A DNA stretch of 64,000 nucleotides from Apiospora phragmitis. Lineage: Eukaryota; Ascomycota; Sordariomycetes; Amphisphaeriales; Apiosporaceae. Each line of letters starts with the position of its first letter. The stretch's first letter is position 1. This document shows, in pieces, positions 1-64,000 of this stretch. The position numbers and the translations under genes were made by a program. The stretch spans positions 434,001 to 498,000 of the forward strand of contig JAQQWL010000010.1 of the NCBI GenBank assembly GCA_038363925.1, given 5' to 3'. The notes beneath the pieces were generated by a model. It worked only from the letters and a program-made list of their open reading frames with translations, made no database searches and was not told the DNA's origin.

Positions 1-3000
1 CAAGGCGGCTAAGGGGCGCTACCGGCGCCGTGGGTGACACCGCCAAGGGTGCCACAGACACAGTCGGCAGTGCGACGGGCACCAAGGACGCTACGGACAA
101 GGTGGGTGATACCGTCAAGGGCACCACCGACACCGCGGGCGATGCTGCCGAGGGCGCGACTGGCGCTGTTGGCGAGACCACTGAGGGCGTCACGGACACT
201 GCCCAGGACGCGACCAAGCCCGTCACCGACACCGTAGATGGTGCCACTGGTGGCGCCACCGGCAAGGTGGGCGAGACCATCGACGAGGCGGGTGACAAGG
301 TCGGCGAGACGGCTGATGATGCCGGCGAAACGGCCGAGGGTGTCACAGACGAGGTCGACGAGAAGGCGGGCGAGACTGCCGAGGGCGCCAAGGGCAAGGT
401 TGACGAGGCCGGTGATGAGGTTGAAGTACCCGAGGATGCTGAAGACGTCAAGGACAAGGCCCAAGGCGCCGTTGACGAGGCCGGCGAGGGCGTCGAGGTG
501 CCTGAGGGTGCTGAGGACGTTAAGGAGGGCGCCGGAGGTGCTGTCGACGAGGCTGGTGAAGCTGTCGAGGGCGCCAAGGACGAGGCCGGTGAGGCTGTCG
601 AGGGTGCCGAAGACCAAGCTGAGGAGCTTGGCGAGAAGGCACCCATCGAGATCCCTGAGTTTGCCCCCTCCGTCGCGGCCAGGGTTGTCGACATGTTCCA
701 AGGCCCCTTCACTGTTGCCGATGATGGTCAAGTCAAGGACCAGAACGGCAACATCCTTGGAAAGCTGTCCAAGGACCAGGATCTCCAGGACCTGATCGGC
801 AAGGAGATCAAGGCCATCAACGAGAAAGGCGAGCTCCTCGGCGACGATGACGAGGTCCTCGGCCAGGTCGACCTGGTGCCCGAGGGCACCATCGTCGACC
901 GCATCCGGGAAGAGGTTCCCGAGGCCGGCGAGCGCCTCGACGCGCTCGAAGAGGAGGCCGAGCGCAAGCTGCCCAACATCTCCATCCTCGAAGGCTTGTC
1001 CATTAACAAGATGGGCAATGTCGTCGACGAGAAGGGCAACCCGCTGGGCCGCGTCAAGTCGGGCGACCTCAAGAAGATGATCGGCAAGCAGCCCGATGCC
1101 GAGGGTAAGGTCTGGGACTCGCGTGGCAACGTGATCGGCGAGGTTGAGGTTTTGCCCGATGCCGTCGAGAACGTGTCGGGCCCCTTCGAGGGACTTCCCC
1201 GACGCCACTGTCGACAAGAACGGCAAGGTCATCTTCGACGGGCGCCAGGTCGGTGTGGTTGTCGGCGACGACTTCCAGAACCTCATCGGCAAGAAGGTCG
1301 ATGCTGATGGTGATATTGTCGACAAGAACGGCAACGTTATCGGCAAGGCCGAGCGCAAGGAGGAGGAAGAGCCTGAGGCTGAGCCCGAGCCCGAGCCAGA
1401 GCAGATTGACTACTCTTCCCTCAAGGATAAGAAGGTCAACAAGTTCGGCAACGTCGTCGATGACAAGGGCGCCGTGTGGGGCCACGTTGTCCAGGGTATC
1501 CTGAAGCACCTCGTTGGTAAGAAGATCGGCGAGGACGGTCAGATCTTCAACGACGCCGGAAAGGTGATCGGCAAGGCCGAGCCCCTTCCCGACGAGGAGC
1601 GCGAGGACGCCAAGGAGGACGGTCCTTTCGCTGACTTCCCGACGCCGTCGTCGGCGACAAGGGTGCTATCATGTTCCAGGGTCAGCGCATCGGTACCCTC
1701 GTTGATGGTGACGAGAAGAAGCTCAAGGGCAAGACCGTTGATGCTGATGGTGACATCCTGGATAAGAACGGCAACCAGCTCGGCCGCGCCGAGCGCTGGG
1801 AGGAGCCTGAGGCCGAGCCCGAGCCAGAAGTCGACTACTCGGCCCTCGCTGGCAAGCGCATCAACAAGGCTGGCAACGCTGTCGATAGCCACGGCGACAT
1901 CTACGGTCGTGTTATTGAGGGAGACCTCAAGCGCCTCATCGGGAAGATGTGCGACAAGACTGGCGCCATCCGCAATGAGGGCGGTGATGTCATCGGCCGC
2001 GCCGAGCTCATCCCCGAGGCTGAGCGTGACGGCATGAAGGAAGGTCCCTTCACCGACCTGCCCGGCTGCACCGTTAACAAGGAGGGTCACGTCGTGACAC
2101 CTGGTGGTGACATCGTCGGTCGCCTTACTTCAGGTGACCCGAAGACTCTCTTCGGTCGTGCGGTTGATGATGACGGCGATATCCTCGACAAGAACGGCAA
2201 CCAGCTTGGTCACGCCGAGCGCTGGACCCCCCGAGGAGGTCCAGAAGGACGTCAGCCCCATGGCCGGCCGCAAGGTCAACAAGGAGGGCAACGTCGTCGA
2301 CGAGAACGGCGACCTCATCGGCAAGCTGACCTCGGGCGACCTGAGCAAGTGCGCGGCAAGAAGATTGACGACGACGGCGACGTCGTCGACCAGAAGGGCA
2401 GCATCCTGGGCCACGTCTCCCTGCTCGAGGACATCCCCGAGCCGGAGCCGGAGCCCGAGACGGAGGAGGAGTCCGAGGAGGACAAGCAGAAGCGCCTCCG
2501 CATGGAGCAGGACCGCGAGATCGCCAAGCGCATCTGCATCTGCATCGAGCACTCGCTCGACAAGATCCGGCCCATCTGCAAGATGATCACGGAGAACATC
2601 GACCGGGTCGAGCGGCAGCCCGAAGACGAGCGCAACGAGGAGGAGCTGGTCAAGACGGTCAAGCCCCTCATCGAGGAGGGCGGCAAGATTCTGACCGAGG
2701 CCAACGGCGTCATCCGCGGTTTGGACCCTGACGGCCGCATCGCCGGCAACGCCAAGGGCCGCGCCGCCGCCCACGAGGCCAGCCCCGAGGAGTACCAGCT
2801 CGCGGAGCTACTCAAGGAGCTGACGGGCACCGTCACCGAGACCATCGAGAACGCCAAGCGCAAGCTGGAGGATATGCAGTACGCCAAGAAGGAGCTCAAC
2901 CCGCTCTGGGGCCTCCTGGCCGAGCCGCTGTTCCAGATCATCGCCGCCGTCGGCCTGCTGCTGTCCGGCGTGTTGGGGCTCGTCGGCAAGCTGCTCAACG

Positions 3001-3231
3001 GGCTAGGCCTCGGCGGGTTGGTGAACAACCTGCTGGGCGGCCTGGGTCTCAATAAGGTTCTGGATGGTCTTGGTCTGGGTGGTGTTGTTGGGGCTGTCAC
3101 GGGACAGGACAAGAACAAGAAGGGCGGCAAGAAGTAAGTTTTTCTCTCTCAATCCATTCATCCATCTTCATTGTTCTACACAATCATACTAACAGCATTC
3201 TAGGGGTGGTGGCTTCCTCGGCATCTTGTAA
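1..3231 (+). CDS. LEA-like / DUF3659 repeat protein, 5' end cut by window edge
   Basis: The reading frame is open at base 1, so the start codon lies outside the window. The first ~210 visible residues are low-complexity Ala/Gly/Glu/Asp/Lys repeats (GDTAKGATDTVG type), like LEA-type hydrophilic stress proteins. From about base 660 there is a series of ~70-residue modules with the pattern V-x-D-x-x-GN-x-x-G-x-V...L-x-GK-x-x-D-x-x-G, characteristic of fungal DUF3659. The C-terminal ~220 residues form a charged helical region followed by a Gly/Leu-rich hydrophobic tail, as in the DUF6987-type ends of such proteins. The last intron is 3134-3203, with a branch-site-like ACTAAC, and the final exon encodes GGGFLGIL and TAA at 3229-3231. 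Single-base frame changes lie at G13-16, G1190-1192, C1638-1640, C2227-2232 and G2349; the repeat modules run on in the new frame each time, so I read them as base-call errors. Function is unknown; a desiccation or stress-protectant role is inference. Confidence 0.8.
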
Positions 3232-4191
3232 GACGCCTTCTTCTTACTATCTTAATTATGGGGGTTATTACGCATTTTTGGTCTTCATGTCATGATCTCT
3301 GGTATTTTATATTGTCACGACGAGCGATGCTTCTATTGACATCCGGTTTGGTTCATAATGAAAGGGAATCATACAGTTTGTCACGGAATGGGAATTGTGG
3401 CTTTGGTTTTAGCGTTGATTTTAATCACTCAAAAGTCGGTTTTCCATATGTAGTATTAGTTCCCTAGCTTAATTGCGTGTTCATGATAATTCATATCAAA
3501 CATTTTGCCATTGTTTCAACGAGAACCTGCTGTAGATGGTGATTTCCTTAGGGTGGCAACCTTTGCAGACTGCTGATGGGGTTTCTGGATAGCTTCAGAC
3601 CCCATAACAACTGCGGTGTACCACCACGCACCACTGGGAACACCACGGATTGGTACACCGGTAGTTACCTACCATTAGCGTATTTGTCTACGATCCTAGC
3701 TGCTACGACCAAGCTTTCCGGTCCGTTCTGGTAGGCGCTGCATGCATGGTAGTCTCGAGGCCATGACGTGATGAATGACGTGGTGGCGGCTCGTGGAGGG
3801 GGGCTGCCCGCCTTAAGCTCTTCGCCCGACGGTTGGGATATGCAAGATCACATTCTTGCATACCACTACCAGAACCCAGGGAAGCCACACACCACACATC
3901 CAGGCGTCGTTGCCCAACTTTTGGCAGACATTGCAACTTCCTTGTTTGAGATCCCCGTCTTGTGGCTAGTGGCGCTGACACACCTGCGTCCTGTGAGTAC
4001 TCGATAGAACTTAAGGCCTCCAAGAGTCCAAGGAGGCTCTGGATCTGACCTGCGACATCCCATCATATTACCTATCTTGTATTTAGTACAATATCGTGAA
4101 TAACCTACTTATTAATCCGTGTCACTATTACCTAAGCCATCGCTATCAGTTTGTGTGTCGCAATAGCCTGCCTGTCGCAAGGTTTACCAGA
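3232..4191. other. Intergenic region
   Basis: This is the 3' flank of the DUF3659 gene and the promoter side of the hydrolase gene. Open frames here are short and show no family resemblance. I see no RNA gene or repeat. Confidence 0.6.
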
Positions 4192-6184
4192 ATGTCGCGA
4201 ACGGTGCTGCTGTGTTTCATTCACGGGTTCAAGGTAAGCAAGCCACTTCATTTCTCGCACAGTGACAGACTGTATGTAATTCGGGTGGTGGCTGACGCGA
4301 TATTGTTCAGGGAGACGACGATACCTTTCAGAATTTCCCGTTGGATCTGAAGAAGGAAGTGTCGCAGAAGTTGCCTGATCACAATGTGGAATCTGTCGTG
4401 TTCCCCAGGTATGAGACGAAAGGGGAGCTGAAGCAGTCTACTGAGCTGTTCCTCGACTGGTGAGTGAATCTGAGCGCCATATGACGATTGATTAGTGGGA
4501 GTTCTGACGGTATCATCAGGTTTAAGGAGAGGGTGATGGAGGTGCGAAAGGCGCACAGTGAGAAGCCGTGGCCACCGAACGATCGCAGCGTGGGAGTTAT
4601 TCTGGTCGCGCACTCGATGGGGTACGTTACCTTCCGATGATGCATGAAGGGCATACCAGTCGCTAACCGTGCTCAGGGGTTTCGTTGCTGCAGACTCCTT
4701 GTTCTCAGTATTGAACGACCGCCTTGCCAATGAACAGCATGAGGATCACATCTACCCCCGATCCAGGGGATCATGACCTTCGATACCCCATTCAACGGCC
4801 TGGCGAGATCCATGTTCGTCTATGGAGCTTTCTCTAACTACCAAAAGGTCAGCAGCGTATTCAACGTCATGACCGCACTATCAGCAGCACCTGCAGGGCT
4901 CAGCAAGATGGCCATGAAACGCTCAGCAGCCGTTCTACCAGCGGCGCGCTCGACGCGGTCGTCGTGGAAAGGCTGGCAACTCATCGCACTGCGTACTGGT
5001 ACTGTAGGTGCGATCGCGGCCGGTGGGGTTACGGCCTATATCCACCGCGAAAAGATCATGGAAGGCGTGCGGGGCATGCGCAACCTCAACAAGGAGTCGA
5101 TGAAGGAGGGCGTCAAGGAGGGGTACCAGAGCAGCGTGGATGCGCTCAGCCAAGGGCTGGCGTACATCAACCGCGGCAATGTCGGGAAGTCGTTCGAGTA
5201 CCTCTCGGAGCACTTCACCTTCGTGGGGTCGCTCATGAAGCAGCAGGAGCTCAACCGCCGGCTGGAGCGCATGGGCGAGCTCAAGGGCGTCGGTATCCAC
5301 AACTTCTACTGCTCGCTCGGCGAGAACGGGGTGTGGACGGGCGGCTACTTCGTGCCCGAGCGGACCTTCTGCGCGGTCCCGGACAAGACCACCTGGCCCA
5401 CCCGCTGTTCACGCGCCAGGTCATCAAGGAGGTCGAGGATGAGGTCCAGGCCCACATGAGCATGTTCCACCCGGAGAAGAACGAGAAGTACCAGTCCATG
5501 ACGGAGGAGGCCAGCAACTACGTCGTGCGCTGGTTCAACGACGACTCCCCGATCGAGGACGACCCCAAGTTCGCGGCACCGCCGCCGCCGGAGCCCATCG
5601 AGCAGCCCGTGGAGACGGATGCGGACGGCACGCAGATCCCCAAGACGGAAGAGATCGCCAAAGCAGAAATGGCAGAGAAGGGAGACGCGGGCGACGAATC
5701 GTCACAACAACAGAAGGTCGAGGGTGGTGAGGATGGAGAAAAAGATCATGGCGATCTGCCGTCGCCTCTCGACATCGCCGCGGCGGCATCTATGGTACCC
5801 TTGCCGGATGACGATGACGCGGCGCCCGCGACGCTGCAGACAGAGGGCGGCGATGACGACGAGCAGAAGAGAACCTACATGCGCTACCTCTTCGGCGTTG
5901 CGCAGTCGGCGGGCACGGGCCTTGCTTCGTACGTGCCGCGGCAGATGCCAGATATGCCCAATATGCCTCAGATGCCGCAGATGCCATCCGGCCCTAGCTT
6001 CAAGTCGTTTATTCCTACCCAGATGCCTAGCATGCCCTCGGTGAACGTCTGGGGCCGGAAGCAGCAGCAAGGACAGCCCGAGTCGGCTGACACGTCGGAG
6101 GAGAGTCATGTCGCGACGGAGGCTCCGAATGAGGCGCCAACTGCTACTGCTGCTCCTGTGGTAGAGCCGGAGGCGGCCAAGTAA
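4192..6184 (+). CDS. DUF676-type serine hydrolase (alpha/beta fold), about 600 aa
   Basis: ATG 4192 opens MSRTVLLCFIHGFKGDDDTF, the usual first strand plus HG turn of a lipase-like alpha/beta hydrolase. Introns are 4234-4310, 4460-4519 and 4622-4676, all GT...AG. The third intron splits the nucleophile elbow AHSMGG (G/A-x-S-x-G), so Ser of HSMG is the predicted nucleophile. It is followed by IQGIMTFDTPFNGL, typical of fungal DUF676/GPI-lipase-like proteins. A hydrophobic stretch near bases 4980-5040 may be a membrane segment. The last ~240 residues are acidic and low-complexity, ending in a Met-Pro-rich repeat (QMPDMPNMPQMPQMP). Two one-base losses are needed to keep the frame: at C4755-4759, where the raw frame meets a stop just before IQGIMTF, and at G5395-5396. 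With both, the coding length is exactly divisible by three. The substrate is unknown. Confidence 0.85.
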
Positions 6185-7643
6185 GGGATGTTAGATAGGA
6201 AGACGCTCGGCGATATGTTTAATGGATTGCAATGTTTACACGAGGGTGGGTTTCGGCTGCTTCTGTTCTTGGTGAGGTGCGGGGTGGGGCATTGGCAAGA
6301 GTATGACCTGGATGTCAGTTTTACTCGTTCCATACTATGTTTGGCTTACGGTTAGTAATCTTGATTAATACGTTCAATGCGACGATATAAAGTATACATT
6401 ATCCAGATCTCGTTATTTGTGAGACATCACTCGCGTCGAACAAGATAGCGGGGGGGCCCCAAATAGGACCATCATGGCGACGGCCTGGGGCGCTACTTGC
6501 TGTCCGATTCATGACGCGGCTGCCGGCGGCGGGGCGTGCTGTGGCACTGTCGTCGGCGAGGACGGAGAGATCGACCATGGCCTCTGATGGGAAGTCGAAG
6601 GAAATCGAGATGCATCTGGACGTCGTGGTCGCCGTGCAGAGGAGGGAGCGGGCGGCGTCGCCACACTCAAACCCCTCCACGATGCGGTTGCTCAAGGGTC
6701 GTAGTGTTTGGTAAAAAGATGAAATTGAATTGTGAAACTTAAGCTGAAGGGTTCAGAATACGAACCCACCTGCCTAACATCTTCTTAACTAGAGCGATGC
6801 TTGTTTTAATCTCATCAGCTCCCTTGATGCTCGCATTTGGTGTTTCTAACGAAGCCAAGTAAATGTAGCGTGGTGACCTAACTTGGCCCGGGCAAGTTGG
6901 CCCAATCACCGACAGATCCCCCCCAACAAGGACGGCATTCTAGCGCTCGCGGCCACGAGGTTGTGCGTATGCACATAATCTTTATTTATTTTTACTACAC
7001 CGAGATCAGCACGCAAGTGACACCACGGCCTTGGAAACATCTGACAGAAAGACGCGAACTTGGTTTTCTATATATACAGCTACATATATCAATGCTGCAC
7101 AGTCACATTCATGGATTATCCAGACGGTCCCAATTCGGGTCGACGTATTGCGGGCGCAGGTAGGGAGTTCCGACATGCCGCGTATTTGGTCCAGACCGCA
7201 ACAGTAGCTTCGATCATTTTGAAGTCTCCCAAGTTACTCGCATACGCCATCTGAATTGGTCCTACCTGGGGTTAGCCAGGGGGGAAGATGCTAGGTAGTA
7301 TCCGCGATAGTGTTCATGACAGTCTAGTTCATCCAGCTAGAATCATTTCAGCCGTCCTCCTGCTTTTCAGCTGGCCCCATACCGCATGCGCCATGTCTTT
7401 TTCTGGCATGGACTTCATGGCCGACTACCTGCCCTAGATGGGCTTTGGTATAGGTGTGTACTTTAGGTAGTATACCTGCAGGCTATTGACAGTTGTTCAA
7501 GTACTGAGATTTAATAAGATCCTCCTCGCTGAATGACTTGATACTAATTCAACCATCGTTCGTCCCTGCTTCACTCTTGGCGAAGCTGCCTGTCTTTCCC
7601 ACTACATTCGCTTTTTCCTGGCTGTCTGCATCCCATAGGCGCC
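6185..7643. other. Intergenic region
   Basis: About 1.45 kb with only short unsupported frames. Bases 6740-6790 contain a GGGTTC...GAACCC inverted pair that superficially recalls a tRNA T-arm, but no full cloverleaf could be drawn. The last ~200 bases are presumably the promoter and leader of the next gene. Confidence 0.5.
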
Positions 7644-9153
7644 ATGTTTTCGACTTCGCTTCTCGTCGCTCTTCTCACTGCTGTAGCCACGTCCGTGCCA
7701 AACGACATATCAGCTAGAACCCTAGGAGGCAATCCGTTCGATTCGGCGTGCATGCTTGACGGGTGCCTCATGCAAGTCGCTGCTCCAGGCCTACCCATCC
7801 CATCAAAATCCTTGGAGGACTGCTCTTCGTTCCTGCAGAAGACTGTGACACTGAGCTCTACCTCTACTGTCACATCATTTGTGACTGCAAGCCAGGCTCC
7901 AGTCACGGTCACGGTGACTCAGTTTGTGTCCGTGTTAGGCGCCACCACGTTACAACTCCTCATCACCATCCTGGACAATGTCGGCGAGACAGATACAGTT
8001 ACGGCAACCGTGTCGGAAACCTCAACCGCAGTCGAGACAGACCGTGTGACAACCACAGGACTTGATGTTGCCTCGGCAACGGTGACCGAGACTTCCTTGG
8101 CGGTACAAACCACGGTAACAACAATCACGCAGACAGTCACTGCTGCTACCACTCAGACGACGTCTGCCCCCGACAAACGTAAAGTACGTCGGGACCAGCC
8201 TCCTGCCAAAGGCCGTTGCCGTCATCAGCAAGCTTCCTCCTCTAGCCTTTCGAGCTCCACGACAGTCTCCAGTGGCGTTCCGCTACCAACAGGATGTGTG
8301 GACGATGCTCAATACGCTTCCGCCTGCTCATGTGCCTACGTAACGGCGGCTACGGTAACAATGTCATCGCCCACAACCGTTACGACGGTTACCGTGACGC
8401 AAGACACTGTCACCGCGACGGCCACGCTGTTCAGCACTGACGTGTTGACCGAGACGGAGCTTCTCGGCATCACCCAAACCTCTACCATCACGGAGTTTGT
8501 CATGGCCACCGCGACGGCGACCAATATCGTTGATGCCACCACGACCGAGACGAATACCGCTACCCTCGCTTCCACTGCGACCTTCACCACGACCACCGTC
8601 CCTCGACAGCACGGCCGTCGCCACCGTCACCGAGACCACGGCCGCCGCGCCCCTGGGTACGAGCGATCCCATCGTGCCCCTGAGCTGCCCGCAGCCGACC
8701 TTCTATATCCAAATTGCGAATGGTATCGCGGCCGGGTTCTACCTCGTTGAAGACGATGATTCCCTCTACTTGGACGGTTCCGCCATCTATTTTAGCAGTC
8801 CCTTGAAGGCCAGTGCCACGACCTTTACCATCGACAGCGCCGGCGCGCTCGTCTCGACCTCGTCCCACAACCGAGTCTACTTTGTGCCTAACATCAACGG
8901 GGCCGGATCCGAAACAGTCCTGACCACCTTCGACAGCGTGCCGACCTCCCCATACCAGCCGGTATACGTCCAGGCCGGACACGGCCCCGGCTGCCTCGCC
9001 GCGTCCGGCAGTCTCTACATGAGGCCTTCTGGCCAGAACGGCGCCTACAACTCCTTTGTGTATTGCAATGGCGTGACCGAGGTTTCGGTCGACGGGAACC
9101 AGTCCTGCTATCGTAATGCGTACATTCAAGCGTTGAACTACGTTTCTGTTTAG
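7644..9153 (+). CDS. Secreted Thr/Val/Ser-rich cell-wall-type protein, about 502 aa
   Basis: ATG 7644 begins a hydrophobic leader (MFSTSLLVALLTAVATSVP) read as a signal peptide. Most of residues 65-330 is alternating Thr with Val/Ser/Ala (TVTETST, VTVTVTQ), the composition of heavily O-mannosylated extended surface proteins. A basic stretch DKRKVRR near base 8175 resembles a Kex2-type processing site. The last ~165 residues are an ordinary-composition globular domain with aromatic and Cys residues (starts PLSCPQPTFYIQIANG), ending in TAG at 9151-9153. The frame changes by one base at C8600-8602, exactly between the Thr-rich region and the C-terminal domain, which otherwise join smoothly. No GPI signal is visible at the end. 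A role in wall structure or adhesion is inferred from composition only. Confidence 0.75.
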
Positions 9154-10158
9154 CCGGTCTGGGGACTCGCGGTGCACCTCGTCTACTTTCGGCTACTAGC
9201 TTTCGAAGTGCGCAAGCAAGGTGGTGTGTCTAGACAAGGAACATCCTACTTCTGCCGCCACCATCCGACGGAATTGTGAAATATGCGGCGTGAGTTTGTT
9301 GGTTCGGGACTTCTCCCTGTTGCGTTTCGTTACCTGAGAAGGCCTGTAGCTCGATGTGCGCGGGAAAGTTGATTCAATGCCCCAACGGCTCAAATATTGG
9401 GTTTGGATTCAACTTCAGCTTTGGCACCAACTTCTTGTCACTAATCAGCTTTTGGTTAGATAAATGAGTACTTAAGATTAGAATAGACCGACTTTGATAT
9501 CAAATAGAACAAATCATAATCTCACCGCGTGATGGTTTAGTTGCACCATGACTTCCAATCTCGTCGCTGGTTGTGTCTTGTTAGCGGATCCTCCGTTCTA
9601 CAGTGGATAATGGCCTGAAGACCCGCTTTGGGTAGCGTCCTACTGAGAGCTTATTCTGTCGACCGTCGAGCTTTCTGAAAACACATCATCATCCCATCTC
9701 ACATATCAGAGCTCACTTATATTGCTAAAAGAATAAAATCGTCATGCAAGCGGCAGAAGGGTGGTTTCTTCGCTGGCATCGTTTGAACCACCATGCTTTG
9801 CATGGCCGCCATTGACGCAGCAGCAATGGTGCTTTCTCCACGGACCGATTCAAGCATGGAATCCCTTATGGAATGGTAGGCACGGCAAGAAGTCACAGGG
9901 CAAAGTGCGTTGGTGACTTTAAGTATTACGGCCAAGTCACATTTGATTTCATTAAAACCCCCTAGTACCTTTTGTTTGGGAAAAAGAAGAGGAGAAGAAA
10001 AAAGAAAAAAGAGAAGAAAGCAGCGATGGTCTCGTCCCGCAGAGCTTATCCCCACCATCCATGTGGTTGTTGGCCCCTGGACAAGCATAACACCCAAACC
10101 AACGCTGCCATGGTCCAGAATTCGCCTTTTGAAGATAAGGGTGAGTCCACTATGGTCG
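9154..10158. other. Intergenic region between convergent genes
   Basis: This holds the 3' flanks of the wall-type protein gene and of het-S. The only striking feature is a purine-only tract at about 9978-10020 (GAAGAGGAGAAGAAAAAAG type). I see no supported gene. Confidence 0.55.
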
Positions 10159-11014
10159 TCAGTCATCAAAAATACCACGCCCGCCGTAACTTCCCCCGAC
10201 GTGCACCCTGGACACTCCGCGGGCGTCCACTGTGTCAGCGGAGTTGGAAGTCTTTGTCCGCAAAACCCGCCAAGCCCAAGCCATTCTTTGCGAATGCAAA
10301 CTCGTTGCCGACCCGTACGCGCGCCTGGTCTTGGGTGCCGACTTGACCTGCGTGGTTCTTCCCGGCGATGACCGCGGCTTTGCGCTCCGCTGCTTCGGCA
10401 AGGATGCTGTCCACGTTCGCGGCGGCGTCCTGTACAGTTTCGAGTGCTACCTCGTCGTTGACTTCCTCGATCTCGACCTGCACCAACTGGCGCCGGGGTG
10501 CCTCGAGGTCATCCACAAAGCCCGCGATCTGCTCAATCAACTTGTCGAACTGTTTCCCGTCGTACAGCGCCCACGCTACCTTCTTCACGAGGCTCGTTTG
10601 CTTCTGTCTCCGAAGCACGATTTCACCGAGACGTTGATGGAGCTGTCGCGCGACAGCTCGCATGTCTTCGTCTCGCCATATCGCTAGGTCGTCTGGCTTC
10701 GCGCCTAGCTCGTATCGCTGCGACTTCTTGCGGATCGATTGGAACAGGAGGTCAAGTTCTTCGAGAATGAATTGGGCTTGTCGCGTGGGAGCATCGGCCG
10801 GTAATGTCGTAGCGAAACGAGGATCTTCATGGATGGCGACCACTTCGCCCCAACGGCTCAGTCGTGTTTGAGCAATGTCGAGCTTCAGCCGGCAGCGCTC
10901 GAAATCTTGGCCAAAGTGGCGGCCCAACTGTACGTATTCAAAGCAATCCACGCAATCAGTGAAGAGAGCGGCCACGCTCAAAGCGCCCGCGACGGTACCG
11001 AATAGCTCGGCCAT
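10159..11014 (-). CDS. het-S: HET-S orthologue: HeLo pore-forming domain plus HET-s-type prion domain, about 284 aa
   Basis: The start is the ATG whose complement is 11012-11014; upstream codons in frame lack ATG. The first ~225 residues match the Podospora anserina HET-s/HET-S HeLo domain (Pfam PF14479 type) almost block by block, including CVDCFEYVQLGR, ARLSRWGE-like and RRQKQTSL..K.AWALYDGK blocks. The residue at position 33 is His and at 23 Asp. The tail carries two copies of the HET-s amyloid motif: R1 at 10265-10327 (QARVRVGNEF) and R2 at 10162-10212 (SRVHVGGSYGG). A one-base frame change near T10252-10254 separates R1 from R2; without it the raw frame stops at 10235. The corrected length, about 284 aa, is close to the 289 aa of HET-S. 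In Podospora the HeLo domain is a latent membrane-permeabilising module triggered when the tail is templated into a beta-solenoid. The divergent NLR at 11211 is the expected activator. Confidence 0.93.
10162..10212 (-). other. HET-s-related amyloid motif, repeat R2
   Basis: Reads SRVHVGGSYGGRGIFDD and is followed at once by TGA (10159-10161). It is the counterpart of the second HET-s repeat, which also ends the Podospora protein. It is one base out of frame with R1 in the raw sequence. Confidence 0.87.
10265..10327 (-). other. HET-s-related amyloid motif, repeat R1
   Basis: In the het-S frame this encodes QARVRVGNEFAFA and flanking residues. It corresponds to R1 of the HET-s prion-forming domain, whose core is R-V-hydrophobic-L-G-N. 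It lies after the HeLo domain, as in Podospora. Confidence 0.85.
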
Positions 11015-11210
11015 TTGATTCCATATGCTGGTAGGTAGGGAAGCCGAATACAACCATCTAAGTAAGCATGCCTACGGGGTATGAGAGGGTGCCAGTCAAG
11101 TGGAATCTCATTGGTCCCTCGAACGACGTACGGCTGAGCCAAGCCTTACCCAAACATCCCCACACATCGTGCCTTCGACAAAGTGTCAATCAAGCGACAA
11201 CAACCTGAAG
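11015..11210. promoter_or_regulatory. Bidirectional promoter between het-S and the NLR gene
   Basis: Only ~196 bases separate the two divergent start codons, so both upstream control regions must overlap here. I could not pick out a convincing TATA box or factor site. Shared control of the two genes is inferred from arrangement. Confidence 0.6.
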
Positions 11211-13754
11211 ATGACGGAAGATCATACTACAACAGTCCGTTCGGAGAACTCTGTGGGTGTTCTCCGAGCTGGCGTGCCACGCGAGAGTCCAGATCGGAGA
11301 CAGCCACAGCCACAGCATCATCAATAACTACCAGCATTGGAATCCAAAGCTTGCAGACTCTCACCTCGCCGAAACCGACAATGAGCGATTGCGCATCGCG
11401 TTTCTTCGACGACTCCATACCTCACCGTACGAGGACCGTAAGAACAGAAATCCGAAGCGAGTAGACGGCACCTGCGAATGGTTTACCACCCACAATCGCT
11501 TCCAGAATTGGCAGGCAGAGGCCTCGGCGATGCTATGGGTTTCTGCGGATCCGGGTTGCGGCAAGTCGGTCCTCGCGAAATACCTGGTAGACGATGTCAT
11601 TGCTTCGAACACAACCAGAACGACATGCTACTTCTTCTTTAAGGATGACTTTGACGACCAGAAAACGCTTGAAAGTGCTCTTTGCTGTATACTACACCAA
11701 CTCTTCATCCAGAAGCCCGATCTGCTTCTGGACAAGTTTCTAGACGGTTTTAGGGAAGAAGGTGGACAGCTCTTCTCATCGTTTGATGGGCTTTGGCGCA
11801 CTTTGATCGAGTCGGTCGGTCAGCACAAACATGGCGAAATCATCTGCATTCTCGATGCCTTGGACGAATGCAGGGAGCATAAACGTCTAGCCGCGGCTTT
11901 GACGAAGCTCTACAACAAAGGCAAGGGGATTTCTACATTGAATTTCCTCGTAACTAGCCGCCCATACCTCAATATCGGACGAGAGTTCCAGGACCTTAAA
12001 GACTCTCAGCCGACTATTCACCTAAGAGGAGAAAACCCGGAAGAGGTTGACAGAATTGCCCAGGAGATCATCCTCGTCATTGAACGACGGATCGAGGAAC
12101 TAGGCAAAAGGCACCAGCTTCCCATGGACGAAATGCAGATCTTGCATGACGAGATCACTGCAATCAACCACCGAACATATCTATGGGTCCACCTTATCTT
12201 TGCTGCCTTGGAAGAGGCCGTCTTTCTTTCCAAAGCTGAATTACGTGCCAAGATCCACGAGCTGCCTCACACAGTCGAGGAAGCCTACGATGGTATACTT
12301 CAGAGGAGTTCCGACCCTGAAAAGGCTCGAAAGATCCTACGCATCGTTGTTGCGGCTGAAAGGCCATTGCGGCTCACGGAGATGGCTGCTGCATTGGCTT
12401 TTAGAGGGAGTCATCGGTGCCATCAAGATCTTGAACAAGACGTTGCGTTACCAGATCGCTTGCAGATTGCTATCCGAGAAATATGTGGCCTTTTCGTTGT
12501 TGTTAAGGCTTCGGAAATTTTTCTCATCCATCAGACAGCCAGGGAATTCCTGGTCAGGATCCCACTTATACAGCCAGAGATTAGTTCCACCCTGAAATGG
12601 CAATACTCCTCGATCCAGAAGAGTCGCACCTTTTGCTTTCAGAAATATGCGTAAAGTATTTATCCCTTATCGACTTTCAAAGACTAGCCAGAGTGGAAAG
12701 TCTCGATGTGTTTCATTTCTGCCTTTTGGAGTACGCTGCAAGTAACTGGGCGTATCATTATCGACAAGCGCACAGCAAGCCTGGCGCGAACCTTGAGCGA
12801 CTTGTCTTACAGCTTTGCAATGTCCAGCTCCCCGCTTGTCAGTCCTGGCTATTAGTGTACGGGGAAAGGCGAATGGGTGATCCAGGATTTATGCGCGAAC
12901 TGCCGACATCCTTACTAATCGCATCATACTTTGGCTTGAACAAGCTGGTTGGTTCAGTCCTCCGAGAAGGCAAATCAAGGCTTGATGCGAGAGGAGCCCG
13001 TAGTCAGCGAACCGCTCTATCGTGGGCCAGCGAGAAAGGGTACGTCTCAACAGTCGAGTTGCTCCTAGGTCAAGTGCATACAATCCATGTTTTTTTCAGA
13101 GACTGGTCATCATCTCTTTCTAGTATTGTCAATCGGAGAGATCAACATGGTAGGACGCCACTTTTACATGCTGCAGCGAACGGTCATCTAAAAATAGTCC
13201 AGCTCCTGCTCAGCAAGAGTGCAAAGGTTGATATTCGAGACGAGAATGGACTGACACCTCTAACCTGGGCGACCTACCACGGTTACCGTGATATTGTGGC
13301 ACTCCTACTGGAAAACGGTGCTCGACAAAAGTCGGGAAGGAGTCATTTGGAGACAAGGGATCGAAAAGGCCGGACTCCTCTGATGAACGCTGCTAGAGAT
13401 GGGAATGAAGCTGTTGTGAAGATGCTGCTGGATGGAGGGGCCAAGGTTGACCCGCGCGATACAAATGGCAGGAGGGCTTTACAGCACGCTGCAATTGGAG
13501 GGAACGACACTATTGTTAAGCTGCTTCTGGACCGAGGGGACGATATTCATATCAAAGACAAATTTGATTATGTTATTGCTTTGATGCGGGCTTCGGGGAA
13601 AGGCTATACCGCCGTTGTGGAATTGCTTCTAGACCGAGCAGCCGACATTGATATCCGAACTAAGGATCGCTGGGATGCTCATAAGTTGGCTCTAATGGGT
13701 AACCATGACGATGTGGCGAAGTTGCTGCTAGAGCGAGGCTCTATGGAACACTGA
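11211..13754 (+). CDS. NLR-type receptor: N-terminal amyloid motif, NACHT NTPase, ankyrin repeats, about 847 aa
   Basis: The N-terminus carries an amyloid motif (HARVQIGDSHSH, 11278-11313). The NACHT domain shows a P-loop (ADPGCGKSVLAKY, ~11545), a Walker B block (ICILDALDEC, ~11845) and a TSRP sensor-like block (~11955), then the usual winged-helix region with HQTAREFL (~12530). About seven ankyrin-type repeats fill 12960-13750 (GRTPLLHAAANGHLKIVQLLL type). The only ATG that fits is 11211; the frame then changes at G11255-11257, because the amyloid/NACHT frame itself has no ATG after an in-frame stop at 11212. A second one-base change lies at C12608-12609, between NACHT and ankyrin parts. 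In the HET-S/NWD2 system of Podospora an NLR with a HET-s-like N-terminal motif seeds HET-S. Here the ligand-sensing part is ankyrin instead of WD40. Start placement is the least certain part. Confidence 0.88.
11278..11313 (+). other. HET-s-related amyloid motif R0 at NLR N-terminus
   Basis: Encodes HARVQIGDSHSH. It shares the A-R-V-Q/R-hydrophobic-G-N/D core with R1 of the adjacent HET-S protein. This is the position of the triggering motif in HET-S-controlling NLRs. Confidence 0.75.
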
Positions 13755-14147
13755 TCATATCAATCTCGACGACAGGAGGGGCATGAACACTTGTTGCTAG
13801 AGGTATTGCCAGAAGAGTTGCAGTGGTCTACAACTGTGATACGGCGGCACTCAGCTCTACAAGGCTTGGAATAAGTGGCTTGCGGGTGCACCCCAGACGA
13901 TTACCCCACGTCGCCTCCAGTTCCGCACTCTTTTAGTCGGCTACTACTGGCTACCTTCGGCCCCGCGATTGGCCCTACCCACTGAGCGTCCATATCATTC
14001 CTCCCGTTCACATCGAGCAACGACGAACTCCGAACGTCGCTGAAATCAATGCAACTATAGTCTCTGTTTCATTAACCTGTGGCTGTTGCTGGCTTGACCA
14101 ACATCACCTTCTCGTTTAGACTATTCAACATCTGCTCCCTGGAAACA
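13755..14147. other. Intergenic region, 3' of NLR and promoter of hmgA
   Basis: Contains no supported gene. The last ~100 bases are pyrimidine-rich, as is common upstream of fungal start codons. Confidence 0.5.
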
Positions 14148-15603
14148 ATGCCTGTCACCAGCTTTGATTACAACGAGAAGTACCGATATCAGAATGGGTT
14201 CGACTCATATTTTGAGTAAGTAGGGTCATTTGAACACCCGTGAGATCAAATCGCTCATTGCCGCTGTCCAGGTCCGAGTCGGTAAAAGGTGCTCTGCCCA
14301 TCGGCCAGAACTCCCCGCAGAAGCCGCCCCATGGCCTGTACGCCGAGAAGCTGTCCGGCACCGCCTTCACAGCACCCCGGCACGAAAACAAGCAGTCATG
14401 GCTCTACCGCATCCTCCCCTCCTGTGCGCACCCTCCGTTTCAGGAGGACACGGCGGGCCCGTTCACTTCGGATAAGCCCTACAGCGCCTCCAAGCTGCAG
14501 TACATCCCCAATCAATTGCGGTGGGACCCCTTCGACCACGACGAGCAGACGGACTTCGTATCCGGCCTGAGGCTCGTCGCTGGCGCAGGGGATCCGACGC
14601 TCAAGCAAGGTATTGGCATGTATATCTACGCTGCTGGAAAGTCCATGGATGAGCGGACTGCATTCTACTCGGCGGACGGCGACCTGTTGATTGTGGCCCA
14701 AGATGGCGTGCTGGACATCCGCACCGAGTTCGGCTGGCTACTCGTGCGGCCCATGGAAATATGCGTTATTCCTCGAGGAATCAAGTACCAAGTCCATCTT
14801 CCGAGCGGGCCGGCTCGGGGATACGCCCTCGAACTCTACCAGGGCCACTTCACCCTTCCAGAACTAGGCCCCATCGGCTCCAACTGCCTAGCCAACGTGC
14901 GCGACTTCCAGGCGCCCGTCGCGTGCTTCAGCGAAGACAGCGGGGCCACCGCGGCCGACGGCCCCAATACCTACACCATCACGGCCAAATTCAACAACAC
15001 GCTGTTCCGGACGCAGCAGGCGCACACGCCCTTCGACGTGGTGGCGTGGCACGGCAACTACTACCCCTACAAGTACGACCTGGGCCGGTTCAACACGATC
15101 GGGTCCGTCTCGTACGACCACCCGGACCCGTCCATCTTCACGGTGCTGACGGCGCAGTCGGACCACGCGGGCACCGCCGTCGCCGACTTCGTCATCTTCC
15201 CGCCGCGCTGGATGGTGGCCGACGCCACATTCCGCCCGCCCTGGTACCACCGCAACACCATGTCCGAGTTCATGGGCCTGATCGCGGGCGTCTACGACGC
15301 GAAAAAGGGCGGCAAGGGCGGCTTCATGCCGGGCGGCGCCAGTCTGCACAACGTCATGAGCGGCCACGGGCCCGACGCCGAGAGCTACGAGGGCGCGCGC
15401 AACGCGGAGCTGAAGCCGGTGCATTTGGGAAGGGCAGCTGCGCCTTCATGTTCGAGAGCTGTCTCATGGTCGGTGTCACCGAGTGGGGACTGAAGACGTG
15501 CCAGAAGGTGCAGGAGGCCTACAATGATCACAGCTGGGCCGGGGTCAAGGTGCACTGGAAGAAGCCGGAGGGTGCGAGCACGGACGGACATCTCCTTAAG
15601 TGA
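14148..15603 (+). CDS. hmgA: Homogentisate 1,2-dioxygenase, about 466 aa
   Basis: Cleaves the ring of homogentisate to maleylacetoacetate in phenylalanine/tyrosine breakdown. Exon 1 (14148-14215) encodes [20 protein letters not shown], and a 56-nt intron (14216-14271) follows. Signature blocks are SEFxxGALPxGQNSPQ-like, LRWDPFD, and the iron-site region [14 protein letters not shown], where His and the Glu six residues later match the known Fe(II) ligands; the third ligand is His of [10 protein letters not shown]. The C-terminal block [14 protein letters not shown] lies one base out of frame; the change is at G15427-15429, within the stretch leading to GSCAFMFES. With it the coding length is divisible by three and the size is normal for fungal enzymes. 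Other genes of the tyrosine pathway are not next to it; the FAD monooxygenase downstream is convergent and belongs to a different enzyme class. Confidence 0.95.
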
Positions 15604-15754
15604 GCGAAAAAAGGCGTGATTCCGAAGCAAACGTATTATATATATATATCTTTCATGAAATGGTAAGGGGGGAGATTGCAGGGTATCTCATTATTATTAA
15701 GTAGTCGAAACATGGACTTCTACATTATTACATGACCTTTCCGCGCCTCCCCTT

Positions 15755-17055
15755 TCATTCTACCAGCTTGAGTTCGGGATATTCGGGAAGTGGTATGCCG
15801 CCCTTGTCCGCCGGCATCAGACTCAGCGCCAATTTATCAATCCGGAACGTGGTGATGAACCGCCCCAGCGAATGCAGGAACCAGATCCCCCAGTCCGTCT
15901 GCGGCGTCACGACGGTCGGCGCCCCCGGCGGCAGGCTCTGGACCTCGTCGACGAACGGCCGCAGCACCCGGTCGTACCCATCCAGCGCCGCCGCCACGTC
16001 GTCGCGGTGCCGCGCCAGCTCGCCCGCCAGCACGTACGCGCCGACCAGCGACGCCGTCGTCCCGCACCCGGAGACGGGACTGGGACAGTAGCCCGCATCG
16101 CCCAGCAGCGCGACGCGGCCCCGCGACCACGAGTCCAGCTTCACCTGCCCGGCCTCGTGCGCGTAAAAGTCCTCAGTCTTCTCCAGACCATCGAACACGC
16201 GCTCGCGGCACCAGGCGTCCGTGTCCGCGTACAGCTCGCGCCAGATTTGCTTCTGCTCGTCGACGCTCTTGTGAGTATAGCCCGTCGCGTCCCGCAGCAA
16301 AGGCGCTTGGGCGGGCTCGTTGCAAATCAGGTAGCACTGTGTCTCGGGCCGGCCGTTGGCGCGGAAGGCGATCATGCGCCGACCGGACAGGTGGTGGATG
16401 ATGGCGACGTCGCTGTCCTCCTTGTCGTCGCGCGGGATCGTGAAGTAGGCCGCGTAGCTGTGCAGCGTGCGGAACGCGGCCCTCCCTTGCTCGTCGCCCC
16501 AGGCCTGGCGCCGCGTGCGCGAGCCTTGGCCGTCGGCGCCGACGACTAGGTCGAAGTGGCGTTGGCGGCCGTCGCTGAACGTAACGTCCACGCCGCCGTC
16601 GCCGTCTTCCTTTTGCGATATATTGTCTACCGACACCCCGAACTCGTACGTCACACCACTGCCTCCCTGCTTCTTCGCATCCTCCGACGCCTCCAAGCTC
16701 GCGTCGTACAGCACCCGCACGAGGTCGCCGCGCATGATCTCGTACTCGCTCGTGAAGCCCTGCTGCCCCTTGCCGGTATCGTTGACGCCGAACTGGAACT
16801 TTTGGTTCCCGTGCTTGTCGACAAAGGCCATCCCCTTCTCGTGCACGACGACGTTGCGCACGGCGTCCAGCAGGCCCATCTTGCGCACGACGGGGATGCC
16901 CTGGCGCGCACGTCGATCTGTTGGCCGCCCGTGCGCAGGGCCGCGCAGCGCTCCACCACGGTGAGGCGGAACGCCGCCGGGTCCGCGCGCAGGAGCAGCG
17001 TCGCGAGAGCGGGACCGCAGACGCCGGCGCCGACAATGAGGATGTCTAGGGGCAT
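15755..17055 (-). CDS. FAD-dependent monooxygenase (PHBH/TetX-like), about 433 aa
   Basis: Starts at the ATG complementary to 17053-17055, giving MPLDILIVGAGVCGPALA, a dinucleotide-binding GxGxxG fold. A conserved middle block VVGADGQGSRTR (DG motif) and the second FAD block VALLGDAGYCPSPVSGCG (GD motif) place it in the PF01494 single-component hydroxylase family, closest in style to TetX-like fungal enzymes. A one-base loss at C16905 (GG to G on the coding strand) puts the first ~52 residues in a different raw frame; after GGQQIDVR the next frame runs on with QGIPVVRKMGLLDAV. No introns are needed and the corrected length is divisible by three. It converges with hmgA, with only ~150 bases between the stops. 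The substrate is unknown; such enzymes often hydroxylate aromatic or polyketide compounds. Confidence 0.88.
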
Positions 17056-17859
17056 GGTGGGTGGTTGGGGACGGACGGGCAAGAAAGGGCTTGGTCTGGT
17101 TTGGTATATGAGAGAAGATCAAGGGAATGAGTACGATTGGGCAGAGGGAATCTTCTTGAGGATTTGGCTAAGTAGGACAGACAGTCTTCTCGTCATACCT
17201 CTTTACACAGAAATGGATTAGTTGTTGTTTGGTATCCCTTGGAGAACTTGTTTCACGGAACACGTGTGTGGCGCTGGTCATTTCATTTAGAGGGAATCGA
17301 GGCAAGGTAGAAGATACTCAGGTTTATGTAATGGCTATATACTTCTCTGCATTCTCTGAGCAAGTGTGGACTTTCAAATGACCGAGCGATACAGTAATTA
17401 TCGTAGCGGTTTCGGTACCGCCCGAATTCCATACGGAGTTCGGTGCCGATGACTTGGATTGCAGTTCGAGTCAGGGTGGGTAGCCGCCGTAGTCTACGAC
17501 GTCACCACTGAGAGTTGACGAGAATGAGGAGGCGATTGGCTTGGGTGGGCGTTTTAGCCTGGGGCTAGAGACAGATAGGGGTTGGCGCTGCTGCGCCTAG
17601 CCGGATCGGCCCTTACGAACACGGGGCAGCTGGAGGCTGGGGCTCGTCACTCGTCACTCGCGACTCGGCCTTTGGAGCTCAATTCGGCAATTTCGACGAC
17701 TTCATCTCTTGCTTCGGCCGATCATGGATACGCGCTCTCGGGGCTCGGTTATTAGTCAAGTCCGATCTTTGTCTGCTAGCCATTTCATGTCGAATTGTGT
17801 TACGAATGAGGAACGCGACTGGCAGCAGTGTCAAATCAGTGCCTATTAGACTTTCCACC
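17056..17859. other. Intergenic region
   Basis: Promoter side of the monooxygenase gene, followed by sequence with no supported gene. Short frames opposite the HET remnant are shadows. Confidence 0.5.
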
Positions 17860-18708
17860 TCATACGATTTTGATTGTGCTGGCCTTTTTCTCATCAAAGT
17901 TGCCTTGCCAAGGCAGCTGTCCGAACTGACGATTTCCCAGGCCCCTTCGACCCTTCGCGATTTCTCGATTATATCGAAAATGGCTCTCGCGCACTCTGAA
18001 TGCCCCCATCTCCAGGGGCCCATCGTGTTGAGGATCACTGTGAGGTCTAAACTCGCCTTTCACGACGATGTCTCCTCCGGACACCGCACCATAAGGATCT
18101 TTGCCGGCCGGCGTGCACTCGGCCGCGATGATCTCGAGACAGCTTTTCCCGTACTGGTAGTCTATCGTCTCCCCAGTGCATCTCACCTCGCCCTCCCGCG
18201 ACGCCCACGACCAAGAGGGCGCGCGGTACCTCTCCGTCCTCTCGGCCGCGAAGGTGCACCACACAAGCGCGTCGGGGAGCTGCGAAGACCACACATCGGC
18301 CAGGTACTTGCCCATCGCCGGGGAAGCGAGCCGCTGCGCGAGCCCTGCGAGGGCCGGGAGCAGGTCCGACGCCACCGTGAGCTGCTTGACGCTGTAGTTC
18401 TGGAAGACGGCCTCCCACACCTTGCGCCCTTGCAGCATCGACACGAAGTGGCTCTTCAGGCTGTGGCCCTCGCCGAACTGGTTCTCCGGCGCCTGCCCCT
18501 CCAGCTCGGCGCACTCGCAGCGGCAGTGCGTGTTACACTCCCACACCAGCTCCGTTGCGGTGAAATGGACCACGCGGGAGGCCAGCATGCGTTCCTGGAA
18601 CGCCCAGGCGCGCGCGTGCAGCACGGGCAGGAGCGGGATGAGCTGGGTGTCGAAAATGCGGTAGATTGTAGGTACAGTATGCAACCCCGCGTTGGCGGAA
18701 CATAAGCG
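17860..18708 (-). pseudogene. HET-domain protein remnant, N-terminal HET core missing
   Basis: The frame encodes the part that normally follows the HET core: RAWAFQERMLASRVVHF (the RGW-x-x-QE-x-x-L-S-x-R block), ELVWEC, then YRAPSWSWAS and a C-terminal beta-rich tail. There is no ATG: the frame is closed by a stop near 18709, and the segments expected upstream (Y-x-ALSY-x-WG, WIDAICI-x-Q) are not found on the minus strand to its right. I therefore read it as a 5'-truncated pseudogene. It could also be the last exon of a gene whose earlier exons I missed. Only one comparable HET gene, at 26157, is complete in the window. Confidence 0.7.
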
Positions 18709-18770
18709 CTAGAGGCTGCGATACAGATCCACTCGACGACGACCCCATGTATGTCGATTTGTTTCACAAA

Positions 18771-19122
18771 TCAGTGGCCTGCTGCTCTCGTCTTCAGGCT
18801 GACGTCCAGTCCGCCCTCCTGCCTCGGGAACCACCGCGACGCCGGGTCCGCCAGCTCGATGTCACAACGGACGGCCAGCGTCGCGACCACCTTGTACGCC
18901 TGTAACAGCGCGAAGTTATTGCTGATGCGGACAGGTTTCGTTTTGTCTTTCACGATGCCATTGAGTTCCTCCTGAAGTCGAAACCAACGCAAGGTCCCGG
19001 AGGCTGTAGTGGAAAAGGGAGCGAAGTGTGATGGCCTTAGTGTCGGCTCCTGCGATGAGGTTGATCATGGAGTCTTCGACAGTCTCCAGATCCGACTTCT
19101 TTACACTGGTGAATTCCCCTGG
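18771..19122 (-). pseudogene. Unidentified coding remnant
   Basis: On the minus strand two overlapping frames join into a plausible protein-like stretch: SDLETVEDSMINLIAGAD... in one frame and LRWFRLQEELNGIVKDK...RQEGGLDVSLKTRAAGH with a stop at 18771 in the other. The join needs one base change near G18990, in line with the pattern seen elsewhere. A CTAAC...CAG just upstream (~19122) could be an intron end. I do not recognise the family. It may be the end of a multi-exon gene extending to ~19475, or a decayed fragment. Confidence 0.35.
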
Positions 19123-21742
19123 TTAGTCTGGCTGAGCCGGGTCTTGATCACTGCTGTCTGTATCCTGCCAACGTTGAACGAGGTGCTGCAGGACAATATG
19201 GACTACTGCTCTTGCACTCCAAAGGATGTCGGCCCGATTCAATGCACTGGGTTCTTGTCCAGCCAATTGTCCAGGACGGGAATCTGTATCACGGCAGTAG
19301 TGGTCGACTTCTTCCTGGCCTTCTCCCCTGGGTGCTCATTTGGGGATTGGCTATGCCAAGGCGTGAGAAACTCACGATTTCTGGGAGTATGAGCCTTGGG
19401 ATACTGTAAGTTCACGTCAACTTCCGTTTCAGTTTCCACCTGGAACTCGGCGGCCTCGATGGTCCAAACTTTCACTTGTGAGTTTCCCTGTCACGCTGGA
19501 CTTTAGGCGAATGTGGAGGGATACAACTATGATGGGACAGGGGAGACGACACCGTTGGTTATTTGGCTGGCCGTCGAGATAGCGGTGACTATGGCCCATC
19601 GTCACCACCGGGTCATCATCCTCGTATCAGAGGCATGGTGCAGGTAGCGGTCTGTCTCAGCAAGAATCCTCGGCCCAGCTTCAACCCATTGGTGGTTGTT
19701 CGATTGACAGGACGGCGTCAAGTATCTGATGCCCGACGACTTGCTGGAGCGGGAGATGAAGCTTGATCCCAGACCACGATACTGACGACTATCGGAATAA
19801 TGTCCAGGTCACGGACGAGGTTTCCGTCGCAAGTGAATAGCAAAGATATTGAAGAGGCAGCTCTTGTCTCCATCCCACGTACGTTACTGATATGCCGAGA
19901 CTGACTCGCCTGGGGCGTGTTGCGTTGATGGGCTGTTACTTGCATGGAGATACGGGCAATCTTACATGGCAACAAGCCCCAGTCGGACGGTGCGCAAGCC
20001 CGCGTGACTGTTTGCCGCTGGGGCTGCGGGGTTGGTTGAACAGTTTGGACAGCTACCATCGACTGACAAAACAGCCCTGGGTTGATTCTACCGCGACAAA
20101 AAACGCAGTCAGTTGTAATGTAGCGAGTGCTGAGCCACTCACATATTGAAGCAAATCCAAATAGCAATTCGATTGAGCCCCTGAACATACGACCCCCATG
20201 CGCGTAATGGTGTACGATACAAGAGCTGACAGACTAATAGCATGAGCGGTGTTTTGCGGGCCACCATCTTCAAACGGCAATGAAGCTTGAGTGGAGCTTG
20301 GGGCAGCAGCTTCTGTCCACTTATCGCCTCCCCCCGCCAACCCCCCCAGAGCTGCCAAGCTGCAAGCTTGGACGGTGTTGCTCCAGGGAGTAATGGCTAG
20401 CAATACCATGCAGTTAACCTCTCCATAACTCAGATTTCAGGTAGATTCGTCCTGTATGGCCGGAGATAAATTACAGGTCTTCTGAGAATATCTCGCTTGG
20501 CTGCCGTCAACCCCGACGGACGGCCTGGATGGACGAGAGAGGATCAATTCAATTCCCATGACATCCGGCGGCCAATAGCAAGTTGACATCCGAGATTGCC
20601 CGACATCGATCCATCTGCAAGTCGGTATGCAATGAGCCAGTTCGAACATCTCTAGATGTATCAGTGAGCACCACTTCTCTTCTATCAAACAGTCAATTGC
20701 TGCATCTCAGATCCAAACAAGGTACAGTCAATTGCAACCTTCAGCAGTCTTGAAAGGGGCTACCTACATGTTACAGCAGAGCTGTTGGCTCGGAGCTGGC
20801 ATTGGGCTACTACTACTGGACTGCTGGGCCAGTAGTGGGTGGGCCCCCTCCTTAGCCGCGCAATGTGGGTGGGGATACCCCAGATTCCCTAATTTCTGGG
20901 GAAGTCTTGCCGGGGCATTGCGCTGTGCAGGACTGGGCTAGCCAGACCAAGCCGGATGGGGCAAGTATGATGTGAGGATGTTGTCGAACGAGGTCAAACG
21001 ATGTTCCAACAGCTGAGTGGCCGCGCATGTACCTGAGCTTAGCAAATGTCACGCGATCGCACCACCGCCATTGCCCATTCTGTCACCGTTCCCTCTGTTA
21101 GCATTCTACCTCTCCCCGCCCTGCTCGTTCTACCCCGCCTGACGAAACTGTGTTGATGAGACCACGGCGGCCAATCGAAGCTCCAAACGCTAAAGCTGAT
21201 TGATGGTCAGCTGCCCTCTGCTCGCTGTTGATCCCCAGCCAGCCCACCACTTACATCCGGCCCAAGTACCCTCCATACACGCCCGCTGAGCGTCGATACC
21301 TGCGACCCATGGACACGCGAGGTATTGCATCTCTGCATCGCGGGATTTCGTAGCTTCCCTTTGTCATCCCATATGTGTCAAAGGTACCATTCCTCCCTTG
21401 ACCTGCGTCCCTTTTTTCCCCTCATCGCAATAATGATAACCCTGTCCTTCCCCGTTTGTTCCTCGATCTTCCCCTCTTAATCCCCCATCATCATCCAGTT
21501 GTTCAACACCTTTCATCATCACCACCATCAAGTGCCTCGTTATTACTTCCGTCGCAAACACCAATCAGTCAACCAGACAAGCTTCCCAGCCAGTAAACAG
21601 CTACGGGTCATTTTCCTAGCTCTTTACAGCAAACACAAACTCTCCGTATCAGCCCAGATATATCTCCAGCTACCCTCTTCTACCCCGCGTAGAAGAAAGC
21701 ACCTTCCCTCTCACAAGTTTTATTCAGACCACGCTCATCACC
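19123..21742. other. Long intergenic region
   Basis: About 2.6 kb. The frames present are short and lack recognisable motifs. The stretch 21360-21740 is rich in CT/CA tracts (pyrimidine-rich leader) before the next start codon. No transposon ends or RNA genes were recognised. Confidence 0.45.
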
Positions 21743-22577
21743 ATGACGGAACCGCTCACCAAAGTCGACTCCGCCGTCCAAGGCCTGGAGAACAAGATCA
21801 CCTCCCCAGCCAAGGAGAAGCGTAGAGCGAGCTCCTATGCTGAGGGGGTTATGAATATTGAAGAGCTGAGTCAGTTCCCTCCCATGGCTGTAAGCTTTGG
21901 AGTAACATGAAATGGCTGACTGCGAAAATAGAGACCAACCGTACTCCTATCGAGGTTGCCGTTGAAACCCAGCGGACAGGATGGTAAGTTATGCTTTTGA
22001 CTTTTGGCCTGGTCATTGCCGCTCTCCCTATCACCTCCATATACCCCGTGCAATTACCCCGCACATGACTTACAATGGGCAAACAATAGGAAGATCAACT
22101 GCTCTTCCTCTACGGTGGAAGAGAAGGAGATCCTGTCGAAGCATCTCACCGAGCCACCGGTCAAGAGGATTGACCTCGTCACCTCCTTGGGCATGAAGAT
22201 CACCGCACGGAGCATGAAGGGTGTCACGATCAAGGACGCCCTAGATGCGATCCACAAGGCAAACAAGAAGAGGGTAAGCATGTCTAGGCATTCGCGAATC
22301 ACACTACATCTTTTGATGGGTGGGGCTTTGCTTTTGAAGGACTAACTGGCTAACTCTTTGCATCCAGAGCGATGATGAGCTTGAGAAGCCCTACCTAGCA
22401 GGCTTCGAGTGGGCTGCAAACAACCCTCCCGCGTACATGACCAAGGAAGAGGAGATCGAGAAGTTCAAGGACGACGAGTGGACTGTCCTGCACATCGTTC
22501 TGCAATCCACGCCGACCGTGGGCAGCTCCAGCGGCGGCGGCAAGAAGAAGAAGAACAAGAACAAGGACGCCGAATAG
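21743..22577 (+). CDS. Small protein with Lys-rich tail, four exons, about 190 aa
   Basis: ATG 21743 starts MTEPLTKVDSAVQGLENK. Exons are 21743-21869, 21932-21983, 22090-22273 and 22368-22577; all introns are GT...AG and the total is exactly divisible by three, ending in TAG at 22575-22577. The central part (GMKITARSMKGVTIKDALDA) and the following WAANNPPAYM...WTVLHIVL resemble the layout of fungal DUF6699-type domains, where a ligand-like K-G-x-T-I-x-D-x-L-x-A-I helix precedes a C-terminal strand. That assignment is tentative. The tail is a Gly/Ser linker and KKKKNKNKD, a possible nuclear or nucleolar signal. It is one of the few genes here that needs no frame correction. Confidence 0.75.
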
Positions 22578-23886
22578 ACGCCAAACTTGCATCCGGTCCG
22601 ATCTCATCACTGCACGTCAGTGAGGCTCGAAGATATTGGAACCAGTGTCAGTATGCAGGGTTCATCATTTCAAATGTGTGGCAGTGAATAATATGCTACT
22701 GCACTGTGCAGGCGCCTGCACAGTCGGTCTCACAGTCCAACCCGATCGCTAAGACCGTCGTGAAAAGTGAATTGCAAAGTGATTCATGCTGGGCCCTATA
22801 CGTGCGAGGTTAGAGCCCTGCAATTGAGGATGCGATGAGATGAGCTAAACCGAAGAGACCGATGCCCACTTGACCATATCTATCATTGACCACCACTGAG
22901 CAGCCACAAGCCTACCTTTGCTTGACAGACCATTGAATGATGGCAATGGTAGCACAGATCATTGCAATAGACCTGACTATGGCCAACTATTGTGCCATGC
23001 GGTCGTCGGAGCTCAGTAAAGAGCACTGCTATTTCCTCCGGTCCTGAGCGCCATGTCAAAAATGGTGACCGGATCTTATCAGGCAGTCAGCCGTCCACCA
23101 ACGACTTATCGAGACAGCTGTTAAATCTGCAGTTCTTTCTTAAGGCCAGCTCCCATTCACGCTATTCAGATGGATCAGCAATCGCTTAAACGAACTGGCG
23201 AGAACGCGAGAGAGAGAGCGAGCGAGAGGTCTGCACCTCTTGATGCCATATAGACGGCTTACACCCCACGAACGAGACAATTCCCAAAGAGACCGACTGC
23301 ATCTAATATCTGGCCTTGATCTTAGGTCTCTATATACTAGATCTACGCTACGGCTTCTTGAAACACAGCTCTTCTCGACGCTGCCTGACCCCACACGCTC
23401 CGAGCCATGGAGAAGGGTATCGCGATTGGTGTATTGTGGAAGGACCAGGTGGACCAAGCCTCCTTCGCCTAGTAGCACTGCAACTTTCCATCTTCTTTAC
23501 CCTTGTCAATATCATGATGGAGCGGCCGCTTTGGTTGGAGCCCTGGTGCTCGCTAGGCAGGAACCCCGAGCAATCGCAATAGCTTCTACATCCCATGTTC
23601 CAATGCTGGCATTGATTGGGTCGTCAAGGGTCGTCAAGGGTCGCATGAGGGGTAGACGGGACGAGAGTTGGTCGGTCAATCCTTCGGTATGGTAATTCTC
23701 AAGTCAGTTTTGGTTTCATGTTACAAGTCCTCGTCCAGATGAGATATTCACGTCGTCATAGTCGTAATGAATTCCTCAGTTGAAAATTAAAGTGTCCCTT
23801 TTCATCAGTTAGAGCCCCTGGCTGCTCTTGATATTGTGCAATACATCTTAGCGCAACCTACCCGGTTGCGCCACGGCCAACCTACT
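22578..23886. other. Intergenic region between convergent genes
   Basis: Holds a GA-rich microsatellite-like stretch (about 23207-23230) and a short tandem repeat GGGTCGTCAAG around 23619-23643. No supported gene. Confidence 0.5.
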
Positions 23887-24678
23887 TCACCTAGTCGTCG
23901 TCGCTACTTGCGCTTGGTCAGTAGTAGATGCCACAGCACCGCTCCCTTGCTTCCCGCTCATGTTGACGGCCCACCTCAGGACCTGCTGGATGTCGTAGTC
24001 GTGCTGCGTCGCGGGCAGGTACATCCACTTCCCCTTTTCGGCGATCCAGGCCCGGTTCGGCAGGTAGGCCTCGAGCATGTAGTAGTTGTCGCGGTGGAAG
24101 GGAAAGTCGAACGTGGGCGGACCGCTCCGCTCGAGGAAGGTGTCGGTCCCCGCCGCGACGTCTTGGCTCGTCATCTGGAACCGCCGCCGCTTGTTGCCCT
24201 TGTTGGCGGCGTGGCGGCGGTTGGCCCGCACGGTGGAGTCGAGGTGCGCCTCGAGCAGGCGGGCGTGCCATAGCCCCCCTACTCCTCCGGGGGTCGTACT
24301 GCTACTAGGGGAGTTCAGGGACAAAGCCTTCCGGACCACGTCGGCGTTGCGCGCGAGCAGCCGCCGGTTCCACTCGGGCACGGGCTCGCTGCGCGCCCAC
24401 GTGGGGATGGGCTCGCCGCGGTCCAGGTCCGCCTGCCAGTGCGCGAAGTCGACGACCAGGCACAGGGCCGACCAGCGCAGCACGCACGTCAGGCACGTGC
24501 AGACCTTGGCCGGGTCGGGCGGCGGGACGTGGCCGTAGGGGCGCTTGTGGATGCCCAGCCGGTCCTGGCGCTCGGGGCTCTGCAGGATGGACACGATGTC
24601 GATGTCGATGTCGTCATCATCTTCTTCTCCATGTTCGTCGTGGCCGTTTTCATGGTCAGCAGCACCGTCGCCACGGGT

Positions 24679-24709
<31 letters not shown>

Positions 24710-25093
24710 ATGTCGCGGATGAGCACGGGCAGCCGGAAACACTGGGCGAGGCAGCTGTAGCGCCAAGATACGACGTGCTGGGAGATTCTGGACTCCTCTG
24801 ACGTGATGAAGGCGTCGTACCCTTTGCCCGCGCGGCGCAGGTTGAACAGGTCGCTGGGCCTTAACAAATACAGAATCTCCAACAGAAGCTCGTACGGGAG
24901 ATCCAGCAGCAGGCCGCGCGGGGCAGGTTTGGACTGCTTTTTGGCCGCCCGGAGTTGCTGCTTCTTTTGCGCGCGCTCCGTCTTTTTGGACCGGAGTGTC
25001 AGTGCCTCCGTCTTGTCTTCCAACGGCTCCAGGTCATCCTCCTCCCTCGTCAGATGGTGGTTGTTCGGCTCTGCGGGATTGCGAGTGAGGCAT
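23887..25093 (-). CDS. F-box protein with polyglutamine run, about 401 aa
   Basis: The F-box lies near residues 60-105: LLLDLPYELLLEILYLLRPS followed by LFNLRRAGKGYDAFI, the usual LP-x-E-[IL]-x-x-x-I-x-x-x-L pattern, which binds Skp1 in SCF ubiquitin ligases. A run of about ten Gln (24681-24710) and an acidic DDDDIDIDI stretch follow. The rest contains a C-x-C-L-x-C motif (VCTCLTCVLRW) and no recognised substrate-binding repeat. No in-frame ATG precedes the F-box in the raw frame, which is open back to a stop near 25143. The ATG at 25091-25093 fits if one base at C25044-25046 is extra; the total is then divisible by three. The partner substrate is unknown. Confidence 0.8.
24681..24710 (-). 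repeat. CAG/CTG trinucleotide repeat coding for polyGln
   Basis: About ten uninterrupted CTG units on the plus strand, read as CAG (Gln) in the F-box gene. Such runs vary in length between strains. Confidence 0.9.
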
Positions 25094-25295
25094 TGTCGTA
25101 CGTCTCTCGTAATAGAAATTATCTCAAGTTTCGATATGAGGGCTTATAGGGAAATGCGTGAGAAATTGCCACAGGCCAAGAAGGATTCAGTGATGCCCGC
25201 TCTGTGGGGAAGATCTGCCACTAAGTGCGAGCACTAAACGGCGTCAGGTAATCTTCGGAGTTTAGGCTGCTTTAACGCCTGCAGCTCCCCGCCCC

Positions 25296-25664
25296 GCCCC
25301 GCCGTCAAGCGTACATCTGGGACTTACAAAGGCAACGTCCCCGTCGGCGCGAGGGTTCCAAAAATATGTAACCAAGGACTTCTACTCTATAAAGGCTTTC
25401 ACCGACATCTTCGTCAATATACTTCAGCAGCGCGACGAAGAAGCTTCCTCGAAACCGTTCTTTGACTATCTCGCTCGCACGGCTTCCCACTGGCCTCTGC
25501 AAGCATCCCAAGAAAGGATCGCCAAGTACCGAGGGGTATACGACCAGGGCCCTGAGGCCTTACGGGCCCAGCGGCTCGAGAGCATGGCCACTGCCCTTGG
25601 GGATTGTTATTACATGATTCCACCAGCTGGAAGTTCCCGTGCGAGAGGGCGCCGGCGTGGGTGA
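25296..25664 (+). pseudogene. Orphan exon-like coding fragment
   Basis: A frame without a start codon reads like real protein: ARGFQKYVTKDFYSIKAF, then EEASSKPFFDYLARTASHWP and RGVYDQGPEALRAQRLESM, ending in TGA at 25662-25664. Another frame continues protein-like to 25867 (WVTRERDAAKQFPIPLWMSV). I do not recognise the family. It could be an exon of an unrecognised gene or a decayed fragment; the lack of ATG and of a convincing downstream exon favours the latter. The short minus-strand frame opposite is a shadow. Confidence 0.35.
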
Positions 25665-26156
25665 CCCGAGAAAGGGACGCAGCCAAGCAGTTCCCCATAC
25701 CGCTCTGGATGTCTGTGTCTGCCGGCACTCCGTACTTGTGCCGCTTCTTCTGTCACCCGCTCGTGGCACCCTCCCTTCTCGCGGCAGATGCTTCTTGGCC
25801 GGCCGTCTTGGCAGACCGACTCGGCCTATTGCGTGTCACTGATGCCAAGACTATGCGAATGGGCTGAAATAGGCCTGTATTCCTAGCAATCAAGCGTGAC
25901 GATCGTTGTAGTTTGGTGAGCTCAGAAGGTGTGATGAAGAAAGGAGGAAGTAGTCTATCCCCCACTACGTAAAGTACATGCCTATGTAGTTGGGGGGTAA
26001 GCGTGTGCTACTTAGTGGCGGGGCCCAATACGGCCGAGTGGTGTATGTCGCAGAACCTTTGCTCGTCTGCCATTGCTGTCTGCATATACCCTACCTCTTT
26101 GCGCCCCTCGCAATTTCTGTTCTATTTTGATATTACCAACTTGAGATTCACTCTTG

Positions 26157-28057
26157 ATGTGTGCAGCCTCGGAGCCGGAGGTTGAGATTGTGAAGGTGGG
26201 ATTTCACCGGCATAGGCCGCTGAGCAGTGAGGGGTCAATCCGGGTGGTCGATCTGCTTTCCGGCGCTAAAGAAGAGGTCATCCACTGCGAGCTCCGCGAA
26301 GTGGACCTGGATCGGGATCTTGACGATCGCGGTGCGCAATACGAAGCCCTCTCGTACGCCTGGGGCGACTCCCATGACCGAAACGTCATCCAATGCGACG
26401 GCCAGCCCCTCGAGGTCACCGTGAACTGCTGGCACGCACTGCGCCAACTGCGCCGCGACGACGGCGTGCGGACCCTGTGGATCGATGCGATCTGCATCGA
26501 CCAGAGCGGCGACCGGGAGGAGAGCACCCGCGAGCGCAACCGCCAGGTCCAGCTGATGGGGCGGATCTACCAGCGCGCCGCGCGCGTCCTCGCCTGGCTG
26601 GGCCCGGAAGAAGACGCCGCCGACACGCCGAAACTGTTCGAGTTCTTTGAGATCGCACGGCGTCTCCCCCCGCAAATCATCGACTCGCTATCGGACTACT
26701 CGCGCTTCGCCATCGCCAACCTCTACAAGCTCCTGAGCGCGTCCATGGCCCGCGGCTCGTTCGAGCGGCTCATCGCCGCGCCCTGGTTCTTCCGGATGTG
26801 GACGCTGCAGGAGGTCGCCCTCGCGTCCGAGGTGATTCTCATGACGGGCCAGTGGACCCTGGATTGGGACACCTTTCGGCGAGGTGTGTGTTACACGCGA
26901 CTTTGGTCGGCAGTATGGTCGACTCCTTCCAGGTCAGCATTCGGCACGACGTGATCAGATGGATGCGACAATCCCGCGGGGCTTTCGACCTTCGACAGCT
27001 TCGGGCTGTACGCAATCTGAAGTCCGCGCTGCCTCACGACAAGATCTATGGGATGTATGGAATCTTGGGGGCGCTTTGGATACCTCTAGAGAATCCGGAT
27101 TACAACCGGCCCGTCGCAGGGCTTATTGAAAGGGTTACACTTTCGCTGATACAGCACTTTCGGAGTCTCACAGTTATGATGCTAACGCTTCCGCCATCTC
27201 CTAATCTGGGACTGTCGTCATGGGCGCCGGACTGGCTCACGCCCCTAAACGACTCAAGATTCGTCGACTACTCTGGCACCTTCGTCCCAGGTAGCTATTC
27301 TAGCGCTTCTCCTTATCGTGCCAGTAAGGATTCAAAACACGGCAGGGCACAGAATGGTACTCTTAGGAGATCCCTTTTGGTCACTGGCAAAGCAATCGGC
27401 CGTGTCGCCAAAACAATCGCTGCTGGCCCTTGGGATTCAACCAAAAACAACATACCAGACATGGAGCAGTTCATACACATGATAAGTGTGTGCAGGCAGT
27501 GGTGTCAGTACATTCGTAAAGATGACATCCTCCTATCGGGTAGCCGTTCGCCGATACATGCTACCCACCTGGCATTACTGACGGTGAATAACATGAAGCA
27601 ACACCAGTCCTGGACGTTACCAACCTTCAACCAATGGTTCAGTCTAATGACGGAACCAAGAAATAGTACTGTCTTCCTCGCATCACGGAGCACAGTCGAG
27701 CCTCAGAATCAAAAGAATGGGCTTTTGGAGGAAGACGACCCGGTGCGGTTGATAAGTACGCTACTAAATGACGTTCATGGGCACTCAGAGCACGCTATCC
27801 AGACGCACGCCAACGCCGGCGTCAATTACGCCTTCATCCATTTGGACAGTGGCCATGTTGGCCGGGCGCACCACACTTGCCGAGAAGGCGACAAAGTGTA
27901 CCTGTTGGCAGGTGCCGATATGCCCGTCGTGCTGAGGAGAGGCGGCAAGGAGGGCACGTTTCGGGTCGTGGCACCCGCGTTCATCGTTGGTGCCATGGAT
28001 GGAGAGCTGTGGCCGGACAAGTTAGACGCGGCGCTGGAGCCTATCACACTGGTCTGA
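26157..28057 (+). CDS. HET-domain (heterokaryon incompatibility type) protein, about 617-632 aa
   Basis: ATG 26157. The HET domain (PF06985 type) occupies residues ~55-215, with its three hallmark blocks YEALSYAWGD, TLWIDAICIDQ and WFFRMWTLQEV. The C-terminal ~370 residues carry the usual RNLKSALPHDKIYGMYGILG segment and a final domain ending in TGA at 28055-28057. The frame changes between 26880 and 26935. Either a 47-nt GT...AG intron at 26886-26932 or an extra TG in the GTGTGTG run (26884-26890) restores it; both give a whole number of codons, so sequence alone does not decide. HET proteins act in non-self recognition and programmed cell death in ascomycetes. A truncated relative lies at 17860-18708. 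Confidence 0.9.
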
Positions 28058-28352
28058 TGAAACTTCCCAGGAGGAAACCTGCAGTTCGCCGCCGATGGAG
28101 AAATTTCACGAGGTGGGATCATCAGGGATGGTACAGCCGGTGATAGGAAAGCTGGCTAATTATTCACGAAATTTAATTGAAGACAACACCAAAACGTTCA
28201 TGTAATGTAGCAGAATAGAAAGCGTAAACATGGTCACAAATGGTATCACTTACGCCGCCCCTCAATATCGCCAGTATCCAAACATACCCGCAGCATACAT
28301 TTTCCCGAAGCCTAATCTTTGCAAACGCCCACAAGGTAGAGCTTCCTTTCAC
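28058..28352. other. Short intergenic region between convergent genes
   Basis: 3' flanks of the HET gene and the transporter gene. Nothing else is visible. Confidence 0.5.
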
Positions 28353-30385
28353 CTAAGCCTTCTCTCCGACCCGAATCTCATTCTCTTCAGCCGTCGCCAT
28401 CGAATCCGCCCCTTTCCTTTCACCAGCACTAGCAACACCACCGCTACCCAGCGGCCCCGCAATCTTGACATGTCCTGCCTCGATATCCTTGGTCAGCTGA
28501 TCGAGCCTCGAGACCTTCTTGTAAGGCTTCCAAGCCGGATGGCCGCTATCGAAGATGTCGTCCATCTCCTCGAGCGTGAACCCCTTGGTCTGGGGCGCGA
28601 GGAGGCTCATGTGGACGAACGCGGCGCCGTTGAAGGCCGCGAAGATCATGTACATTTTCCAGTTGATGTGCCACAGCAGGGGCGGCACCGCGAAGGCCAG
28701 GACCATGTTCCAGAACCAGTTGGACGCCGTCGACAGCGACACGGCCTTGGCCCGCACTTTGGAGGGAAAGATCTCGGCCGGGTACGTCCAGGACGTCGGG
28801 CCCCAGGTTGTCGCGAACGTTGCCACGAACAGGTACGACATCGCGACGATGGCCGTCGAGACGGGCTTGTTGTCCTTGATCAGCCACGTGATGTCCTTGT
28901 TGTCATCGGTCCGGGTCTCGTCCGTGTTCGGTTGGCCGTGGACGGCTTGGAGAGCCCCTTTTTATCGCAAGATTGGTTAGCCAGGCTAGTCATGACCATG
29001 GATGGATTGATGCACCCGATTGACAATCTGGACGGATTCTTCACCTTCGATAAACAGAAAAGTCATCATCAAGAATGCGCCAACGATGAGCGCTGGCCTG
29101 CGGCCGATCTTATCAAGATACATGATAGCCGGCAGAGTCATGGCAACGTTGATGACGTATTGAATGGAAGCAGTCGCCAACGGCGAAGCAATCTGAGCGC
29201 CTTTCATGATGTACACAATGTAGTACATCATAATGTTCATTCCTATCATCCAAATCAGATTGAAGGCGAATTGAGTAGCGAGTGAGTACTTAAGTTAAAA
29301 CATACCACAAAGCTGCGACCACATCTGCACGCTCATCCCGAGCAGCACGCGCTTGGAGATGCGCGGCCGAAGGAGCGCCCGGAAGCTCGACGTCGCATCC
29401 TCGCGCTCGAACCGCAGCGCCTCCTCGATCTCCTGGTACTCGGCGAGGACTTTTGGGTGGTTCGGGTCGCCGTCGCCGTGCAGGCGGGCCAGGACCCGGA
29501 TGGCCTCCTCCCAGCGGTCGTGGGCGGCGAGCCAGCGGGGGCTGTAGGGGAAGAAGAAGAGGCCGACGAGCAAGACGAAGGCGGGCACCATCTGGACGCC
29601 CCAGGGGATGCGGAACGCGGCCTCGGGCTGGTCTGGGTCCAAGGGCCCGCCGCCCACCTGCGCCGCGCCGTACTGGATGAAGTACTGGATCAGGATGCCC
29701 CAGGTGATGGCCCACTGCTGCAGCGACACGACGCGGCCGCGGATCTCCTTGGGCGCGATCTCGGCCTGGTACACGGGCACGACCGACGACGCGATGCCAA
29801 CACAGAGGCCTGCGATGAGTCGCCCGGCGCACAGCATGCCGACATTCTGGGATGCACATTGGATACTGAATAGCAACATTCAGAGTAAGTACTTCATGCA
29901 CCCTCCTGAAGATCCTGGTTCGGCCCAAAATAGATATCCAAAGGGTTGGCTTACATGGAGCCAATTATCCACAACACGCAGGAAATCTGCAGGGTTATCT
30001 TTCGAGAGAACCTATCGGCCAGGAACGAGCTGCACAGCGATCCTTTTGGTGATATATACTAGTCAGCCCACGTGTTTGTAAGGCAGGGGCTCGTTAGTTA
30101 TGGAAGCATGATACGCACCGACAAGCGACCCAGCTGGCATAGATGCCGTGATACCGCCTTGAGCGTAGGACACCGGGTTGTTAAAGTAGCGTGTGTAGGC
30201 CTTGGTACCTAGGACACCGCTCATGGAGCTAATATCGAAGCCGAACAGTCCACCGCCTGATGTTCCTGTTAGTGACGGCGCGAGAACATCGCAGAGGAAT
30301 GTGTAGGTATTGCATATATTTCCTTACCAATGGCGGCGAACGAGCAGATGAAATACACATTAGCAGGAGAGGTTTTCTTGCTCAT
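28353..30385 (-). CDS. MFS sugar (hexose) transporter, six exons, about 548 aa
   Basis: Starts at the ATG complementary to 30383-30385 (MSKKTSPANVYFICSFAAIG). Exons on the minus strand: 30328-30385, 30119-30256, 29955-30042, 29306-29865, 29045-29242 and 28353-28957; every intron is GT...AG and the sum is divisible by three. Sugar-porter signatures are GGGLFGFDI in helix 1, FLADRFSRK after helix 2, AGRLIAG...VPVYQAEIAPKEIRGR, LDKIGRRPA and the PTSWTYPAEIFPSKVR block of helix 10. The conserved P-E-S-P-R-W-L after helix 6 reads PYSPRWL, with Tyr in place of Glu. About twelve membrane spans are expected at the plasma membrane. The exact sugar cannot be told from sequence. No frame correction is needed. 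Confidence 0.93.
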
Positions 30386-31542
30386 GATGTTAGAGAGAGC
30401 TGTCTCATAGCAGGAGTTGGCCTTTGATGGGTCTGAAAGGTTGGGGGTCGAACACGGCACAGACAGATCTGATCCTACCACATGCAAATGTGGGGGGAAG
30501 TAATAAAGCCGTTAGACTCAACAAGTGAGTGGGAGGCGACCGGTATATACTAAATATTGACGGGTGAATTCAGCATGACGGTCCCGGGACGGTGGTACAA
30601 CGTGAGGGATGTGGGTACGGGATGGCAGGGAGTTGGATTTGAGGCGCGTCCCTTGAAATCTAGCAAGGGGGATGGCAGTTTGGCACGGGCAAGGATATAG
30701 CCAGAGCCAGGTGGCCCAATCCGAAGATGCTGCTCTTGGGCTTGGAGGATCACAAGGAGCCCCTCTCAGGCCTCTGGCCCAGCCTGGCCTGTCACCGTCT
30801 CTAGGGAGGCCGCAGAGTTCATGCGGAAATATCCCAATGCAGTTCAGCCCTGCTTTTGGGGTCACTGTCGTTTGCCGATCCTCATTGACCGACTACTGCC
30901 CAATCAGGAGGAAATCGAAATTCCCCATCCTTGCCAGCCTTCCGGGGCTAGCCCAAGGGAGAGTCGGTTTACCTAATTCAACAGATTTGCCGACCAGAGT
31001 GTGTTGTGAACGAGGTTGGATCTAACGCGCCCAGACCAGATGCAAATCAAGACCGACCTTGGAGCGTGAGTGCTGCCACAGAAGCTCAGCACTAGACCAA
31101 CCGCCCACCTTGATGACAGCTCGGTCGGATGGAGGCAAAAAACGATATGGCATATAAGTAGGTTACTACATACACGTAGGCCCCGGTTGAACCAATACCG
31201 TAGGAAGTAAACACGCACATTGGTAGCTATCCCGGAGCGGGCGTACAGAATGACTGACTGAAGCAGCCAATGGGGACATTTTCGTTTAATTAACTCAACT
31301 GTCTGCCCTACTACCGTCAGTGGCTTGAGGGATGGGAGAGTTGCGAACATGGCATTTACTAATCATGCGACCGTCAAGTTAACCTGATGCAATGAGAGAG
31401 AGAGAGAGCACTGCCACGAAGATGATCAAGCTGATTGCTTTTTCGTGTGCTGTGGAATGAATATGCTGGCTTTGGCCAGTGAAAGCAATCGACATTTTCT
31501 GGCTCAGGCTGTTTGGCTTGGGGGGGGAGGGGAAGGGACTGA

Positions 31543-31569
31543 GGTCTGCAAGGTCTGCAAGGTCTGCAA
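31543..31569. repeat. 9-bp tandem repeat GGTCTGCAA x3
   Basis: Three perfect head-to-tail copies in the gene-poor stretch. Confidence 0.9.
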
Positions 31570-31827
31570 GATTTGACATGCCGTGGTTAAAGGGTGTCTC
31601 AATTGTAAACCGCACCTTACACCTTAGACATTGGGCGCAAGCAAACATGCACATTCTGCAGCAGCCGAAACACTTCATGAGCTGACAGCCGGGAGCGAGC
31701 GTCGGACGTCCATCCGATGCTGAAGATGTCGTATCACTTGGCACACACGTGGCTGGCAACAGCAAACGGGACCGAAGCATTGAAATCATCCCAACCTTGA
31801 GTCAGGGGAGGGAGAAGGCCGACTCTC

Positions 31828-31850
31828 GTCTGTCTGTCTGTCTGCCTGTC
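31828..31850. repeat. TGTC tetranucleotide microsatellite
   Basis: About five TGTC units with one imperfect unit (GCCT). Confidence 0.85.
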
Positions 31851-33245
31851 CATCAGCCAACAGCTTGGTTGCACAGGATTGGAGTATTGCATTTTCGTTG
31901 CATGAAGGCTGCCTGTCACAGCTATGGCTGGTCAGGAGAGGGAGCACGAGACGGCGAGTATGGCCGGAGAAAACACCGAATCGCAGCTGAAATATGTACA
32001 CACAAGCATTGGAGTCAAGTATGATACATATTTGCAAGGGTTCATGTAAGGATGAGAGAAGGTGGGTAGGATACCATGTGGGTGGAGGAAAAGAAGGGAG
32101 CTTGCTTTGCGGGGGATGCGGGGCACCCCAACAGTATCTACTACTAACCTACTACTGCAAGGGGTGCACCAGAAAGAGTCTCATTGAATTCAAGATGGCT
32201 GCTAAGCGCCGGGTGCATTGTGAGTGAGAATGCTTGTTTCTACCACAGTGGATGGTCAGGTATCAATGGGATTGCGATCCCTTTGGATTAATTGGGTTTA
32301 TGATTTATGTAGTGACCTCAATAAGGATGGCCTTGCTCGTCGTGTGACTTCCTCCAACAAGTGCCACTGACCATATGTACCTAACCTAGGATTCAAGGTT
32401 GTCACACGCTATAGATGTGCATGTAGGACAGTCAAATCACCGCATTTGGAGTAACGCATGGCACCACCCACAGCCGTGTGCTAGGTGAAGCAAAGCAAGG
32501 TCCCGGAAGGATGGAACGCATCACAAGGCTCACATCTTTCGTCTGCAATCTCCTCTCCACATCCAGGAACGAGTCCTAGACTGCAGTGAGAAAATGGAGG
32601 CCATCAAACATTCAACCTGAGTTGCGAGGTCTGGAAGCCGGGGCCGAACGTGCTCACGATATGACAGCAACAAAGTTCGTTTTCCTATCGCAGATTAGTC
32701 CGTTCATTCCACGAGGGCAGGTCCATGTGGGCAAAGTAAGTGAGTATGAACACTGTGGCATAACACATTAGCACAACAAGATTTCACATCATGGTTACCC
32801 CACTGGGGCACCCTTTGCCAGAAACAAGATCTCAATAATCGTCTTCATTAATCGCTCTTGCCACTCGGCGGACCATCTTGTGGTAACTCAACGCAACTCA
32901 ACGCAAGGGATGCATGCCGTTGGCAGGCTGTGATAACGAGATAACACAGCTCAGATCGTCCGCCCCTATACTACATGTAATGCCGGGACCTGGACAGAAA
33001 CGTTTAGCTCGCGAGACGTAAGCCATTGGCCATGGCCAGGGCCGGGAAATCCTGGGGGTATCTGCAAAGCAAAGAACAGCCGCAAACCAGTCAACGCCGT
33101 GGATCGTAAAGGTCATCTTGTTCGCCTTCCATCTATCGTATCAAATGAAACCGGTTCCGTAACGCCGGTTCCCCCTCATGCCTCAAGTTCGAAGAGGGGA
33201 ACAACACCAGAGAGATTCGCATGCGACTGTAACGAATGGCCTCTA

Positions 33246-35992
33246 CTATTTAACCTTGTTGTAGTCGATGCCGTGGGGACCAATTGCCGGACGTCGACTC
33301 GGCGGCGAAGGTGGAGCATTCATCTCCTCGTCAAGGTGCTGCAGGAAATCACGTTGTTTCTTGAAGGACGAGTAGTTACCGGCGAAGATGTCCGCCAGAA
33401 TGGTGTTGTACCCATGGACTTGGACCTTGGGGTCACCGTTCGACCACGGCAATCCATTCATTCGCTCCTGAAGCGTCTCATATGCATTCTTGAAGTGACG
33501 TCGAATCACGGCGAAGTTAGAGGAACCGCCAGAAATATCGTTCGCTGGGTTGTTGGGGTCAATAATCGACAGCCGATCCATGTTTCGGTACACAAGATTC
33601 GAGACCTCATTCTGCAAGACTTATCAGCATGGAAATCGAGAGCAAATGACTAGGTGCGACAAATCGTACCTTTGGGACCTCCCGAGGTGGGTTCATGCAG
33701 ATAGCAGTGACCTCGTAGTTGAATCTGTTACCGTAGTAATCGAGGAACTCCATCAAACATTCACCGAGGTGATGTTCAGGGATCATGGAACCGCTTTGCA
33801 CCTGTGGCATCTGGTTAAGAAGGTGAACGACCATGCAGATGACAGAGAATCCACCGATGCCACCATTCACTGGCTCGTTCAGACCTCTCATGCAAAGGAA
33901 TTGCTTGAGCACAGCAACCAAGATGGGCATTGCCGGGTACTTCTCCTTCCAATCTGTGAATGTCTTGATGGCTTTGATGCCATCGTACTTCTGAGAGAAA
34001 CATCAATCTTCAGACCAGTCCAGTTGTCGCAGTACTTCAGGAGTGGGACCTTGGCGCTAGCGACAACCTCGATCTCGTTCATGTAGGCGACTTGGCGTCC
34101 CTCTAAGAAGCGAGACATCTGAAATAACTTATTCTTAGAATTGTACTTGGCGATTCCCGTCTTAAGGAAGCTCTGGGAGCAAATGACAAGGTCCATATCG
34201 GCTGTGGGGAGATACAGTCCTGACATGAAGGAACCAAAAGCGCGGATGCTCGCGTCACTCCACTTGAACTTGACAAGGTGGTTCAGCCGGTTCACAACTT
34301 CCTCACGAACGCGCTGTTCGAAATCACGTGGCTTGACGTATTCGTGAAAGTCGACTAGTTCCTTATGTAGCCTGCACACAGTTAGAACGGGCCTCCCAAA
34401 CGGTGCAATGAGTGCATGGAGCTAGCTACATACCTGACCGACATGGAGGCAGTCTGAGAGTGATCTACCTCAACCCACGGGCAGGCGTCCTGTCCAGGAA
34501 GCGGGTAATACTCGCTGATGATATCACCCGACGTCCTCATCTTGGTTACCTTTTTCAAGGGTGCATGTGGGCGCTTGATACGGTCATCAAATGTGCGCTT
34601 GCGACTACCAAGAGCAGTCGAGGGAGTGAGATCGACCGGCGTGGCTTGTGCGTTGCGTCTGGGCAGGGTTTGGCCGACTTGGGAGGCAGAGGCAATTGCG
34701 TCGTGCTTGGGTTGGGTTTGTTTGCCGTAGCCAACGGCAGCCGCGATTGCCTCGGGGTTGTTGCGCAAATGTGGGGGCAATTGGGCAATTGCAGGATGAC
34801 CGCGCAAGTGCGGCGGGAGCGAAGAAATAGCCAGGTTAGCATGGGGAGCCATGTTGTGTAATTCAGCAATTGTAGATGTCACATTGGTGGGACCAGATGA
34901 TGATGATGCACCTAGGTGGTTGTCTGCGAGATGCGACTGTGCAGCGAGGTTATTGCCAGCGTCTGCTTTTTTGTCCTCGCCGTCAGAAAAGTCGCAGGAT
35001 ATGAATTCCGCAGCCTCGGACGGAGCAGTTGATTTCGTGGAATCAGCCTCGACGCGTGCTTTGCGGATGAGCTGAACAACGTCTTTCTTCTTGCGGGCTG
35101 TCTCATCCGGGGGTGGAAGTGCAGTGTACGGGTCGGGGTTGGACCATCGAGGTGCAGCTTCTTCAGCAGCGCTGGTGGGGGCCGAGGACACACGGGCGCG
35201 TTTGGCGACAGGTTCCTGAGGTTCTGCATCCGAATCATCTGAAATTTCCATGGCCGCCTCATCACTATCGGACAACTCATCGACATCTCGGTAGGACGGC
35301 CTGCCGTTAGCATCGCCAAGCATTTCTTCCACATTTCCGTCATGTCTCTGGTACAATAACTCGCGTTCGGCCGCTTTCTTAGGGGCGTATTTCTGGTAAC
35401 CACCGCGACCTCGGTAATTGCCAACACGGCCGCCTCGCTCGTATCGGGGCCCTCGAGGAGCAGGTGGCCTGCCTCCATTGCTGATGCCATTGCGCTGAGA
35501 TCTGTGACCATCAGATGGATATCGACGATCATCGCGGTCTGCACGTCCTCCATTGCGACCAGACTCATGTGAAGGTCTGTAGGATTCGAATGATTCCTGG
35601 ACACCTGAGGGACGGTTTATGCGGAAGTCGAAGTCGCCTTGCGGGGGTCGATAATCGTCCCGATGATCGCGACGGGAGTCATCCCGATGATCGCGACGGT
35701 AGTCGTCCCGATGATCGCGACGGTAGTCGTCCCGATGATCGCGACGGTAGTCATCCCGGTGATCTCGACTACTGCCGGTGTCACGTCGCAAATCAGAGAA
35801 GCCTCCACGAAAGACGCGGGGATCCGAATTGTGCGAAGGAGCATAGCGATCGCCTCCATTAGGCGGAGGAGGTGGGGGAGGTTGATGGTACGAGTGCTGC
35901 GAGGATGAAACGTAACCACCAGCTCCTCCGTAGCCCTGGCCAGGAGGAGGCGGTGGCGGCGGTTGACCCGATGATGGTCGATAGCTTGACAT
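33246..35992 (-). CDS. TRF4: Trf4/Cid14-type non-canonical poly(A) polymerase, about 875 aa
   Basis: Exons (minus): 34434-35992, 33670-34371 and 33246-33611, with 62-nt and 58-nt GT...AG introns. The first ~520 residues are disordered: proline runs, tandem RRDHRDDY repeats and Arg/Gly stretches suggesting RNA binding. The catalytic nucleotidyltransferase domain shows GSFMSGLYLPTADMDLVI, with the two metal-binding Asp in D-M-D, and the third Asp in GLKIDVS. The PAP-associated domain follows (GGIGGFSVICMVVHLLNQMP, HLGECLMEFLDYYG). A one-base loss at ~33993 breaks the frame right after KIDVS; the next frame carries on with KYDGIKAIKTF. In yeasts this enzyme is the TRAMP-complex subunit that adds short poly(A) tails to nuclear RNAs for exosome decay. 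The long N-terminal extension exceeds that of yeast Trf4. Confidence 0.92.
35648..35770 (-). repeat. 24-bp coding tandem repeat (RRDHRDDY units)
   Basis: Five near-identical 24-bp units (core GATGATCGCGACGG on the plus strand) inside exon 1 of the poly(A) polymerase gene, encoding alternating Arg/Asp/His octapeptides. Length is a multiple of three, so copy-number change would keep the frame. Confidence 0.92.
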
Positions 35993-37356
35993 ATTGGGGG
36001 TCGATGTGCTATCGGATTGTGGGAGTGTGGTTGTTGTTAATGGAATGCTGCCACTCTCATTTATGGCGCGATATTAATAATAAAGCCTGGGTTGGGTTTT
36101 GGCTAGGTTAAAACGCGCCTTTCTGATACCTAGCACGGTTGATTACTTTTTTTTCCGCGGCTGCAAGCCGAGGTATCACCGATGGGGTGATGACGAGCGA
36201 TAAGCGATAAGCGCAGCTATTCCCACCTCGAATTAGGTTGAAAGGGGTCTAGCGTACTGAGTGAGACCGACAACCCCACTTGGGAATCTTCAATCATTCA
36301 ATCCGTTTTCGAGTCTGATGTTCGAGGAGGGAGGAATTCACAGAGTGAAATGAGACATTCACCAAGCCTCACGAAGCCCATGATCACCATCATGCATGCA
36401 TGCTTCGGCGCAGTCGAATGCGGTAATTACGCACTGGAATTATTGGCCGATTCAATCAAGATAACTCTGGGAAATTCGTGGTGCAGGCTGTCGTCTGTGA
36501 GTGACGTACTGACTCCTGTGTAGTTGGGTTCAACCAGGTAGGTGGAAGCTATAGGAACCCATACGATTACCTGAAGCGCCTTGACATACTTCGAGATACC
36601 GTGTCGTCCATCGTGGTGTATCATGCAACTATGCAACTTATGTTCTGCTTCTGTTTCTGCGCAAAAACCAGTTGCAATTCGCATCAAGGTGCTGGGTCGC
36701 GTTGCCCCATGGAATAAATAGGGGGGATCCGCGGTGCCCCTGGCCTCAAGCACGGTCTGCTTCAATCGAAAGCCATGACTCACCAAGGACAACAACGCAA
36801 TGCGTGTAGAACCTTTGGTATACGTGACAGAATCAAGCTGGACGGTGGTCCACGACGCAGGCAAATCTTACTCCCAGCTTTGCTTTAGGGGAGACCAGTC
36901 TCTTGGGCGCATCCTGATCTTTTGGCTCAGTGGCCAATCTGACGTGATCACTCTTGAGGCATAGTTTACCCAATCAGAATGCATAGGTATTCTTTGAGGG
37001 TTCAGCAATTGATGGCATTCATTGATGATAGCTTCAACTCCACTGAGTATGGTTCAGAGATACGCCTTTTTATTTTAGTGGTACATAGTCCTGGAATGAC
37101 ATGGACAGCTCCAGTCTCTCCGCCAATACTTTCTCAAATCTAATGCTTTCTCCTCGCCCAAAATACCTCTAAACGTCTCTCACGATTGAATGTGCCACCT
37201 ATGTATATAGCCAATCGACGGTTCCTGTCCTGAATCCTGCCCCAATGCCTTTTCTACGTATCATACATAACACTTCACGGTAACTTTCTTCAAAAATCCA
37301 AGTCGAAAACCCATACCGACCAACTAGCTAACTACACAAGCCAGTTATCCCTGAAG
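35993..37356. other. Intergenic region between divergent genes
   Basis: Contains the promoters of the poly(A) polymerase (-) and the secreted protein (+). No supported gene; frames here are short and motif-free. Confidence 0.5.
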
Positions 37357-38188
37357 ATGCAGTCAGTTAGCATGAAGAGCCTATCGCTTGCCATTCTTGT
37401 GGCATTCGCCGTCCGTCCCTCGGCCGCGGCACCATGGCGCTACCCTGGAGAACTGCCATACCCTCCCGAGGTCACCACGCCGGACAGCGACTGCATCCCG
37501 GAGCGCGAACCGCATAGCATCGACGGCCCCTTGGAAGGGACGGTTTTCTGCGACGGAGGCATCCCCATCAACACCACCCACACGAGTGCGGACTACACGC
37601 CTATCGTGCACCACTGGACCACCACTGTCGCCGCGCCGAAGAAGGGACTGCCGCGGCCGCTGGACCGCGCTCGGCTACGTCTGGTTTCGCCAGGGGTCGG
37701 GCGACAAGGACGGGCTGGTGCCCGGAGGCGAGCTGTTGGCGGACACGTGCGTGGCGGCCTGCACAGAGCAGCGCCGCAAGGCGAAGGCCGACGGGATGGA
37801 GGCCGTCGGCCTGTGCCGCTTCTTCGCAATGCGGCTGTTCACGCAGCCGGGAAACCCGGAGCACAATTTAGGTCATGTCTGCACACTATACAGCGAGTCG
37901 TGGGGCGAAAACTACATGGATGTGCCCACAAGGGGCTGGTCGATTCCTGAGATGGACTATTACCCGGGCTCCTGGACCGCCTCTTACAAGTACGTAGTTC
38001 GTAGTGTCCCTTTTTATTTCTAGTGACGCGGGCGGGTTGATCGTGAAATGCGATTGTACTTTCTGAGGAAAAATAATAACGTCGAGATTCGATTTAGGCC
38101 CGGCCCGTTTTCCGACATGTGCGATCACGACGATCCCGAACAGCTCAAGAACGAGACCCGAGCTCCGGCAACGACTTCCCTCGAGTAG
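37357..38188 (+). CDS. Small secreted Cys-containing protein, about 240 aa
   Basis: ATG 37357; the leader MQSVSMKSLSLAILVAFAVRPSAAA looks like a signal peptide with an AAA cleavage region. The mature part has about eight Cys (SDCIP, VFCDG, DTCVAACTE, GLCRFF, HVCTLY, DMCDH), Trp-rich spacing and no known domain. Frame changes by one base at G37644-37646; removing one G also yields a further Cys in KKDCRGRW, in keeping with a disulfide-rich protein. The intron 37990-38097 joins SYK to PGPFSDMCDHDDPEQ and TAG at 38186-38188; the total is divisible by three. Secretion, size and Cys content fit a candidate effector or a secreted surface-active protein, but this is inference. It lies about 3 kb from the transposon block. 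Confidence 0.72.
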
Positions 38189-38974
38189 TAAAGACGGCAC
38201 TGACTTCCGGCCTGCCTCGTGGAAATGCCCATCTAATGTAAGGTGTCATGGTCCGTTTGGCGAATGTAGAGAGGGACACGAACCCTGAGCAAAACGCTGG
38301 CCGAAGAAGCACAAGAGGCCGGCCGCCTGGGTTTGCGATTGGATTGTGGTACGTGTTATGGGAAATGCACCGAAAAGTCTAGTGTATGTTAGAGTCAATT
38401 GTAATGGGGGCTGCAATCTGGTTATTATCTCTAGCTGCTCTAATATTATGCTCTGCTTACAATGTCTGTCTTATATGTGCTACTGCTCCCTGATCCGGCA
38501 CTTCGCACCGCCATAGTGCTGACGACCACAAACCACCCAACAGACAAGAAAGTGCCTGGCAACCTCTGTTTTCACAAGGTTGAAAATAGATTTTCGAGCC
38601 GAACTAATCAGAGTGTTTGCGCATGGGGAGGCGAACTCTGGATAGTGAACTTCACGCGATCAGAGCCCTCGACTCTGCGGGTATCTGTTCTTGTTCCTAT
38701 AGTTGGAAGCGAGAAGATCGATCGATACCAGGGGTTGTGCGACTGAGCGGTGAACAGTCGCTCCAATTCCTCAGTCTGGACTCTATACACGAAGATCGGA
38801 AAGCCCACGACAGAGCTGAAGTACTGGCTCCAGTATCCGACCCGATACCTCCTTTAGGCTTGTGCGGGGGTTTCTCTTTGCTCGAGTCGCTTCAGTTTGG
38901 AGAGACAGCACTGAAGAGGCCTAACAGTCTTGGTCTTCTATGGGCTTTTCAGAATTCGGAATGAACCTGCCACC
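38189..38974. other. Intergenic region between convergent genes
   Basis: No supported gene. Short frames at 38462-38964 lack motifs. Confidence 0.5.
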
Positions 38975-40587
38975 TCATGGGAGTCGATTGGTGTACAAGT
39001 CTGCATACCGCCCCTTGGCTAACCTCGTGTCCACCAGGCTGAGCAGACCGAGGCGGGGAGTCTTCGAAATCATGTCCGCCGACATGTACTCATAGATGGT
39101 GAACACCGATCTCAAGAAGGGCATACCCAGAAGGCTGTCGCCGAGCTTGGGCTTTTCCCTACTTCCAATTCCACCACGGCACCTGGGCGCAGTTAATACG
39201 ACGTGGAGATGATTCGCCAGAGCGGGAAGACTTACATCCTTGTTCCATCCTCAGCGTAATAGCTCGAATTACTCGCCAGCATATCCAGGGGGTCAACGAG
39301 ATACCAGTTCCCGTTGACCTTCAGCTCAAGCGATTGAGGAATGGAGCATTCAAAGTAGGCCACGTCGCCAGTGAACCCCTGGCTAGTACTCTGCCGAACT
39401 TCCGTCTTGCCCTCAAACTTCTTGACAACTGCATTGAAGTCTGCTGTTGGCAGGTAGATATGAGATGCCCCGGAGTCGATCACGGACACATGTTTCGCAT
39501 CCGGGCGACGGCGGCCCGGACTGACCGGAAACTCGACGCCATTCATCCGGAGGCCGTCCAGACTGACAGACCATGCTGCCGTAGCAAGAGTGTCCGTGTT
39601 ATCGGGCGACCTTTTGCGACGTGTTAGCATGTGCTAGTTGAAGGAATTCAAGGAGATAGGATATCTGTAGCGAGGGGTACCCACGAAGAGAATTGAACGA
39701 CATCGCTGTATTTGGTTGGAATCATCATGAACTCTTCCTCAATTTCTCCGATAGAAAAGGCCCCAGCCATCGCGTTCGGGTCGCCCAGGCGAGGAAAGCG
39801 CAATGAAAAAAGAGGCTTGGCCAGCTTCCCTTGGGTAATCAACGTGTCGATGAACGACAGCTTCTGAAATTGGAGCCATTGGGAAGAAGCTGTACGCATC
39901 CCGAGCCCTAGGATGCCTGCGAAAGATCCGTTCTGGAACGAGCCCGGCATGGCCTCGTCGATAAGCGCTATGCAACGTGTGAACTTGACGTCCAAAGGCT
40001 CACTCATATCAGATCTATACATACCTGCCGTAACATTGCCAACTTCCAGGCCGGAGATGTTGGCTCTCAAAGTGGCGTGTTGCCCAGTTGCACGACCAAC
40101 ACCAAGGTCTGCCTCAAACTTCTGGTCATGGTGTATGATGGTGTTTTCCTGAGTTGAGTACTTTAGCAACCGCCCAGGAGGCTTCTATCGACTCAATCGA
40201 AATACCTTGGTCTTGAATGTCGCATCCAGCGCGTAGCATCCACTCTTCGGGTTCGCCGTATCGCATTGGCCAGAAGCGATAAACGAATCGCCCGTGGACG
40301 TGTCTATGTTCAGCAGCAATGACTGTCCGTCCAACTCGACGCTCACCTGCATTCATATGGTCAGCACATGGCGCAACTGTTGGAAGAAGTGATCGGGAAC
40401 CCACAACGTGGTATGCATCGTCGGTGCTGTTTGGCGGGATATGCACCAATAGGTTTGCTGCATATACTACTTCATGATCAGGGACGAGGTTTTCCACTTG
40501 GCTGAGGGTACTCAGAGTCCAAAACAAAGCGAGCGCGAAGGAGATATAAAGGGTCGCAGTGCCGAACCAGTTCCCAGCCTGCTGCAT
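38975..40587 (-). CDS. Pepsin-like (A1) aspartic protease homologue with altered active-site motifs, 456 aa
   Basis: Start at the ATG complementary to 40585-40587. Exons (minus): 40405-40587, 40206-40346, 39685-40148, 39236-39610, 38975-39182; four GT...AG introns and 457 codons with no frame correction. A hydrophobic segment at residues ~10-30 is a signal peptide or anchor. The bilobed A1 layout is clear: AYHVVSVELDGQSLLLNID, FAGILGLGMR (usual G-x-x-GLG), VSVIDSGASHIYLP, and FLRSVFTIYEY near the end. The first catalytic block, normally D-T-G-S, reads DTSTGDSF; the second, normally D-T/S-G-T/S, reads DSGAS. The Asp of both is kept, but the Gly after the first is replaced by Ser. Whether it is active, altered or inactive cannot be told. 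Secretion to vacuole, wall or medium is expected. Confidence 0.85.
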
Positions 40588-41127
40588 TGTCTCTACGGGC
40601 GATGATGGTGCTGGCAGTCTTCAACAACAAATGACCAGATCTGAGGTGAGAATGCGTACAACGCGACGACTCGATCGGTTTCAAGATCAGGTGGATCCTG
40701 CTGATTGCCCCCTTCCACCCTTCTGGGGTATAAAGGGCCCAGCCGCCTGGCCTGGGGCTTGGCTAGCCCAAATCTGTGTACATAAGCATAAGAATCGTTG
40801 CGTCAAATGCACGCGTGCATAACAATAATCCAATTGTTATCTAGGTAGATCATACACCTCTCTCATTGTTAATGTTGAGTCTTGACAGATATACAGAAGG
40901 TAACGAAATCGGCTTCCTCGCTAGCGGGCCGAGAAATTCGTCTCCGCTTGGACCATTTTCTATTTTGGGAAAGGTGCACAGTGACGCTTACCCGCTGACC
41001 AGATGCCTGGTTTTGTAGGCCCTAGGTAATTAATTACGAGGACAGTTAACCCTGATGACACGGGGTCGCGAACTAGCTCCACGCTGCTTTCTATATAACC
41101 TTATAAAGGTATTACTTTAAAAGTATA
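40588..41127. other. Intergenic region up to the transposon-island boundary
   Basis: Promoter side of the protease gene. Base composition turns sharply AT-rich at about 41085-41130, where the first transposon end lies. Confidence 0.6.
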
Positions 41128-42840
41128 ACGTACCTCATAAGCGAGCTGTGCATATAAGCGAGCTGCGCACTTTTAATTAACTTTTTTATAATTAACTTTA
41201 TATTAACTTTTCTTTTTTAATAACTATAGAATTAAAAAATAAAGAAAAAAGATTTAATTTAACGTTTTAAGCGTTTTAAAATAACTTAAAATTAAGTGTA
41301 TAAAAAGCTATAGCGATATATTATATCTTAAAGTTAACGTTATGTAGCTAATAACGCGGAATTCGATCACGATTTAAAATCTTTAAAAATTTTAAAAGCT
41401 TTTTAATTTTAAAAAAGAATTAATTATTTAATATATTATTAATTTAAATACACGATCGTTTTTTCCCCGGTTAAATAATATAAAAGATATAGCGAATTAA
41501 TTATTTAATTTATATAACGCGAATTGCGTCGGTGTTAACTAAGCCTTTAACTTTATACGATAATAACTAGACCTCCGGATACGTTTTAATCGAAAAATCG
41601 ATTATTAAAGAATCCTTTATAAAAATCTTAACATATATCGCGTATAATTTATTCTCGTACAGAATATAATTAATAAATATAAAATATAAAAAGAGGATAT
41701 ATATAATTTTAACGAGACCGGGTTTTTTATAAACTAAATCTCGTTTAAAATAATCGTAACCACTTTTAATTAACGCGGAAGGCTTAAAGTAATATAATAA
41801 AAGAACCGGGAATAAATTATAATTATTTAAGGCGTCGATTTAAACGGTTACGCTATCCCTCCGTATATTATCTTTACCGGGAAAACACACCTCTCTTTTT
41901 AATATAAAAACAACCTATTACTAAAGGACTAAGTAATTATAATTACTAAAAATAGCTAGACTACGAATAAAAAAAGCGAGGACTAGATTTAATACTTTAA
42001 TTAATATATTAAGTCTCGTACGAAAAATTATTATCGCCTCTTAGTCTTAGACGGCTATAAAAGTCACTACTCGATAACTTTTAAGCTTTATTACGAAAAA
42101 AACTCGATTATTATATATTATATACCTTTTTATTTATCGTATAAGCTCTAGCCTCTTAATATCGGCTGTTTTTATACATTAAAAAAGGCGTACGAGAAAG
42201 AAATTAAAGGTTTTATATAAGCGTATATTATTTTCATCTCTAAGGAGGACTTTTTATTAACGTTTTTAAAAGCGTTCTAGGCGATTTTTACCGTTTCGAA
42301 TATATAAAGAAGCTTTTAAAAAATAAGACTCCTCTCGTATAATCCGGAATATATTATTTTATAATTAAATATAAAACTATATATTTTAATACCTCCGGAG
42401 ACGTTTTCTAGCTTATTTATCCTTTAAGAATTAAAAACTTTAAATAATTTAATTAAAGCTTAATTTTAAACCGAATACGTTCGAAACTATATCGTATAAT
42501 ATTAAAATAATTTTTTAATTATTATTTTAATTAGTTTTAACTAGATTATAAAGGTTATAACGTAAATTATATACCGAGTTACTTTTTTAAAAAGTAAGGT
42601 AACCGTATTATGAAAAAGCGAATAAAATGCTTAGCCGGCGCCGCCGTACGAAAAAGAAACGGCTATAAGATAAAAGATCACTTTATATATAAGTTAAAAC
42701 AGACTTGCAATTTTAAAAAAAATATTAATAAATAGTTGTAAAACGAATCGCGTTAAAAGAATAATTATATAAAAACGTTTAAAACACGTTTATAACGCTA
42801 TAAAATCTCACGGGGAGCCCGGGTATAATACGCGTAAACT

Positions 42841-42877
42841 AGCTAATAGTGCTACGGTCACCCTATATAACGGCGAC
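42841..42877 (+). repeat. Terminal inverted repeat, left, of transposon 2
   Basis: Matches the reverse complement of 44715-44751 with four transition differences, all of the RIP type. Confidence 0.85.
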
Positions 42878-44714
42878 TTTAAAAACTAATAATAATACTA
42901 TATAATAATAATACGAATAATTTAATTAAAAATTAATATAAAATCTTAAAAACACCGTTTTAATCCCGAAACGCTTTTATAACACTTTTAATCTTAAATT
43001 TAAAGTTAGATTTAATTATAACGGCTTCCGGCGCCGACGATAAAGGAGTGACAGCTTGGGGTTCCGGTGTAACGTTATTTATTTCCCTCTTAATTACTAT
43101 AGCATCTCGTATATGTATAAACTTCTAGTTAAGGTTAGGTATTACTCTTTTCCTTTTTTTACTTCTTTCTTTTTCTAAATTACTTTTTAAAATTAATTTC
43201 TCGTGCTCTAATTAGCCGATCTAGCCGTTTAAAGTATTTAGACTCTTTTAAAGCTTTTAGAATAAAACCCGGCGCGTCGCGCTATTAAAAATAGTATTAT
43301 TATTACTAAGCGTATCCGTTAATTCTTTAATTTAACGGTTAGTTATAAATATTAATAACGCTATAGAGGAGAATTATTTATTAAAAACGTCGGGAAGAGG
43401 CTTAAATAGTCCTGCTTTTACTTAGTTTTCTATCCTTTAATTCCGGCTATTAAGGGGCTTATTAATATCGCGAAGGAATATACTAGTTACGGCCTAGCCG
43501 CCAGCTATTATATATGGCCGAAAGGTAAACCTTTTAATTAGTTCGTAATATTAGAAAAAGTCTTTTTTACTTATATTTATATTATTAAGCCCTATATAAT
43601 ATAGAGTTACTTTTTAATAATAAATATCCTTTAATATATTAAAAAGATTAAGATTTAAGGGTTATAATAGGTGCGACGAGTGTGCCGGAAAGAAAAAAAG
43701 CTATATCTTATACTTTAAATATATTATAATAAAGTCCTCGTTTACGTAGTTAGCGTAGCTATTTAGGATAATAAGCCGTTATTAATCCTCGTTTTAAGGC
43801 TTTATATAAAAAATAAAAACCTTATTTAGCTATATTAGGGCTAGCTCCTTATTAGTCTAACCTTTAAAGGATACTGTAAAGACTTAATCCTTTATGGTAT
43901 CCGTTAACGAGTCCTCCTCTTCCGGAAATTATTACTATTAGACTTATTAACCTTTAAATATAATAAGAAGAGGCAAAGCTCGGCTTAAAGCGTTATTATA
44001 TTTAATTATAAAAGCCTGTTCTCGGTTAAGGGAGTCTTAATTAATATTCTTTTTATTCTAGTAGGTTTAATAATTATTATATTTGTTCCATAGCCGAACT
44101 AGTTACCGATCTCGTCGACGTTAAACCGAAACTCCGGAAGGATCGATTTTAGAATAGAATTATTAAGCCGCTCGAAAAACTCGATAATTTTCTTTACGGA
44201 AGTTATATTAAGCCTTAAAAAATCTATCCTTTTAGAAAAAGTAGTACTAATAGATAAATAGCGAGTAATAAATCTTTTAACCTAGTGTTTACCGAGTATT
44301 ATATTAATTTTATTAGTTTAAAAAATCCGTTAAATAAATATTTAAAAGATAACGTACGCCGGTGAATAGTTTAAATTATATTACATAAGATATTAAGTTA
44401 TAATTTAAGACTCTTCCGCTATTATTAAAGCTTAGAAGGACTTATTTCGTTATTTTATAGTTTTACGGCCGTAAATCCGAACCTTTAGAGTTATTCTAGA
44501 GATATTATACTTTTCGGCGGCTTATTTTATTAACGAGCTATTTATAACATTTTAAATCGCGCGTTACAGTACTAACTCGTTAAGTTTACGGCCTATCGAA
44601 AAGAGGAAAAGAAAAAGAAGATAATAATATTATTTAATTAATTATAAATTAAAAGCTAACTAGTTTATATACTGATTTATATGTGGTACTGTCAAGGGCT
44701 ATCTAAATTTAGCG

Positions 44715-44751
44715 GTCGCCGTTGTATAGGGTGACCGTAGCACCGTCAGCT
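44715..44751 (-). repeat. Terminal inverted repeat, right, of transposon 2
   Basis: Reverse complement of the left repeat. It keeps more GC bases (for example GACGG where the left has AATAG), so this end is less mutated. Confidence 0.85.
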
Positions 44752-44934
44752 GGCTTATTTATTAATATAAAATAGAAATATTTAAAAATAAGGATTCCAA
44801 TATATCTAATATATTAAATATATTATAATAAAATTAACTTATATTTTATTAAAAGGGGTATAAAAAAATAAGATATATTAATTATAATCGAAACGTTATA
44901 ATAATATAAAGAGAGTAGTTTTTTTTATACGATA

Positions 44935-46528
44935 GTAATTTAATAACTAATATTATAAATTAATTAAATTAATTAATATAGTTTAAACGTTTAATTAATA
45001 TATTAATAAAGGAGCTAATAAATAAGATTACTAAATTTAAAGATGTAAAAACCGACGAGTAGTTAGCCATCTTTAATAATTTTTATACCGATTCGAAACA
45101 TTTACACTAAGTATCTATTACGGCTAGTTTTAATTAAGGAATTTATAATAATTATATTAGAAGAGATAATTTTTAAATCTTTACTATATACGAAGGATAT
45201 TTTACGCTTTTATAAATACTATATATATATAATAATTATATAAAATACCTCGTAAAAAAACTCGAGTATAAATAGTTTCTTTAAAAGATTAATAAACGAC
45301 TTCTTACGTAAATATACCCGGATTATATTATTAGAAAAATTTAAACGTTAATTCTTGACGGATAACGCGCATACTTATTAATATAAGAAAATTTATAATA
45401 GTTACGATAATACTATTTAAAAAGACGAGATTAAAAGACTATTTTAAAGACCGATACTTTAAATACGTTTAAAAAAATTGCGAGCTTATAAATATTTAAA
45501 AGAAAGCGTTTAATATTTTTAAAACCTATAAATACATACTTAATAAAAAAACCTTTCTATTATATTAAAGAATTTATAAAACGTTTATAAATTTTAATAA
45601 ACTTTCGAACTACTCGAAAAACCCGAATTTTAAATACTAAAAATAATACTTTATACGAAGAGGTGTATAAAAACGCCTCCGCTAATATATTAAAAAGCAT
45701 TTTATAAAAACGAGAAAAACGATAATAATAATAAACTAATTAACCGTAAATAATTATTAATTACTTATAAGAGCAACGCTCGAAAAATAAACGACGCCTA
45801 TTATAAAAGAACGATAATAAGCGGACTAAAATAGGTCCTTATATTTAATAACGGATAATTAAAATATTTATAACTATATCGTATTAATAATCGAAATTAA
45901 AAAAGTTATTATTCGAGCGTTATTAAATAATAAAGCGTAGGATAATTATATTTTATTACGAATAGTTAATAGTTTAATATTAAAATAATAAGAGAAAAAC
46001 GCCCTATATTAATTTAAAACCGTTAATAAAGGATTTATAACGTATAATAATGAGATACATAAAAAGAAATCGCGAACCTTTTAATTAATATTAAAAAACG
46101 TTATAAACGAATTATATATAATATTATAAACGTTATAAGATACGATATAATTTTAAGTATATTTTAATTACGGGTAAGTAATTTTAAAATTAATTAAAAA
46201 ATAAGCTAATTCTAATAAAATATATTAAAAAGAGGTATTATTTAATAAATAATGATTTAAAAAATAATCTTTTAATAAACTTAAAGTATTTAAAATATGT
46301 ATTATTATTAAAGAATATAAATTAAACGTTATAACGATTATGTTCGAAAAGTACTAGTAATTCGAAACTTTTTTTAATAAGAAATTAAAAATAAGTTTAC
46401 CGCTTTATATACGATAAGATTATAAAATACTGTTTAAAAATATAAAAGAACCCTTATTTATATTTATATATAAACTTAATTAAGAGTACGAATAAGCTTT
46501 AAAAAAGTATATTATAAAAAACTTTAAA
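44935..46528 (+). mobile_element. Ty3/gypsy fragment C, internal part only
   Basis: Matches the segment 49400-51030 of element A in order and orientation (for example the ACGAAGGATATTTTACGCTTTTATAA-type stretch and the protease-to-RT linker) but is more AT-rich. It stops at 46528 where an LTR in the opposite direction begins. No complete gene; frames are full of stops. Confidence 0.7.
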
Positions 46529-46740
46529 TATAACGAACGTTATTTAGTTTTTAAAAGAAACTTAATAAGACGTACTAGGGTTTATATTAATAATACGAAA
46601 GAGTATTTAAACTTGCGATAAAAGTCCGATTTATTAATATAATATATAATAGCTATAAAAACGAAGGTAACTAAAGTACGTATAAGGGATATTCGTTATT
46701 ATATATTTAATCCTTTTTTTATTTATCCTTTTATTACTTA
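46529..46740 (-). mobile_element. LTR fragment, inverted
   Basis: Starts TATAACGAACGTTATTTAG, the RIP-altered complement of the LTR 3' end seen in elements A and B, and follows the LTR to about 46700. It then diverges. Its far end is missing or too changed to place. Confidence 0.65.
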
Positions 46741-46851
46741 ATTTAAATTAATTATACATAGTATTATTTAATATTATTTTATCGAGTTGCGTTGGGCTTT
46801 ATTCGTTACGTAACTCGTTTTTAATTATCTTTATAATTCTGTCCACCTTTA

Positions 46852-47488
46852 TGTTACGACCTGACCTGATTATATGGCTAAGACCCACAAAGCATCGGCC
46901 CGGATTTACGATACCCCGCCTAGGCTACGACATCACAGCCACCGACCGTGCTGTTAGCTATATTAATATAAACTCGCCTATATTATAAAAGCGCGCGATA
47001 ACCACGATAATAGAATCTTAAATAGCAGCAGGCTGGGTACTACTTAAAGAAGCAATAAAGACGACGTCACGTGATAGATTATTAGGATTACTAGGGACAG
47101 CTAGGTGAGCTTACGATTTAACTAATAATAAGGATTACTAGGATTACTAAAATATAAGGGTGAGCTAAGCGATTTAACGAATTAGTAAAGAAAGAGATTA
47201 AATATATAACGACGGACGTTCTCTATGTATTTTATATAAATACTCTTTATTTTAATAATTAATTTAAATATTAATTTAACCTATTAATAAAATAAATAAT
47301 CTTAATAACTCTATTATAAATACCTTTAAATCTATGTACTTTAATTATCTTTATTCTTATAAATTATTACTTATTATATTAATAAAAATAGACTTTTATC
47401 GCACGTTTAAATATTCTTTCATATTATTAATATAAACCTTAATACGTTTTATTAAGTTTTTTTTAAAACTTAAATAACGTTCGTTATA
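46852..47488 (+). repeat. 5' LTR of element A
   Basis: Begins TGTTACGACCTGACC and ends CGTTCGTTATA, the original ...TACA presumably having mutated. Much of its first 130 bp remains GC-richer than its surroundings. Confidence 0.9.
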
Positions 47489-48799
47489 TTTTAATTACTC
47501 TTATTTTTATAAGTTATTATTTAAACCTTCGAGTAATAATATCATAAGAACTATATTTACGCCTAGCCTTAACAACACCGCCCGATAAGGAAAGATCCCT
47601 ATCGCCACCCCTAGCACCTCTTAACGAGACCTTGTTATAGAGGTCAATAACGACGATAGTAATAACGAGCCTACTTAATAAACGCTAGTTAAACGAATTA
47701 AAAAACTTAAGTAAAAAAGCGCTAATTATTAATATTATTACGCACGGCTTAAAAAAAAGCATAACGAGCTCCGAACTAAAAATACTTTAAAATAAATACC
47801 TTATAATATTAATAAGCTACGCGAAAAAATATATCTCTTTCGTATAACTATTAATATTATTTAAACCTTTATTATACTTAAAAAGGGTATAAAGATTAAT
47901 ACTTTAATACTATTTAACGGAATAAGCGGGAACTTTCGAAACTTTTTTATTTAAATTAAAGCCTATTAACGATTTTATTAAAAAACGTTTTAAAATATTA
48001 CTTAACGAGTCGTTTACGCTACCTCGTTTTTTAAAAATAAGGTACTCGCTTAATTCAAACCTTACTTAAATAAACTTATAAAAAACGATTAATAAATTAA
48101 ACTATACCGCATAGAAATATAACGAATTTTTAAAAGTTACGATAGCTTTAAACAAGCTTTTAAGTCACTTTTCCAAAACCCCGATAAAAAACGATAAGTA
48201 GAGAAGGAACTCGAAACCTTTAAATAAAAAGGATCAGCCGCTTTTTACACAGCCGAATTCTAACGCATTATAGCTCGATTAAACTGTACCGAAGTTACGA
48301 AAATTATAATATATTATCGAGGCTTAAAAAAAAACGTTAAGAACGAACTTAGCCGGCTAGATACCCCTAATAATTTCCTTTCGTATATAGAGTTCACTAT
48401 TAAAATCGATACTTATATATATAAATAACGCCGTAAAAAATAAGGCGAACTATTATAATAAATTAATTAAATTTAAACTAATACCGAATAATTACGTTAA
48501 TATAATAATATACCGCTTAGAAATACTACGGCGTATAGTTATTATAATAAACCTATAGATCTCGACGCTATTAAATATAATAACTTAAATAAAAAGTAAC
48601 GCGTTACTTATTATAACTATTAAAAATAAAGATATTACGCTCGAAAATATCGAGTATTAAAAAAAAACTTCTAATAAATACTAGACGAACGACACGTTAA
48701 TATTACTAAAGTAAAAAACACCCTAATAGTAATTATTAAAAATAATAGCGCTATTACTAAACACGGTAGCCTATTCTAAATAGCTTGCTATAATAATAG

Positions 48800-48929
48800 T
48801 ATTACGATCGGCGGGTTGGTCCCCCGCGGGGTAGCACTTAAGGCGTAGAATTAGATAGAAATGACCCGAAGAGTCATTTCCGAAGCTTTTGCTTTATGGC
48901 GTAGTAGTTAGTTTATACGCACTGTAATA
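48800..48929 (+). repeat. Left terminal direct repeat of miniature element
   Basis: 130 bp; about nine in ten bases identical by eye to 49165-49294. Differences are mainly C/T and G/A. Confidence 0.85.
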
Positions 48930-49164
48930 TAATAACTCTTCGCCCTTGCTAAATAGGAGACGTGGGTTCGATTCTTATATTTACTAGATAGGAGCTCTTT
49001 TTAACTGCTTAAGTAAGATCGCTAGTAAGCAGGCAAGGCCTTATACGGATTAACTACTCGTATAAAAGCTTTAGAGTTTCTTTACACCGAGTTTAAGTAA
49101 ATTATATAGTATTAGGGGTTTATCGCCTTAGATATAAGGGCATGCCTTTAGAGAGAGGGTATAG

Positions 49165-49294
49165 TGTTACGATCGGCGGGTTGGTCCCTCGCGGGGTAGC
49201 ACTTAAGGCGTAGAATTGGATAAAAATAACCCGAAGAGTCATTTCCGAAGCTTTTACTTTATAGCGTAGTGGTTAGTCTATACGCACTATAATA
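49165..49294 (+). repeat. Right terminal direct repeat of miniature element
   Basis: 130 bp; keeps the original TGTTACG start. Followed directly by the duplicated AATAG. Confidence 0.85.
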
Positions 49295-52200
49295 AATAGG
49301 TACGCTTTATACCTAGCGGATAAAGAAAGTATTAGATAATTTCTAAAAAACCTTAAAAGTGGAAACCATAACCGGAGCGTCGCGATATTACAGAGGGAGC
49401 AACCCCCCCTATATAATAATAATAACGACTTTATTAATAATATTATAAATTAATTAGCGTAACTATTAAACTATAAATATCTAGTTAATATACCGATAAA
49501 AGAATTAGTAAATAAGATTATAAAGTTTAGAGACTTAAGGACCGATAAATAATTAACTATCCCTAGTATTCTTTACCTCGATTTAAAACACTTACGTTAA
49601 ATACTTATCACGGCTAGGTTTAATTAAGGAATTTACGGTAATTATATAATAAAAGATAACACCCGAATCTCCTTTACGTACGAAGGATATTTTACGCTTT
49701 TATAAATTCTATACGTATACGATACTTATATAAAACACTTCGCGGAGAAACTCGAATATAAATAGTTTCTTTAAAGGATTAATAAACGATTTATTACGTA
49801 ACTATACCTTAATTATATTTTTAAAAAGATCCGAATATTAATTCCTAACGAACTGCGTATATACCTATTAATATAAAAAGACTTATAATAACTATAATAA
49901 TACTACTTAAGAGGACGAGATTAAAGGGAGTACTTTAAAAATTAATAGCTTAAACACGCTTAAAAAAAATCGCGAGCTTATAAACGTCTAGAGGAAAACG
50001 CTTAACGCTTTTAGGATATATAAGTATATACCCGATAGGAGAACCCCCTTAATTTATTAAAAAACTTATAAAATGTTTATAAATTATCGCGAACTTAATA
50101 AACCTTCGAATTATTTAAAAAACCCGAGTTTCAAATATTAAGGATAGCATTTCGTATAGAGAGAAATATAGAAACACCCCTACCGATATATTAAAAAACG
50201 CCTTATAAAAAACGAAAGGAATAATAGTGATAATACGAGGATCGATCGTAAGAAAATATTAATTACCTATAAGAGTAGCGTTTAAAAAATAAACGCCGCT
50301 TATTATAAAAGGACGATAATAGGCGGACTAAGACAGGTCCCTATATTAAATAACGGATAATCGAGCTATTCATGAGCATATTATATTAGTAATAGGTATA
50401 AAAAAAGTTTATATTAAAGCGTTACTCGATAGCGGAGCGTAAAAAAACTATATTTCATTACGAATTATTAATTGCCTTAAATTCGAATAATAAGAGAAAA
50501 ACGTTTTATATCGATTTAAAACCGTTAATAAAGGATTTATAACTTATAACGATAGAGAAGTACGGAAAGAAGTTACGAACTTTTTAATTAATATTAAAAA
50601 ACGTTATAAATAAATTACGTGTAATATCACGGACGTTATAAAATACGATATAATTTTAAGGATACCTTAATTACGGGTAAGTGGTTTTAGAATTAATTAA
50701 AAAACAGGCTAATTTTAATAAAATATATTAAAAAGAGGTTTAATCGATAAATAACGGTTTAAAAAGCGACCCTTTAATAAACCTAAAGTTTTTAAAGTAT
50801 ATATTATTATTAAAAAACCTAAGCTAAATATTATAATAATTATATTAAAAAAGTACAAGTAATTCGAAACTCTTTTTTAATAAGAAACTAAAAATAAACT
50901 TACCGCTTTACACATAATAAAATTACGAAATACCCTTTAAAAATAAGAAAGAACCCCTATTTATACCTATATATAAACTTAACCAGGAGTATAAATAAGC
51001 CTTAAAGGAGTACATTACGGAAAATCTCGAGAAAGGAGTTATACGACCATCCACATCGCTAACAAGCTTCCCTATCCTCTTTATCCTAAAAAAGAGCAAG
51101 GATAAGAAACCTAAGTGGTATATATGTATCGATTATTAAAAGCTTAACGAAATTATTATTAAAAACCGGTACCCTTTACTTTTAATTAGCAACCTACGAA
51201 ATAAGTTATTAAACGTTAAAATCTTTATAATACTCGATCTCCTTAATATATATAACTTAATCCGAATTAAAAAAGGAAAGGAATAGAAAACCGCGTTTTA
51301 AACTAAGTACGAATATTTTAAATATTAAGCTATACTATTTAACTTAATTAATATACCGGCTAATTATTAATCTATAATTAACCATATCTTAAGAGAATAC
51401 CTTAATAAGTTTATTATAATATATCTCGATAATATCCTTATTTACTCTAAAAATAACGAGCAGTACCGAGAACACGTAAAACTAGTATTCCGGAAGCTAT
51501 AAAACGCTAACCTACTAGTTAACCTAAAAAAGAGCGAATTCTATTAACGATCCGTTATATTCGTAAGATATATAATATCTTTTAAAGAAATCCGGATAGA
51601 ACCCTTTAAAATCTTAATAGTTAAAAAGTAGCCCACGCTTATAAACGCTACAAAAGTTAAATCCTTTTTAAAATTAGCTAATTATTACCGGATATTTATC
51701 CCCGGATTTAATAAGTTAGCGATACCTTTAATAAACTTAATAAAAAAGGACGAGCTATTTTAATAAATAGAGAAAAAAGGCTAAGCCTTTTATAATATTA
51801 AGAAGCGAATTTTTAATAAATTAGTACTCCGCGTAACGGACTTTTTAAAACTAAAACCGATACATCGAACTATATAATCGGAGGATAACTAAATTAACGA
51901 AACGATAACGGAAAATCGCACGTTATTACATTCTTTTTTAAAAAGCTGAATAAATTCGAACTTAATTATTAAATATAAGATAAAGAGTTAATAGCTATTA
52001 TTAAAGCTTGCGAAAAATAGAGACATTATTTTAACGGAATAATAAAACTAATTAAAATTTATACTAATTATAAAAACTTTATAACATTTATTATTATTAA
52101 AGAGTTAAATAAATAATAAATACGGTAATCTAAATTCCTTTTAGAATTTAACCTCATTATTATCTACCGGAAGAGTAATAAGAACGGTCGCGCTAACGTA

Positions 52201-54375
52201 TTAAGCCGGCGGCTAAATTATTAAAAAAAAGTTCTACTCGAGATATAAACTATTTTAACGTATGACCGGGATAATAACCTCGTATTATTATAATAACTAA
52301 ACGTTACGAGCCACGTTTAGTATAATGATAACTAAATTATTAAATTTTAATAACTTAGCTAGACCTTAGACCCTATTAATTACGCTAAGGACCACCTCGA
52401 AGACTATAACGGCCTCACCTTTTATCGAAATAAGATCCATATCTTTAAGCGGTATCGTAAAGACTTTATTAAAGAGTTCTACGAGCACCCTATATATAGA
52501 TATTAAAGGATATTTAAGACTTAAAAGCGAATCACTAAATAATTTAATTATAAAAACCTTAAGCTAACTATGGCTAAAATTATTAATAAGTACGACTTAT
52601 ATAATAAAGCTAAGTTCGTAAAATATTAATTATATAAAGAATTATAACTAATTTTACCGCTAAATAAGGTATAAAAAACGATCGCGCTTAACTTTATAAT
52701 TAAACTACCCCTATTAAAAAAACCTTTAATTAAGGCTAATTACGATAGTATCTTAATAATTATAAATAAATTCACGAAGTATACCTACTTCCTGCCGTAT
52801 AAAAAGTTTAGCGATACTAGCGATCTAGCCTATACCTTCCTCCGTATTATTATTAACCAGCACGGACTATTAAAACAATTATTTCCGACCGAAACAAGCT
52901 ATTTATAATAAAATTCTAAAAGTTATTCATAATATAACTCGGTATTAAGCATAAGTTATTCATAACTTATCACCCTTAAACGAATGGACAAACAGAAAGA
53001 ATAAACTAAACCTTAGAGTAATACCTACGCTGCTACGTTAACTACGAATAAAACAACTAGGTGCAGTTATTACCTATAGCCCAATTCGCCTATAACAGCG
53101 CAAATAACGAAACTACACGCATATCACCATTCCGAGCAAACTACGGGTATAACTTAAAAATTACTAAAAAACCCCTAGAAAGAGAGCTAATACTAATCGC
53201 GACCATATAAGTCGAAAAATTAAAAGAACTCTAAATTATACTATAACAAGACCTTACCTTCCTTTAATAACGAATAAAGAGATATATTAAATAAATAAAG
53301 TTAAAGGGACTAACCTTTAAAAAAGGAGAAAAGGTTTACTTTCTATAACGAAATATTAAAATAAAACGACTAAGTAATAAACTAGACTTTAAAAAGATCG
53401 AACTATTTAAAATCGTAAAAGTCGTTTTAAAAACTAATTACCGATTATTACTACTTAAAATAATATAAATATACCTTATATTTTATATTTTATTATTCGA
53501 ATTAACGGCTAAAAAAACCCTAATTAATATATAACTAGAAATCGAAATAGATTAACACGAGTATAAAATCGACAGAATTATTAATAATAAAAAAACGAGG
53601 CTTCTAATACTTCGTTTAATAAAAAAATTACTTATTAAAAAATAATATTTAAAAACTTAAAAAATACTTAATAAACGCCGCGGAAAAGCTAAAAAAGTTT
53701 AAATTAAGGCGAAATTAAAATTTATTACGTTTTAATTTATTACTCCGAACGCTTTAAAAAACTACGCTTTAATAACCGCCTTAAACTCGGCGTGCTCGAC
53801 CGCCTTTAGTTCGTTTAAAAAATAAAAGCCACGCCTAGCTATTTCTATATTACGCGTTATTAAAGAGTTCCGTTATTATTAAATCCGTTTTAAATATTAA
53901 AAAGCCTCTTAAACCTCCCGGTAAACCTTTTTTAAAGCCGCGCTCGCCTCGCGTAAAGAGTCGCTAACCGTCTACTTTTCGGAATATAGGCGGCGGGACT
54001 TATTAATAACTTAAAATACCGCGGAAACGGATAAACTAAAGCCGTCGTAAGACTAACCACGGCGGATATACTTTTTATAACGAGAAATATTATATAATAT
54101 AATATATTTCTATTTTTTTTTAAATAAAAAAAGTACGGTATAGTTTTAAAACTAAATTTATTAAAAAGGGTAATTAAATTATAATATTATTTAATTTTTT
54201 AAAATTTTATATAAAAAATAAGTTTTTTAATATAATTTAATATAATAAATAAATATTATAATAAAAAAATAATAAAAAAAAAGAGAACTTATTAAACCTC
54301 GATACGACGAGTAAGTAAAAAATATTTAAAGAATTTAACGCTTCGAAAATAAAATAATTAAAAAAAGAGGATAGT

Positions 54376-55011
54376 ATTATAACTTAACTTAATTATACGG
54401 TTAAAACTTATAAAATATTAGCCCGGATTTATAATACCCCGCTTAAATTATAACGTTATAATTATCGACCGTATTATTAATTATATTAATATAAACTCGC
54501 TTATATTATAAAAGCGTGCGATAATAATAATAATAGAATCTCGAATAGCAGTAGGCTAGGTATAATTTAAAGAAGTAATAAAAACGACGTTACGTAATAA
54601 ATTATTAAGATTATTAAGAATAGTTAAGTGAGCTTACGATTTAATTAATAACGAGGATTACTAGGATTATTAAAATATAAAGGTAAGCTAAGCGATTTAA
54701 CGGATTAATAAAAAAGGAGATTAAATATATAACGATGAACGTTCCCTATATATTTTATATAAATACTCTTTACCTTAATAATTAATTTAAATATTAATTT
54801 AATTTATTAATAAAGTAAACAGCCTTAATAATTCTATTATAAATACTTTTAAATCCACGCACCTTAATCGTCTTCGTTTTTACGAATTATTACTTATTAT
54901 ATTAATAAAAGCGGACTTTTATCGCACGTTTAAATACTTTTTCGTATTATTAATATAAACCCTAGTACGTCTTACTAGGTTTCTTTTAAAACCCGGATAA
55001 CGTTCGTTACA
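54376..55011 (+). repeat. 3' LTR of element A
   Basis: Begins TATTATAACTTAAC (mutated TGTTACGACCTGAC) and ends CGTTCGTTACA. Collinear with the 5' LTR; differences seen by eye are mostly transitions. Confidence 0.9.
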
Positions 55012-55016
55012 CTTTA

Positions 55017-55297
55017 TTTATTTAAAGCTAAACAGTTATATCGTATTATTTTTATAATTTTAATTATTATAATATTATAACGATATAATATTATAACGAT
55101 ATAATATTTATTATTATAAATAAGTTTATTACTATTAATCGATAAGGTAAGTATTATTATTAATTTTTATAAACGCCTTAAAATATAATATTACCGTACC
55201 GAGTATAAGTCTAACCGCATAATTAGGTTAAATCGTAATACTATCCTTCCTCCTCTACTTACTTTATCCCTAAAGTAGTTAGTCGTTATAAGTACTC
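55017..55297. other. AT-rich spacer between inverted elements, with LTR scrap
   Basis: Mostly unassigned AT-rich sequence. Bases ~55208-55240 resemble the end of an inverted LTR (AACCGCATAATTAGGTTAAAT...). There is a short tandem ATATTATAACGAT repeat at ~55065-55105. Confidence 0.5.
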
Positions 55298-55476
55298 ACG
55301 TATCTTATAAGCGAATATTTTATCTTTATACCCTTTTTAATAAAATATGAGTTAATTTTATTATAACGTATTTAATATATTAAAATTAATCGGAATCTTT
55401 ATTTTTAAATATTTTTATATTATTTTAATAAGTACGTATATTATACCCAGGCTTTTTAAAAATTCTATAGCGTTAT

Positions 55477-56114
55477 TATAACGAACGTTATCTAGGTTCT
55501 AAAAGAAACCTAGTAAAACGTACTAAGGTTTATATTAATAATACGAGAGAGTATTTAGGCGTGTAATAAAAGTCGCTTTTATTAATATAATAAGTAATAG
55601 CTCGTAAAAACGAAAATAACTAAAGTGTGTAAACGTTTAAGGGTATTTATAATAATTTTATTAAAACTATTTACTTTATTAATAAATTAAGATTAATATT
55701 TAAATTAATTATTAAAATAAAGAGTATTTATATAAAATATATAAGAAATATTTATTATTTATATATTTAATTTTTATTTTATTAATCCGTTAAATTATTT
55801 AGTTTATTTTTATATTTTAATAATTCGGGTGATCTCTTTATTAATAAAATTATTAGTTCACTTTATCGTTTTTAATAATCCTCGTGATCCTTTACGTGAC
55901 GTTATTTTTACTACTTTTTCGAGTTATGTCTAGCTTGTTATTATTCGGGATATCGTTATTATAATCGCTATACGATTTTATAATATAAGTACGTTTATAT
56001 TAATATAATTAATAATACGGTTAGTAATTATAATATTATAATTTAAACGAGGTATTATAAATTTAATTTAATAATTTATAAGTTTTAATTATATAATTAA
56101 ATTAAATTATAATA
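55477..56114 (-). repeat. LTR of element B (3' end of the element)
   Basis: 638 bp, complement of the A-family LTR; the far half is strongly AT-shifted. Confidence 0.88.
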
Positions 56115-59100
56115 TTATTTTATTTTTTTTAATTATTTTATTTTTAAAGTGTTAAATTTTTTTATATATTTTTACCCGTTTATTATATCGAGGTTTAATA
56201 AGTTTTTTTTTTCGTTATATTTTTATTATAATATTTATTTATTATATTAAATCGAATTAAAAAATTTATTTTTTATATAAAGTTTAAAAAAACCGAATAA
56301 TATTATAATTTAATTATTTTTTTTAACGAATTTAATTTCGAAACCATACCGTACTCTTTTTATTTAAAAAAAATAGAAATATATTATATTAAATAATATT
56401 TCTCGCTATAAAAAATATATTCGTCGTAGTCGGTCCTACGATAGTTCCGGTTTATCGGTTTTTACGGTATCTCGGGTTATCGACGAGTCCCGTCGCCTAC
56501 GCTTTAAAAAGCAGGCAGCTAATAACTCTTTACGCGAGGCGAGCGCGGCTTTAAAGAAGGCTTACCGGGAGGCTTAAGGGGCCTTTTAACGTTTAAAGCG
56601 GATTCGGCGGTAACGGAATTCTCTGGTAACGCGCGGCGTAGAGATGGCTAAGCGTGGTCTTTATTCTCTAAACGAATTAAAAGCGGCCGAGCATATTAAG
56701 TTAAAGGCGGTCGTCGAGGCGCAGTTTTTTAAAGCGTTTAAAATAATAGATTAAAACGTAATAAATTTCGACCTCGTTTTTTTTAAACTTTTATAATTCC
56801 TTTATAACGTTTATTAAATATTTTTTAAATTTTTAAATATTATTTTTTAATAAATAACTTTTTTATTAAATAAGGTATTAAAAGTTTCGTTTTTTTTATT
56901 AATAATTTTATTAATTTCGTATTTATATTAATTTATTTCGACTTTTAATTATATACTAATTAAGGTTTTTTTATCCGCTAATTTAAATAATAAAATATAA
57001 AATATAAAATATATCCGTATTATTTTAAATAATAATAATTAATAATTAGTTTTTAAAATAACTTTTATAATTTTAAATAATTTAATCTTTTTAAAATTTA
57101 ATTTATTATTTAATTATTTTATTTTAATATTTCGTTATAAAAAATAAACTTTTTTTCTTTTTTTATAAATTAATTCTTTTAATTTTATTTAATTGGTATA
57201 TCTTTTTATTTATTATTAAAAAAAGGTAAAGTTTTATTATAATATAATTTAAAGTTTTTTTTTAATTTTTTAACTTATATAATTACGATTAATATTAATT
57301 CTTTTTTTAAAAGTTTTTTAATAATTCCTAAATTATATTTATAATTTATTCGAAATAATAAAATATATATAGCTTCGTTATTTATATTATTATAAATAAA
57401 TTAAATTATAAAAAATAATTATATTTAATTATTTTATTTATAATTAATATAATAATATAAATATTACTTTAAAATTTAATTTATCCGCTTAGTTTATTTA
57501 TTTATTTAAAAATATATACGCTAGGTTATTAATATCGTTAAATTTTTTATATAGTAAAAAATAAGTATATTTTATAAATTTATTTATAATTATTAAAATA
57601 TTATTATAATCGATTTTAGTTAAAGGTTTTTCTAATAGGGGTAATTTAATAACGAAATTAAGTGCGATAGTTTTTTATACTTTATTTAATAGTAGGATTA
57701 GTTATAATTTTTTATATAGCTAGTGTCGGGTAATTTTAACTTTATTATAAAGGTTATATGTACCGATTACTTTAGTTACGATTAGTTTAAGGTTTTTATA
57801 ATTAAATTATTTAATAATCTTTTTTTAAGTTTTAAATATTCCTTAATATTTATATAAAAGATATTTATAGAATTCTTTAATAAAGTCTTCGTAATACCGC
57901 TTAAAGATATAGATCTTATTTCAGTAAAAAATGAGACCGTCGTAGTTTTTAAAGTAATCTTTAAAATAACTCGCGGGGTCGAGGGTTTAGTTAAATTATT
58001 AAAATTTAGTAACCTAATTATTATTATATTAGATATAGTTTATAACGTTTAGTTATTTCGACGGTATAAGGTTACCGTTTTAGTTATAAATAAAAACCGT
58101 CCGCGTTTCGAACGGAACTTCTTCTTAATAGTTCGGTTATCGGTTTAATATATTAACGCGACCGTTCTCGTTACCCTTTTAATAAATAATAATAAGGTTA
58201 AATTTTAATAAGAATTTAAACTATTATATTTATTATTTATTTAGTTTTTTAATAATAATAAACGTTATAAGGTTTTTATAATTAATATAAATTTTAATTA
58301 GTTTTATTATTTTATTAAAATAATATGTTTATTTTTTATAAGTTTTAATAATAGTTATTAATTTTTTATTATAAATTTAATAATTAAACTCTAATTCGTT
58401 AAACTTTTTTAATAAAAATACGACCGGGTATAGTTTTTCGTTATTATTTCGTTAATTAAGTTATCCTCCGATCGTATAATTCGATACGTCGGTTTCAATT
58501 TTAAAAGGTTTAGACGAGTCTATTACGCAAAGTATTAGTTCGTTAAAGATCCGCTCTTTAATATTATAAAAGGCTTTATTTCTTTTCTCTATTTATTAAA
58601 ACAGTTTATTCTTTTTTATTAGGTTTATTAAAGGTATCGCTATTTTATTAAATCCAGGGATAAAAATCCGGTAATAATTAATTAATTTTAAGAAGGATTT
58701 AATTTTCATAACGCTTATAAGCGTAAGTTACTTTCTAACTATTAAGATTTTCGAAGGTTCTATTTGAATTTCGTTTAAAAATATTACGTATCTTACGAAA
58801 GTAACGGATCATTAGTAGAATTCGCTTTTTCCTAGGTTAATTAATAGGTTAGCGTCCTATAGCTTTTAAAATATTAATTTTATATACTCTCGGTATTATT
58901 TATCGTTTTTAAAATAAATAAGAATATTGTCGAAATATATTATAATAAACTTATCGAAGTATTCCTATAAAATATAGTTAATTATAAATTAAAAGCTAGT
59001 TAATATATTAATTAAACTAAACGGTATAGCTTAATATTTAAAATAATTATACTTAATTCGAAACGTAGTTTTCTATTTTTTTCCCTTCTTAATTCGGATT

Positions 59101-62100
59101 AAGTTATATATATTAAAAAGGTCGAGTATTATAAAGATTTTAGCGTGCAACAGTTTATTTCGTAAATCGCCGATTAAAAGAAAGGGGTACCGGTTTTTAA
59201 TAATGATTTCGTTAAGCTTTCGGTAATCGATACATATACGCCACTTAGGTTTCCCGTTTTTATTCTTTTTTAAAACGAAGAGGATAAGGAACCCTGCTGA
59301 TAATATAAACGGCCGTATAACTCCTTTCTCGAGATTTTCCGTGATATACTCCTTTAAGGCTTGTTCGTACTCCTGGTTAAGTTTATATATAGGTATAAAT
59401 AGGGGTTCTTTCCTATTTTTAAAGGGTATTTTATAATCCCACCGTATATAAAGCGGTAAGCCTGTTTCTAATTTCCCGTTAAAAAGTGCTTCGAACTATT
59501 GGTACTCTTTTAGTATAGTTGTTGTAACGTTTAGCTTAGGCTCTTTAATAATAATATATACCTTAAAAACCTTAAGTTTATTAAGGGGTTATTTTTTAAA
59601 TCGCTACTTATTAATTAAATTTTTTTTTAATATATCTTATTAAAGTTAGCCTATTTTTTAATTAATTTTAAAATTATTTACTTATAATTAAAATATCTTT
59701 AAAATTATATTATATCTTATAATGTTTATAATATTATACGTAATTCGTTTATAGCGTCTTTCGATATCGACCGGAAAGTTCGCGACTTCCTTTTATACTT
59801 CTCTATTATTATAAATTATAAATCCTTTATTAACGGTTTTAAATCGGTATAGGGCGTTTTTTTATTATTATTCGAATTTAAAGCAATTAACGATTCGTAA
59901 TAAATTATAGTTTTTTTATACTTCGTTATTAAATAACGCTTTAATATAAACTCTTTTTATATTTATTATTAATATAATATATTTATAAATAGCTCGATTA
60001 TCCGTTATTTAATATAGAAACCTATCTTAGTCCGCCTATTATCGTTCCTTTATAATAAACGGCGTCCGTTTCCTAAATACTGTTCCTATAAATAATTAAC
60101 GATCTCTTACGATTAATCTTTATATCGTTATTATTACTCCTTCCGTTCTTTATAAAGCGCTTTTTAATATATTAATAAAAATGTTTTTATACTCCTTTTT
60201 ATATAAAGTATTATCCTTAATACTTAAAATTTAAATTTTTCGGGTAATTCGAAAGTTTATTAAATTTATAATAATTTATAAATATTTTATAAATTCTTTA
60301 ATATATTAAAAGGGTTTTTTTATTAAATATATATTTATATATTTTAAAAGTATTAAGCGCTTTTTTTTAAACGTTTATAAGCTCGCGATTTTTTTTAAGC
60401 GTATTTAAAATATTAATCCTCGAAATACTCCTTTTAATCTCGTCTTTTTAAATAATATTATTATAACTACCGTAAATCTTTTTATATTAATAAGTACGCG
60501 TATCGTTTATTAGGAATTAATATTTAAATTTTTTTAATAATATAATCCGGGTATAGTTACGTAATAAATCGTTTACTAATCTTTCGGAAAAACTATTTAT
60601 ATTTAAGTTTCTTCGCGAAGTATTTTATATAAACGTTATATATATACGAAATTTATAAAAACGTGAAATACTTTTCGTATATAAAAGAAATTCGTAAGTT
60701 ATTCTTTATAATATAATTACCGTAAATTTTTTAATTAAACCTAGCCGCGATAAATACTTAGCGTAAATATTTTAAGTCGAGATAAGGAATATTAAGGATA
60801 ACTAACCATTTATCGGTCCTTAAGTTTTTAAACTTAATAATCTCGTATACTAATTTATTTGTTAATATACTTATTAAGCGTTTATAGTTTATAAATTATT
60901 TTAACTAGCTCGTAATATCGTTTATTAAATTATTATTTTCGTTATAAAGGAGGGGTCGTTCCTTTCATATTATTACGACGCTTCGGCTATAGTCTTTTTT
61001 ACCTCCGAGGTTTTAAGGAACTATTCGGTACCTTCTTTATCCGTTTAATAAAAAGTGCACTTATTATCGTAATAAGCTATTTAAAATAAATCATTATATT
61101 TAATAATAACGTTATTATTTTTAATAATTATTATAAAAGTATTTTTTATTTTAATAATATTAACGTCTTATTTATTAAGAACTTATTAAAAATCTTACTT
61201 TAATATTTAATATTTTTAAACATAATATCCTAGTTTTTAATAATTATAATAAATACCGCGTAACTTCTTATCCTATTTATTATATTTAATAGCGTTAAAA
61301 TTTATAAGTTTACTATAATAACTATATATCGTAATATTTTTAAATAATATATAATTATATTAATATAATTACCCCGTATTAATTTAAGTTTAATTAATTT
61401 ATCGCTAAAATCCGCCTTATTTTTTACGGCGTCGTTTATATACATAAATATCGATCTTAATAATAAATTTTATATATAAAAAAAAGTTATTAAAGGCGTT
61501 AAACCGGCTAAATTCGTTTTTAATATCGTTTTTTAATCCTTAATAATATATTATAATTTTTATAACTTCGGTATAATTTAATCGAGCTATAATACGCCAG
61601 AAATTAGTTATATTGGAAGCGGCTAATCTCTTTTATTTAAAAGTTTTGAGTTCCTTCTCCGCCTATCGTTTTTTATCGGGGTTTTAAAAAAGTAATTTAA
61701 AGGCTTGTTCGAAGCCGTCGTAACTTTTAAAAATACGTTATACCTCCGTGCGATATAACTTAACTTATTAATTATTTTTTATAAGTTCGTTTAAATAAAG
61801 CTGGAACTAAGCGAATATTTTATTTTTAAAAAACGAGGCGGCGTAAATAACTCGTTAAATAATATCTTAGAACATCCTTTTATAAAATCGCTAATAAGCT
61901 TTAACCTAAACGAGGAAGTTTTAAAAGTTTCCGCTTATTTTATTAAAAGGTATTAATATATTAATCTTTATACCCTTTTTTAATATAATAAAGGTTTAAA
62001 TAATATTAATAATTATATAAAAAAAAACGTACCTCTTCGCGTAATTTATTAATATCGTAAAATATTTATTTTAAAGTACTTTTAATTAAGAGTTTATTAC

Positions 62101-62371
62101 GCTCTTTTTCGAACTTAACGTAATAATATTAATAATTAGCGCTTTTTGTTCAAATTTTTTAATTCGTTTAATTAATGCTTATCGGGTAAGTCCGTCGTTA
62201 TTATCGTTATTATCGACGTTTATAATAAGGTTTTATTAAGGGGTACTAGGGGTAATAATAAAAATCTTTCTTTATTAAATAATATTATTAAGTTTAAATA
62301 TAAATATAATTCTTATAATATTATTATTTAAAAGTTTAAATAATAATTTATAAAAATAAAAGTAATTAAAA

Positions 62372-63010
62372 TATAATAAACGTTATTTAAGTTTTAAAAA
62401 AAACTTAGTAAAACGTATTAAAGTTTATATTAATAATATAAAAAAATATTTAAATATATAATAAAAGTCGCTTTTATTAATATAATAAGTAATAGTTTAT
62501 AAAAACGAAAATAATTAAAATATATAAACATTTAAAAATATTTATAATAATTTTATTAAAGCTATTTATTTTATTAATAAGTTAAAATTAATATTTAAAT
62601 TAATTATTAAAATAAAAAGTATTTATATAAAATATATAAAAAATATTTATTATTTATATATTTAATCTTTTCCTTTATTAATCCGTTAAATTACTTAGCT
62701 CACCTTTATATTTTAATAATCCGGGTGATCCCCTCGTTAGTAAGATTATTAATTCACTTCGTCGTCCCTAGTGATCCCCGTAATCCCTCACGTGACGTTA
62801 TCCTTGCTGCTCTTTCGAGTCGTGTCCATCCTATTATTATTTAAGATACCGTCGTCGTGGTCGCCGTGCGCTTTTATAGTATAGGTACGTTTATATTAGT
62901 ATAGCTAGTAGTGCGGTCGGTGGCCGTAATATCGTAGCTTAGGCGGGGTATTGTAAATCCGGCCCGGTGATTTATGGGTCTTAGCTATATAATTAGGTCA
63001 GGTCGTAATA
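62372..63010 (-). repeat. LTR of element B (5' end of the element)
   Basis: 639 bp. Its right half keeps GC-rich blocks (GTGATCCCCTCG, GGTCGGTGGCCG) that are mutated in the partner LTR. Confidence 0.88.
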
Positions 63011-63307
63011 GTTATAAGCGTGTCTTAAACGTTCTCGTATAACTACTTCTTTAACGCGATTTATTTTATAACTATTTATTAATATCCTTTTAAAACTATA
63101 AGTCTTTTCTAGCTTATATACGAAGTAATTATTTATTTTATAGCCGTTTCTTTTTCGTACGGCGGCGCCAGCTAAGCATTTTATTTATTTTTCGAAATAT
63201 CGCGTTCTTACTTTTTAAAAGAGTAACTCGGTATATAATATATATTATCACCTTTACGATTTAATTAAAACTAATTAAAATAAGTATTAGAAAGCTATTT
63301 TAATATT

Positions 63308-63944
63308 TATAACGAACGCTATCTAAGTTTTAAAAGAAACCTAGTAAAGACGTACTAGGGTTTATATTAATAATACGAGAGAGTATTTAAACGTGCTATA
63401 AAAGTAACGCTTTTATTAATATAATATATAATAGCCGGGTTATAACGTAGTAATAAGGGGTGAGGTAAAGGTATTTATATAATAAAATTATTAAGGCCAT
63501 TTACTTTATTAATAAGTTTAAAATTAATATTTAAATTAACTATTAAAATAAAAAGTATTTATATAAAATATATAAAGAACGTTTATTATTATATATTTAA
63601 TCTCTTTCTTTATTAATCCGTTAAGTTACTTAGCTCACCCTCGTATTCTAATAATCCTAGTGATCCTTTTATTAGTTAAATTACCGGCTTACTTAATCGC
63701 TCTTAATAATCCTAATAATCCATCACGTGACGTCGTCTTTACCGCTCCTTCGGGTCGTGTCCAGCCCGCTACTATTTAGGATGCCGTCGTCGTGGTCGTC
63801 GCGCGTTTTTATAATATAATAAGTTTATATTAATATAACTAGTAGCGCGGTTAGTAATCGTGATATCGTAGCCTAGGCGGGGTATCGTAAACCCGGCCCG
63901 GAAATTTATAGGTCTTAGCCGCATGATTAAGTTAGGTCGTAATA
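63308..63944 (-). mobile_element. Solo LTR of the A/B gypsy family
   Basis: 637 bp, collinear with the LTRs of A and B, flanked by the 5-bp duplication ATATT (63303-63307 and 63945-63949), with transposon 3 sequence resuming directly on both sides. No internal region remains, so LTR-LTR recombination has removed it. Confidence 0.88.
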
Positions 63945-64000
63945 ATATTATACGATATAGTTTCGAATATATTCGGTTTAAAATTAAGCTTTAATTAAGT

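Follow-up and report, generated by a model that had tools for sequence, protein, structure and literature searches.

The locus described here, in a 64,000-nucleotide stretch of the Apiospora phragmitis genome (the window), belongs, as read at the DNA level, to the known HET-S/NLR amyloid-signalling pairs and is of the ankyrin type. A HET-S homologue on the minus strand and a NACHT-ankyrin NLR that carries R0 on the plus strand are divergent neighbours (Table 1), and the divergent orientation proposed for the two genes in an earlier note on this DNA is borne out, with 196 bp between the start codons. The DNA holds the features by which the HRAM1 class is recognized: a HeLo effector, R1 and R2 at its C-terminal end and a neighbouring NLR with R0. 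The earlier note went further and described a working HET-S/NWD2-type pair with an ankyrin NLR; the identity of the pair stands at the DNA level and its parts are intact in relatives, but the word 'working' is not borne out by the assembled sequence, in which three frame changes interrupt the pair. On our analysis, the divergent genes probably encode a HeLo protein with two repeats and an ankyrin-NACHT receptor with a matching repeat, the receptor being likely to seed the HeLo amyloid fold and the frame changes being likely assembly errors.

Table 1. Positions in the window of the features of the HET-S/NLR pair.
Feature	Position	Strand	Remarks
HET-S-like gene, open frame of 259 aa (HeLo + R1)	10235..11014	-	start codon at 11014
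HeLo domain (PF14479)	10439..10999	-	E 1.7e-50; residues 25-211 of the stop-to-stop frame
R1 amyloid repeat, 21 residues, HeLo frame	10295..10357	-	best-scoring 21-mer of the window
R2 amyloid repeat, 21 residues, frame differs from R1	10183..10245	-	second-ranked 21-mer of the window
Intergenic stretch, 196 bp	11015..11210	.	separates the two divergent start codons
R0 first half, 9 residues, frame of the ATG at 11211	11247..11273	+	21.5 bits
R0 second half, 11 residues, NACHT frame	11278..11310	+	36.1 bits
NPHP3_N / NACHT-type NTPase	11467..11961	+	PF24883, E 4.5e-42
DUF7069 + GPIID_WHD winged-helix region	12055..12558	+	E 1.2e-8 and 8.2e-7
Ankyrin-repeat sensor half, frame other than NACHT	12585..13754	+	Ank_2, E 1.4e-46; Ank, E 1.3e-41

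Among the closest known arrangements is that of HET-S/NWD2 (HRAM1) in Podospora anserina, in which the genes are likewise divergent neighbours (PMC3321046) and encode a HeLo protein with R1-R2 and a NACHT NLR whose N-terminus bears one R0. The A. phragmitis pair differs in having an ankyrin sensor instead of a WD40 sensor and in the frames broken in the assembly. A Pfam scan found no WD40 match in the NLR; with ankyrin repeats present and WD40 unmatched, the receptor is therefore termed NWD2-like rather than NWD2 proper (NACHT-WD40). The suggestion in the earlier note that ligand recognition may differ with ankyrin in place of WD40 is sound, yet already published: certain NWD2 homologues are described as having C-terminal ankyrin repeats, with the remark that their ligands may differ (Daskalov et al., PMC4344463). 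In kind, the present locus showed no difference from the ankyrin homologues of that account, and it adds one more species to them. The same source gives 55 genomes with HET-S homologues and an adjacent NLR in 46 cases. STAND genes are reported to lie beside HET-S homologues in divergent or other orientations, and WD, ANK, TPR or HEAT repeats to occur across all motif types (PMC3321046). Five motif classes (HRAM1-5) are distinguished in PMC4518210, where 98 of 155 HeLo-related genes adjoin an NLR and Table 1 counts one HRAM1 protein for Apiospora montagnei; this was the only paper found in a literature search for het-S in Apiospora. The sesA/sesB/het-eN system of Nectria haematococca (sigma motif) similarly links a NACHT-ankyrin NLR to effectors through an amyloid-type motif (PMC3321046), but with another motif family and other effectors.

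The amyloid repeats carry much of this assignment. R1 and R2 were scored with a 21-position profile made from relatives only (114 R1 and 110 R2 sequences, identical ones counted once). Its source was the 120 listed HET-S matches, which gave gap-free alignments for 115 R1 and 111 R2. The R1 of the window was left out, as was the R2 of the Apiospora hydei HET-S model P0004, which goes out of frame in the same linker. Over the six frames of the 64 kb window R1 scored 45.6 bits, R2 45.2 bits and the third-ranked 21-mer -7.0 bits, placing both repeats more than 50 bits above every other 21-mer. R1 aligns with positions 1-29 of PF11558 at 27.7 bits (cut-off 32.2) and R2 with positions 39-65 at 28.6 bits, also below the cut-off; R2 further resembles the solved HET-s amyloid chain 2kj3 (E 2.8e-4). 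A second profile, built from the R0 motifs of 34 relatives, located R0 in two pieces. The runner-up to the first half in the window reached 9.9 bits and the maxima of six base shuffles at most 14.2; for the second half the runner-up outside R1/R2 reached 8.1 bits and the shuffle maxima at most 14.0. The halves lie in the expected order and in two frames; the gap between them is 4 bases, against the 3 bases of a single residue that would be expected. The motif HARVQIGD that the earlier note had placed at the N-terminus of the NACHT gene is thus present in its core, but R0 is split over two frames and no ATG precedes the core in the NACHT frame. That note had made its reading depend on R0 lying within the NLR frame; as assembled, one R0 half lies in the NACHT frame and the other does not.

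When read against the consensus of 34 R0, 115 R1 and 110 R2 sequences, with positions numbered as in PMC3321046, the HRAM1 residue pattern (N1, hydrophobic residues at 14 and 16, G17) is found in R1, R2 and the R0 halves. The R0 profile scores R2 (23.0) above R1 (10.9), which agrees with the account of HRAM1 in PMC4518210. No excess likeness of R0 to the R1/R2 of its own pair was seen in the six of eight pairs that were usable (the window's own pair left out): R0 shared on average 7.2 and 7.5 of 21 residues with its own R1 and R2, and 7.1 and 7.9 with those of other pairs. It is extremely improbable that the likeness of R0, R1 and R2 is due to chance or is a by-product of composition. Taken piece by piece, the Pfam HET-s_218-289 scores do lie under the curated cut-off, as would suit such a reading; against it stand the margin by which R1 and R2 clear all other 21-mers, the R0 halves that clear all six shuffles and lie so close together in the right order, and the R0 threshold used for relatives (a score above 10 within the first 100 residues), which none of 2400 shuffled N-termini reached (best 2.8).

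The effector is a HET-S-like protein by both sequence and predicted fold. The HMM check of the two proteins suggested by the earlier note gave matches to HeLo (PF14479), NPHP3_N/NACHT and Ank, the HET-s motif pieces (PF11558) remaining below the cut-off. In a phmmer comparison three solved P. anserina HeLo sequences were matched with E values of 4.3e-77 (2wvn) to 3.8e-70. When the 259 residues of the window's protein were modelled together with 45 of the 120 listed relatives, the predicted structure (mean pLDDT 75.6) matched 2wvq, 2wvo and 2wvn with target TM-scores of 0.92-0.93, r.m.s.d. values of 1.2-1.9 and 50-55% identity; beyond these three, the fold search with this structure returned no match reaching E 0.001. 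Nearly all of residues 228-259 are predicted with low confidence, as expected if they belong to a disordered amyloid domain. Alignment gaps indicate that six HeLo residues are missing without a frame change; the other 119 listed relatives keep them except P0106, the sole other sequence among the 120 to lack them and itself a 170-residue fragment. The gap sits between two predicted helices, and since the predicted fold still matches the solved structures, the loss does not upset it. The domain carries H33, as in the Podospora allele HET-S, together with D23, as in HET-s, a combination shared by 49 of the 120 listed sequences (the window's own counted). These residues settle nothing as an allele test, because HET-s becomes HET-S-like only with D23A plus P33H (PMC3531502). 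The same source describes how HeLo exposes a transmembrane segment roughly 34 residues long. The two C-terminal repeats ascribed to this protein in the earlier note are both encoded downstream of HeLo, but R2 is not in the frame of the protein as assembled, the HeLo-R1 frame stopping earlier.

The Pfam content of the NLR consists of NPHP3_N, a sub-threshold NACHT match (PF05729 at 21.7 bits, under its cut-off of 26.7), DUF7069, a winged-helix region and ankyrin repeats. By eye, the NTPase holds a Walker A stretch (GCGKS) and another that is Walker B-like (ILDALDEC). The best NLR match is the deposited A. phragmitis model P0121 (97% identity, 99% coverage), which seems to join the frames through different exons and in which no R0 match was found. 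Frame errors can thus hide such pairs from automated annotation. The ankyrin DNA contains no tandem repeats, and the two ankyrin units found by pattern in P0121 are 55% identical; counting by this pattern gives a minimum only, and the number of repeats was not taken from it.

Neither gene forms a single open frame in the assembly. The HeLo-R1 frame ends ahead of R2, which is open in another frame only, and R0, NACHT and ankyrin likewise do not share one frame. The NACHT and ankyrin frames differ and overlap at 12585-12654. The ankyrin repeats are read in the same frame as the ATG at 11211, which means that the two frame changes in the NLR cancel out. An intron at the R1/R2 frame change was considered and rejected: the repeats are separated by 49 bases in which no GT-AG of normal fungal intron length was seen by eye, and relatives read through this position. 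As a control for indels, 18 joins between consecutive matched stretches were inspected in chaperonin and HSP70 genes of the same genome. Eleven of these contain 52-123 extra bases and are intron-sized; the other seven are frame changes with a net gain or loss of five bases or fewer, too small for an intron. The matched chaperone coding sequence amounts to about 28 kb (summed by hand), which gives roughly one indel per 4 kb, and the three frame changes in about 3.4 kb at the locus lie somewhat above this rate. The homogentisate dioxygenase gene beside the locus is also frame-broken, HgmA_C positions 2-117 being in one frame and positions 115-152 in another. Because similar frame changes occur in the chaperone genes and in this neighbour, assembly indels are the likely cause of those in the pair.

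The alternative is that this strain carries the pair in decayed form, with real frame changes and a HET-S protein that can no longer be seeded. Three frame changes and a six-residue loss within one locus would be consistent with decay, as would the lone R2-like relic that lies elsewhere in the genome away from any HeLo match; the out-of-frame R2 of A. hydei P0004 could also mean real loss. However, both flanks of each frame change still match relatives closely, and changes of the same type are common in the chaperone genes and present in the next gene. Decay is accordingly disfavoured and we regard it as unlikely; the three frame changes are likely to be assembly errors rather than signs of decay.

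Intact counterparts of the parts exist in related fungi: those of HET-S in Apiospora marii and A. arundinis (P0002 and P0003) and those of the NLR in A. arundinis, Xylaria and Seiridium (P0123, P0124, P0126 and P0130). The NLR search found 3077 proteins; among the best 120, which were listed, R0 was called in 37 and not in the other 83. Carriers are concentrated at the top, with 31 among the best 45 relatives and 6 among the other 75 listed. Their scores run from 46.5 down to 10.1, and the next protein scores 2.0. The 14 proteins without R0 among the best 45 include P0121, some that look truncated at the start and some with other N-termini. A search for NLRs by R0 irrespective of the sensor gave 2 proteins among 3 candidates, too few for shares of WD40 and ankyrin. 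Among the listed matches there are eight HET-S/NLR pairs, this locus included, in each of which the two members are on contigs of the same length; on megabase contigs this does not prove adjacency. In Xylaria longipes the HET-S protein (P0052) and the NLR (P0124) have the consecutive locus tags CHU98_g6258 and CHU98_g6259 and the architectures HeLo-R1-R2 and R0-NACHT-ANK, like the pair described here. They differ from it in having intact frames and in ankyrin units that are partly near-identical (best pair 97%), compared with 55% in P0121. In the Seiridium and Xylaria receptors P0126, P0130 and P0124, the best ankyrin-unit pairs within one receptor are 91-97% identical, as in shuffling arrays. 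Since Apiospora, Seiridium, Xylaria and other relatives combine the HET-S core with an ankyrin receptor, they offer a natural test of whether the type of sensor matters to the amyloid trigger.

Among five A. arundinis NLRs, identity is 84-95% in the region preceding the ankyrin repeats and 70-86% in the repeats themselves, the ankyrin value being the lower in all ten comparisons; they are assumed to represent one locus in different strains, and alignment of repeats lowers the ankyrin figure. The A. arundinis HET-S match represents a 90% cluster of four sequences. Tentatively, and with the balance slightly against it, we suggest that in Apiospora and its relatives the trigger and the pore-former are nearly fixed and strains of a single species rapidly come to differ in the ankyrin sensor. 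In that case a HET-S immune receptor would read antigens through a variable ankyrin array, as it does through the WD40 array in Podospora.

A mechanism for the pair can be proposed by taking over the order of steps from Podospora NWD2/HET-S by analogy. The ankyrin half would sense a ligand, upon which the NACHT domain would oligomerize and the clustered R0 motifs would adopt a one-rung β-solenoid. This solenoid would template R1-R2 of the HeLo protein, and the HeLo N-terminal helix would then be released into the membrane, leading to cell death. It is conceivable, if rather doubtful, that the living fungus has an intact pair whose role is self/non-self recognition between strains and not defence against other organisms. 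The Podospora HET-S effector does participate in heterokaryon incompatibility (PMC3531502), and the greater divergence of the A. arundinis ankyrin half fits either use. On the other hand, incompatibility in Podospora depends on the het-s/het-S allele pair, with nwd2 only indirectly involved according to PMC12881547.

The pair appears to be single in the genome. Searches of 52.67 Mb in 19 contigs with HeLo, PF11558 and the NACHT half found no second pair. A second copy with R1-R2 was not found either, the only PF11558 matches being R1 and R2 of this locus and one weak relic on another contig. No close NLR paralogue was found among the 30 listed NACHT-half matches, the best of which besides the receptor itself is 33% identical. 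Eleven HeLo matches were obtained, some being pieces of one gene; another HeLo protein of the genome (L002) has a long, different tail without a PF11558 match. The weak relic is a lone R2-like stretch at L011 1501-1611 (C6:563576-563686) with a tail to about position 1641, which scores 22.5 bits, below the cut-off. By eye its last residues are in another frame, and a HeLo match was not found nearby; it may be what is left of a second HET-S-type gene.

The window as a whole gave no Rfam match at gathering scores, and no match in a sigma-70 promoter scan, a model unsuited to a fungus. A protein with DUF3659 repeats and DUF6987 is encoded at 1635-3134. The homogentisate 1,2-dioxygenase gene occupies 14234-15603, its C-terminal end in another frame, and beside it lies a FAD-binding monooxygenase-type frame at 15755-17167 on the minus strand. 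Between 41000 and 64000 the GC content is 18-31%, compared with 50-63% elsewhere in the window and 39% in the 40001-42000 block, and only one frame lies beyond 40620 when non-overlapping frames of 130 residues or more are counted. This AT-rich block is perhaps due to repeat-induced point mutation.
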